Assembly (NCBI GenBank): GCA_016780775.1
Contig: JADHLI010000017.1
Span: 1-48,596, forward strand
From: Alphaproteobacteria bacterium
GTDB lineage: Bacteria; Pseudomonadota; Alphaproteobacteria; Puniceispirillales; Puniceispirillaceae
Direction: 5' to 3'
DNA length: 48,596 nucleotides
This document shows positions 1 through 48,596 of the stretch, one piece after another. Under the pieces are notes generated by a model. The model saw only the letters and a list, made by a program, of their open reading frames with translations. It did no database searches and had not been told where the DNA came from. The first letter of the stretch is position 1; each line of letters starts with the position of its first letter. Made by a program: the position numbers and the translations under genes.

Positions 1-80
1 TCTGCAACTTCTGCCTCGCTTCCAAAATTGGCAATCTGATCCTTGAGGATTGCTGAAATTTCAGCAGCACGAATATCCAT
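1..80 (-). CDS. atpA: ATP synthase F1 subunit alpha (N-terminal fragment)
   Basis: Only the first 26 codons are present; the gene continues off the left edge. The translation begins MDIRAAEISAILKDQIANF, the typical N-terminus of F1 alpha, which in the full protein carries the non-catalytic nucleotide site of ATP synthase. Its ATG shares one base with the TGA of atpH (TGATG at 78-82), so the two are translationally coupled as in the usual atpHAGDC operon. The call rests on this short N-terminus plus the atpH context. Confidence 0.9.
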   Translation of the reverse strand, partial: MDIRAAEISAILKDQIANFGSEAEVA

Positions 81-634
81 CACGCTACACCCTTCATTGC
101 GGCTTCTAGCCGGTTGAGTTTAGTTTTTACTGACGTATCAAATAAACGCGATCCGATACGCACGATGAGACCGCCCATCAATGCAGGATCAACCCGCATT
201 TCAAGCGATATATTCTTTGAGCCTGCTAATGCAGAAACAGTTGCCTCGACCGCTTTCTGGCGGCTTTTATCTAAGGCAATAGCAGAAACAACCTCTGCTG
301 AGATCTGGCCATTGCGGCGTGCGACCTCATTAATGAAAGCCTGAATAATTTGTGGCAGCACAAATAAACGGCCATTTTCGGCAACCGCGCCAACAAATTT
401 CTGGGTTAGCTCATGTGCACCAGCTTTACTCAGAACCGCAACAATGGCGTTCATCTGCTCACCTCTGGCATAAATAGGTGAGGCCACAACAGATGCAAGC
501 TCAGCATTTTCGGCAAGTAATGTTTTTAAAGTTGTCAGATTATCTAGAACCGTATCTGTTGCTTTTGATTCAACAGACAGATCATAGAGAGCGCCGGCAT
601 AACGCCCAGCAAGACCTTTTTCACTAGAACTCAC
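80..634 (-). CDS. atpH: ATP synthase F1 subunit delta
   Basis: This is the peripheral-stalk subunit (OSCP homologue) that joins F1 to the b subunits. The stretch GLAGRYAGALYDLS near the N-terminus and GGLIVRIGSRLFDTSVKTKL near the C-terminus are family hallmarks. The frame stays open up to a TTG at 706 (208 aa). I prefer the GTG at 632-634, which has a GAGG about 9 nt upstream and gives 184 aa, the usual family length. It sits directly upstream of atpA with a one-base overlap. A TATAAC hexamer at 738-743 (minus strand) could be the -10 of the atp operon, but I see no convincing -35. Confidence 0.93.
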   Translation of the reverse strand: MSSSEKGLAGRYAGALYDLSVESKATDTVLDNLTTLKTLLAENAELASVVASPIYARGEQMNAIVAVLSKAGAHELTQKFVGAVAENGRLFVLPQIIQAFINEVARRNGQISAEVVSAIALDKSRQKAVEATVSALAGSKNISLEMRVDPALMGGLIVRIGSRLFDTSVKTKLNRLEAAMKGVA

Positions 635-911
635 GTTTGCAACCCTCGTCTTTAAAACGCGCTGAACAGATAGGTAGCAATTTTCTGGCTTTGTTAAGAC
701 ACGCAAAAACCTTTGCCCATCCTCAGCCTGCTTTATCGTTATATCAGCATTGAATTATCCACGATGGGAGTTATCACACCCCTACCAGAAAGGCAAGTCT
801 GTGCGGGTCAAAAAAAGCCCCTGCGGCAATAAATCCCATAAATTTTCGAAAGCGCCTGAATTAAACGTTTTTTCTGCCAGATAACCTTGCACCAAAACTC
901 TCAAAAAAATT

Positions 912-3167
912 TTACAGGAAGCTATAGGGGTCAATATCACAGACAACACGCACCTGTCCAGGAAGCCGAACCTTATCCAGCCATTCTGTGATGATTTTCT
1001 GCAAGGCAACCGTTTTTTCTGCCCGCACCAGAAAACGAATACGATGGGCGCCTCTTATCCGGCTCAAAGGGGCAGGAGCAGGACCAAAAACATCTACCCC
1101 ATGATAGGCAGGGCACGCAGCAGCCAGCCCTTCCACTGCTGCCTCTAATAACGATAAATCTCGACTACTTAAGATAAGGGCAGCCAGTCTGCCAAAGGGC
1201 GGCATTGCCGCAGCTTGGCGTGCATCTGCTTCTGCTTGCATGAATTGGTCACGCGCAGCAACTGGATTATCAAGATGCATTTTGGATAAGGCATCAAGCA
1301 CTGGATGGGTGGGCTGAAAGGTCTGAATAAGGGCACGGCCTTTTTGCTTGGCACGACCACTACGCCCTGCTACTTGCCATAAAAGCTGATAGGTGCGCTC
1401 TGCAGCGCGCAAATCCCCGCCGCCAATCCCTAAATCAGCATCGACCACCCCAACAAGAGTCAATTGGGGGAAATCATGACCCTTGGCAGCCATTTGTGTG
1501 CCTATAATGATATCTGTTTCACCTGTTTCAACGGCCTTGAAGAACGCTTCAGCATCTGATGCCGAACGCACCGTATCACTAGAGAGAATAGCAATGCCTG
1601 CATCTGGAAATAGCATACGCACCTCTTCTTCTAGCCGTTCGACACCTGGACCGACCGCGCGCAAACTGTCAGCCTCTTCACAAGCTGGACATTGCTGTGA
1701 TAAGGGCTGGCTGATTCCGCAAAAGTGACATTGCACACGGCCCGCTAGCCGATGTGTGACCAGCAGAGAATCACATTGATGACACGCTAGCCGATGTCCA
1801 CAAGAAGAACATAAAGTTACTGGCGCGTAGCCACGGCGGTTCAGAAATAGCAGGCTTTGCTGACCCGCTTCCAGCGTTGCCTTCAGCGCTTCTTGTAAAT
1901 CTGGGGACAACCAATGTCCGCGCGGTGGCCGTGATAGACGCATGTCCACTAGCTTCACCTCAGGCAGGCTAGCCTGTCCAAACCGGCTACTTAAGATATG
2001 CTGATGCCAATCTTTATGACCAGCCTCGTCTTGGCGCGCTGCACCTGCATTAACCCAGCTTTCAAGCGACGGCGTTGCACTGGCCAGCAAGATAGGAATA
2101 TCTGATATTTTTGCGCGTAGCAGCGCCATATCCCTTGCTTGATAGGCCGTCATATCTTCTTGTTTATAGCTTGCATCATGCTCTTCATCGACAATGATGA
2201 GGCCAAGTTTGGAAAAGGGCAGAAACAGCGCTGAGCGGGCGCCTGCAACAATCAAAGGCTGACCTTCTGCAACTTGCCGCCAAAGCGTGCGCCGCTTTGC
2301 ATTGGTAACAGAGGAATGCCACAAGGCGGGTCGAAAGCCAAAGCGTTTTTCAAACCGGTCTTGCCAAGCTCTGGTCAGCGCAATTTCTGGTAGCAGGATA
2401 AGCACTTGACGCCCGGTTGCGGCCACGCGCGCCACACTGTCAAAATAAACCTCTGTCTTGCCTGAGCCTGTAACCCCATCAAGCAGATGGACAGAAAACT
2501 GCTCATCCCCCTTAGCGGCAATCGCATCTGCCACCTGTTGCTGCTCGTCACTTAAGGTAAAGCTCTTGCGCGCTTGTTTCAATTGCTCCGGTGATAGCGT
2601 TGGCGCCCTATTGCCGCGAACAGCCATTTGTTTATCTAGCAACCCAGATTTATGCATAGCCGTGATAACGCCGCTAGATACACCTGTCTCGCGCGCGATT
2701 TCGGTAGCACTAAGTGGTGGTACCATTTTTAGGAAATCACAAACACGCTGCCTTTGCGGGGTTAGCCGGACATCCGCTAAGGGGAATTCTGGCAGTGTAA
2801 ATACTGGCTGTTCAGGTGGCGGTAATAATGCTTCTGGCGTATTCAGCAGCAAGCGCATGACTGAGCCAAAAGGCGCTAGGGTCCAGCGTGATACTTGTTT
2901 CAGGAATTTCAGGGTCTGGGCATCTAATGGCGGCACATCTGCCAGCATCACAACTGGTTTTAATTTTTCTGCCGCTAGCTGGCTTGTGTCACTGGCATCC
3001 ATAACCAGACCCCAAACATGGCGCGTACCTAGCGGGATTTGAACAATAGAGCCAACCGGCGCACCGATTGCAGGGCCTGCCAGATAATCATATATCAGCA
3101 CCTCGCCGCGCTGTTGCGGCACTGGTACAGCAATTTTCAGGACAGCCTGCCTATCAGAAACCACCAT
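912..3167 (-). CDS. priA: Primosomal protein N' (PriA helicase)
   Basis: PriA is a superfamily 2 DNA helicase that reloads DnaB at stalled forks. Visible parts in order: an N-terminal DNA-binding region, Walker A (GVTGSGKTEVY), the DEEH box of motif II, and a cysteine cluster (CSSCGH, CHQC, CHFC, CPAC) that binds two zinc ions. A motif VI-like QVAGRSGRA follows. The frame is open to a GTG at 3188, but that codon has no ribosome-binding site; the ATG at 3165-3167 is preceded by GGGGG and gives 751 aa. A promoter-like sequence lies at 3249-3277. The gene precedes atpH on the same strand, an arrangement seen in other alphaproteobacteria. Confidence 0.95.
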   Translation of the reverse strand: MVVSDRQAVLKIAVPVPQQRGEVLIYDYLAGPAIGAPVGSIVQIPLGTRHVWGLVMDASDTSQLAAEKLKPVVMLADVPPLDAQTLKFLKQVSRWTLAPFGSVMRLLLNTPEALLPPPEQPVFTLPEFPLADVRLTPQRQRVCDFLKMVPPLSATEIARETGVSSGVITAMHKSGLLDKQMAVRGNRAPTLSPEQLKQARKSFTLSDEQQQVADAIAAKGDEQFSVHLLDGVTGSGKTEVYFDSVARVAATGRQVLILLPEIALTRAWQDRFEKRFGFRPALWHSSVTNAKRRTLWRQVAEGQPLIVAGARSALFLPFSKLGLIIVDEEHDASYKQEDMTAYQARDMALLRAKISDIPILLASATPSLESWVNAGAARQDEAGHKDWHQHILSSRFGQASLPEVKLVDMRLSRPPRGHWLSPDLQEALKATLEAGQQSLLFLNRRGYAPVTLCSSCGHRLACHQCDSLLVTHRLAGRVQCHFCGISQPLSQQCPACEEADSLRAVGPGVERLEEEVRMLFPDAGIAILSSDTVRSASDAEAFFKAVETGETDIIIGTQMAAKGHDFPQLTLVGVVDADLGIGGGDLRAAERTYQLLWQVAGRSGRAKQKGRALIQTFQPTHPVLDALSKMHLDNPVAARDQFMQAEADARQAAAMPPFGRLAALILSSRDLSLLEAAVEGLAAACPAYHGVDVFGPAPAPLSRIRGAHRIRFLVRAEKTVALQKIITEWLDKVRLPGQVRVVCDIDPYSFL

Positions 3168-3248
3168 CACCGCTGCCCCCAAAGCCACGATTCTGTCATC
3201 AGATATCTGTTAAGATGCGATATGATTTGCCGCCCCCCTTTGCCGCTT

Positions 3249-3277
3249 TTTATATTGCCATAGCCAATCTGCAACAA
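3249..3277 (-). promoter_or_regulatory. Candidate sigma70 promoter for priA
   Basis: Reading the minus strand, TTGTTG (3277-3272) and TATAAA (3254-3249) are separated by exactly 17 nt, about 80 nt upstream of the chosen priA start. The match is by eye and there is no transcript evidence. Confidence 0.4.
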
Positions 3278-3352
3278 GTACAGTAAACACCAGTTATCCT
3301 ATCTGATTATCTGAGCGCAGAGCCAAGCTGGATGCAACGGGAAAACTAAGAA

Positions 3353-3418
3353 AGCCTGAAACTTAAAAAAGCCAAAAGCAGAGTGAGCCAGAAACTTAAA
3401 AGAGCCAGAAACAGAAAG
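3353..3418. repeat. Degenerate ~17-bp tandem repeat upstream of the aldolase gene
   Basis: Copies read AGCCTGAAACTTAAAA (3353-3368), a decayed copy at 3369-3385, AGCCAGAAACTTAAAA (3386-3401) and AGCCAGAAACAGAAAG (3403-3418). The array ends just before the ribosome-binding region of the gene starting at 3430, so it forms part of that gene's 5' leader or promoter region. It contains no ORF and no hairpin. Confidence 0.7.
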
Positions 3419-3429
3419 AGATAGGCGAG

Positions 3430-4083
3430 ATGAAAATATTTCTAGATACAGCCGATGTAAAGCAAATTGAAGTTTTGTTGGAAACCGGCATGATCGACGG
3501 GGTGACAACCAATCCGTCATTAATAGCCAAATCAGGCGGTGATATTAAAGAAACTATCGCTGCAATTTGCGATATAGTTGATGGCCCAGTTAGTGCAGAA
3601 GTAACAGCAACCGATGTTAAAGGCATGTTGGCAGAAGCTGATGTTTTAAGTGCTATTGGCCCGCAAGTCACCATCAAAGTACCCCTAACAAAAGAGGGGC
3701 TTATTGTCTGTAAACAGCTTTCTGCACGCGATATTATGGTGAATGTAACTTTATGCTTCTCAGCAGGACAAGCATTGCTGGCAGCCAAAGCAGGTGCAAC
3801 CTTTATCTCTCCTTTTGTTGGCAGGCTAGATGATTTAGGCGCGGATGGGATGAACCTTATCGCCGATATTTGCACCATTTATGATCATTATGATTTTGCC
3901 ACTGAAGTTCTGGTGGCCTCAGCACGCCATCCGCAGCATGTAGTAGATGCCGCTCTGATCGGCGCTGATGTTATCACCCTGCCACCATCTATTATCGACC
4001 AGCTTTACAAGCATCCCTTGACCGATAAAGGGCTGGCAGCTTTCCTAGAGGATTGGAAGCAAACTGGACAATCTATTCTTTGA
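3430..4083 (+). CDS. fsa: Fructose-6-phosphate aldolase / small transaldolase
   Basis: A 217-aa single-domain TIM barrel of the transaldolase subfamily (TalC/Fsa type). The N-terminus [10 protein letters not shown], the GVTTNPSLI motif and the Schiff-base lysine in TIKVPLT (Lys83) are diagnostic, as is the late [17 protein letters not shown]. It transfers dihydroxyacetone units in the non-oxidative pentose phosphate pathway or cleaves fructose 6-phosphate; sequence alone does not decide between the two. The start has an AGGCGAG upstream. It is divergent from priA, an association common in alphaproteobacteria, and is followed by the DUF484 gene 38 nt downstream. Confidence 0.93.
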
Positions 4084-4121
4084 TAGAAACTTTGGATTTA
4101 AAATATAAGGGCAAATAGCTT

Positions 4122-4772
4122 ATGAGCGGTGAACTCGATGAGAAGGATGTTTTAAGTTTTATCGAATCACGACCAGATTTTCTGGAAACCCATTTTGGGC
4201 AAGGGGGTTCTGGTTTCAGCCCAAATTTGATCGATGCTACCGGAAAAATTGCTGCTAATGCGCGCGAAGAAGCACGCCGCCTATCTCAGGCAAATCAGTC
4301 TCTGCTGGATGCAGCGGCAACAAATATGTTGCATTGGCAGGCACTGCATCACGCCACATTAGGCTTTCTTGCTTGCAATGATTTAACCAGCTTTGCCCAG
4401 ATGCTGGATGAAGAATTACCTGTGATTTTCGGGCTTGCAGGCGCGCGCTTGCTGATGCCAGAACAAAGCGCTATCCCGCAAGCAGAAGAATTAGGGTTTC
4501 TGGTATTGGCTGCAGATGAGATCAGCCAGCTGCTTGCTGCCGGCTCTATTTATCTAGGCCCTGCAAAAGGTAGTGGATTATTTTCAACGCCTGTTGCCAG
4601 TATGGCCGCTATTGCCCTGCCAGACCAACTGCCGCCCCCAATAGCCGGTTCTGCACTGGTGCTAGCTGGGCGTGATGAAGCCAGCTTTACCCCTGAGCAG
4701 GGTCAGACCCTGCTGACCAATTTAGCCGAGATTGCTGGGGTATGTTTACTGGCCAGATTAGAGACCGGATGA
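4122..4772 (+). CDS. DUF484 family protein
   Basis: A 216-aa soluble protein. The N-terminus (DEKDVLSFIESRPDFLETHF) matches the start of DUF484 proteins, which carry a GAF-like domain and usually lie just upstream of xerC. The rest is alanine- and leucine-rich with a GAF-like pattern. The function of the family is not established. Its TGA overlaps the xerC ATG (ATGA at 4769-4772), so the two are co-translated. The annotation rests on the N-terminal pattern plus the conserved position. Confidence 0.85.
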   Translation: MSGELDEKDVLSFIESRPDFLETHFGQGGSGFSPNLIDATGKIAANAREEARRLSQANQSLLDAAATNMLHWQALHHATLGFLACNDLTSFAQMLDEELPVIFGLAGARLLMPEQSAIPQAEELGFLVLAADEISQLLAAGSIYLGPAKGSGLFSTPVASMAAIALPDQLPPPIAGSALVLAGRDEASFTPEQGQTLLTNLAEIAGVCLLARLETG

Positions 4773-5689
4773 AGAGTACCAACAGCGCCGCATTAGAGAC
4801 AAAATGGCTATCGCACTGGTTTGACTGGCTGCGTTCTGAGCGCGGATATGGCGAAAATACGCTAGCCGCTTATGAACGGGACTTAGGAATATTTTTTCAT
4901 TTTCTAGCGAATGAGGGCGTTTTGGCTCCTCGCCTGACACGTCAGGATTTTCGTGCCTTTCTAGCTGGGGAGCAGGCCAAAGGGCTCGCACGAACAACAT
5001 TAGCACGAAGGGTCTCGTCTATTCGAAGCTTTTATCGGTTTTGTGACCGGCGCGGCTATTTCAGCCTTGCAGATCTAAGCTGGATGAAAGCACCAAAGAC
5101 GCCGCGTGCCCTGCCAAAATCAGTATCAACAACAGATATGGAAATGGTGTTAAAGGCGGTGAAGCCATCTGATTCCCCTACTTGGCAGCAGCAACGTGAT
5201 TATGCGCTGTTAATGTTATTATATGGATCTGGTCTGCGTATATCAGAAGCGCTGAGCTTGCGCGCAAGTCAGGTGCCTCTGGGTGACTGGCTGCAAATAA
5301 CTGGCAAGGGCGGAAAAATGCGTGATATTCCTATCCTTGAGGCGGTGCGCGAAGCCATACAAGAAGCCGGAGATAGCTGCCCGTTTCAACCACATGGGGA
5401 AGAGGCTTTTTTTCGATCTGCCCGCAATGCGCCCTTAAATGCCCGCGCGGTTCAAAGATTGTTAGAGCGCCTTCGATTGGAGCTTGGTCTGCCTTCGCAT
5501 ACCACGCCGCATGCGCTACGTCATGCCTTTGCCACACATTTGCTAGCAGGGGGAGGCGATTTGCGCGCTATCCAACAATTACTTGGACATGCCAGCCTAT
5601 CAACAACCCAGCGTTATACAGATATAGATGAGAAAAGGCTAATTGACCTGCATAAGGAAATTCATCCCCGCAGTGGCATTAACCGCTAG
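4769..5689 (+). CDS. xerC: Tyrosine recombinase XerC
   Basis: A 306-aa tyrosine recombinase that resolves chromosome dimers at dif with XerD. It has an N-terminal SAM-like core-binding domain (about 10-100) and a C-terminal catalytic domain. Active-site residues are visible: Arg157 (SGLRISEAL), a lysine in GKGGK (180/183), His248 and Arg251 (HALRHAFATH), His274 (LLGHASL) and Tyr283 (QRYTDID). The frame extends upstream to 4742, but the ATG at 4769 overlaps the DUF484 stop and fits the family length. Co-transcription with DUF484 supports housekeeping XerC rather than a mobile integrase. Confidence 0.92.
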   Translation: MKSTNSAALETKWLSHWFDWLRSERGYGENTLAAYERDLGIFFHFLANEGVLAPRLTRQDFRAFLAGEQAKGLARTTLARRVSSIRSFYRFCDRRGYFSLADLSWMKAPKTPRALPKSVSTTDMEMVLKAVKPSDSPTWQQQRDYALLMLLYGSGLRISEALSLRASQVPLGDWLQITGKGGKMRDIPILEAVREAIQEAGDSCPFQPHGEEAFFRSARNAPLNARAVQRLLERLRLELGLPSHTTPHALRHAFATHLLAGGGDLRAIQQLLGHASLSTTQRYTDIDEKRLIDLHKEIHPRSGINR

Positions 5690-5729
5690 CAGGTTTCATA
5701 ACGCATCTGCCGTAAATGTTAAAAAATTC

Positions 5730-7139
5730 CTAGATATGTATGGCCCGGCCATCCACCGCAAGAGCCGCTTCTTTAACCGCTTCGCTCATGGTCGGATGAC
5801 CATGACAGGTTCGTGCAATATCTTCTGCACTTGCCCCAAACGCCATAGCAGCAGCAATTTCATGAATTAATGTGCCAGCCTCATGGGCGATAATATGACA
5901 GCCCAAAACCCTATCTGTTTCCGCATCTGCCAAAATTTTAACAAAGCCATCTGTATGGCCTGTAGCTTTTGCGCGGCTGTTGGCCAAAAACGGAAATACG
6001 CCCTTATTATAGGCTATGCCCTTTTCCTTTAGAACTTCTTCGGAGGCGCCAATGGTTGCGATTTCAGGGGCGGTATAGACAATGCCAGGCACCAGATCGT
6101 AATCCACATGCCCAGACTGGCCAGCCATAATTTCAACTGCAGCAACCCCGTCTTCTTCAGCCTTATGTGCCAGCATTGGCCCTGGAATAACATCCCCTAC
6201 AGCAAATATGCCTTCGATATTGGTTTCAAAATCTTCATCAACCTTAATTTGGCCACGTTCTGTTAGCGCCACACCTAACGCCTCTAGCCCCAGCCCATCT
6301 GTGTTAGGGCGTCGCCCAACAGCAACAAGCGCAATATCACATTTTAAGTTTTTTTCTTCATTTGTCTTTGCATCAGCAATAGTTAGCGTAACACCTGTCT
6401 TGCTTGCCTTGGCAGATTTAACGGCTGTGCCAAGGTGAAAATTTAATCCCTGTTTGGTCATCATAGCTTTGAATTTATTCGCAACATCCAAATCCATGCC
6501 CGGCAAAATGCGCGGTAAATATTCTACCACCTCAACCTTAGCTCCTAAACGCGCCCAAACCGTTCCCATTTCAAGGCCAATATAACCAGCACCAATAACC
6601 ACGAGTGATTTTGGAACTTTTGAAAGGGCTAGCGCACCTGTGGAAGAGACAATCTGCTTCTCATCTATTTCAATATTTGGCAGAGAAGCTGGCTCTGAGC
6701 CAGTGGCAATTAAGATTTTGTCCGCACTATAGCTTTTCTTATCTTTGCCTGAAGTTACCTCAACAACCCCGTCACCTTTTAACATCGCATTTCCGGTAAG
6801 ACGGGTGACTTTGTTTTTCTTAAACAGATGATCAATCCCGCCCGTCAGGCCAGAGACAATCTTATCTTTCGAAGCCATCATCGCAGACAGATCAAGCTTT
6901 ACCGCACCAACAGAAACGCCCAAATCGCCAAGCTTACCAGAAGCGGCATCTTCATATTTCTCAGACGCATTCAACAGCGCCTTAGATGGAATACATCCCA
7001 CGTTCAGACAAGTACCACCAAGCGTGTCACGCTTATCTACACAAGCGACATTCATACCCAACTGGGCTGCACGAATAGACGCCACATAGCCAGCTGGCCC
7101 GCCGCCAATGACAATTAAATCAAAAGACGCTTCAGACAT
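5730..7139 (-). CDS. lpdA: Dihydrolipoyl dehydrogenase (E3)
   Basis: A 469-aa FAD enzyme that reoxidises the lipoamide of 2-oxoacid dehydrogenases and reduces NAD. It shows the FAD motif GGGPAGYVASI, the redox disulfide GGTCLNVGCIPS, a second Rossmann motif (GAGYIGLEMG), the FAD site GDVIPGPMLAHKAEEDG and the C-terminal His-Glu dyad region CHGHPTMSEAVKEA. An upstream GTG at 7160 lies in the ribosome-binding sequence; the ATG at 7137-7139 has AGGAGAGG just upstream. As the last gene after sucAB it is probably the dedicated E3 of 2-oxoglutarate dehydrogenase. Confidence 0.96.
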   Translation of the reverse strand: MSEASFDLIVIGGGPAGYVASIRAAQLGMNVACVDKRDTLGGTCLNVGCIPSKALLNASEKYEDAASGKLGDLGVSVGAVKLDLSAMMASKDKIVSGLTGGIDHLFKKNKVTRLTGNAMLKGDGVVEVTSGKDKKSYSADKILIATGSEPASLPNIEIDEKQIVSSTGALALSKVPKSLVVIGAGYIGLEMGTVWARLGAKVEVVEYLPRILPGMDLDVANKFKAMMTKQGLNFHLGTAVKSAKASKTGVTLTIADAKTNEEKNLKCDIALVAVGRRPNTDGLGLEALGVALTERGQIKVDEDFETNIEGIFAVGDVIPGPMLAHKAEEDGVAAVEIMAGQSGHVDYDLVPGIVYTAPEIATIGASEEVLKEKGIAYNKGVFPFLANSRAKATGHTDGFVKILADAETDRVLGCHIIAHEAGTLIHEIAAAMAFGASAEDIARTCHGHPTMSEAVKEAALAVDGRAIHI

Positions 7140-7188
7140 ATTCCCTCTCCTTTGCGACACCTATTCTTGTAACAATGCAGATAGTTAA

Positions 7189-8475
7189 TTAGACGCCAAG
7201 CAGGAGGCGACGTGGATCTTCGATAGAATCTTTTACCCGAACCAAGAAAGATACCGCCTCACGGCCATCGATGATCCGATGATCATAAGATAGCGCAAGA
7301 TACATCATTGGGCGCACTTCAACTTTATCCCCTATTGCGATAGGCCGTTTCTGGATCTTATGCATCCCCAGAATACCGCTTTGTGGTGGGTTCAAAATTG
7401 GCGTTGACATCAATGAGCCATAGACACCGCCATTTGAAATTGTAAAGCTGCCACCAGCCATATCAGCAGGTGTTAATTTACCGTCGCGAGCGCGAATACC
7501 ATAATCTGTTACCTGCTTTTCAATATCGGCTAGCGATAAATCTTGAGCATCACGCACAACCGGCACCACCAACCCCTGTGGGGTGCCGACCGCAACACCA
7601 ATATTGTAGAAATTCTTGTAGATTATATCATCGCCATGAATTTCTGCATTTACAGCCGGGAATTCCTGAAGGCCGCGAATCACCGCACGTACAAAAAAGC
7701 CCATAAAGCCAAGACGGGCACCATGCTGCTTTTCAAAATCATCTTTATATTCCGAGCGTAGTGCCATCACCGCGCTCATATCCACCTCATTAAAGGTTGT
7801 CAGCATCGCCGCAGTGTTCTGTGCCTCTTTTAGACGACCAGCGATCATTCGGCGCAAGCGCGACATCGGCACCCGCTCTTCACGAGCATCACTTGCCCGC
7901 GGGCCAGCTTTTGCTGGTGCTGGAGCAGATGAAGCTGCCGCCATTTTTGCAGAACCGCTTGCGATTGCTTTTTGTACATCTGCTTTGGTCAGGCGACCAT
8001 CTTTACCTGTGCCAGAAATCGCGCCAGGGTTTAAATTATTTTCCTCTACCAGCTTACGAACCGCAGGCGATAGCACCGCAGCAGCAGCAGATGGTGCAGG
8101 AGCAGGTGCAGAAGCAGGTGCTGAGGCGGGAGTTGGCGAGGCTGCTTCTGGCGCGCTCGCTGCCGGATTATTTACTGCCGGATTATTTGCTGCCGGATTT
8201 ACTGCCGGCTTTGAAGCGGGTGTTGATGTGGCCGCTGCCCCTTCTTCGACCATCCCTAGCAAGGCACCCACTTCCACAGTAGCGCCTTCGCTTGCAACAA
8301 TATCAGACAGCACACCATTTACAGGTGACGGCACTTCAAGGGTAACCTTATCTGTTTCCAACTCAACAATCGCTTCATCTGCCGCGACCGCTTCACCAGC
8401 GCCCTTCATCCATTTAGCAACCGTTGCCTCAACAACTGATTCGCCCAGAACTGGTACTTTAATTTCAACAGCCAT
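7189..8475 (-). CDS. sucB: 2-oxoglutarate dehydrogenase E2, dihydrolipoamide succinyltransferase
   Basis: 428 aa. One lipoyl domain (1-78, lipoylated Lys43 in ETDKVT) is followed by a long Ala/Pro/Asn linker (about 79-133), a peripheral subunit-binding domain (about 135-170, [12 protein letters not shown]) and the acyltransferase core with [11 protein letters not shown] (His399, Asp403). It transfers the succinyl group to CoA and forms the core of the complex. The linker includes an NNPAV/NPAA repeat encoded by a 15-bp DNA duplication (8160-8208). It lies between sucA and lpdA in one operon. Confidence 0.96.
8160..8208. repeat. 15-bp tandem repeat within the sucB linker
   Basis: CTGCCGGATTATTTA and CTGCCGGATTATTTG are adjacent, followed by CTGCCGGATTTA and CTGCCGGC. 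On the coding strand this gives the NPA/NNPA repeats of the flexible E2 linker. Units are 15 and 12 bp, so the frame is kept. Confidence 0.8.
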
Positions 8476-8554
8476 ATTCTGTGTTCTCCCCGTATTATGC
8501 GCTCTAATTGAATTAATCCCTGCGCAAAGATGTTTGCCTTAATCTGTTATGTGT

Positions 8555-11425
8555 CTATTCAGCAGCGATGCTAGCTTTTCCTGTGCTCAGCGCGCCATCC
8601 ACCAGCGCTTCTTGCTCAGCACGGTGGCGGCTAGCTGACCCCGTCGCAGGCGATGCAGCTTCTTTTCTGCCTGCATAGATAGGGCGGTTTGCGGACATGC
8701 CCACTGCTTCCATCACCGCTTCTAGATAATCCCGCACAAATGTCCAGCTGCCCATATTTTTTGGCTCTTCCTGACACCAGACAAGCTCTGCATTAGGTGT
8801 TTTCTTCAACATCTCTGTCAGGGTGCGTTCTGGGAAAGGATATAGCTGTTCAACACGCAATATCTTTACATTCTCAATGCCGCGCGCCTTCCTAGCTTCG
8901 GCAATATCGTAATACACCTTGCCAGAACATAGAACAACACGCTCAACATTCTTATCCTTAATAGTGTTATCTACTTCATCTAGAATTCGGTGGAAGGACG
9001 TGCCTTCGGCCATGTCAGATAATTTAGACACGCACCCCTTATGGCGTAACAAGGATTTCGGTGTCATCACAATTAACGGCTTTCTGAAATCGCGATGCAG
9101 TTGGCGGCGAAGCGCATGGAAATAATTAGCAGGGGTGGAGCAATAAACCACTTGCATATTATCTTCTGCACAAAGCTGCAGATAGCGCTCAAGCCGGGCA
9201 GATGAATGTTCAGGACCTTGCCCCTCATAGCCATGTGGCAAAAGCAAAACCAGACCGTTCATACGCAGCCATTTTGCTTCACCAGAACAAATAAACTGGT
9301 CAATAACAACCTGTGCGCCATTGGCAAAATCACCAAATTGAGCTTCCCACATTACCAACGCATTAGGCTCTGCTTGGGCAAAGCCATACTCAAACCCCAT
9401 CACCGAAGCTTCGGAAAGCGGAGAGTCGATAACATCAAATTGTGCTTGTGTATCTGATAAATTAGAAAGTGGCACATAACGCTGTTCGCTATTTTGATCA
9501 ACAAACACCGCATGGCGCTGACTAAAGGTACCACGGCAGCTATCCTGACCAGATAGGCGTACCTTGTGACCCTCCATAAGCAGCGAGCCAAAAGCCAAAT
9601 GCTCTGCAGTTGCCCAATCAATATTCTCGCCTGCTTCAATGGCTGTTTTGCGCGCGCCAACCACCCGCTTCAGCTTATTGTGAACCGTTAAATTATCCGG
9701 AATAGTGGTCATCACCTCACCGACATGCAGCAGTATATCCTTTGAACAGGAAGTCTGGCCGCGCCTGTCATCACCCGACGCAACTGTCAGGCCTGCCCAC
9801 TGGCCTTCCAGCCAGTCTGCTTTATTCGGCTTGAAGGTCATACCAGCTTCAAATTCTTCATTTAAGTGCTGGTTATGGTCAGCAAAAATTTGCTCGGCAC
9901 GCTCAGCACTTATCACCCGTTCATTAACCAGCTGGCGCGCATAAAGCTCTCTGGTCGTAGGCTGTTGGGCAATTTGGCGATACATTTGTGGCTGGGTGAA
10001 TGACGGCTCATCCCCTTCATTATGACCAAACCGGCGATAGCAGAACATATCCAAAACAACATCACACCCAAAGGTCTGGCGAAATTCTACAGCAATTCGC
10101 GCCGCATGCACCACCGCCTCAGGATCATCCCCGTTCACGTGGAAAATTGGCGACATTACCATTTTCGCCACATCGGTTGGATAAGGTGAGGAGCGTGAAT
10201 AAGCAGGGCTGGTGGTAAAACCAATTTGGTTATTCACAATGATATGAATAGTTCCGCCAGTACGATAACCGCGTAAATCCGAAAAGGCGAAAGTTTCTGC
10301 AACCACACCTTGTCCAGCAAAGGCAGCATCACCATGCAACAATATACCTAAGACTTTAGTGTTATCTGTGTCATTGGCTTGCTCTTGTTTCGCGCGCACA
10401 CGCCCCACAACAACCGGGTCAACAATTTCCAGATGCGATGGGTTAGGTGACAAGCTTAGATGAATTTCATTGTCATCAAAATGGCGGTCAGCAGACGCAC
10501 CCATGTGATATTTCACATCTCCAGACCCCCCAACTTCCTCTGGGTTAGAAGGATTCCCCAAAAATTCAGAGATGATGGCGCGGAACGGCTTATCCATTAC
10601 ATTATGCAAGATATTTAGCCGGCCTCTATGCGGCATGCCGATTACCACTTCTCTCAGGCCCATTTGCCCGCCCCGCTTTAGAATCTGTTCTAGTGCCGGC
10701 ACCAGGGCTTCGCCGCCGTCTAAGCCAAAACGTTTTGTGCCAATATATTTTTTATGCAAAAACTGCTCAAACCCTTCAGCCGCGACTAACTTTTCATAAA
10801 TCGCGATTTTACCGCGTTCGGTAAATTCAGTGCGATTGCCTATCGCTTCAATACGCTCCTGTATCCAAGCCTTTTGGTTTGGATCCTGAATATGCATAAA
10901 TTCCACACCAATGGTTGCGCAATAGGTGCGCCGCAACACATCCAAAATTTCATTCAAGGTCGCCGTTTCCAGACCCAGCACATGATTGATAAAAATTGGA
11001 CGGTCATAATCTTCTGGACCAAAGCCATAGGTGGCTGGATCTAGCTCTGGATGAATTTCTTCTTCCTGGAGATTAAGGGGGTCAAGCTGGGCCAGTAAAT
11101 GCCCGCGGATACGATAGGCGCGTACAAGCATGATAGCCCGCAAACTATCCAAGGTGGCAGAACGCAAATCGCCAGCCATCAGGTCACGGTCGCCGGTAAT
11201 TCCCTTGGCAACCGCTTTTATAGATGCCTCAGGGTCGTGTGCACCAACTATCTGGGTTGGATTATTGCCCCAATCTGGCTGGTATTCTGGCTCGCTAGCC
11301 AGCGCCCCGATAGATTGAAACCATTCCGCCCATTCTGGGTCAACATTGCCTGGATTTGCTGACCATGCTTTGTGCATCTCAGCAATAAAAACTGCATTAG
11401 CTCCTGACAGAAAACTTGAATCCAT
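8555..11425 (-). CDS. sucA: 2-oxoglutarate dehydrogenase E1 component
   Basis: A 956-aa thiamine diphosphate enzyme that decarboxylates 2-oxoglutarate. It starts MDSSFLSGANAVFIAEMH and has the RGHLLAQLDPL and GMPHRGRLN motifs. The thiamine-binding stretch runs GDAAFAGQGVVAET through IVNNQIGFTT, and HGYEGQGPEHSSAR marks the C-terminal half. Length and order match full-size SucA of alphaproteobacteria. It is preceded by sucD (140-nt gap) and followed by sucB (79-nt gap) on the same strand. No anomaly seen. Confidence 0.97.
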   Translation of the reverse strand: MDSSFLSGANAVFIAEMHKAWSANPGNVDPEWAEWFQSIGALASEPEYQPDWGNNPTQIVGAHDPEASIKAVAKGITGDRDLMAGDLRSATLDSLRAIMLVRAYRIRGHLLAQLDPLNLQEEEIHPELDPATYGFGPEDYDRPIFINHVLGLETATLNEILDVLRRTYCATIGVEFMHIQDPNQKAWIQERIEAIGNRTEFTERGKIAIYEKLVAAEGFEQFLHKKYIGTKRFGLDGGEALVPALEQILKRGGQMGLREVVIGMPHRGRLNILHNVMDKPFRAIISEFLGNPSNPEEVGGSGDVKYHMGASADRHFDDNEIHLSLSPNPSHLEIVDPVVVGRVRAKQEQANDTDNTKVLGILLHGDAAFAGQGVVAETFAFSDLRGYRTGGTIHIIVNNQIGFTTSPAYSRSSPYPTDVAKMVMSPIFHVNGDDPEAVVHAARIAVEFRQTFGCDVVLDMFCYRRFGHNEGDEPSFTQPQMYRQIAQQPTTRELYARQLVNERVISAERAEQIFADHNQHLNEEFEAGMTFKPNKADWLEGQWAGLTVASGDDRRGQTSCSKDILLHVGEVMTTIPDNLTVHNKLKRVVGARKTAIEAGENIDWATAEHLAFGSLLMEGHKVRLSGQDSCRGTFSQRHAVFVDQNSEQRYVPLSNLSDTQAQFDVIDSPLSEASVMGFEYGFAQAEPNALVMWEAQFGDFANGAQVVIDQFICSGEAKWLRMNGLVLLLPHGYEGQGPEHSSARLERYLQLCAEDNMQVVYCSTPANYFHALRRQLHRDFRKPLIVMTPKSLLRHKGCVSKLSDMAEGTSFHRILDEVDNTIKDKNVERVVLCSGKVYYDIAEARKARGIENVKILRVEQLYPFPERTLTEMLKKTPNAELVWCQEEPKNMGSWTFVRDYLEAVMEAVGMSANRPIYAGRKEAASPATGSASRHRAEQEALVDGALSTGKASIAAE

Positions 11426-11565
11426 CCCTAAACTCCGCCCCCAATTTAAAAACCTACCCGAAAACGATATATTTCAACTGTTCTGCGAGTATCACCTTAT
11501 TTGACTTCAAAGAGCAAGCGAGGCCTTAAATAAAGACTTGCCATGCTTAACCGCTTTCCAGCCTA

Positions 11566-12444
11566 TTAAAACGCTTCTATGGCTTGCTGCAACGCTTCAC
11601 CAAGCTGTGAAGGCGAGCGCGCCATCACAAAACCAGCTTTTTCCATTGCTGCAATTTTATCCACGGCTGCGCCGCTACCCCCTGCAACAATCGCCCCAGC
11701 ATGCCCCATCCGGCGTCCCGGCGGTGCGGTCTGGCCTGCAATGAAACCAGCAATCGGCTTTTTATTTGAGTGGGCTGCGTAAAATTCTGCCGCTTCTTCT
11801 TCTGCAGAACCACCAATTTCACCAATCATAACAATTGATTCTGTGCCTTCATCAGATAAAAACATATCCAGACAATCAATAAAATTTGTGCCATTTACAG
11901 GGTCGCCGCCAATACCGATACAGGTAGATTGGCCAAGACCAATAGCCGTGGTTTGTGCCACTGCTTCATAGGTCAGCGTACCAGAGCGTGAAACAATCCC
12001 GACACTACCAGTCTTATGAATATGACCCGGCATAATGCCGATTTTGCATCCCCCCGGCGTAATAATGCCAGGGCAATTAGGTCCGATAAGACGGCTGGCA
12101 GAACCTTCTAAGGCCCGCTTTACCTCAACCATATCCTTTACCGGAATCCCTTCGGTAATACACACAATTAGCGGCATTTCTGCGTCGATGGCTTCCAGAA
12201 TAGAATCAGCAGCAAATGGCGGCGGCACATAAATTACAGAAGCATTTGCACCTGTTTTGGCACGGGCATCAGCAACGGTGTTAAAAACCGGCAAATCAAG
12301 ATGCGTTTGCCCGCCCTTACCTGGGGTAACCCCGCCAACCATCTGGGTGCCATAATCAATAGCTTGCTGGCTGTGAAAAGTGCCTTGCGCACCCGTAAAG
12401 CCCTGACAGATAACCTTGGTATTTTTATCAACAAGAACAGCCAT
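11566..12444 (-). CDS. sucD: Succinyl-CoA synthetase subunit alpha
   Basis: 292 aa. It has a CoA-binding Rossmann domain ([13 protein letters not shown]) and the phosphohistidine loop [11 protein letters not shown] (His248), which carries the phosphoryl group between succinyl phosphate and ADP/GDP. The [20 protein letters not shown] motif is characteristic. It lies 5 nt downstream of sucC, and the pair forms the alpha-beta enzyme for substrate-level phosphorylation in the TCA cycle. Confidence 0.97.
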
Positions 12445-12449
12445 TATCT

Positions 12450-13616
12450 TTATTCCCCTTTCACCGCAGAGACTATTTTCTTTGCAGCGTCACCTAAATT
12501 ATCTGCAGCGATAATATCCAGACCAGATGCGGCCATAATCTCTTTACCCTTTTCAACATTCGTGCCTTCAAGGCGTACTACCAGCGGCTTGGTTAGCCCC
12601 AATGTTCTGGCCGCTTCAACCACCCCTTCGGCGATAACATCACAGCGCATAATACCGCCGAAAATATTAACCAAAATACCATCAACATTGGCATCAGACA
12701 GAATGATTTTAAAAGCTTCTGTCACGCGCTCCGTTGTTGCACTGCCGCCAACATCTAAGAAATTGGCTGGCTCACCGCCTTCTAGCTTGATGATGTCCAT
12801 TGTTGCCATGGCAAGACCGGCACCATTAACCATACAGCCAATGCTGCCATCCAGCTTGATATAGTTTAGATCAAATTCAGACGCTTTGACCTCACTTGGA
12901 TCCTCTTCACTTAAATCGCGCAAAGCCAGCACATCTTTCTGGCGGAACAGGGCATTATCATCAAAGCCCATCTTTGCATCCAGTGCCAGAAGATCGCCGT
13001 CACCAGTAACCACCAGCGGATTAATTTCCAAAAGGGAAGCATCGCGTTCAATAAAGGCTTTATAGATACCTGCCAGAAAACCACCTGCCTGTTTAGCCGT
13101 TGCGCCTTCTAGCTGGAGGGCATTGGCGATGCGGCGCACATGGTGCGGCTTCAACCCTGTTGCCGGGTCAATAGATACGGTAATGATACGCTCCGGTGTT
13201 TCCGCAGCAACCGCCTCAATATCCATACCGCCTTCGGTTGAAGCGATAACAGTCACGCGGCTAGATACACGGTCCACCAGCATAGACAGATAGAGCTCAC
13301 GTCCAATATCACATCCCTGTTCAATGTAAAGGCGCTGAACTTCTTTGCCTGCGGGACCTGTTTGATGTGTTACCAGCACAGAGCCAAGCAATCTTTGTGC
13401 TTCACTACGCACTTCATCGATGCTCTTAACAACTTTTACACCGCCTGCTTTCCCGCGGCCACCTGCATGAATTTGGGCTTTTACAACCGTTACTGCACCA
13501 TCTAGCTTTTCTGCCGCAGCAACCGCTTCCTCAACATTAAAGGCCGGAAACCCTAACGGGACATTGACACCATAATCGCGCAACAGGGATTTTGCCTGAT
13601 GTTCATGTATATTCAT
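12450..13616 (-). CDS. sucC: Succinyl-CoA synthetase subunit beta
   Basis: A 388-aa ATP-grasp protein starting [17 protein letters not shown], with [18 protein letters not shown] (nucleotide site), LEINPLVVT (metal site), and the C-terminal [16 protein letters not shown]. It binds succinate and the nucleotide and works with SucD. It is followed by sucD after 5 nt. Upstream, a hairpin in the 91-nt mdh-sucC spacer (13667-13690) may tune relative expression. Confidence 0.97.
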
Positions 13617-13666
13617 AAATTTACTCCCCCAAACTCAAAAACTTAGCTTCGTTAAAAACCTTATCA

Positions 13667-13690
13667 GGCTAGCGCCAATACGCTAGAGCC
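13667..13690 (-). promoter_or_regulatory. Intercistronic hairpin between mdh and sucC
   Basis: GGCTAGCG (13667-13674) and CGCTAGAGCC (13681-13690) pair with a small bulge around a 6-nt loop. The core CTAGCG/CGCTAG is perfect. There is no strong U-tract after it in the minus direction, so a stability or attenuation element is more likely than a full terminator. Confidence 0.45.
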
Positions 13691-13707
13691 AGATGTGAAA
13701 AACGGAT

Positions 13708-14750
<1,043 letters not shown>

Positions 14751-14755
14751 CGAAT

Positions 14756-14778
14756 TTACCCTTTTTTAGCAAGGGTAA
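14756..14778. promoter_or_regulatory. 8-bp perfect inverted repeat in the mdh/zapE spacer
   Basis: TTACCCTT (14756-14763) and AAGGGTAA (14771-14778) form a perfect dyad with a 7-bp spacer. Neither strand carries a U-tract directly after it, so it is more like a protein-binding dyad upstream of mdh than a terminator after zapE. It lies about 100 bp upstream of the mdh start. Confidence 0.4.
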
Positions 14779-14849
14779 CATCAGGTGATTTTTACCAATT
14801 AATGCGGATATGAGAAAAAAGACCTTACCCATAATTTACGCTAGCGCGG

Positions 14850-16001
14850 TCAAGCCTCAGCCCGCATCCCTCTTAGCTGCGCCATTTCTTGTAAGCGTGA
14901 ACGGGTTCGCGCAAACTCAAACGCCCATTGGCCGCCTGTATAGATTTGATCTTGCGGGGCAGCTGCGCTGGTAATGATAAAACGGCCACGATCATATAAT
15001 GCATCTACAAGCCACATAAAACGCCGTGCCTCATTTTGTTCAGCGTCACCCAGCACAGGAATATCGCGTAACATCATCCCGGCAAATCGGTCAGCTAGCA
15101 CCAAATAGTCGCGCGCGCCAAGGGTGGTACGGCACATATCATCAAAATGCACATCTACCAGATCGCCAGCAACTTTCCTGAAAGTCAGGCTGCGGCCAGC
15201 TACCATAATTACTTCCTCAAGAAGCGGTGCATCATCTGACAGACGCACAAATAGGCTATCTAATTGCATATCTAGCGCGCCTTTATCTTGCGGGCTGGCT
15301 GGTGCTGCCAAAACATGCCAACTTGAGACTGTTTGCAGAACCCGGCTGCGCCAATCTACCCCCTCGCCAATATGATGAATATTCATCCGCTGTTTCAAGC
15401 TAGCAATAAAGGGCAGAAATCTATCCCGGTGAAGACCGTTAAGATAGAGGTCCTCCGGCAATCTGTTAGAAGTTGTAACAAGGATCATGCCGCGTGCCCA
15501 TAAGGCATCAAAAAGCCGTTTGATTATCATCGCATCGGCAATATCGCGCACTTCCATTTCATCAAAACAGACAATATGGCCGGGTGCGAGCAGCATATCT
15601 GCTGCCGCATCTATCGGATCATCTACCCCTTGCATGCGCGCACTTTGAATAGCATCCTGAGCGGCAACCATAAAATCATGGAAATGAAAACGCTGCAAAT
15701 TAGTGGCTGGAATAGACTTTGCGAACAAATCCATCAACATGGTTTTACCGCGACCCACCCCGCCATAAAGATAGACGCCTTTGGGGGCCGGCATATAATC
15801 GGTTTTCTTGCGGCCAAATAGCCGGCCAACAAGCCCATTATCATTCGTGTTTGATGGTGCGCGCTTCAGAAGAATTCCAGACTGCTGAAGGGTGATGAAA
15901 AGCGCATCTAGATGCTGAACAGCGGCATGTTGTCCGTCATCAGCAGACAGCTTGTCCTCGGCAAGAAGCGTCTGATAATGCTGGTCTGGCGAGGGTGGCA
16001 C
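14850..16001 (-). CDS. zapE: Cell division protein ZapE / AFG1-like ATPase
   Basis: A 383-aa AFG1-family P-loop ATPase. The Walker A motif reads YLYGGVGRGKTMLMD, and HIVCFDEMEVRDIADAMI supplies Walker B and the conserved family box. The N-terminus uses a GTG at 15999-16001. In E. coli ZapE acts on the Z ring; mitochondrial AFG1 homologues affect turnover of respiratory subunits. Here it lies 35 nt after sdhB and upstream of mdh, a position common in alphaproteobacteria, and is probably co-transcribed with sdh. Confidence 0.9.
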   Translation of the reverse strand: MPPSPDQHYQTLLAEDKLSADDGQHAAVQHLDALFITLQQSGILLKRAPSNTNDNGLVGRLFGRKKTDYMPAPKGVYLYGGVGRGKTMLMDLFAKSIPATNLQRFHFHDFMVAAQDAIQSARMQGVDDPIDAAADMLLAPGHIVCFDEMEVRDIADAMIIKRLFDALWARGMILVTTSNRLPEDLYLNGLHRDRFLPFIASLKQRMNIHHIGEGVDWRSRVLQTVSSWHVLAAPASPQDKGALDMQLDSLFVRLSDDAPLLEEVIMVAGRSLTFRKVAGDLVDVHFDDMCRTTLGARDYLVLADRFAGMMLRDIPVLGDAEQNEARRFMWLVDALYDRGRFIITSAAAPQDQIYTGGQWAFEFARTRSRLQEMAQLRGMRAEA

Positions 16002-16036
16002 GCTGGCTTTTCCTATTTAATGTTGGATAGGGGAAC

Positions 16037-16819
16037 CTAGCCTTGTCTTTGTACCATCAGTTTTTTAATCTCGCCAATTGCCTTGCCCGGGTTCAGCCCC
16101 TTTGGACAGGTTTTTGCACAATTCATAATCGTATGACAACGATAGAGACGGAACGGGTCTTCAAGTGCGTCCAAACGCTCGCCTGTAAATTCATCGCGGC
16201 TATCAGCTATCCAGCGATAGGCTTGCAACAGCACAGCTGGACCTAAATAACGGTCTCCATTCCACCAGTAAGATGGACAAGAGGTCGTGCAGCTAAAGCA
16301 TAATACACATTCCCATAATCCATCTAGCTCGTCACGCTCAGCAGGTGATTGCTTACGCTCGCGCCCCTCTGGATCAGGGGTTTCAGTTTTCAGCCATGGC
16401 TCAACAGAAGTAAGCTGGGCATAGGCATGGGTTAGATCTGGCACCAAGTCTTTAACTACAGGCATATGCGGTAACGGGTAGATATTAACCTCGCCCTTAA
16501 CCTCATCAATAGCCTTCAAGCAAGCTAGCGTATTGCCGCCATCCACATTCATCGAACAGGACCCGCAAATCCCCTCACGGCAGGAACGCCGGAAAGTTAG
16601 GCCAGAATCCACCTCATTTTTGATCTTTATGAGCGCGTCCAGCACCATAGGACCGCAATCATCTAGGTCGACTTCATAGCTATCAATACGCGGGTTTTCA
16701 TCATCGTCTGGGGACCAGCGATAAATATTAAAGGTCTTCGTGCGACTGGCCGTATCTGGCGCCGCGTGATGATTACCTTTGGAAACCTTTGAATTTTCTG
16801 GCAAACTAAATTGTGCCAT
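16037..16819 (-). CDS. sdhB: Succinate dehydrogenase iron-sulfur subunit
   Basis: 260 aa, carrying electrons from FAD to quinone. The N-terminal [2Fe-2S] ligands lie in [17 protein letters not shown] with the distal LAC. The C-terminal clusters are in [17 protein letters not shown] ([4Fe-4S]) and [17 protein letters not shown] ([3Fe-4S]). The N-terminus carries about 20 extra residues before FNIYRW, as is common in this class. It is 42 nt downstream of sdhA, and GGGGAG precedes the ATG. Confidence 0.97.
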
Positions 16820-16861
16820 GTTTGATAACTCCCCTCGGCTCGATCCTCTGCCTGACGCTAA

Positions 16862-18652
16862 CTAGTATACGCGAGCTACCGGCGGTACCGGTTGAACCTC
16901 ATTGGTCAGCGTATTCATATTCACATCGCGGTAGCCTAGCTCTGAGCGGTTCTTTTCGTCCAGCCACATTACCGTATGCTTCATCCAATTTTCATCATCA
17001 CGATCTGGATAATCTTCATGCGCATGCGCGCCGCGCGATTCTGTCCGCTGATGTGCTGAGCGAACCGTTACCAGTGCTTGGCTCATCAGATTTTCAAGCT
17101 CCAACGCTTCGATAAGGTCAGTATTCCAAACCAGCGAGCGATCTTGAATGCCAAGGTCGCCCATGCTTCCAGCGATCTCATCCATGGATTTCACGCCTTC
17201 ATCTAAGCTAGATCCAGAACGGAAAACAGCGGCATATTTCTGCATCGCGCGCTGCATATCCAGCCGCAATGCACCCACTTTTTCCTTACCTTTCGCATGG
17301 CGCATTCTGTCCAAACGCTCAATTGCTTTATCTGTTGATTCTTGGCTTGGCGGGGCTAGGGTCGCACCAGGGGTTAACACCTCTGAGGCGCGCTGCGCGG
17401 CTGCCCGGCCAAATACGACAATATCCAGAAGCGAGTTTGTACCTAGACGGTTTGCGCCATGAACAGAAACGCAAGCTGCCTCACCAATGGCCATTAGCCC
17501 ATGCGCAACCCGATTCGGATCGTCCTTGGTCGGCGACAGCACTTCGCCATGATAATTAGTTGGAATGCCGCCCATATTATAATGCACAGTTGGCAAAACA
17601 GGTATAGGCTCGCGGGTGATATCCACGCCGCAGAAAATCCGCGCAGTCTCAGTAATGCCCGGCAAGCGTTCATGCAAGGTAGCCGCATCAATATGTTCTA
17701 GATGCAACAGGATATGATCCTTGTTTGGACCAACGCCGCGCCCTTCATTAATTTCCATCGTCATCGCCCGGCTAACCACATCACGACTCGCCAGATCCTT
17801 AGCCGTTGGTGCATAGCGTTCCATAAAACGCTCCCCTTCGGAATTGGTCAGGTAACCGCCTTCACCCCGCGCGCCCTCTGTTATCAGCACGCCAGCGCCA
17901 TAAACACCGGTTGGATGGAACTGCACAAACTCCATATCTTGCAACGGCAGACCCGCACGCAAGGCCATCGCATTGCCATCGCCCGTACAGGTGTGCGCAG
18001 AAGTACAAGAGAAATAAACCCGTCCATAACCGCCTGTTGCCAGCACAGTGCGCTGACCAAGGAAGCGGTGCAGAGAGCCATCTTCCATCGACAGCGCCAA
18101 AATACCTTGGCAAGCACCATTATCATCCATGATCAGGTCAATAGCGTAATATTCGACAAAAAATTCAGCCTTGTGGCGTAGGCATTGCTGATACAATGTA
18201 TGCAAAATCGCATGGCCAGTTCGGTCTGCTGCGGCGCAAGCGCGGCGCGCAATGTTTTTACCGTAATCAAGCGTATGGCCTCCAAAAGGACGCTGATAAA
18301 TATTACCTTCTTCTGTACGTGAGAACGGCACGCCATAATGTTCCAGCTCAATCACAGACGGAATAGCATTCCGGCACATATATTCAATAGCATCCTGATC
18401 ACCCAGCCAATCAGAGCCCTTGACGGTATCATACATATGGAATTTCCAGTTATCACCCTCACCCATATTATTGAGCGCTGCACCAATACCGCCCTGTGCA
18501 GCAACGGTATGTGAGCGGGTTGGAAAAACTTTGGTGATACAAGCAGTGCGCAACCCAGATGTGGACATGCCAAGCGTTGCTCGCAAGCCAGCCCCGCCAG
18601 CCCCAACAACAATCACATCGTAATGATGGTCTGTGATTTCATACGCGCTCAT
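16862..18652 (-). CDS. sdhA: Succinate dehydrogenase flavoprotein subunit
   Basis: 596 aa from the ATG at 18650-18652, which has GGAGAG upstream; a TTG two codons earlier is less likely. It binds FAD ([11 protein letters not shown]), with the covalent-FAD histidine in [10 protein letters not shown] and the active-site region [23 protein letters not shown]. It oxidises succinate to fumarate at the inner face of the membrane. The C-terminal helical domain ([21 protein letters not shown]) is complete. It follows sdhD after a 158-nt spacer. Confidence 0.97.
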
Positions 18653-18810
18653 CTTCAACTCTCCACATCAGCCATTTTAACTAGCTGTTTAAACTCTGCC
18701 AGCCAGCAAATGCTAACCGATTTCACAAATACTGGCCTATTTCTATCGATGCCGACCCTTAGATATTTATGCTAATTCCTGCCAGTTACCAGTGGCAGGC
18801 CAGCAGTTTT

Positions 18811-19197
18811 TTACAATGCGATTTTCAATAAGCTAAGCACACTTATCGCCCCTAGCAGTATAAGCGCCATCCGAATAGCGATAATCATCGTCAGCCGGAC
18901 GCCTTCATGGGCTACATAATCTTCTAAAACGACCTGTAATCCCAAAGCGCTATGCCAGAACCCAATCCCGACAAATAAAATAAGAATAGCTGCATTAAAA
19001 GGATGTGAAAGCAGGGCCATTGCCCCATCAAAATCTGTACCAGCTAGCATGACCACAAGTGCGCACATCCACGCTGCTAGCCCTACCATGGCAATTGCTG
19101 TCAGGCGCTGATGCCACCAATGAGATAGACCTGATTTCGCCGCACCTAGACCTCGTGCCTGTGCTAGCGGTGTTTTCATGTTATTGGATTTCAACAT
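18811..19197 (-). CDS. sdhD: Succinate dehydrogenase membrane anchor subunit D
   Basis: A 128-aa membrane protein with three hydrophobic helices and the opening LAQARGLGAAKSGLSHWWHQRLTA, typical of alphaproteobacterial SdhD. It anchors SdhAB and contributes to the heme b and quinone sites. The first ATG (19197) has AGGGG at a good distance; a second ATG six codons later would also fit. It lies 14 nt after sdhC. Confidence 0.9.
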   Translation of the reverse strand: MLKSNNMKTPLAQARGLGAAKSGLSHWWHQRLTAIAMVGLAAWMCALVVMLAGTDFDGAMALLSHPFNAAILILFVGIGFWHSALGLQVVLEDYVAHEGVRLTMIIAIRMALILLGAISVLSLLKIAL

Positions 19198-19211
19198 TTA
19201 AACGCCCCTTC

Positions 19212-19595
19212 TTATGCTAGACTATAGACAAGGCCCCAGAGCCCTGCGGTTAGTAGAGCAGCTAGCACCAAAACAGCTTGTCCTGATTTATAAACCGCAG
19301 GAATGGTCAAACCAATTACCGCATCCCAGAATAGGTGACGGACCCCATTACAGGCATGATAAAATAAGGCCACACTATAGCCAAATAAAACCAATTGACC
19401 CAGCGGGTGCGCAATAATGATTTTTGCAGTCGCAAAGCTTTCCGGTCCATTTGCCAGTGCTACCAGATATAAGGTGAGCAGAAATGTGCCAGAGGACAGG
19501 ATAATTCCAGTCATACGGTGACTGATAGACATAAGAGCCGGCAATGGCAGGCGATAAACCTGCAAATGCGGCGATAATGGGCGCTGACGTGCCAT
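19212..19595 (-). CDS. sdhC: Succinate dehydrogenase cytochrome b556 subunit C
   Basis: A 127-aa protein with three membrane helices. RPLSPHLQVYRLP and SISHRMTGI form the quinone-site signature, and the heme b histidine lies in HACNGVRHLFWD. It is the first gene of sdhCDAB. A strong promoter candidate lies about 80-105 bp upstream (19672-19700). Confidence 0.94.
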   Translation of the reverse strand: MARQRPLSPHLQVYRLPLPALMSISHRMTGIILSSGTFLLTLYLVALANGPESFATAKIIIAHPLGQLVLFGYSVALFYHACNGVRHLFWDAVIGLTIPAVYKSGQAVLVLAALLTAGLWGLVYSLA

Positions 19596-19671
19596 AGGAA
19601 TACCACCTTAAAATATGTGTTTTAGCCGAAAAAGCATGATAATTGACCACGTTCCCCCCGCAATCTTCTCG

Positions 19672-19700
19672 ACTATAGCGAAAGGCTGATGCGTAATCAA
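19672..19700 (-). promoter_or_regulatory. Candidate sigma70 promoter of sdhCDAB
   Basis: On the minus strand TTGATT (19700-19695) and TATAGT (19677-19672) are spaced by exactly 17 nt. The predicted start site would leave a leader of about 70 nt before the sdhC ATG. This is one of the best promoter matches in the window, but is judged by eye. Confidence 0.5.
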
Positions 19701-19707
19701 TTTGTCA

Positions 19708-19723
19708 GCTGAAGATTTTCAGC
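19708..19723. promoter_or_regulatory. Perfect inverted repeat between sdhC and pdxY
   Basis: GCTGAA (19708-19713) and TTCAGC (19718-19723) flank a 4-bp centre, next to the -35 side of the candidate sdhC promoter and upstream of the divergent gene. It could bind a regulator acting on either gene. Confidence 0.35.
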
Positions 19724-19754
19724 CCTATGGAATAAAATCCCTATGGAATAAAAT
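19723..19754. repeat. Exact 16-bp tandem duplication
   Basis: CCCTATGGAATAAAAT occurs twice, head to tail and without mismatch (19723-19738 and 19739-19754), in the divergent spacer between sdhC and the pyridoxal kinase gene. It lies about 50 bp upstream of the latter's start, so it duplicates part of that promoter region, including an AT-rich TAAAAT. Confidence 0.9.
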
Positions 19755-19803
19755 GTAGAACAAAACACTGTACATATACACCTGCAACAGTGTAACAGGC
19801 GGT

Positions 19804-20676
19804 ATGACAGGAAAAAATGCACAAATTGTAGCACATAAATCCTTTCAGCCCGATATTCTAGCCATACAATCTGCTGTGATGATAGGGGCGGTAGGCAATG
19901 ATGCAGCGATGCCGGTTTATACCCATTTCAGGCACAAAGCTGCTCGTCTAGATACGGTCAGGCTAGCCGCGCATCCAGGTTTTGGGCCCGGTTTTACCGA
20001 TATTACAGATGCAAAAGTACTAGCCGCTCTGTTATCCGACTTTGCCAACTTGCAAAAAGACGCTATGCCAAAAGCCGTACAAACTGGATATTTTGGCGCT
20101 GCAGATCAAATTTTTCCAGTAGCTGATTTCATCTTAGCCAGCCAGAAAGAAAGCGATATTTTCTATCTGTTTGACCCGGTTCTAGGGGATGCGGGCAAGC
20201 TATATGTTGACCAAAATATCGCTGATGCTATGCAGGCAAAGTTGCTACCCCTTGCGAATATCATCACCCCAAACGCGTTTGAGCTTGGCTTGCTTGCAGG
20301 CCAGCCTGTTATCAGCCTTGCAGACACTGAAAAAGCAGGGCAGCAAATCCTTAGCCATCAGCCTCGTCTGCAGGCTGTCTTTGCAACCGGCATAAATGCT
20401 AGTAGCGGTGCTGGTGAGGGCAAGATTGCAGATATGCTAATAACGCGTGATGCGGCGATCCCGTTTGTGCATGAAAGCAAAGAAAAGGGCATATCAGGTA
20501 GTGGTGATGTACTAAGCGCACTGGTACTTGCAAACTACCTTAAAGATAGCGATCTTGCGAAAGCCTGTGGTTCAGCTAGCAAGACCGTTAATCAGATGAT
20601 CAAGAAGACCAACTCGCCGCTCGGCATTGATGTGGCCAACTTGCTGTGGCAGCTGTCCCCTAGCCAAGAGCTGTAA
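19804..20676 (+). CDS. pdxY: Pyridoxal kinase-like protein
   Basis: A 290-aa ribokinase-fold kinase of the PdxK/PdxY type, predicted to phosphorylate pyridoxal in B6 salvage. Family patterns in order: LAIQSAVMIGAVGNDAAMPV, HPGFGPGFTD (equivalent of the NHTGYG region), TGYFGAADQI, FDPVLGDAGKLYV and ITPNAFELGLLAG. The anion-hole/catalytic motif is GISGSGDVLSAL, with Asp as the likely base. The first glycine motif is less canonical than in E. coli PdxY, so another ribokinase substrate (for example hydroxymethylpyrimidine) is possible but less likely. It is divergent from sdhC and convergent with asd. AGGCGG precedes the ATG. Confidence 0.78.
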   Translation: MTGKNAQIVAHKSFQPDILAIQSAVMIGAVGNDAAMPVYTHFRHKAARLDTVRLAAHPGFGPGFTDITDAKVLAALLSDFANLQKDAMPKAVQTGYFGAADQIFPVADFILASQKESDIFYLFDPVLGDAGKLYVDQNIADAMQAKLLPLANIITPNAFELGLLAGQPVISLADTEKAGQQILSHQPRLQAVFATGINASSGAGEGKIADMLITRDAAIPFVHESKEKGISGSGDVLSALVLANYLKDSDLAKACGSASKTVNQMIKKTNSPLGIDVANLLWQLSPSQEL

Positions 20677-20725
20677 TACAACGCAGGCGCAGCACATTCT
20701 CTGTTGATGAATTAGGTATTGAGGG

Positions 20726-21760
20726 CTAGCGACCACTAAGCCCGCGCGCTACCACCAATTCAGCGATTTGAACTGAATTCAGAGCCGCTCCTTTACGCAA
20801 ATTATCTGACACGCACCAGAAAACCAGCCCATTTTCTACCGATGGGTCGCGCCGAATACGACTAATATAGACAGCATCTTCTCCTGCGCATTCAATTGGT
20901 GTCACATAGCCCTCATCGGCGCGGCGATCAATCACTACCACCCCATCTGCCTCACGCAGGAGCTGGCGTGCTTCTGCTTCACCAATTGGCTTTTCAGTTT
21001 CGATAAAGACTGCCTCGCTATGACCAATAAAGACAGGGATGCGCACACAAGTTGCAACAAGCTCGATAGCGGGATCCAGAATCTTCTTGGTTTCCGCTGT
21101 CATCTTCCATTCTTCTTTGGTAGCGCCATCATCCATAAACACATCAATATGCGGGATAGCATTAAAGGCGATTTGTTTGGTGAATTTTTCTGGCCGCACC
21201 TCATCATTCACAAAAATGCCTTTGGTTTGATTGAACAGCTCATCCATTGCTGGACGCCCTGCACCAGACACCGCCTGATAAGTTGATACCACTACTCTTT
21301 TGACATTAAACTTATCATGCAGCGGCTTTAAGGCAACAACCAGCTGGGCGGTAGAGCAATTCGGATTGGCAATAATATTACGCCCACCTTTAGACACCAG
21401 AACACCATCTACGGCATCTGCATTCACCTCTGGCACGATAAGCGGGACATCTTCATCCATGCGAAACGCAGAAGAATTATCAATAACAATACATCCTGCT
21501 TCGCCAGCTATAGGACCAAATTTTTTAGAAACATCCCCGCCAGCTGAAAACAACGCAATATCGGCTTGCGTAAAATCGAACTTATCCAGAGATTCAATTT
21601 TCAGCGTTGTATTCTCGCCATAAGAGACTTCCTTGCCTGAGGAATTTGATGAGGCAAGCGCATAAACCTTGTCCGCAGGGAATTTCCGCTCCGCAAGAGT
21701 TTGCAGCATTTCACGCCCAACCGCACCTGTCACGCCAACTACAGCAACACGATATCCCAT
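20726..21760 (-). CDS. asd: Aspartate-semialdehyde dehydrogenase
   Basis: 344 aa from the ATG at 21758-21760; a TTG two codons earlier opens the frame. It reduces aspartyl phosphate to the semialdehyde for Lys/DAP, Thr and Met synthesis. NADP motif GVTGAVGREML, catalytic cysteine in IIANPNCSTAQLV and C-terminal VSDNLRKGAALNSVQIAE match the family. It follows leuB by 46 nt, continuing the minus-strand leuCDB string, an order seen in several alphaproteobacteria. Confidence 0.96.
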   Translation of the reverse strand: MGYRVAVVGVTGAVGREMLQTLAERKFPADKVYALASSNSSGKEVSYGENTTLKIESLDKFDFTQADIALFSAGGDVSKKFGPIAGEAGCIVIDNSSAFRMDEDVPLIVPEVNADAVDGVLVSKGGRNIIANPNCSTAQLVVALKPLHDKFNVKRVVVSTYQAVSGAGRPAMDELFNQTKGIFVNDEVRPEKFTKQIAFNAIPHIDVFMDDGATKEEWKMTAETKKILDPAIELVATCVRIPVFIGHSEAVFIETEKPIGEAEARQLLREADGVVVIDRRADEGYVTPIECAGEDAVYISRIRRDPSVENGLVFWCVSDNLRKGAALNSVQIAELVVARGLSGR

Positions 21761-21806
21761 TTTCAATATTCCTTTATCTTAGCTCAAGCCCGCTTATCTG
21801 AATTGC

Positions 21807-22922
21807 TTATCGGGCGCGTCTGTTCATCGCATCAATGACTGCTTCTGTCATGCCATCTGTGCCGACCTGCTCACAGCCCGGAGCCATAATATCACCTGTC
21901 CGTTTGCCAGAAGCAAGTGTATCCGCAACTGCTGCTTCAACAAGATCAGCTTCCTCACCCTGCCCAAATGAATAGCGTAGCATCATAGCAAAGCTCAGGA
22001 ATTGTGCTAATGGATTGGCCAGATTTTGGCCAGCGATATCCGGAGCTGAGCCGTGAACAGGCTCATACATCGCCTTTGGCAAACCAGTATCCGGGTCAGG
22101 CGCTCCAAGCGAGGCTGAAGGAAGCATGCCTAGCGATCCGGTTAGCATCGCTGCACAGTCAGAAAGAAGATCACCAAATAGATTATCGGTTACAATGACA
22201 TCAAATTGCCGCGGATTACGCACCAGCTGCATCGCACAGTTATCTGCATACATATGAGAGAGCGCAACATCGCCGCCTTCTGCTTTATGTAACGCATTCA
22301 TTACATCACGCCAAAGCACACCAGACATCATCACATTTGATTTTTCAACTGAGGTAACGCGCCCATCACGTTTGCGTGCCAATTCAAAAGCAACGCGGCC
22401 AATTCGTTCGATTTCAGATGTTGAATAAGCATTCGTATCATAGCCTTTTTTCTGGCCATCTGGTAGCTCATCAATACCGCGTGGCTCGGCAAAATAAGAG
22501 CCGCCACATAATTCTCGTAAAATCATAATATTCAAGCCAGAGACAATCTCCGGCTTTAGCGTGGATGCTTCTGCTAGCGCATCAAACACAATTGCCGGAC
22601 GCAAATTAGCAAATAAGTCCATCTCTTTCCGCAACGCCAACAAGCCACGCTCAGGCTTTAAGCTGAAATCCAAATCATCATATTGCGGGCCACCAACCGC
22701 GCCAAAAAGCACCGCATCTGCAGCTATCGCATCAGCAAGTGTTTCATCGCGCAACGGCACGCCATAAGCATCATACGCAGCCCCACCAACTTGGTCTTGG
22801 GCAACGTCAAAAGAAAGAGATTTATGTTTTGCCAGCCATTCCATGACGGTCATATTAGCAGCCATCACTTCAACGCCAATACCATCACCTGGTAGCACCA
22901 TTACTTTACGGTTGGAGGCCAT
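21807..22922 (-). CDS. leuB: 3-isopropylmalate dehydrogenase
   Basis: 371 aa. The frame opens at an ATG at 22937, but the in-frame ATG at 22920-22922 has AAGGGG at ideal spacing. It oxidatively decarboxylates 3-isopropylmalate in leucine synthesis. [11 protein letters not shown], the FGAVGGP loop, [14 protein letters not shown] and the [10 protein letters not shown] aspartates are visible, as is [13 protein letters not shown]. Leucine genes here run leuC-leuD-leuB; leuA is not in the window. Confidence 0.96.
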
Positions 22923-23004
22923 TTTTGTCCCCTTCATATATTATCTATCACGTTAGTATTAATTTATTGCCCTGATAATGGGGCTAGCTTTAAGCGTGTT
23001 GATT

Positions 23005-23080
23005 AAAGACCTTCACTTAAAGTCCTTCACGTAACGCCCCTTAATTCAAGCCCCATAATTAAAGCCCTATAATTAAAGCC
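23005..23080. repeat. 14/15-bp tandem array overlapping the leuD stop
   Basis: Successive units start at 23005, 23019, 23033, 23048, 23062 and 23076: AAAGACCTTCACTT, AAAGTCCTTCACGT, AACGCCCCTTAATTC, AAGCCCCATAATTA, AAGCCCTATAATTA, then AAGCC. The leuD stop codon (23073-23075, read on the minus strand) lies inside the fifth unit. Outer units have drifted while the two beside the gene are nearly identical. Confidence 0.85.
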
Positions 23081-23678
23081 AGGGACGGTCCGCATCACGG
23101 CTAGCTTCGAAACTATCAATATCACTCCCCTTTTCAAGGGTAAGCCCGATATCATCTAATCCATCTAGCAGACATTGTTTGCGAAACGGCTCCACATCAA
23201 AATTAATGGTCGCACCGTTTGGGCGTGAAATAGTCTGATTGGCCAAATCAATGCTCAATTCAGGGTTTTCAGCATCCGCAGCATCCGCCATAAGCGCCTC
23301 ACGCTGCTCGGCAGTTACTTTGATTGGCAGAATTCCGTTCTTGAAGCAGTTATTGAAGAAAATATCAGCAAAGCTGGTAGAAATGACACAGCGAATACCA
23401 TAATCCAACAACGCCCAAGGAGCATGCTCACGACTAGACCCGCAACCAAAATTATCACCAGCGACAATAATTTTAGCCGCTTTATAAGCTGGCTTGTTTA
23501 GCACAAATTCGGGCCGGTCATTCCCTGCATCATCGAAACGCATTTCATGGAACAAATTTGCGCCAAGACCTGACCGTTTAATGGTTTTCAAAAACTGCTT
23601 TGGGATAATCATATCGGTATCGATATTTAGAATATCCAGTGGCGCGGCAATGCCAGATAACTTATCAAATTTTTGCAT
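23073..23678 (-). CDS. leuD: 3-isopropylmalate dehydratase small subunit
   Basis: 201 aa. It carries the swivel domain of isopropylmalate isomerase: [16 protein letters not shown], the [17 protein letters not shown] signature and [18 protein letters not shown]. It works with LeuC to interconvert 2- and 3-isopropylmalate. It lies 31 nt after leuC. Its last codons and stop fall in a 14-bp tandem array, so the C-terminal residues may have been set by repeat gain or loss. Confidence 0.96.
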
Positions 23679-23709
23679 GTTATTGCTCTCCCGTTAACTG
23701 GTGTTGGTT

Positions 23710-25113
23710 CTAGAGCGAACGCACATCGCTCAGGCGCCCGCTTATAGCAGCCGCCACCGCCATTTGCGGACTTACCAAATGGGTACGCCCACCACGTCCC
23801 TGCCGGCCCTCAAAATTCCGGTTAGAGGTAGAAGCACACCGCTCACCAGGTGATAATTTATCTGCGTTCATTGCTAGACACATTGAACAGCCCGGTTCGC
23901 GCCATTCAAAACCAGATGCGATAAAGACTTTATCCAAGCCTTCTTCTTCAGCCTGTTGTTTTACCAGACCTGAACCCGGGACGACCATCGCCCGCACTCC
24001 GTCTTTAACCTGCTGGCCATCTGCAATAGAAGCAGCAGCGCGCAAATCTTCAATACGGCTATTTGTACAAGAACCAATAAAGACGGTATCAATTTTGATG
24101 TCGGTTAGCTGCATACCAGCTTCCAGTCCCATATATTCAATGGCACGTTCTACTTTGGCACGCTTAGCTGCATCACCAACTTTTTTCGGATCTGGCACAG
24201 ACGCGGTAATTGGTAGCGCATCTTCTGGGCTTGTCCCCCAAGTTACCGTTGGAACGATATCAGCTGCTTTCAGCGTAATTTCGGTATCATATTTTGCGCC
24301 AGCATCAGAAGGCAGCGACTCCCACCATGCTACTGCCTTGTCCCACACCGCACCAGATGGCGCCATTGGACGATCTTTTAAATAAGCAAAAGTTTTTTCA
24401 TCAGGGGCTATCATACCGGCGCGCGCGCCAGCCTCAATCGCCATATTACAAACCGTCATGCGGCCTTCCATCGATAAGTTGGTAATCGCCTCGCCAGCAA
24501 ATTCGATCACATGACCAGTGCCGCCAGCGGTGCCGATTTTTCCAATGATAGCTAAGATAATATCTTTTGCTGTTACATGCTCTGGAGCCTTGCCTTCGAC
24601 TGTGATTCGCATATTTTTGGCTGGCTTTTGGATCAAAGTCTGACTGGCCAGAACATGTTCAACCTCAGAGGTGCCAATGCCGAAAGCAAGCGCGCCAAAC
24701 GCGCCATGAGTCGCAGTATGCGAATCGCCGCATACAATGGTCATACCAGGCTGGGTAAAACCTTGCTCAGGGCCAATAACATGCACAATGCCTTGGCGAA
24801 TATCATCCATGCCAAAATAGGGAACACCAAATTCAGCTGCATTGGCTTCTAGCGCTTCTACCTGAATACGGCTTTCCGCATCTTCAATACCAACACTACG
24901 GTCGGTAGTAGGCACATTATGATCAGCAACAGCAAGGGTGCGCTCCGGGCTACGTACCTTCCGTCCAGCATTACGCAGGCCCTCAAAAGCCTGCGGACTG
25001 GTTACTTCATGCACTAAGTGCCGATCAATATAGATAAGACAAGTACCATCATCTTGCTGATGAACAAGATGTGCATTCCAGATTTTATCAAATAATGTCT
25101 TTGGTCCTGACAT
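23710..25113 (-). CDS. leuC: 3-isopropylmalate dehydratase large subunit
   Basis: 467 aa, an aconitase-superfamily [4Fe-4S] enzyme. Cluster cysteines sit in [17 protein letters not shown] and [40 protein letters not shown] is the other signature. GGGGAGG precedes the ATG. It lies 96 nt downstream of rplS on the same strand; a TATAAT-like box in that spacer suggests it may also have its own promoter. Confidence 0.97.
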
Positions 25114-25143
25114 TTCAGACCTCCCCTAAAATGACATGATTGC

Positions 25144-25163
25144 CAAAATTATACAAAATTATG
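25144..25163. repeat. 10-bp tandem duplication and possible -10 box upstream of leuC
   Basis: CAAAATTATA (25144-25153) and CAAAATTATG (25154-25163) are adjacent and differ at one base. On the minus strand the first contains TATAAT (25153-25148), about 35 nt upstream of the leuC ATG. No good -35 hexamer accompanies it, so promoter use is uncertain. Confidence 0.5.
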
Positions 25164-25209
25164 ATAGATCTAACCTGTCTGCTAGGTAAACAAAACAGAT
25201 GAAAAAAAA

Positions 25210-25593
25210 TTATGCGGAGCTATTTCGCTGCTGTGCGTGTATTTTTTCAGCAATACGCGCAGCTTTACCCGTACGACCACGCAAGTAATAAAGCTTGGCG
25301 CGGCGAACTGCACCACGGCGCATTACTTCGATAGACTGAATTTTTGGTGAATGAAGCGGAAATACCCGCTCAACACCTTCACCATAAGAAATTTTGCGCA
25401 CGGTAAAGGATGAGTTAACCCCGCGGTTAGAACGAGCAATACACACGCCTTCAAATGCCTGAACGCGCTCGCGTGAGCCTTCGACAACCTTCACACTGAT
25501 TTTAACGGTGTCGCCTGGACCGAATTCTGGGAGGGAACGCTGTTCTGTTACAGCTTCCATTTGCGACTTTTCAATTTTATCCAGGATGTTCAT
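25210..25593 (-). CDS. rplS: 50S ribosomal protein bL19
   Basis: 127 aa. bL19 sits at the 30S-50S interface. The conserved [59 protein letters not shown] and [19 protein letters not shown] are all present. The C-terminal tail ([12 protein letters not shown]) is somewhat longer than in E. coli, as in many alphaproteobacteria. It is the last gene of the rpsP-rimM-trmD-rplS set, 52 nt after trmD. Confidence 0.97.
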
Positions 25594-25645
25594 TTTGCAT
25601 CTCCATAAATCTGAGGGCCACTAAAACAGTAAAATGGCGCAAATG

Positions 25646-26419
25646 TCAATCTTTATCCTCTTTTTTGAGGTGTTTTTTAGCCATATAGGCCGCCATCAGA
25701 TCAGGTCGCCTCTCAGCGGTAATCTCTGTGGCATTTTCAAGCCGCCATTTGGTGATATTCTGATGATGGCCAGAGAGCAAAACTTCAGGCGGTTCTAACC
25801 CCTGCCAATCCCGTGGTTGGGTGTAATGATGATGCTCTAAAAGGCCGCTCTCAAAGCTATCTTCAAGATGGCTAACTTCCTTGCCCATTACACCAGGCAA
25901 CAGCCTGACAACAGCGTCCAAAATTACCATCGCTGCCTGCTCACCGCCCGAAAGAACGTAATCGCCAATGCTTACTTCGGTTAGCTGATGATGATCTATT
26001 ACCCGCTGATCCAACCCTTCATAGCGACCACAAACAATCATCACCCCGTCTTGCTGGCTAAGGTCGCGCGCCATTTTTTGATCTAATAATTTGCCTCTGG
26101 GGCTTGGATAGAGCCTTGTTAAATTTGTATCTGACGACTGGCTTTCGATAACATGTTCAATAGCACGCCCCATTACATCCGGGCGCATCACCATACCATG
26201 CCCACCGCCAAAAGGCGGGGCATCAACATTTCCATGCTTGTCGGTAGCAAAGCTGCGTATATTATAACAATCAAGCGACCAGATGCCTTTTTTCAGACCC
26301 CGACCGGCCAACGAATGACCAAGTGGACCTGGAAACATCTCTGGAAATAAGGTCAGCAGATGCGCAGCCCATAATGCCCTATCAGATGCCCTATCAGATG
26401 CCTTGTTAGCGTGGCTCAT
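25646..26419 (-). CDS. trmD: tRNA (guanine-37-N1)-methyltransferase
   Basis: 257 aa from the ATG at 26417-26419. It uses SAM to methylate G37 next to the anticodon and so prevents frameshifting. It has LLTLFPEMFPGPLGHSLAGRGLKKG, the SAM-knot loop IVCGRYEGLDQRVI and the EVSIGDYVLSGGEQAAM motif. The ATG shares a base with the rimM TGA, so translation is coupled. The family usually begins just before the LTLFPEMF motif; here about 18 extra residues precede it, including SDRASDRA from an exact 12-bp duplication. Confidence 0.96.
   Translation of the reverse strand: MSHANKASDRASDRALWAAHLLTLFPEMFPGPLGHSLAGRGLKKGIWSLDCYNIRSFATDKHGNVDAPPFGGGHGMVMRPDVMGRAIEHVIESQSSDTNLTRLYPSPRGKLLDQKMARDLSQQDGVMIVCGRYEGLDQRVIDHHQLTEVSIGDYVLSGGEQAAMVILDAVVRLLPGVMGKEVSHLEDSFESGLLEHHHYTQPRDWQGLEPPEVLLSGHHQNITKWRLENATEITAERRPDLMAAYMAKKHLKKEDKD
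26376..26399. repeat. Exact 12-bp tandem duplication in the trmD 5' end
   Basis: GCCCTATCAGAT occurs twice head to tail (26376-26387, 26388-26399), followed by a partial third copy. It encodes the repeated SDRA of the N-terminal extension of TrmD. The unit is a multiple of three, so the frame is kept. Confidence 0.9.
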
Positions 26420-26958
26420 CAACGCGTCTCCTTGAGAGGCTCTTCTGGCTCGCTTGCATCTTGTACATCAAGAATGATTTGGCCTGTTTTTATATCTACC
26501 TGCTTTAAAAAAGGTGGGTAGTAAGGCAACATTTCTGTCCCTTTACTTTCGGCAAGCTGAATTTCTATAATCTCACCCGCACCAAAATCATGTAAACCAA
26601 TAACCTTGCCAAGCAGCGTTCCGTCTGAGCTACATACCTGCATGCCCAACAAATCTGCCTGATAAATCTCACCCTCGCCTAATTCTGGCAATTTATCCCG
26701 TTCCAAATAGAGCGCGCACCCCTTCAAGGTCTCTGCCGTATTTCGATCAGAAACAGAAGCGGCTGCACAAATGGCTAGCCCTTTATTAAAGCCTTTAATC
26801 TGAAGTGCTAATGGCGTGCCATCTTCTAGGCGTAGCGGACCATAGGCGGTTAAATCTTGTGCACGCTCACAAAAGATTTTCACCTTAATCTGGCCACGAA
26901 CCCCATGTGGGGCAGTAATAATGCCCATGATAACCATTTTTTGTGTATCTGGTTGCAT
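26419..26958 (-). CDS. rimM: Ribosome maturation factor RimM
   Basis: 179 aa. RimM assists assembly of the 30S head around S19. MGIITAPHGVRGQIKVK is the RimM-domain N-terminus; the C-terminal PRC-barrel has the LLGMQVCSSDGTLLGKVIGLHDFGAGEIIEI pattern and ends near the expected place. An internal ATG eight codons in is an alternative start. A strong hairpin separates it from rpsP, and it overlaps trmD by one base. Confidence 0.94.
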   Translation of the reverse strand: MQPDTQKMVIMGIITAPHGVRGQIKVKIFCERAQDLTAYGPLRLEDGTPLALQIKGFNKGLAICAAASVSDRNTAETLKGCALYLERDKLPELGEGEIYQADLLGMQVCSSDGTLLGKVIGLHDFGAGEIIEIQLAESKGTEMLPYYPPFLKQVDIKTGQIILDVQDASEPEEPLKETR

Positions 26959-26984
26959 CAGGCAAGCTCACCACGAGGAAAGTG

Positions 26985-27012
26985 AGGCAGAGAGTAAAAG
27001 CCCTCTCTGCCT
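26985..27012 (-). promoter_or_regulatory. 10-bp hairpin between rpsP and rimM
   Basis: AGGCAGAGAG (26985-26994) and CTCTCTGCCT (27003-27012) are perfectly complementary around an 8-nt loop, in the 70-nt spacer after the rpsP stop. In the transcribed (minus) sense no U-run follows it. A smaller competing hairpin (TCTCT/AGAGA) overlaps its first arm. Such an element could lower or separate rimM-trmD expression from rpsP. Confidence 0.6.
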
Positions 27013-27028
27013 TAGAGATGTTTTTTTA

Positions 27029-27562
27029 TTAAGCTTCAGCTGGCTTATCTTCTTCAGCAGCGGCTTCAGCGGCAGGGGCTTCTGCTTCGGCAGTTGCTTC
27101 TTCTGCCGGAGCTTCTTCTGCTGGGGTTTCTTCTGCTGGAGCTTCAGCTGCTGGAGCTTCAGCTGCTGGGGCTTCTTCTGCTGGAGCTTCAGCTGCTGCC
27201 GCGGCGGCTTCAGCGGCAGCTGCTTCTGCAGCGGCAGCCTCTTCAGCTTCACGTTCAGCACGCTTTTTGCCTGGTGCAGATTTCTTTGGCTGATCCCGCA
27301 TTTCAACAGGCGCTGTTAGCGATAAGGCAGAAAGCAGTTTTTGCACGCGCTCGGTTGGCTTCGCGCCTAACCCCATCCAATGCTTGACCCGCTCGCCATC
27401 AACAACCAAACGCTGCTCATTATCTTTTGCAACCATCGGGTTATAATGGCCAATACGTTCAACATAACGTCCATCGCGCGGTGCAGCAGCTTCTGCAACA
27501 ACAATACGATAAAATGGACGCTTTTTTGAACCGCCTCTTGATAGTCTGATTTTTAGTGCCAT
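27029..27562 (-). CDS. rpsP: 30S ribosomal protein bS16 with long acidic Ala/Glu/Pro tail
   Basis: 177 aa, about twice the usual 80-90. Residues 1 to about 82 are standard bS16 (MALKIRLSRGGSKKRPFYRIVVAEAAAPRDGRYVERIGHYNP, then GAKPTERVQKLL). After a basic stretch (KKSAPGKKRAERE) comes a low-complexity acidic tail of about 75 residues built from PAEEA and PAAEA pentads and Ala runs. Extended S16 tails occur in alphaproteobacteria, but this one is largely encoded by a visible 15-bp array (27096-27200). It lies 51 nt after ffh. The tail is likely disordered and exposed; its role is unknown. Confidence 0.95.
   Translation of the reverse strand: MALKIRLSRGGSKKRPFYRIVVAEAAAPRDGRYVERIGHYNPMVAKDNEQRLVVDGERVKHWMGLGAKPTERVQKLLSALSLTAPVEMRDQPKKSAPGKKRAEREAEEAAAAEAAAAEAAAAAAEAPAEEAPAAEAPAAEAPAEETPAEEAPAEEATAEAEAPAAEAAAEEDKPAEA
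27096..27200. repeat. Seven-copy 15-bp minisatellite inside rpsP
   Basis: Seven contiguous 15-bp units start at 27096, 27111, 27126, 27141, 27156, 27171 and 27186, of the form GCTTCTTCTGCTGGA or GCTTCAGCTGCTGGA with one to three changes. On the coding strand each gives a PAEEA or PAAEA pentad of the bS16 tail. Confidence 0.92.
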
Positions 27563-27613
27563 AAAATTCTTCCTTCCGATTTCATCTGGCTAAAGTAATT
27601 AAAATAGTTTGGT

Positions 27614-29125
27614 TTATTTCTTGCGTGGGGGGCCGCCCAAACCGGGCAAGCCGCCACCTTTACCAAACGGGTTAAACCCGCCGCCGCCCGGCATACCTGA
27701 TTTCTGCATCTGCTGCTGAAGCTGGCTTAATTGTTCAGCAGAGGGCATACCGCCGCCCATCGAGTTGCCGCCCATACCGCCGCCCATACCGCCGCCAAGC
27801 ATTGCTTTCATCGCTGCTGCACCAGATTTTGTGCCCATCTTTTTCATCATTCTGGCCATATCCTGATATTGTTTGACCAGCTTATTAACATCCTGAACAG
27901 ATGTTCCTGAACCTGCAGCGATTCGCTTACGCCTAGAGGCATTTAATAGACCTACCTGAACCCGCTCTTTTTTTGTCATCGACAGGATAATAGCTTCCTG
28001 ACGTTTGACCATCGCATCATCTACGCCAGCTGCCGCAATTTGCTTTTGTAATTTACCAAGTCCTGGCAACATTCCCAGCAGCCCACCAAGACCGCCCATT
28101 TTTTGTAATTGGCGTATTTGAGTAAGAAAATCGTTCATGTCGAATTTGCCAGAAGCCATCCGCTCTGCCATGCGCATAGCTTCTTCTTCTTCGATAGCTT
28201 CGGCCGCTTTTTCAACCAGCGCGACCACATCACCCATATCAAGGATGCGCCCAGCCATACGCTCTGGATCAAAGGCTTCAAGGGCGTCAAGCTTTTCGCC
28301 AACACCTACCAGCTTTACTGGGCAGCCTGTGGTTTGCGCCATCGATAGGGCTGCACCCCCTCTGGCATCACCATCAAGACGGGTCAAGACAATACCGCTG
28401 ACGCCAACCGCATTATTAAAAGCATCTGCGGTAGTCACTGCATCTTGGCCGGTCAGGCTGTCAGCCACCAATAAAATTTCATCTGGCGTTGCAGCGGCTT
28501 TAATGTCACGCAATTCGGCCATCATCGCTTCATCAATGGTCAATCGGCCTGCTGTATCCAAGATTAAAACATCAAAGCCTTGCAGGCGCGCTGCTTGCAT
28601 CGCCCGTTTGGTGAGTTGAACAGGGGTTTCAGTATCTGATTCGGGCAAGATACCTGCTTCTGCCTGCTCAGCTAGCGCCCGAAGCTGCTCACGTGCGGCA
28701 GGACGGCTAAGATCAAGGCTGGCTAACATCACCTTTTTTTTGTGCTTTGCTTGTAAATGGACAGCCAATTTACCCGCGGTAGTAGTTTTACCTGACCCTT
28801 GCAGACCCGCCATCAAAATCACGGCAGGCGGCGTAACATCTAACCTTAGGGGGCTAGCCTCTCCACCAAGCATTTCGATAAGACCGTCATGGACAATTTT
28901 GATAACCTGCTGGTCTGGACGCACTGATTTCAAAACAGTTGCGCCGATCGCCTTATCACGAATAGAAGCGATAAAGCTCTTTACCACTGGCAAAGCAACA
29001 TCCGCTTCTAGCAGGGCAAGCCGAACCTCACGCAGGGCGCTGTCTACATCACTTTCAGAGAGCGCGCCGCGCTTACCGAGCGAGGAAAAAACCGTTTGCA
29101 GCTTATCTTTTAGATTATCGAACAT
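27614..29125 (-). CDS. ffh: Signal recognition particle protein Ffh
   Basis: 503 aa. N domain (1 to about 85), GTPase G domain (G1 GLQGSGKTTTAGKLA, DLSRPAAREQL, DTAGRLTIDEAM, TRLDGDARGGAAL) and M domain (from about 300, with NDFLTQIRQLQKMGGLGGLLGMLPG and the RNA-binding SGTSVQDVNKLVKQY). The C-terminus is a Gly/Met-rich tail. It binds signal peptides and SRP RNA and docks on FtsY, encoded 1.2 kb away. It leads the ribosomal operon on the minus strand. Confidence 0.97.
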   Translation of the reverse strand: MFDNLKDKLQTVFSSLGKRGALSESDVDSALREVRLALLEADVALPVVKSFIASIRDKAIGATVLKSVRPDQQVIKIVHDGLIEMLGGEASPLRLDVTPPAVILMAGLQGSGKTTTAGKLAVHLQAKHKKKVMLASLDLSRPAAREQLRALAEQAEAGILPESDTETPVQLTKRAMQAARLQGFDVLILDTAGRLTIDEAMMAELRDIKAAATPDEILLVADSLTGQDAVTTADAFNNAVGVSGIVLTRLDGDARGGAALSMAQTTGCPVKLVGVGEKLDALEAFDPERMAGRILDMGDVVALVEKAAEAIEEEEAMRMAERMASGKFDMNDFLTQIRQLQKMGGLGGLLGMLPGLGKLQKQIAAAGVDDAMVKRQEAIILSMTKKERVQVGLLNASRRKRIAAGSGTSVQDVNKLVKQYQDMARMMKKMGTKSGAAAMKAMLGGGMGGGMGGNSMGGGMPSAEQLSQLQQQMQKSGMPGGGGFNPFGKGGGLPGLGGPPRKK

Positions 29126-29523
29126 CTATGTTGTAACTACCTGATAGCTTATCCAAAAATATGTTTCCATCCCGCACTCTTTTACGCTTTCGCAAAACAG
29201 GCTCATTAAATATCCAACCATGAGGCATTTAACCATAAGGCAATTAAATAGCCACATAGCAAAACAACGCCTGTGCTCGAAAACTTCAAGGACAGACGGA
29301 ACCCGTCAAGGTCAGGCATTATAAAAATATGCCGGGATTGTTAAAAAAGGCTTGTACGCAGAAAATCTACAGATGTCAAGAAAACAGCACTTTTCAGAAT
29401 CTAGATGCCGTGCCATAGTCGGGCCATAGTCAGGTCTTAGGCATGACTTAGGCAGGTCTTGGGCAGGCCATTATGAATGCCGTTCAATAGCCTATATGCA
29501 ATAACAACAGGTGCGTGGTTGAT
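29126..29523. other. 398-bp spacer between ffh and the YdcF-type gene
   Basis: This divergent spacer has no plausible coding frame. It must hold the promoters of ffh and of the gene at 29524, but I cannot place either with confidence. It holds two tandem arrays: AACCATGAGGCATTT/AACCATAAGGCAATT (29216-29245), and GCCATAGTC twice (29412-29431) followed by three 11-bp units, AGGTCTTAGGC, ATGACTTAGGC and AGGTCTTGGGC (29432-29464). A short hairpin, GACGG/CCGTC, lies near 29295-29308. It does not show the conserved SRP RNA loop. Confidence 0.6.
29412..29464. repeat. Two adjacent micro-arrays (9-bp x2, 11-bp x3)
   Basis: GCCATAGTC occurs at 29412-29420 and 29423-29431, then three contiguous 11-bp units run 29432-29442, 29443-29453 and 29454-29464 (consensus AGGTCTTAGGC). 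The array ends about 60 bp upstream of the start at 29524. Confidence 0.85.
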
Positions 29524-30306
29524 ATGTCTGTTTTTTTTATTGCAAGCAAGCTCTTTGCGATTTTCTTTAACCCCCTCTGGCAACTCATACTCCTGATCTC
29601 TGCAGCGATGCTTGCCCAGCTTTTTAAGCTCCGGGCCTTATCCGCGCTATTTTTGAGTATGGGATTTATACTAGCCCTCCTTTACAGCTTTTTGCCCCTT
29701 AGCGAAGGCTTATTACGGCAGCTAGAAAATTATGCCTCCCCGCCTAGTCAAGCTGCGCTTGCCGAAGCGAAAGGCATTATTGTTCTTGGCGGGTTTACAG
29801 GCGATAGCACCGTATCTGCTAGCCGAGGCGCCCCACAATTAAATCGCCATGCTGAACGTTTTGTCACGGCGGTTAGCTTGCATCAGCAATTTCCAGATAA
29901 GCCTGTTTGGTTTTCTGGCTTTTCTGGCCAGCTAACTCAAGAAGGTTGGTCAGAAGATGTGACTACAGCCCGTCTGCTAGCTGATTTGCAGCTCACAGAT
30001 ACAGCTTTTCATTTTGAAAAAGAGAGCAAAAACACTGCCCAAAATGCGCAATTTACCTATCAGCGCATCCAGCCAGAAGTATCAGATAAATGGATATTAG
30101 TGACCTCCGCCAGCCATATGAAGCGTGCACATCATGCCTTTCAAAAAGCAGGCTGGCGAAACCTGATATTAATGCCGGTTGATTATCAGACTATGCGAAC
30201 AGGTAGCGAGATTAAACTTTCACCAACACATAGCTTTGGCCTCATGCAAATTTTTTTCCATGAAATTTTTGGGATGCTGGCCTACTACCTAACGGGCCGT
30301 ATCTAA
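29524..30306 (+). CDS. YdcF/ElyC-like membrane protein (DUF218)
   Basis: 260 aa. Two N-terminal hydrophobic helices (about 15-35 and 40-65) are followed by a DUF218 domain with GIIVLGG, the FSGFSG and TARLLADL regions, ESKNTAQNAQFT and VTSASHMKRAHHAFQKAGW. Homologues include ElyC and YdcF of E. coli, linked to envelope or peptidoglycan precursor homeostasis; the biochemical activity is unsettled. A GTG at 29515 is in frame but abuts the AGGTG; the ATG at 29524 is better. Convergent with ftsY. Confidence 0.88.
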   Translation: MSVFFIASKLFAIFFNPLWQLILLISAAMLAQLFKLRALSALFLSMGFILALLYSFLPLSEGLLRQLENYASPPSQAALAEAKGIIVLGGFTGDSTVSASRGAPQLNRHAERFVTAVSLHQQFPDKPVWFSGFSGQLTQEGWSEDVTTARLLADLQLTDTAFHFEKESKNTAQNAQFTYQRIQPEVSDKWILVTSASHMKRAHHAFQKAGWRNLILMPVDYQTMRTGSEIKLSPTHSFGLMQIFFHEIFGMLAYYLTGRI

Positions 30307-30344
30307 TCCGTTTCAAACTTATGCCAAGAACTTATTATGGCGGC

Positions 30345-31283
30345 CTATTCAGGGCTCAGCCCTACCAGCGCATGGGCAAAATCATGGGCAGTGAAATCTT
30401 GCAAATCCTCTGCTGCTTCGCCAACCCCGACCATATGCACAGGCAAGCCAAATTCACGTGCCAACGCGACCACTATCCCGCCCTTTGCTGTGCCGTCTAA
30501 TTTAGTGATAACCATTCCAGTTAAATCTGCTGTCTGCTGAAAGGCCTTCATTTGCGCAATCGCATTTTGGCCAACTGTCCCATCCAATACAATAAGGCTA
30601 TCATGCGGGGCTTCTGGAATTTGTTTTTTAATTACACGAATAATTTTAGCAAGCTCTTCCATCAATTCTGCACGATTTTGCAAGCGCCCCGCTGTATCGA
30701 TAATCAGCACATCAGCATTATCTGCGCGCGCTTCATCAATAGCCCGAAATGCTAATGCTGCTGCATCGCCGCCCCGCTCTCCAGAAATAACCTTAGTATC
30801 AGTGCGCGCCCCCCATCCGCTAAGCTGTTCAATGGCGGCTGCACGAAACATATCTGCTGCTGCCATAACCACATGGCGCCCTTGTGCCTGAAAGCGGGCA
30901 GCAAGCTTGCCAGCGGTGGTGGTTTTACCTGACCCATTTACCCCAACCAGTAAAATAACGTGCAAGTCCCTCTCGCCATCAGCCTGTTGAAACGTAAGCG
31001 GCTTTTCAACAGGAAGAAGGATATCGGTCAAATGTTCAGCCAATGCTTCACGTAAGCTATCTGGTGTCACCTCACCTTGCCATTTACGCGCTCGCAAGCC
31101 TTCGGCTATTTCAGAAGCAACAGACACACCTAAATCTGCGAGAATAAGCGCTTCTTCAATTTCTTCGATAGAGGCGGCATCAATTTTATCCTTGCCAAAT
31201 AACAGTGATATACCTGACAGGCTGGAGCTAACCTTATCTGATGATTTCTTCAAGCCAGTGGTAAGCTTTTTTAACCAACTCAT
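30345..31283 (-). CDS. ftsY: Signal recognition particle receptor FtsY
   Basis: 312 aa, an SRP GTPase docking Ffh-ribosome complexes at the membrane. NG-domain motifs: GVNGSGKTTTAGKLAARF, MAAADMFRAAAIEQL, IDTAGRLQNRAELMEEL, TKLDGTAKGGIVVAL and GVGEAAEDLQDF. The acidic A domain of enterobacterial FtsY is reduced to a short basic/amphipathic N-terminus (MSWLKKLTTGLKKSSDKV), as in many alphaproteobacteria. It lies 13 nt after mtaB in a dapF-mtaB-ftsY operon. Confidence 0.96.
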   Translation of the reverse strand: MSWLKKLTTGLKKSSDKVSSSLSGISLLFGKDKIDAASIEEIEEALILADLGVSVASEIAEGLRARKWQGEVTPDSLREALAEHLTDILLPVEKPLTFQQADGERDLHVILLVGVNGSGKTTTAGKLAARFQAQGRHVVMAAADMFRAAAIEQLSGWGARTDTKVISGERGGDAAALAFRAIDEARADNADVLIIDTAGRLQNRAELMEELAKIIRVIKKQIPEAPHDSLIVLDGTVGQNAIAQMKAFQQTADLTGMVITKLDGTAKGGIVVALAREFGLPVHMVGVGEAAEDLQDFTAHDFAHALVGLSPE

Positions 31284-31296
31284 ATAACAAATCCTC

Positions 31297-32604
31297 TTAA
31301 GCAGAACGCGCCAATAATGGGCTGACCTGTAGCTGATCCCCAGATACTGATTGCAGCGATACAGGGATCATCTGACCTGGCTGATAGCGATTTTTATCGC
31401 CAAGCACAGGACTATCTTCTAGGAGGAGGACAGCTTTTTCAAAACCAGATAAATGCCCTTTACCACCTGCCTCTAGCAGTAACATATCATTACCGCCAAT
31501 GCGCGTTTCCAGATGATTATGAAGCTGATGCGCGCCAAGTTCGCGCAATTCTGCAACACGCGTTTTGACGATATTTTTGTCTATTTGAGGCATCTGCGCA
31601 GCCGGCGTGCCTGCGCGCGAAGAGTAGCCAAAAATATGTAAATGCACCAAGTCTGCCTCTTTTATCAGCTGACAGCTCGCATGGTGGGCAGCCTCTGTTT
31701 CAGTTGGAAAACCAGCAATAATATCTGCACCAAACACCACATCGCTACGGCGGCGGCGCGCTTCTTCACAAAAACGCAGCACGTCTCGTGCCAGATGCCG
31801 CCGCTTCATGCGTTTTAAAATCATATCATCACCATGCTGAACCGATAGATGCAGATGCGGCATAAGCCGCGCCTCACTCGCCAACACTTCCATCAGCGCG
31901 TGATCTGGCTCTGCCGGGTCTAGCGAAGAAAGCCGCAAGCGCGGTAATTCCGGCACTGCACACAATATTTCTTGCACCAACCTGCCAAGGCGCGGCCGCC
32001 CCTCTATATCCTGTCCCCAGCTGGTAATATCCACCCCTGAAAGCACCACTTCTTTGGTACCAGAAGCAACCATATTGCGAACATTTGCTACAACATCACT
32101 CACCGAAGAAGAGCGTGATGGCCCCCGTCCATAGGGAATAATGCAAAAAGTACAACGATGATCGCATCCTTGCTGGACTTGCAAAAAACCCCTTGTGTGA
32201 TCATCAAAGCTTCCTGTTAAATGACTGGCCACTTCGCGGACCTGCATTATATCACTGACCTGTTTTGCAGGTAACTGGTTCTGGGCCAAATCAAGCCAGC
32301 TCTTGGCCTGTAATTTATCTTCATTACCAAGCAGGATATCTGCTTCTGGCATTGCAGCCCAGCTATCTGGATTGATTTGCGCAGCACATCCTGTAACCAC
32401 AATTTTGGCATCTGGTTTTTCACGGCGTAATTTGCGGATAGCCTGACGAGCTTGGCGCTCTGCCTCTTTGGTTACCGCACAGGTATTAACAATGACAACA
32501 TCATTGAGACCAGCCGCTTCAGCATGTCTACGCATCACTTCAGATTCCCAGATATTTAGCCGGCAACCAAAGGTCTGTAATTCAGGGCGGTTTTGCTTGC
32601 TCAT
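31297..32604 (-). CDS. mtaB: tRNA t6A37 methylthiotransferase MtaB
   Basis: A 435-aa radical-SAM methylthiotransferase of the MiaB family. The N-terminal UPF0004 domain (FGCRLNIWES, VNTCAVTKEAERQARQ, VTGCAAQ) supplies the first cluster's cysteines. The radical-SAM CxxxCxxC lies in QQGCDHRCTFCIIPYGRG, and a TRAM-like C-terminus follows. It converts t6A to ms2t6A at position 37. Order next to dapF and ftsY fits MtaB in alphaproteobacteria rather than MiaB or RimO. Its ATG overlaps the dapF stop by 4 nt. Confidence 0.92.
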   Translation of the reverse strand: MSKQNRPELQTFGCRLNIWESEVMRRHAEAAGLNDVVIVNTCAVTKEAERQARQAIRKLRREKPDAKIVVTGCAAQINPDSWAAMPEADILLGNEDKLQAKSWLDLAQNQLPAKQVSDIMQVREVASHLTGSFDDHTRGFLQVQQGCDHRCTFCIIPYGRGPSRSSSVSDVVANVRNMVASGTKEVVLSGVDITSWGQDIEGRPRLGRLVQEILCAVPELPRLRLSSLDPAEPDHALMEVLASEARLMPHLHLSVQHGDDMILKRMKRRHLARDVLRFCEEARRRRSDVVFGADIIAGFPTETEAAHHASCQLIKEADLVHLHIFGYSSRAGTPAAQMPQIDKNIVKTRVAELRELGAHQLHNHLETRIGGNDMLLLEAGGKGHLSGFEKAVLLLEDSPVLGDKNRYQPGQMIPVSLQSVSGDQLQVSPLLARSA

Positions 32605-33494
32605 TTTAGCGCGCCTTTTTCCAACTCAGCAGATAAGCTGGCAAAAAAAGCAGCGGGGATAATCCCGCTCGCTACCTGAGATACCGGTCCTGTCATAACA
32701 ATCTGACCACCGGATACAGCATCACCGTCACGCCAGTCTATTTCTAGTGCGCCGCCATCTAGCTGAACCGTCACTTGATTTTCGGTTAGGCCGCGAAGCA
32801 CGCTTGCGCTAACTGCCGCACAAGCCCCAGAACCACAAGCCATCGTTATGCCAACACCGCGCTCCCATACCCGCATGCGAATCTCGCGCCGGCTCAGCAC
32901 CTGCACAAATTCGATATTAGCGCGGTTTGCAAAAATGGGATGCGTTTCGGCCTTAGGTCCCCATTTTTCAATATCAACAGCTTCTGCATTTTCAATAAAA
33001 AACACAGCATGCGGATTACCAACAGAAACTGCTGTTGCCGGGCCAAATCCGTCTAAGCCTAAATCAAGGGCAGCTGTATCTGCGGCGCGGCTCAGCGGAA
33101 TATCCTGCCAGCTTGTATGAACTGGACCCATCTGCACAGATATATCCGCGCCGACCATATCCCGCCAAGCTAGCAGATCGCCAGCTTTGGTGCGAATAAT
33201 AACCTGATTTTCACCTTTTTCATCCATCATCAAGCTAGCTACACAACGGGTGCCATTTCCGCACGCCCCGGCAACACTGCCATCCGCATTGTACATATCT
33301 AAACCAACATCTATCCCCTCGAGGGGCGGCATAACCACCATCAGCTGATCACAGCCTATCCCCTTATGCCTATCAGCTAGCGCTTGCATCTGTACGGCAT
33401 CAGGCATAGCACTTCCATCGCGCCCGTCTAGCACAATGAAATCATTGCCAAGCCCGTGCATTTTCAAAAAGGGAAGATTTTCAATTCTGCTCAT
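32601..33494 (-). CDS. dapF: Diaminopimelate epimerase
   Basis: 297 aa. It epimerises LL- to meso-DAP for lysine and peptidoglycan. Both active-site cysteines are present in the characteristic contexts NADGSVAGACGNGTRCVA and GVGITMACGSGACAA, and MHGLGNDFIVLDG is the family N-terminus. It heads the dapF-mtaB-ftsY operon. Its upstream spacer contains a 17-bp tandem repeat. Confidence 0.96.
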   Translation of the reverse strand: MSRIENLPFLKMHGLGNDFIVLDGRDGSAMPDAVQMQALADRHKGIGCDQLMVVMPPLEGIDVGLDMYNADGSVAGACGNGTRCVASLMMDEKGENQVIIRTKAGDLLAWRDMVGADISVQMGPVHTSWQDIPLSRAADTAALDLGLDGFGPATAVSVGNPHAVFFIENAEAVDIEKWGPKAETHPIFANRANIEFVQVLSRREIRMRVWERGVGITMACGSGACAAVSASVLRGLTENQVTVQLDGGALEIDWRDGDAVSGGQIVMTGPVSQVASGIIPAAFFASLSAELEKGALK

Positions 33495-33564
33495 TAAGGT
33501 GCGCCTTTCGCGCCGTGAACATCTTTAGTCCGTCTTTGCGCTCACTCTAACGGATTTGTGCCTA

Positions 33565-33609
33565 TAAATCCATTTCAGGGGTAAATCCATTTCAGGGGTA
33601 AATCCATTT
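33565..33609. repeat. 17-bp tandem repeat between dapF and xth
   Basis: TAAATCCATTTCAGGGG occurs exactly twice (33565-33581, 33582-33598), then TAAATCCATTT (33599-33609) starts a third copy that diverges. The array lies in the 132-bp spacer between dapF and the xth stop codon. Confidence 0.92.
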
Positions 33610-33626
33610 TCTGGAGAATTTATCCT

Positions 33627-34409
33627 TTAAGATGCCAGATCTATGACTAATGGCACATGATCTGATGGTTTTTCTGCGCCTCTGGTAGCAGTATCAATAT
33701 GGATATTGGTAATTTTATCCTGATTATCAGCGCTCACCCAGATATGATCTAGGCGCCGGCCGCGATTGCTAGCCTGCCAGTCGCGCGCACGATATGACCA
33801 CCAGCTATAGAGAATTTCTTCCTCACCATAATGGTGGCGCACCGCATCAACCCAGCCCCCCTCATCTATTAGCTTTAATAGCATTTCCCGCTCTATATCG
33901 GTATGGCTAACCACATTCTTTAGCTGGCGCGTTGACCAAACATCTGCAGCTAATGGTGCGATATTTAGATCCCCTACCAAAACAGAAGAAGCTGGCGGCT
34001 GCGCGCTAAAATAGCTTGTCATCTCGTCAACAAAATCCAGCTTATGGCCAAATTTTGGATTAACCTCTCTGTCCGGTTCATCGCCGCCAGCTGGCACATA
34101 AAAATTATGAATAGTCTGGCCTTCGATAGTGGCACTGATATGCCGGCAATCAGCTCGGCCTGTCCATAGATGGTGGGCGCTATCGGTAATTGGTAAACGC
34201 GAGATTATCGCTACCCCATTATAGGATTTTTCCCCGCGCATCACGATATGCGGCCAACCCGCCTCAGCAAACGCCTCTACCGGAAAAAATTGATCCTCAG
34301 TCTTTGTTTCCTGCAGGCATAGCACATCCAAATCCAAACCTTGAAGCCTATCTAGGACAAGAGCTTGGCGTAACCGCACCGAATTAATATTCCAACTTGC
34401 CAGTTTCAT
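33627..34409 (-). CDS. xth: Exodeoxyribonuclease III
   Basis: A 260-aa Mg-dependent AP endonuclease/exonuclease of base excision repair. MKLASWNINSVRLR, DVLCLQETKTED, the SYNGVAIISR and VGDLNIAPLAADVW motifs, and the C-terminal RLDHIWVS and KPSDHVPLVIDL with the catalytic Asp-His pair are present. It is next to lolA and ftsK, as in Rhodobacter-type genomes, though here a thioesterase gene lies between. Divergent from the thioesterase. Confidence 0.95.
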   Translation of the reverse strand: MKLASWNINSVRLRQALVLDRLQGLDLDVLCLQETKTEDQFFPVEAFAEAGWPHIVMRGEKSYNGVAIISRLPITDSAHHLWTGRADCRHISATIEGQTIHNFYVPAGGDEPDREVNPKFGHKLDFVDEMTSYFSAQPPASSVLVGDLNIAPLAADVWSTRQLKNVVSHTDIEREMLLKLIDEGGWVDAVRHHYGEEEILYSWWSYRARDWQASNRGRRLDHIWVSADNQDKITNIHIDTATRGAEKPSDHVPLVIDLAS

Positions 34410-34544
34410 CTATTTGGCCTCACAATCATGGAGAAAGATAAATATCGCTAGAGACAGCTCTATTCTATGCGCGCATCTATTTGCTGCTTATCTAGCATAA
34501 AGCCCGATCTTTTATCAAAATTGGATGAAATAGACAAAGCTAAA

Positions 34545-34997
34545 ATGACCAGAAAGCACCCGCCTCTTTTAAGCCAGTTTCCTTTTCACTTTGAAGCCCA
34601 AACAAGGTGGGACGATAATGACATTTATGGCCATCTGAATAATACCGTTCATTACCGCCTATTTGATACAGCTGTGAACAGCTTTCTGGTGCAGAATAAT
34701 GTACTGGATTTTCGGAACAGTGAGACCGTTTATCTAGTGATTGAAACGGGCTGTACCTATTTTGCTGAATTGGCCTATCCAGATGCGCTTATCGTTGGGG
34801 TTGGCATTACCCATCTTGGCAACAGCTCTGTGCGCTATCATACTGCCCTGTTTAAGAAAGGCGGTAAAAGCGCCGCCGCCGCTGGGCACTTTGTGCATGT
34901 AAATGTTGATAGAGAAACGCGCCAACCTTTGCCCATAGACGGAGCTAGCCGGCAGATTTTTCAAAAAATTACGCTTAACCAAAGTAAAATAAGCTAG
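34545..34997 (+). CDS. Acyl-CoA thioesterase, 4HBT hotdog family
   Basis: A hotdog-fold thioesterase of the 4-hydroxybenzoyl-CoA/YbgC type. The motif TRWDDNDIYGHLNNTVHYRLFD contains the catalytic aspartate and the following GHLNN. The frame opens at an ATG at 34467, but that adds 26 residues with no family match; the ATG at 34545 gives 150 aa, the normal size. Neither start has a strong Shine-Dalgarno. The substrate cannot be read from the sequence. It is convergent with lolA, with 9 bp between the stops. Confidence 0.85.
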   Translation: MTRKHPPLLSQFPFHFEAQTRWDDNDIYGHLNNTVHYRLFDTAVNSFLVQNNVLDFRNSETVYLVIETGCTYFAELAYPDALIVGVGITHLGNSSVRYHTALFKKGGKSAAAAGHFVHVNVDRETRQPLPIDGASRQIFQKITLNQSKIS

Positions 34998-35006
34998 ATA
35001 GAGGCT

Positions 35007-35651
35007 TTAATTATCTGAGTTTTGATCATAGCTAGGCACACCAAATAACCGGTTTGCCAAAACCCGACCATAAATAGGGTTTTGCAAGGTAACGATGGTT
35101 TCAACCCCTAAAAGATCGGTAATTACCCAGCGCCGCAATTGCCAGCTATCTGTATCAAATTCTAAATCAAGCTGGCCTGCCGCATCGCCATCTTGCTTAA
35201 CCATAGTAATGACCGCGATACCATCTTGCTCTACCGCACTTGTCTTGAAATCTTCTGAACGAAAGGATATTTCCTCGCTCAAAAGAAGAGATAAAGGCGT
35301 TTGCCCTAGCGGAATTGCTTGCACCGATTTTGCGACTTTGTCATCAACGTAAAGCCAGACCCGGCTGGTCACCAACGTCAAAGTTTCAGGCTTTTTATAT
35401 TCAAGACGCAATTGTGTAGGCCGGCGAAAATATAACACCCCTTCGCCAACACTGCCATCTGAAGAAATTTGTAAGAAATTTGCGCTTAGCGTTTTTATCT
35501 TGCTGATTGACTGCTCTGCACGCTGGATAAGTTGAGTTTCACTATAAGAACTGGCCTGGGCGACCATAGGCATAACCACCACAGCAAAAAATAGCAAAAG
35601 CAAGCTAGCAAGATAAAGGGGTTTACATCTCGTCATTAGAGATAAGTACAT
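35007..35651 (-). CDS. lolA: Outer-membrane lipoprotein carrier protein LolA
   Basis: 214 aa. A signal peptide (hydrophobic core YLASLLLLFFAVVVMPM, cleavage after AQA) precedes a LolA-like beta-barrel (LSANFLQISSDG, GVLYFRRPTQLRLEYKKPE, YVDDKVAKSV). LolA carries lipoproteins across the periplasm. AGGA precedes the ATG at 35649-35651, which lies inside the end of ftsK, a 29-bp overlap. A second ATG five codons on would shorten the overlap to 14 bp. Confidence 0.9.
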   Translation of the reverse strand: MYLSLMTRCKPLYLASLLLLFFAVVVMPMVAQASSYSETQLIQRAEQSISKIKTLSANFLQISSDGSVGEGVLYFRRPTQLRLEYKKPETLTLVTSRVWLYVDDKVAKSVQAIPLGQTPLSLLLSEEISFRSEDFKTSAVEQDGIAVITMVKQDGDAAGQLDLEFDTDSWQLRRWVITDLLGVETIVTLQNPIYGRVLANRLFGVPSYDQNSDN

Positions 35652-37965
35652 CGCGCTTTCCTACATGATTAGCGGCTGAAATTATACCAGCTGATTCCAT
35701 TTCTTCAATCAGGGTGGCAGCTCGATTATACCCAATTTTCAAATGCCGTTGTACAAAACTGGTAGAGGCTTTTTGCTCGCGAATAACCAGTGCCACGGCC
35801 TGATCATACAGACTATTACCGCTAGCAGATGCACCAGCACCGTTCTCACCTGCAACAGCAGGATCGGCCGCCTCTGCTTCTTCGGTAACGCTTTCATTAT
35901 ATTCAGGCTCACCTTGCTGACGCAGGAAATTTGCCACTTCTTCAACCTCGTGGTCATCCACAAATGGGCCATGTACCCGCACAATGCGACCGCCCCCTTC
36001 CATATACAACATATCCCCGCGTCCCAAAAGCTGTTCAGCACCCTGCTCGCCCAAAATGGTGCGGCTATCAATGCGGGAGGTTACCTGAAAAGAAATGCGG
36101 GTTGGAAAATTCGCTTTAATCGTGCCAGTAATCACATCAACAGACGGTCTTTGCGTGGCCATGATAACATGAATGCCAGCCGCGCGCGCCATCTGCGCCA
36201 GCCGTTGCACAGCAGCTTCAATTTCCTTGCCAGCCACCATCATTAAGTCAGCGACCTCATCGATAATAACCACTATATAAGGTAGCGGTGCAAGGTCTAA
36301 TATCTCTTCTTCAAAAACTGGCTTTCCTGTTTCCGCATCAAACCCTGTTTGCACCCGTCTCGTCAGCATCTCACCCTTATCACGGGCTTCGGCCAGCCTT
36401 TCATTATAGCCATCGATATTACGCACGCCCATTTTTGCCATATTGCGATAGCGATTTTCCATTTCGCGTACCGCCCATTTCAGCGCCATAACAGCCTTTG
36501 ATGGATCTGTAACTACTGGGGTCAGCAAATGCGGTATGCCATCATAAACCGATAATTCTAGCATTTTTGGATCAATCATAATCAATCGGCACTCTTCTGG
36601 GCGATAACGATATAAAAGTGACAATATCATCCCATTAATACCAACCGATTTACCTGAACCAGTAGTACCAGCCACCAGCAGATGTGGCATTTTCGCTAAA
36701 TCAGCTATAATCGGCGCTCCGGCAATATCCTTGCCCAAGGCAAGCGGCAGTTTACCACTTTGCGCCAGCCATTCCGGATGATCAAAAATATGCCGCAACA
36801 ATACCATTTCGCGTACATCATTTGGCAACTCAATCCCAATAACATTCTGACCAGGTACTACGGCAACCCGCACAGCTAATGCTGACATATAACGCGCAAT
36901 ATCATCTGCCAGCGCAATGACTCTCTGGGATTTAGTGCCCGGGGCTGGGTTTAACCCATAGCGCGTAACCACAGGCCCGTAACGCACCTCATCAATTTCC
37001 CCTTGAATGCGGAAATCTTCTAGCACCTGTTTAAGGCGTGCTGCATTATCGCCCAGCGCGTCATCATCTGGGCCAGAACTGGCCTTTGGTGGTGTTTTCA
37101 AAAGCTTCAGTGGCGGGAGTTTAAATCGGCCATCCCCTTCAAAATCAAAGGCGGTTTGCTGGCGCCTCCGTGTGGCTGTTTTGCCAGCTGGCAGGGGCGC
37201 GTCCACGGCTTCAGGGGTTTCATCTGCTAGCATATTATCCATAATTACTGGCTCTTTTCGAGCAGCTGGAGTGTTACGCTTTTTCTTGACCGGTTTTTGT
37301 ACTGAGACAGGAGCGCTATCTGCATCCGCCTCAGCCTTTTTTGGCAGGGCAGGTAATAGCGCGCGCACATGCCGAAGACTGGCAAGACCGCTAGCCATCT
37401 GCCGATAGCTAATGGCAGAAGACCAGATATAAATAAGCAGTCCGAGAATTGTAAAGACACTGGCAAGAATAGCTCGTGGTGACAGCCAACCTGGCCAGCC
37501 TATTTGACTTGTGAGTGGCATGCTGGCTTCAAAGATCAACCTGCCCGTCATACCGCCATCTGCGCTCGCCTCTACTGGTGCTAGCAAACCATGCGCGCCC
37601 GCACTTAGTAAAAATAACGATACCAGCAATCCCAGCAAGCGCAAACGCCACCGCTTCAGATGCTTCTGTACGGTAATGCGCGCACCCCAAATTAACAAAA
37701 TCAGAGATATAAGCCCCGCTACCAAGCCAAAGCTGTCATATAAAAAGCTTGCCAATTCCGCGCCAAGTGGACCTAGAAGATTATGTACATCCTGACCAGA
37801 TGCGGTATTAAAAGAGGGGTCCTGACTATTTGCCGAAAGCAGAATAACGGCCAAAACCAGCCCGGAAAGAAATATGCCCACACCAGCAATTTCAAACAGC
37901 CGGCGCCATAAAAATAGCCGCAAGCGGTCTGACATTAATGGCGGTTTATCTTCTAGTTCATTCAT
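35623..37965 (-). CDS. ftsK: DNA translocase FtsK
   Basis: 780 aa. An N-terminal membrane region with about four helices (within 25-190) is followed by a short charged linker, the alpha-beta motor domain (Walker A in GTTGSGKSVGINGM, IVVIIDEVADLMM as Walker B) and a C-terminal gamma winged helix (YDQAVALVIREQKASTSFVQRHLKIGYNRAA) that reads KOPS sites. It pumps DNA at the septum and activates XerCD; xerC lies at 4769. The linker is short compared with E. coli FtsK, as usual in alphaproteobacteria. It is 19 nt after the aminotransferase gene. Confidence 0.96.
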   Translation of the reverse strand: MNELEDKPPLMSDRLRLFLWRRLFEIAGVGIFLSGLVLAVILLSANSQDPSFNTASGQDVHNLLGPLGAELASFLYDSFGLVAGLISLILLIWGARITVQKHLKRWRLRLLGLLVSLFLLSAGAHGLLAPVEASADGGMTGRLIFEASMPLTSQIGWPGWLSPRAILASVFTILGLLIYIWSSAISYRQMASGLASLRHVRALLPALPKKAEADADSAPVSVQKPVKKKRNTPAARKEPVIMDNMLADETPEAVDAPLPAGKTATRRRQQTAFDFEGDGRFKLPPLKLLKTPPKASSGPDDDALGDNAARLKQVLEDFRIQGEIDEVRYGPVVTRYGLNPAPGTKSQRVIALADDIARYMSALAVRVAVVPGQNVIGIELPNDVREMVLLRHIFDHPEWLAQSGKLPLALGKDIAGAPIIADLAKMPHLLVAGTTGSGKSVGINGMILSLLYRYRPEECRLIMIDPKMLELSVYDGIPHLLTPVVTDPSKAVMALKWAVREMENRYRNMAKMGVRNIDGYNERLAEARDKGEMLTRRVQTGFDAETGKPVFEEEILDLAPLPYIVVIIDEVADLMMVAGKEIEAAVQRLAQMARAAGIHVIMATQRPSVDVITGTIKANFPTRISFQVTSRIDSRTILGEQGAEQLLGRGDMLYMEGGGRIVRVHGPFVDDHEVEEVANFLRQQGEPEYNESVTEEAEAADPAVAGENGAGASASGNSLYDQAVALVIREQKASTSFVQRHLKIGYNRAATLIEEMESAGIISAANHVGKRDVLISNDEM

Positions 37966-37984
37966 CTGTTAGTTTGAACATCTT

Positions 37985-39205
37985 CTATTTTATTTGGGGA
38001 TCAGATAAAAATCTGGCAAGCCGTCTTGCGGCCTCACTAATGGTGTCATGGTCATGAACAATAGCAAGACGAACATAGCCAGCACCTGGATTTATATGTT
38101 CACTAGTGGTGGCCATTACTGAGCCAGGTATAACGCTGATACCAGCCTGCTGATAAAGCTGTTTGGTCATTTCCTCATCATCACCACCCAGCGCATCTGG
38201 TACAGCAAGCCACAGAAAAAAGCCACCCTCAGGGACAGTGATTTCTAACTGCTGGCTAAGCAGATCAAAAGAGGTATCATAATGGGCGCGAATCTGTTGA
38301 TTATGAGCCTCATCACGATAGAGCGCACCAGCGGCATGAAGTAACGGTGTTGGCACCAATGCGCCGCCATTTGCCACCACCTGTTTATAGGCGACAATCG
38401 CACGCCTATCACCGCATAAAAAACCTGCCCGAAGCCCTGCTGCGCTAGAGCGTTTAGATAGCGAATTTAATACAATCAAATTGGCAAATATATCATCGCC
38501 AGATGAATCATTTTCAGCCATGCTAGCTGCAACTTCCAGCGCGCTCAGGGGCTTTTGGCGGCGCCAGATATCAATATAGCATTCATCCATCACCAGCAAA
38601 AAATTATGGGCACGCGCTAGCAAGATAGCCTTTTCAATATAAGCCTTGCTCGCTATCACCCCATGCGGATTTGTGGGATTACATAAATACAAAATACTGG
38701 TTCGTGCAAGCACGGCCTCATCAAGGCGGTCTAGATCTGCAAGAAAGCCCGTATCGGCTGTGGCATTCAGATAAATTATCTCTCCCCCAGATGCCAACGC
38801 ACCAGCACGCCATGCATGATAAAAGGGGTTACTGACCAATGCTGTGCTATTTTCTTTCGCACCTTTAACACAATAGCCCAAAAGATGTAGCGGCTCTCTG
38901 GTACCTGGCACAGGCACAATATGCTCTGCAAAGGCAAAACTATGCGCCACAGACGGAAAACGGTTTTCAAAATAATGCGAGAGATCGTCTAAAAATTTCT
39001 CACTTGCGAAGGCCTTTGGATAGGCCTGCCAGTTTCGGGACTCTTCGATAAGCACGCTATTCAGCCACTCAGGGGGCGGAATTTGCGGCTCACCAATAGT
39101 TAAATTTAACGGCGATAAATTTGTTTTAATGCTCAGCGGGTCTAATATCTTCCTAACCTGCACAAACATATTGTCATTGAAGATTGAAAAATCGGGGTTA
39201 AGCAT
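37985..39205 (-). CDS. dapC: Class I aminotransferase, probable succinyldiaminopimelate transaminase
   Basis: 406 aa, a PLP fold-type I enzyme. It shows LNLTIGEPQIPPPEWL, YLCNPTNPHGVIASK, the MDECYIDIW aspartate-tyrosine and the PLP lysine in LNSLSKRSSAAGLRAGF. The SKRS-N/S-x-G-LRAGF context is that of DapC-like transaminases (succinyl-amino-ketopimelate to succinyl-DAP), and dapF is nearby. Substrate is inferred, not shown; a general aspartate/aromatic aminotransferase is the alternative. It precedes ftsK in a conserved alphaproteobacterial order. Confidence 0.82.
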   Translation of the reverse strand: MLNPDFSIFNDNMFVQVRKILDPLSIKTNLSPLNLTIGEPQIPPPEWLNSVLIEESRNWQAYPKAFASEKFLDDLSHYFENRFPSVAHSFAFAEHIVPVPGTREPLHLLGYCVKGAKENSTALVSNPFYHAWRAGALASGGEIIYLNATADTGFLADLDRLDEAVLARTSILYLCNPTNPHGVIASKAYIEKAILLARAHNFLLVMDECYIDIWRRQKPLSALEVAASMAENDSSGDDIFANLIVLNSLSKRSSAAGLRAGFLCGDRRAIVAYKQVVANGGALVPTPLLHAAGALYRDEAHNQQIRAHYDTSFDLLSQQLEITVPEGGFFLWLAVPDALGGDDEEMTKQLYQQAGISVIPGSVMATTSEHINPGAGYVRLAIVHDHDTISEAARRLARFLSDPQIK

Positions 39206-39371
39206 AAATAGTAGAATCCGAAAATAAATAACTAGCTAGATAAACCAGCAGATAAAAAATCGCCACTTGAGATGTTGACCACACTCTAAACCAAGCAACG
39301 AGCCGGAGCAACATATCAGCATACCGAAAACACGGCCATAAAACTATGTGATGGGCAAAAAAACATCCATT

Positions 39372-39415
39372 CAAAGATAAAAAAGGGTACAGCCAAAGAT
39401 AAAAAAGGATAAGGG
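39372..39415. repeat. 22-bp imperfect tandem repeat before gmhB-like gene
   Basis: Two 22-bp units start at 39372 and 39394; both begin CAAAGATAAAAAAGG and then diverge. The second copy supplies the purine-rich sequence used as the ribosome-binding site of the gene at 39418. Confidence 0.8.
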
Positions 39416-39417
39416 AC

Positions 39418-39939
39418 ATGTTAACAAAAGCAGTATTTTTCGATAGAGACGACACGCTCCTTAGGGATAATGGCTATATGTATAAAATTGCCGATTTCAA
39501 ATGGATTGATGGTGCTATTCCTGCCCTAACGCTATTACGCGATGCCCATATTCCTATTTTTATCGCCACTAATCAGGGTGGTATTGGCAAAGGATTATTC
39601 ACTCTAGAGCAAATGCAGGCGTTTCATAATCACCTAAGAGCAGAAGCACTAAGAGCAGGTATCCCTATTACCGATATCGCTTTTTGCCCGCATCATCCAG
39701 ACGCTGTGATAGCTGAATTTGCTGCACCCTGCGACTGCCGCAAGCCCAATCCCGGCATGTTGCAAATGCTTGCCAAAAAATGGCAGATAGATCTTAGCGC
39801 TTCGGTTATGATAGGAGACAGACAAACTGATTTAGAAGCCGGCACACGGGCAGGGTGTACCTCTCTGCTGCTTACCTCTGAGACAGATTTGCCGAGCTTG
39901 GTATCAGAAGCGATAAAGATTATCGATACTGAAAAATAA
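39418..39939 (+). CDS. gmhB: GmhB-like HAD phosphatase (heptose bisphosphate type)
   Basis: A 173-aa HAD phosphatase. The nucleophile motif is FFDRDDTL, motif II is ATNQGGIGKG, a zinc loop runs CPHHPD then CDCRKPNPGM, and the last acidic motif is MIGDRQTDLEAG. This layout matches D-glycero-D-manno-heptose 1,7-bisphosphate 7-phosphatase, used for LPS core heptose. The HisB-N histidinol phosphatase is the main alternative. Unusually the residue after the second Asp is Asp (DRDDT) where Gly is the rule. It is followed 34 nt later by a UbiH-like gene. Confidence 0.83.
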   Translation: MLTKAVFFDRDDTLLRDNGYMYKIADFKWIDGAIPALTLLRDAHIPIFIATNQGGIGKGLFTLEQMQAFHNHLRAEALRAGIPITDIAFCPHHPDAVIAEFAAPCDCRKPNPGMLQMLAKKWQIDLSASVMIGDRQTDLEAGTRAGCTSLLLTSETDLPSLVSEAIKIIDTEK

Positions 39940-39973
39940 CTAAAAAATTTTCCTGAAAGTAGATATCCAAACG

Positions 39974-41209
39974 ATGAAAACAGGGCCAGAGAAAAGATGC
40001 GAAATAGCGCTGGTTGGCGGCGGGCTAACCACCTATATGATGGCTGCTGTTCTGCAACATTCTGGTTATGATTTTGTTTGGTTTTCTGGGTCCGATAACA
40101 AGCCATCTATAGCCACAGATACGCGCACCACCACCTTGCATCATGCCGGCATGATGATGCTGGAAACACTTGGCGTATGGGATGCGCTCGCAGCGGATGC
40201 ATGGCCTTTAACCGATATTTTTGTAAAAATTGCCCAAGAACGTAGCGTGGAATTTGGGCAGGTCAGAGCAAAAAATACTGGTGCTTGGCCATTGCATTTT
40301 AGCACAGATAATATGGCTATGGGGTATGTGGTTGGTAATCAAAACCTTAAAGATGCACTAGCGCCCTTTGCAAAAAAAGCCAAACGCTATCCACGCACCA
40401 TTACCAACACTACCCCCACTAGCCCAAACAAATTAACAGATGATACTGGCCAAAGCTGGGTGTGCGATCTGGTTATCGCATGTGATGGGCCCGCAAGCCC
40501 ACTTCGTAAACAAGCTGGTCTGAAAGCAAAAGAACAGGCCCGCGGCCAGACAGCCATTGTTACCAATATCCAAACCAGCCGCGCAATAAACCACACCGCA
40601 TGGCAAATTTTTTGCCCTCTAGGCCCCCTTGCCCTGATGGCAACTGGCGCGCATCAAGCCTCTGTTGTCTGGACAGTTTCAGATAGTGCGGCGACTGAAA
40701 TTGCTAGCTTGGAAGAGGCTGCATTTAATGCAGAGCTACAAGCTAGTTTTGGCAGCAATCTTGGCGATTTAAGCGTTTGCTCAGAAAGGCTGGTTTGGCC
40801 TTTGCGTCCTGTATTTGTTCCGAAATGCACCACAGAAGGGTTTGTGCTGGCAGGGGATGCAGCACATGCACTTCATCCGCTTGCGGGCATGGGTTATAAT
40901 CTGGCGCTAGGGGACGCAGCTATTTTACTAGATTGTCTGCAAGATGCACATGCGCGCGGCCTGCCAGCTGGTCACATATCAGTAACCAATAACTATCAGC
41001 GGCGGCGGGCAGCAGAGGTGTTTGCCCTCACCGGCGTTACCCAAACCCTTGATAGGATGCTTTCGCGCAAACGGGGCCTGTTTACGATGCTAAGCGCAGC
41101 TGGCATAGCTGTATTAGGAAAAACGGCCCTGCGTCATCAAATCAGCAAAATAGCGATGGGAGGCAGCCTATCAAAGGCACCGCTTTTTTCAGGTAAATTA
41201 CGTAAATAG
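39974..41209 (+). CDS. ubiH: UbiH/Coq6-family FAD monooxygenase
   Basis: A 411-aa flavoprotein hydroxylase. The N-terminal FAD motif is degenerate (ALVGGGLTTYMMAAVL), DTRTTTLHHAGMMMLETLGVW is the ubiquinone-hydroxylase signature, and VLAGDAAHALHPLAGMGYNLALGDA is the second FAD motif. It most likely hydroxylates a ring carbon in ubiquinone synthesis; the position (C1, C5 or C6) cannot be assigned from sequence. No other ubi gene is in the window. Convergent with the DUF971 gene. Confidence 0.85.
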   Translation: MKTGPEKRCEIALVGGGLTTYMMAAVLQHSGYDFVWFSGSDNKPSIATDTRTTTLHHAGMMMLETLGVWDALAADAWPLTDIFVKIAQERSVEFGQVRAKNTGAWPLHFSTDNMAMGYVVGNQNLKDALAPFAKKAKRYPRTITNTTPTSPNKLTDDTGQSWVCDLVIACDGPASPLRKQAGLKAKEQARGQTAIVTNIQTSRAINHTAWQIFCPLGPLALMATGAHQASVVWTVSDSAATEIASLEEAAFNAELQASFGSNLGDLSVCSERLVWPLRPVFVPKCTTEGFVLAGDAAHALHPLAGMGYNLALGDAAILLDCLQDAHARGLPAGHISVTNNYQRRRAAEVFALTGVTQTLDRMLSRKRGLFTMLSAAGIAVLGKTALRHQISKIAMGGSLSKAPLFSGKLRK

Positions 41210-41234
41210 AAAAGATGTGAAGAAGGCCTGATAT

Positions 41235-41600
41235 CTATTCTGGCGCGCCTTCTGCTACACGCTGGCGATAGGCAGCCATCAGATTTTCTGCATTATTGCC
41301 AAAATCATGCAGCAACGCCCAGCTAAAAATTCCGGTATCGTGACCATCGCTAAAAACAAGCCGCACAGCATAATTACCAACCGGTATCATCTCAGCTATA
41401 GTGACATTTTCTTTATTGCGCGGTGTCTTTTTCTGCGCGGCAGCATGGCCTTGTACCTCAGCAGAAGGAGATTCAATCCGCAATAGCTCAGCAGAAAGGC
41501 TGAACTCGTCTCCATTATCAAATCGAATAGCAAGCTTATCTCGTGCTTCTGAGCAACGTACTTCTATCGGCCAAATTTTGGTTGATTCTTGTTCTGCCAT
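41235..41600 (-). CDS. DUF971 domain protein
   Basis: A 121-aa small soluble protein. WPIEVRCSEARDKLAIRFDNGDEFSLSAELLRIESPSAEVQGH and YAVRLVFSDGHDTGIFSWALLHDFG match DUF971, also found as the N-terminal domain of gamma-butyrobetaine hydroxylase. The family has been linked to Fe-S metabolism by gene neighbourhood, but its role is unproven. It is the last gene of a minus-strand string with a Trm112-like protein, a LON-domain protein and CnoX. Confidence 0.88.
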   Translation of the reverse strand: MAEQESTKIWPIEVRCSEARDKLAIRFDNGDEFSLSAELLRIESPSAEVQGHAAAQKKTPRNKENVTIAEMIPVGNYAVRLVFSDGHDTGIFSWALLHDFGNNAENLMAAYRQRVAEGAPE

Positions 41601-41648
41601 TTGCTCATCCTGTCTTTTTTATACAGCTCAGGGGATAAAGACATCCCA

Positions 41649-41915
41649 CTATGATGCAGGGCTAGGTGGTGGCGGCTTATTAGCAAATTTTGCTCGCTCA
41701 CCTTCTGTTAGAGGCGTTGCAGCCTCTTCTAACATAATTGGCACCTGCCCCTTTATCGGATAGCAAAGCCCAGCTTGCAAACTGATAAGGCGCATACCCC
41801 TTGCATCATAAATTAACCCAGCGCGGGTCAGCGGGCATACCAGCAAGCTTAGTAATCTGCCAGACACAGAAGTGGTGGCACCCTTACTTTCCTTAATGTT
41901 TTGCGGTGCTTTCAT
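41649..41915 (-). CDS. Trm112/YcaR-like small protein
   Basis: 88 aa from the ATG at 41913-41915; the frame continues upstream through several ATGs inside the LON-domain gene. LLSLLVCPLTRAGLIYDARGMRLISLQAGLCYPIKGQVPIMLEEAA matches the UPF0434/Trm112-like family. The family resembles a small zinc-ribbon partner of methyltransferases, but bacterial members are largely uncharacterised and this one has only one Cys in each half. It overlaps the LON-domain gene by 23 bp, implying translational coupling. Confidence 0.87.
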   Translation of the reverse strand: MKAPQNIKESKGATTSVSGRLLSLLVCPLTRAGLIYDARGMRLISLQAGLCYPIKGQVPIMLEEAATPLTEGERAKFANKPPPPSPAS

Positions 41916-42549
41916 CATCATCAGCATGGCTGGCCATTTCCAAAATAGCAATCAGCAATTTTACCCGCTGGTTTAAATCTGGACATTCCAGCAAGGCTTG
42001 CTTTTCTGGCACATCAAATGGGCAAATCATGGACAGGGTGGTAACCAGCTTTTCATCCTCGCAATTGCCAATATGTTCCCAGTCAGCTGAATAGCCTTTC
42101 AGTTCAAAATAATGACGTAAATTTTCTATCAGAAGGGCGCGGTCTATCTGGCTTTCATCTGGTATCAAATCATTTTTGAAATCTATCCAGGACACATTCG
42201 CCATCTTATAGCCATCCTCGACTTCATGAATATCCAGCAAGCGATAGCGCAATGTACCAGATAAGGTAATGAGTAATCTGCCATCATCTGACTCACCATA
42301 ACTACTAATCCGTCCGGCACAGCCAATTTCATATAAATTATCTTCTTCATCTGCGCGCGGTTGCACCATGCCAATAAGCCTGTGCGGCTGTACTAAACAA
42401 TCGCGTACCATCGCCAGATAACGTGGCTCAAAAATATTTAACGGCAGTTTGCCACCTGGCAACAATAATGCGCTCGGCAGGGGAAAAATAGGTAATTGTC
42501 TTGGCAGCTCTGAAAATTCAGGCTCAAAGGGTCCTCTTGTTGTCGCCAT
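41893..42549 (-). CDS. LON substrate-binding domain protein
   Basis: 218 aa. ELPRQLPIFPLPSALLLPGGKLPLNIFEPRYLAMVRDCL is the N-terminal (LAN/LON) domain of Lon protease, here without ATPase or protease domains. GCAGRISSYGESDDGRLLITLSGTLRYRL continues the fold. Stand-alone LON-domain proteins are common in alphaproteobacteria and usually sit with thioredoxin and Trm112-like genes, as here; a role in substrate recognition is only assumed. Confidence 0.9.
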   Translation of the reverse strand: MATTRGPFEPEFSELPRQLPIFPLPSALLLPGGKLPLNIFEPRYLAMVRDCLVQPHRLIGMVQPRADEEDNLYEIGCAGRISSYGESDDGRLLITLSGTLRYRLLDIHEVEDGYKMANVSWIDFKNDLIPDESQIDRALLIENLRHYFELKGYSADWEHIGNCEDEKLVTTLSMICPFDVPEKQALLECPDLNQRVKLLIAILEMASHADDDESTAKH

Positions 42550-42682
42550 CGCTCGGCGTCTCCCCGAAAAAACTCCATGCCTTATATCTCTTACAATATT
42601 CAGGCAAAAATCATTAAGATATCAAATTTTACAAGCTGTAGCGTTACTGCCGCGACTTGCTGAATAACGATATAAGCCAGTT

Positions 42683-42722
42683 TCTAAGAAAACAAAGAGG
42701 GGCTTTTAGGAAAACAAATAGG
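42683..42722. repeat. 22-bp imperfect duplication at the cnoX 3' end
   Basis: Two stretches containing AAAACAAA and ending in AGG (42683-42700 and 42704-42722) are offset by 22 bp. The cnoX stop codon (42706-42708) lies in the second copy, so the duplication affects the gene's last codons and 3' flank. Confidence 0.5.
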
Positions 42723-43605
42723 TGGATAATTTACGGCGTGCCGCAATGACACCAGCATCCATTGGCCCAAGCGCGGAGAAAATCTCAAAGAGCTGAGTAC
42801 GCGCAGCACCTTCCTGCCAATCTTTATCCTTTTTAATTGATTGCAGAAGCACCTCCATCGCCGCAGCGGTTTCCCCGCCAGCATAAAGCGCAAGCGCTAA
42901 ATCTTGATGTGCTTGTAAATCATCTGGATTAGCCTCTATAGCCGCACGAAGGGAGGCGGTCTCACCCACACTTTCTCCAGATTTCTCTGCTAGTTCTACA
43001 GCAGAAATCGCTTCTTGCATCTCTGGGCGCGCGCGCCTGTCTTCATCCAAGCTATCAATGATTTCACGTGCGCTTTCCAACTCTCCCATAACCGCTAGCG
43101 CCCGCACCATACCTGAAAGCGCGTCCAACGAATCTGGTTGCATAGCAAGCGCCTGCTGAAACTGTGCAAGCGCAACATCGCCTTGACGTGCAGACAAAGC
43201 CTCGCGCCCAGCTTCGATAAACGGAACAATGTCTGCAGTACCTGGGGCTTGTGCGACCAACTTTTCAACAAATTGACGTACCGCTGATTCAGGCTGGGCA
43301 CCAGCAAATCCATCAACCGGTCGCCCGCCTACCAAACCAAACACTGCTGGCACAGATTGCACGCGCATTTGTTGAGCTAGAGGTTCATTCTCATCAATAT
43401 TTACCCGCGCTACACGCACATTGCTAAAAGAAGCGGCGACCTTTTCTAAAACGGGTCCTAGCTGTTTACATGGACCGCACCAAGGCGCCCAAAATTGCAG
43501 TATAACGGCCTTTTGATTGCTGGCCTCCACCACATCAGCCATAAAGCTATCCATAGTAACATCAATCACATCGCTTGTATTTTGCGCAGCAAGTATAGGT
43601 TCCAT
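42706..43605 (-). CDS. cnoX: CnoX-like thioredoxin/TPR protein
   Basis: 299 aa. An N-terminal thioredoxin domain (about 1-115) with an intact redox centre QFWAPWCGPCKQL (Cys43, Cys46) is fused to a TPR-like helical region (about 125-299). This is the YbbN/CnoX architecture, a chaperone-holdase that protects clients from oxidation and passes them to GroEL or DnaK. E. coli CnoX lacks the CxxC; the intact one here resembles the active Caulobacter form. It is followed by the LON-domain gene. Confidence 0.9.
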   Translation of the reverse strand: MEPILAAQNTSDVIDVTMDSFMADVVEASNQKAVILQFWAPWCGPCKQLGPVLEKVAASFSNVRVARVNIDENEPLAQQMRVQSVPAVFGLVGGRPVDGFAGAQPESAVRQFVEKLVAQAPGTADIVPFIEAGREALSARQGDVALAQFQQALAMQPDSLDALSGMVRALAVMGELESAREIIDSLDEDRRARPEMQEAISAVELAEKSGESVGETASLRAAIEANPDDLQAHQDLALALYAGGETAAAMEVLLQSIKKDKDWQEGAARTQLFEIFSALGPMDAGVIAARRKLSTYLFS

Positions 43606-43675
43606 TTATTTTCAAACTCTCTTCATTTGTTCTTTTGATCGCACATCTGGCTATCATCATAAAATGCATTATGGT

Positions 43676-44215
43676 TTATTCGCTAAAATCAATCCAGTGA
43701 TATTCTGCGCCCAAAGCTGCTAAAAAAGCTTCTAAACTGGCCGGCGCCATCCCAACCGTGCGGTCATTTACAAGCGGGTGCATATATAACAGCTTTTTTT
43801 CGCGCAAGCTGGCATCCATAAATAGCTGAACCTGTTTTTGCACTCCATTTATCATAGATAGAGGCGTAACCGCGCCTGGCCGCACGCCTAAATTTTCCAG
43901 CAATCTGTCTGCTGAGCCAAATGACAGGCGGTTTGCCCCTATTTTCTCGGCTACAAATTTTAATTCCAATTCTGCATCTTCTTGCAAAACAACCAGATAA
44001 TTTTGTTTCTTTTTATCACGTAGATACAGGTTTTTGATATGGCCACCACCATCTGCTGCACTTAAAAAACCGTCTCTGACTTGTTTCGAGTCTGCAACTG
44101 TGCGCAACGGGATATGATCCATGCGGCTATAGCTGAGCCCTGCTTCATCCAGATGGGCAAGAAGATTTTCTGAAGAAATAGGCAAGCTATCCTGATAGGC
44201 TGATGAGGCATCCAT
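43676..44215 (-). CDS. Prolyl-tRNA editing protein (YbaK/ProX family)
   Basis: 179 aa from the ATG at 44213-44215, which has AGGAGG nine bases upstream. YbaK/EbsC fold: GGGHIKNLYLRDKKKQNYLVVL contains the lysine and glycine of the active site, and GVRPGAVTPLSMINGVQK is the second signature. It likely deacylates Ala-tRNA(Pro) in trans (ProXp-ala/PrdX type). It ends the minus-strand string. The frame's earlier ATG at 44242 is less likely. Confidence 0.88.
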   Translation of the reverse strand: MDASSAYQDSLPISSENLLAHLDEAGLSYSRMDHIPLRTVADSKQVRDGFLSAADGGGHIKNLYLRDKKKQNYLVVLQEDAELELKFVAEKIGANRLSFGSADRLLENLGVRPGAVTPLSMINGVQKQVQLFMDASLREKKLLYMHPLVNDRTVGMAPASLEAFLAALGAEYHWIDFSE

Positions 44216-44532
44216 AAATCTGCCCCTCCTTTTTAAAATCACAGTGGCTATGTATTCGGCACGAAGCCAGATTAATTTTTCATATCGGGTGAATTTTTCA
44301 TACCAGATTCATTTTTCATATAGGTAGTGCCGCCAAATCTGCAAGCACCAACTATGCTCAATGATGGTTTGTTCCTGAATTGGGGCATCTGAAAACAGCA
44401 CTTAAAGACCCTTCAAGAAATGTAACAGAATGCAACTATTGACCCTGCTAGCCTGCGCTATTAATCAAGGGAAATCTGGGTATTTTTGCTGTGCATAAAA
44501 ACCTAATAAACCTGTTGGAAATAAAGATATAT
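44216..44532. other. 317-bp divergent spacer between editing protein and oxidoreductase
   Basis: It contains no convincing gene. Three 18-bp units starting ATTTTTCATA lie at 44275-44328. A possible promoter for the rightward genes, TTGACC (44439-44444), 17 nt, TAATCA (44462-44467), leaves a leader of about 65 nt; the -10 match is weak. Confidence 0.5.
44275..44328. repeat. 18-bp tandem repeat, three units
   Basis: Units begin at 44275, 44293 and 44311: ATTTTTCATATCGGGTGA, ATTTTTCATACCAGATTC, and ATTTTTCATATAGGTAGT. The first 9-10 bases are conserved and the rest has drifted. It lies about 60 bp upstream of the editing-protein start. Confidence 0.85.
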
Positions 44533-45525
44533 ATGCCTTTAGCTAAGGACATTCAAATTAGTGTTGTAGGGTGCGGTATGTGGGGGCGGAACATAGCCCG
44601 CAATTGTGCCCGTTTAAATCTACTGCATAGTCTTACTGACAGCGATCAGGAACGCGCGCGTGAATTTGCTGACAACTTTTCTTGTACCGCTTTGGATTTC
44701 GAAACAGTATGCACAGATAATGCTGTTGACGGCATTATGATATCTGCCTCTGCTGCAGCCCATGAAAGCCTAGCAATAGCCGCATTGCAAGCTGGCAAAC
44801 ATGTCTTTATCGAAAAGCCAATGGCGTTGTCGCTCGCCTCAGCACAAAAAATTAATGAAACCGCAAAGGCTAGCGGCCGCGAGGTAATGATAGGCCATTT
44901 AATCCGCTATCACCCTGTTTTTCAGGAATTGCTTCGGCAGGTTGAAAATGGGGCTATTGGCAAGATTAGACATATTCAAGCTAATCGTCTCGCAATGGGG
45001 CGGATCCGCAATACTGAATCTGCGTTGTTTGATTTATGTCCGCATGATCTATCCCTTATCCTTGCGCTGACGGGGTGTCTGCCTGAAACTGTCAGCTGTC
45101 ATGGCGCTGCGCATATCACGCCCGGAATTGCTGATATGCTAGCAACAGGACTTGGTTTTGCTAATGGCATCACCGCGGGTATGAATACAAGCTGGCTCAG
45201 CCCTATTAAAGAACATCGTTTAACAGTTACCGGCCAATCAGGCTCCTTAGTGTTTGATGATACCAAGCCTTGGCCGGAAAAACTGACCTTATTTTCTGAT
45301 CATATCACGCAAGCTGGCAGCCTGTTTGTAGTGGAACGTGCCAGCCCAAACCACCTGCCAGTTGCCGAAGATGAGCCTCTAAAACAAGAGGTGCGCGCCT
45401 TTGCTAAGATATGCGAAACAGGTGCGCCTGCGCTAACAAATGGTGATGAAGGCGTAGCGGTGCAAAGCGTTCTAGAAGAAATGCTAAACGCTTTTGAGAT
45501 GACTAACATTTCGCGTAGTGACTAA
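44533..45525 (+). CDS. Gfo/Idh/MocA oxidoreductase, probable UDP-sugar 3-dehydrogenase
   Basis: 330 aa from the ATG at 44533; a GTG at 44491 is also in frame. NAD motif SVVGCGMWGRNIARN, catalytic lysine in IEKPMAL, substrate-side HLIRYHP and the histidine in DLCPHDLSLIL are typical of Gfo/Idh/MocA enzymes. Pairing with a downstream WbpE/GnnB-type aminotransferase suggests oxidation of the C3 hydroxyl of UDP-GlcNAc or its uronic acid, as by GnnA or WbpB. The substrate is inferred from context only. Confidence 0.82.
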   Translation: MPLAKDIQISVVGCGMWGRNIARNCARLNLLHSLTDSDQERAREFADNFSCTALDFETVCTDNAVDGIMISASAAAHESLAIAALQAGKHVFIEKPMALSLASAQKINETAKASGREVMIGHLIRYHPVFQELLRQVENGAIGKIRHIQANRLAMGRIRNTESALFDLCPHDLSLILALTGCLPETVSCHGAAHITPGIADMLATGLGFANGITAGMNTSWLSPIKEHRLTVTGQSGSLVFDDTKPWPEKLTLFSDHITQAGSLFVVERASPNHLPVAEDEPLKQEVRAFAKICETGAPALTNGDEGVAVQSVLEEMLNAFEMTNISRSD

Positions 45526-45552
45526 ATTAAAAAAAGCGGAGACCCGTTTAAG

Positions 45553-46689
45553 ATGAGTATTTCCTTTATTGACCTTGCTGCCCAACAAGCCCGACTACGC
45601 CCGCAAATTGATGCGGCCGTCCAAAAAGTTCTGGATAGGGGCGACTATATTATGGGACGCGAGGTGGGCGAGCTGGAAACAGCCTTATCGGAACGGTTGG
45701 ACGGCACACATGTGATTAGTTGCTCATCTGGAACAGATGCGCTTATTCTGGGTCTTTTAGGGCTTAAGGTGCGTCCGGGCGATGGTATTATCGTGCCAAG
45801 TTTTACCTTTGCTGCTAGTGCTGAATCTATCGCTGTATTGGGTGCATCGCCTGTCTTTGCCGAAGTTGAAGAGGCCAGTTTTAATCTGGATCCTGCCTTG
45901 CTAGGGGAGGCTCTTGAAGCTGGTAAGAAGGCCGGGCTAAACATGGTTGGCATTATGGCAATTGGCCTGTTTGGCCAGCCTGCAAATTTGCCAGCCATTT
46001 CAGAATTTGCTGCTCAAAATAACTTATGGCTGCTTGATGATGCGGCGCAAAGCTTTGGGGCAAGTTGGAAAGATAAACCTGTTGGCCAGTTTGGGGATGT
46101 AACCGCAACCAGCTTTTTTCCGGCCAAGCCTTTGGGATGTTATGGTGATGGCGGCGCTGTGTTTACCAAAAATGAAGAGATAGCAGAAATCGCACGTTCC
46201 TGCCGCATTCATGGGCAAGGCACAGACAAATACGAAAATGTAAATATCGGGATGACGGCCAGACTAGATACTATGCAGGCTGCTATATTGCTTGCAAAGC
46301 TGGAAATTTTTGATGATGAGCTAGCCAAGCGCCAGCAGGTTGCTGAACGCTATCACAAATTGCTAGATGATGTGGCACAGGCACCGCAATTAGCACAAGC
46401 CGCGACCTCTAGTTGGGCACAATATGTTATCCGCTTGCCTCATGATACAGACAGGCAAGCAGTACAAGCCTCAATGCGTGAGCATGGCGTGCCAACCGCA
46501 ATTTATTATCCGCGTCCCATGCACACACAGCCCGTTTATAAGCGCTATCCTGTTAGCCTCTCAGGCCTATCTCTAACCGAGCAATTGGCGCGTGATGTTC
46601 TGGCATTGCCAATGCATCCCTATTTGGAAAAACAGACACAAATACAGGTTGTCGCAGCCCTTCAAAACGCGCTTGAAGCCCAAAAATAG
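45553..46689 (+). CDS. DegT/DnrJ/EryC1/StrS aminotransferase (WbpE/GnnB-like)
   Basis: A 378-aa PLP sugar aminotransferase. FIDLAAQQARLRPQID, GDYIMGREVGELE, CSSGTDALILGLLGL, VPSFTFAASAESI and LDDAAQSFGA are present. The PLP lysine lies in SFFPAKPLGCYGDGGAVF (Lys192), and the HGQGTDKYEN and GMTARLDTMQAAILLAKL boxes follow. The pattern is close to WbpE/WlbC and GnnB, which aminate a 3-keto UDP-sugar with glutamate. It lies 27 nt after the oxidoreductase. Likely product: a UDP-3-amino sugar for lipid A or surface polysaccharide. Confidence 0.86.
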   Translation: MSISFIDLAAQQARLRPQIDAAVQKVLDRGDYIMGREVGELETALSERLDGTHVISCSSGTDALILGLLGLKVRPGDGIIVPSFTFAASAESIAVLGASPVFAEVEEASFNLDPALLGEALEAGKKAGLNMVGIMAIGLFGQPANLPAISEFAAQNNLWLLDDAAQSFGASWKDKPVGQFGDVTATSFFPAKPLGCYGDGGAVFTKNEEIAEIARSCRIHGQGTDKYENVNIGMTARLDTMQAAILLAKLEIFDDELAKRQQVAERYHKLLDDVAQAPQLAQAATSSWAQYVIRLPHDTDRQAVQASMREHGVPTAIYYPRPMHTQPVYKRYPVSLSGLSLTEQLARDVLALPMHPYLEKQTQIQVVAALQNALEAQK

Positions 46690-46779
46690 TCCCGATAGAT
46701 AACTGTCTCTGTAAAAAAAATCAGCAAAGCCAGCCCTTGAAATAGGGTTTCTGGCAAGTGGTTAACGCGGCCTAAACTG

Positions 46780-47742
46780 ATGTTCGCCATTGATGCTAAG
46801 GGCTTGGCTATGTTGCAGATGTCTAACCATCCTAGAAAACCGATTACCGCAGCTATGTATTTTTTGATGCGCGCGCTGCCCGTTAAGCCATTTATAGCGC
46901 GGCAGCTAGAGATACCCTCCAGAAAAAACAACGCGCTACAGCCGGATAAATTCAGCACCGATATTAAAATAGCCACACGCCGCACAGCCGATAGCCATGT
47001 AATAACTCTTTGGGCAAGCGCACCCAAAGTCCGCTCGGATGCGCATATTGTTTATCTGCATGGCGGGGGACATGCACTGCAAGCCATGCCCTTTCATCGA
47101 CGATTTGCTGAACATTTAGCCCGCCAGACAGGTAGCTATGTTAGATTGCTGGATTTCCCACTGCCGCCAGAAGCACAATGTACCGACATTTTGGAGGCGG
47201 TCCGGGCCATCTATAGACAGCTATCAGGTGACTATCGACAACATAGATTTATTTTGATGGGCGATTCGGCAGGCGGCGGCCTTGCCCTGTCCTTGCTACA
47301 AGAATTGAAAGGGTCATTTGCAGGTGAAACTAAAAACCCAGACGGCACAGTTCTATATTCGCCCTGGCTAGATGTTGGCCTGCTAGCGCTAGAAAAAGAC
47401 AGCTATCACACCCAAAAAGAAGCTATATTACCCCTTGCCGCACTTCGTAAGTCAGGTGCCCGCTATGCCGGTGATATAAATATGGGGGATGCCCGCTGCT
47501 CGCCCCTTTATGGCACCGTAGACGGGCTTGGCAAGTTGCAGATTTTTATAAGCCAGGATTAGTTATTTTATCCAGATTCTGTGCAGTTTTATAACAAAGC
47601 AGCGCAAGCTAGAGGTACAGAAATTGAGCTGATAGCAGAGCCGCACCGCCTGCATTGCTGGCCTGTTTGTCTTCCTTTTTATGAACAGGAAAACAATTTT
47701 CAGCAAATGGCCAATTTTTGCAAATTGCCCCTCTCAAGATAG
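46780..47742 (+). pseudogene. Alpha/beta hydrolase (HSL/esterase type) interrupted by an in-frame amber codon
   Basis: The first 260 codons give an alpha/beta hydrolase with the oxyanion motif YLHGGGHAL (94-97) and nucleophile GDSAGGG (Ser163). A TAG at 47560-47562 stops it at ...FISQD. Reading on in the same frame gives 59 further sense codons (LFYPDSVQFYNKAAQARG, then EPHRLHCWP) to a TAG at 47740-47742, just the C-terminal part the family needs, with the likely catalytic His292. The stop sits after Asp260, the probable acid of the triad, where homologues often have Glu or Pro. Either a single nonsense mutation (GAG to TAG fits), readthrough, or a sequencing error. Substrate unknown. Confidence 0.82.
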
Positions 47743-47791
47743 CTAGCCAATAGGAAACAATAGGTGATGCTGCGTTTTTCGCACTTTTTTC

Positions 47792-47820
47792 TTGAAAGCG
47801 TTTTTACTCATCTATATAAC
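47792..47820 (+). promoter_or_regulatory. Sigma70-type promoter of tRNA-Gly
   Basis: TTGAAA (47792-47797), a 17-nt spacer and TATAAC (47815-47820). The predicted start, about 7 nt downstream, is roughly 5 nt before the mature tRNA 5' end. This is the clearest promoter match in the window. Confidence 0.75.
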
Positions 47821-47831
47821 GATGCAACGAT

Positions 47832-47906
47832 GCGGGTGTAGCTCAGGGGTAGAGCACAACCTTGCCAAGGTTGGGGTCGAGAGTTCGAATCTCTTCACCC
47901 GCTCCA
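47832..47906 (+). tRNA. tRNA-Gly (GCC)
   Basis: A 75-nt cloverleaf: acceptor arms GCGGGTG and CACCCGC, D-arm AGCTCAGGGGTAGAGC, anticodon stem-loop CCTTGCCAAGG with anticodon GCC, T-arm with GTTCGAATC, and an encoded CCA. It decodes GGC/GGU. The 3' part is a classic integration site for tyrosine recombinases, and such a gene follows 68 nt downstream. Confidence 0.97.
47881..47906. other. Putative attachment site in the tRNA-Gly 3' end
   Basis: The T-arm plus acceptor end of the tRNA is the expected crossover segment, given the adjacent integrase and intact tRNA. The second copy (attR) would lie beyond the right edge, so the exact core cannot be defined here. Confidence 0.45.
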
Positions 47907-47971
47907 ATTTCCAGATAAATTGGTACGCATCTCATTGAAATGTAAGCATATGCTATGTTTGCAGGAGATAT

Positions 47972-47993
47972 GTGATGTACAGAGTGATGTACA
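47972..47993. repeat. 12-bp direct duplication at the integrase start
   Basis: GTGATGTACA occurs at 47972-47981 and 47984-47993 (period 12), creating two in-frame ATG starts (MYRVMYK). Confidence 0.7.
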
Positions 47994-48596
47994 AATCAGA
48001 TGGCCAGTACGTGTCATGCAGGGCTGGTATCTATTACTACACAAGACGTGTTCCCATAGATGTGAGGCAGTATTATGCCTCCCCTCGCCTATCCTTTAGC
48101 TTGAGAACCAAATCATATGCTGGGGCTGTTCGTGCAGCACAGTCTGTGACACAGCGTCTTGAGGATTACTGGTTGGGATTACGACTGCAAGATATGGATA
48201 TTCCAGCCATCCATCTCGTGAGGGCAGATGGTGTAGCACATGATGCGCCAGTTATGCTTGATGCTGTTGAGAACTATCTCAAGCTGAAGGGTAATGATGA
48301 CCGCATCTTTGTTCGAACAGCTAGACGGAATGGTAGTTATGTAGCCAAGCTGTTAGGCAACAGACCCATTACATCATATTCTACAGCAGAGGCTGCTCAG
48401 TTCCGTGACTGGTGCTTTGATAAGGGTATGGGGCTAAACACAGTCAAACGTGTCTTTGCCTCTGTAAGGTCAGTTATAAATCTCAATATCCGTGAGTATG
48501 GATTAGAGGGCAGTAACGCCTTCTCTGGTACTTATATGCCTGACAGAGATGATACATCGCCATCTCGCAAACCTTTCCCTAATGACATCCTGCAAC
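47975..48596 (+). CDS. int: Phage-type tyrosine recombinase/integrase (N-terminal part)
   Basis: An open frame of at least 207 codons running off the right edge. AGGAG (47963-47967) lies 7 nt before the ATG; an ATG five bases upstream meets a stop at once. The N-terminus reads GIYYYTRRVPIDVRQYY and then SLRTKSYAGAVRAAQ, the arm-type domain (DUF6538-like) of alphaproteobacterial phage/island integrases. A SAM-like core-binding region follows (ENYLKLKG to NTVKRVFASVRSVIN). The catalytic Arg, His and Tyr lie outside the window. Ten of 22 Arg codons are AGA/AGG by my count. Location beside tRNA-Gly supports site-specific integration there. Confidence 0.85.
   Translation, partial: MYRVMYKSDGQYVSCRAGIYYYTRRVPIDVRQYYASPRLSFSLRTKSYAGAVRAAQSVTQRLEDYWLGLRLQDMDIPAIHLVRADGVAHDAPVMLDAVENYLKLKGNDDRIFVRTARRNGSYVAKLLGNRPITSYSTAEAAQFRDWCFDKGMGLNTVKRVFASVRSVINLNIREYGLEGSNAFSGTYMPDRDDTSPSRKPFPNDILQ

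Follow-up and report, generated by a model that had tools for sequence, protein, structure and literature searches.

Bacterial HSL (family IV) esterases such as PMGL3 (PDB 7b1x), EstE5 (3h1a), E40 (4xvc) and Est8 (6y9k) all belong to PF07859 (Abhydrolase_3) and have a glutamate at the catalytic-acid position. In the part of PMC7824956 drawn on here, the catalytic acid of PMGL3 is E243, within a GADE motif, and EstE5 is mentioned as another enzyme with a Glu in this role. The gene studied here resembles these esterases in encoding HGGG, GDSAGG and, beyond the TAG, a conserved Asp and a catalytic-type His, all in the same order. Unlike them, it carries a TAG in place of the catalytic-acid codon and reads DFPLPPE where DYRLAPE is usual. 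Its best sequence match is the esterase of PDB 3d7r (90.3 bits), which we take to be of Staphylococcus origin; the similarity is moderate. The two proteins share an ALQ..PFH stretch after HGG and a PD pair behind the TAG column; in that column 3d7r has a Glu, and it contains no stop.

The window, by which we mean the whole stretch of 48,596 nucleotides that was analysed, holds the gene close to one end. The features of the locus are as follows.

45553 to 46689, + strand: DegT/DnrJ/EryC1-family aminotransferase gene, upstream, also the neighbour in the same-genus genome G001 (domain match, genome comparison)
46690 to 46818, no strand: gap of 129 nt; the corresponding stretch of G001 is 802 nt long and holds a divergent TetR gene (locus comparison)
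46819 to 47559, + strand: 5' part of the esterase gene, with the HGGG oxyanion and GDSAGGG nucleophile motifs (probable start set from the same-genus copy)
47560 to 47562, + strand: in-frame TAG replacing the codon of the catalytic acid, Glu or Asp (sequence, alignment column tally)
47563 to 47742, + strand: 3' part of the esterase gene, 59 codons and a TAG, with the conserved Asp266 and a catalytic-type His292 (frame, alignment, tail profile)
47832 to 47906, + strand: tRNA-Gly (gcc) (tRNA search)

We consider it probable that this is a recently inactivated, one-codon nonsense pseudogene of an accessory HSL-type (family IV) esterase. We propose that a point change made the TAG at the catalytic-acid codon and that RF1 would end translation there, leaving a truncated product that lacks the catalytic acid, the catalytic His and the end of the fold. 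Such a product should be inactive because all three are missing. The gene shows one mark of a nonsense pseudogene, a premature stop with homologous sequence beyond it. We infer that the stop, whose position is known from one genome of the species, exists in living cells, that the esterase yields no active product and that the inactivation event was recent.

The initial annotation had described a hydrolase ORF split by one amber codon, and the sequence bears this out. The ORF at 46780-47562 (+ strand, 260 aa) is closed by the TAG at codon 261, and 59 further sense codons follow in this frame up to a second TAG at 47740-47742; LFYPDS and HRLHCWP are encoded in this tail. The homologous start is probably the ATG at 46819 and not 46780, as judged from the 13 additional codons of the longer form, which have no counterpart in the same-genus copy. 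A promoter scan of 46600-48000 returned no sigma-70-like site (shuffled sequences led us to expect 2.3), which says little. By eye, an inverted repeat (GCCAG, CCCT / AGGG, CTGGC) lies at 46729-46755 between the aminotransferase and the hydrolase; no T-run follows it and the terminator scan has no entry for it.

The length of the tail is no evidence for a split gene and was dropped as an argument, because 59 codons without a stop arise with a chance of about 5% at this base composition and four of the other 44 ORFs picked extend further in frame (by 77, 90, 274 and 387 codons). This comparison covers the 45 window ORFs, the esterase ORF included, of at least 100 aa that were picked with limited overlap. 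The 274-codon extension, which follows 16862-18658, was rejected as a readthrough candidate: it is an in-frame neighbour gene (a FAD_binding_2/Succ_DH_flav_C protein, then an Fe-S protein). The region 16037-18658 (- strand) thus holds two succinate-dehydrogenase-like genes in one frame, 14 codons apart after TAG TTA, which mimic readthrough although both are normal.

Homology of the tail is what identifies it as the missing C-terminus, as had been claimed. The head alone scores 85.8 bits against PF07859 (profile positions 1-172), and the protein with the TAG read as X scores 99.4 bits (positions 1-208); both exceed the curated cut-off of 25 bits. The family search of its own genome gave a match at 47047-47661 that spans profile positions 1-208, scores 100.7 bits and contains one TAG. 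The tail alone gave no Pfam match at E 0.001, but its score on a profile built from 28 homologues was 15.8 bits, whereas 200 shuffled tails (104 reported) reached at most 0.9. The alignment stays in frame as far as the tail reaches, in agreement with the earlier view that no frameshift is needed.

The stop falls on the catalytic acid itself. The initial annotation had placed it directly after the likely triad Asp, which is off by one codon. Of 28 class-level homologues, 25 have Glu and three have Asp in the TAG column, whereas residue 260, the Asp before the TAG, is not conserved (Asp in 7/28). Over all 56 related loci the column holds 34 Glu, 21 Asp and one gap, and it is Glu in the three structures with printed alignments (3d7r, 4xvc and 6y9k); for E40 and Est8 this assignment comes from the alignment alone. 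Thus, the conservation of the column, the structures and E243 of PMGL3 all point to the same residue, and the TAG column corresponds to the catalytic acid in the GxxE of bacterial HSL esterases. The 56-locus alignment was made with the window protein from 60 loci offered, four of which (L018, L027, L031 and L064) fell below the cut. By eye, L064 shows ENEVL at the place of the TAG column; L006 is the locus without a residue there. The 28-member set was drawn from the 29 loci L068-L096 and omits L095, which has Glu in the column. Codons at this position in 55 homologues are GAA (18), GAG (16), GAC (12) and GAT (9). As GAG occurs in 16 of them, a single substitution from GAG would be enough for the TAG, and the suggested GAG to TAG change is a sufficient explanation.

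The other active-site features remain intact: HGGG (residues 94-97), GDSAGGG (residues 161-167), Asp266, His292 and Trp294, of which the catalytic-type His292 is encoded past the stop. Some usually conserved head positions are altered, for instance in DFPLPPE, and this suggests a divergent branch of the family. As written, the gene lacks the catalytic acid and so is not predicted to encode an active HSL (family IV) esterase, but by its sequence it is derived from one.

How long ago the gene would have been lost can be bounded. Under neutral substitution with a transition weight of 2, the absence of a second stop in 918 nt limits the drift since the loss to less than about 0.09 substitutions per site (at the 5% level). 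The ratio of tail to head score is 0.10, below that of all 28 homologues (0.16-0.28). This is a hint of some decay, but it could reflect the divergent branch instead. Conserved columns are kept about equally in the head (32/51) and the tail (8/12). In the part of PMC13345370 that we draw on, ‘near-complete’ young pseudogenes are those that keep more than 65% of the gene and are broken into more than one ORF. The window gene is like this class in both respects; however, the pseudogenes treated there are from insect endosymbionts.

Comparison with other genomes of the genus suggests that the gene is accessory. The only same-genus copy is in G001, on contig JAURQT010000175.1 of an Alphaproteobacteria MAG (loci L103 and L109 are this same contig), where the order is aminotransferase, divergent TetR gene and a hydrolase gene running off the contig. 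That copy breaks off with its contig near residue 102 of the query, before the stop position is reached. Over 89 codons, the two hydrolase genes are identical at 0.64/0.76/0.39 of codon positions 1/2/3 and at 44 of 89 residues; the aminotransferase values are 0.83/0.91/0.49 and 301 of 378 residues. These codon-position identities were taken without a formal dN/dS. They suggest that the hydrolase evolved faster than its neighbour, yet with the pattern of a coding gene, and the 89 comparable codons show signs of coding selection. In G003, G005 and G007, the tRNA-Gly (gcc) lies directly 3' of the aminotransferase gene without room for a hydrolase. Two of these three genomes are just 64% and 76% complete, with the locus itself present in them. 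The hydrolase seems dispensable because it is missing from the corresponding place in all three. G004 has a run of N downstream of the aminotransferase gene and no tRNA in the piece taken, and a search at E 1e-100 found the aminotransferase in neither G002 nor G006. The hydrolase thus looks like an accessory gene of the G000/G001 branch. The tRNA-Gly (gcc) may be an integration site; tyrosine integrases often sit just after a tRNA gene.

Searches for closer relatives returned little. Genome contigs and viral contigs yielded no close relative of the whole protein, and a two-sequence-alignment search found the same-genus fragment alone in the genome contigs and nothing in the viral contigs. Twenty-six plasmid records matched, every one below 60% identity. 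Additionally, PF07859 matches three further places in the gene's own genome, so the enzyme class would not be lost with this gene.

A lost TetR partner was considered as a strong argument for decay and dropped, as the TetR protein was found in one of the eight genomes of the genus, so that a genome without it need not have lost it. This made the pseudogene slightly less probable and a sequence error slightly more so. The one genome is G001, which served as the working control; either loss here or gain in G001 may have occurred. Remnants of the gene were not detected: the best protein match in the window has E 1.5 and lies elsewhere (206-295), DNA comparison placed none in 46690-46818 among the matches listed, and the G001 TetR protein had no match in G000 in a search run without a control. 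In the flanks taken of 28 core and nine other homologues, no TetR neighbour was found at E 0.01 beyond L073, L103 and L109. The clear matches are L103 and L109, the same-genus record, and that of L073 is weak (18.9 bits).

The initial annotation had left three options, a very recent pseudogene, a readthrough gene or an assembly error. The first is now the best supported. The alternative that survives best, a base-call, assembly or strain-consensus error that masks an intact and ordinary gene in most cells, we hold to be unlikely but real. An error would account for an open frame and undamaged remaining motifs, for a stop that one substitution explains, and would be in keeping with a draft of 44 contigs from which several standard tRNAs were not recovered. 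However, modern short-read assemblies rarely carry consensus substitution errors, and the low tail score would fit, weakly, a gene that is out of use.

Functional readthrough, in which UAG is decoded by a suppressor tRNA or otherwise to give some full-length enzyme, is very improbable, although the tail is in frame and still homologous. The analysis found no support for amber decoding in RF1, tRNAs, pylS or TAG usage. RF1 is intact in the genome (515.9 bits). The pylS model had a single partial match, whose 25 bits fall below the cut-off of 178.15; among control genomes, 13 of 14 matched and one was above the cut-off. TAG is often used as a stop in the window, terminating 16 of the 45 picked ORFs, the esterase ORF included (15 of the 44 others). 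A check for an amber suppressor tRNA had been proposed: none of the 29 tRNAs above the cut-off has a CUA anticodon, in a list from which some tRNAs (Tyr, Trp and Ile, for example) are missing. At a relaxed threshold of E 10, three more matches appeared, a weak full-length one and two fragments, all below the cut-off; around the full-length match ARAGORN reported just the known tRNA-Lys. As several standard tRNAs are absent from the list, a suppressor tRNA in an assembly gap keeps a small chance; that the enzyme's activity would depend on low-level UAG decoding by such a tRNA, and so on recoding within its own active site, is most improbable.

The position of the stop itself also speaks against useful readthrough. 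The residues usually inserted at UAG are Gln, Lys, Tyr, Trp and Ser, and these are not expected to restore activity at a site that holds only Glu or Asp. Readthrough is thus unlikely because an acidic active-site residue would be needed there. Internal stops are present in 1/40, 2/6 and 1/37 of the matches listed in three homologue searches; among the matches listed, no homologue apart from the window gene has a TAG inside. In one distant homologue from another genus of the order (L065, in G081), a TAA interrupts the frame a little upstream of the catalytic His; its Glu is intact and the tail beyond the TAA is still recognisable. A literature search returned no paper on UAG readthrough in a bacterial esterase pseudogene.

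Finally, that the truncated protein of 247-260 aa has its own non-catalytic function is exceedingly improbable, since 28 of 28 class-level homologues continue through both the Glu/Asp and His columns, even though the head is long and has the first two active-site motifs.

For the nonsense pseudogene that we favour, the consequence lies mainly in annotation: gene callers would report a hydrolase of 260 aa, probably an inactive one. The locus is a probable and ordinary example of accessory-gene decay beside a tRNA-Gly locus. As a separate observation, the first part of a DUF6538 protein (57.9 bits) occupies 47972-48595 (+ strand) just after this tRNA, where the contig breaks off; compared by eye, it is similar to the N-terminal part of a 399-aa ORF behind the same tRNA in G005 (L106:2580-3779).
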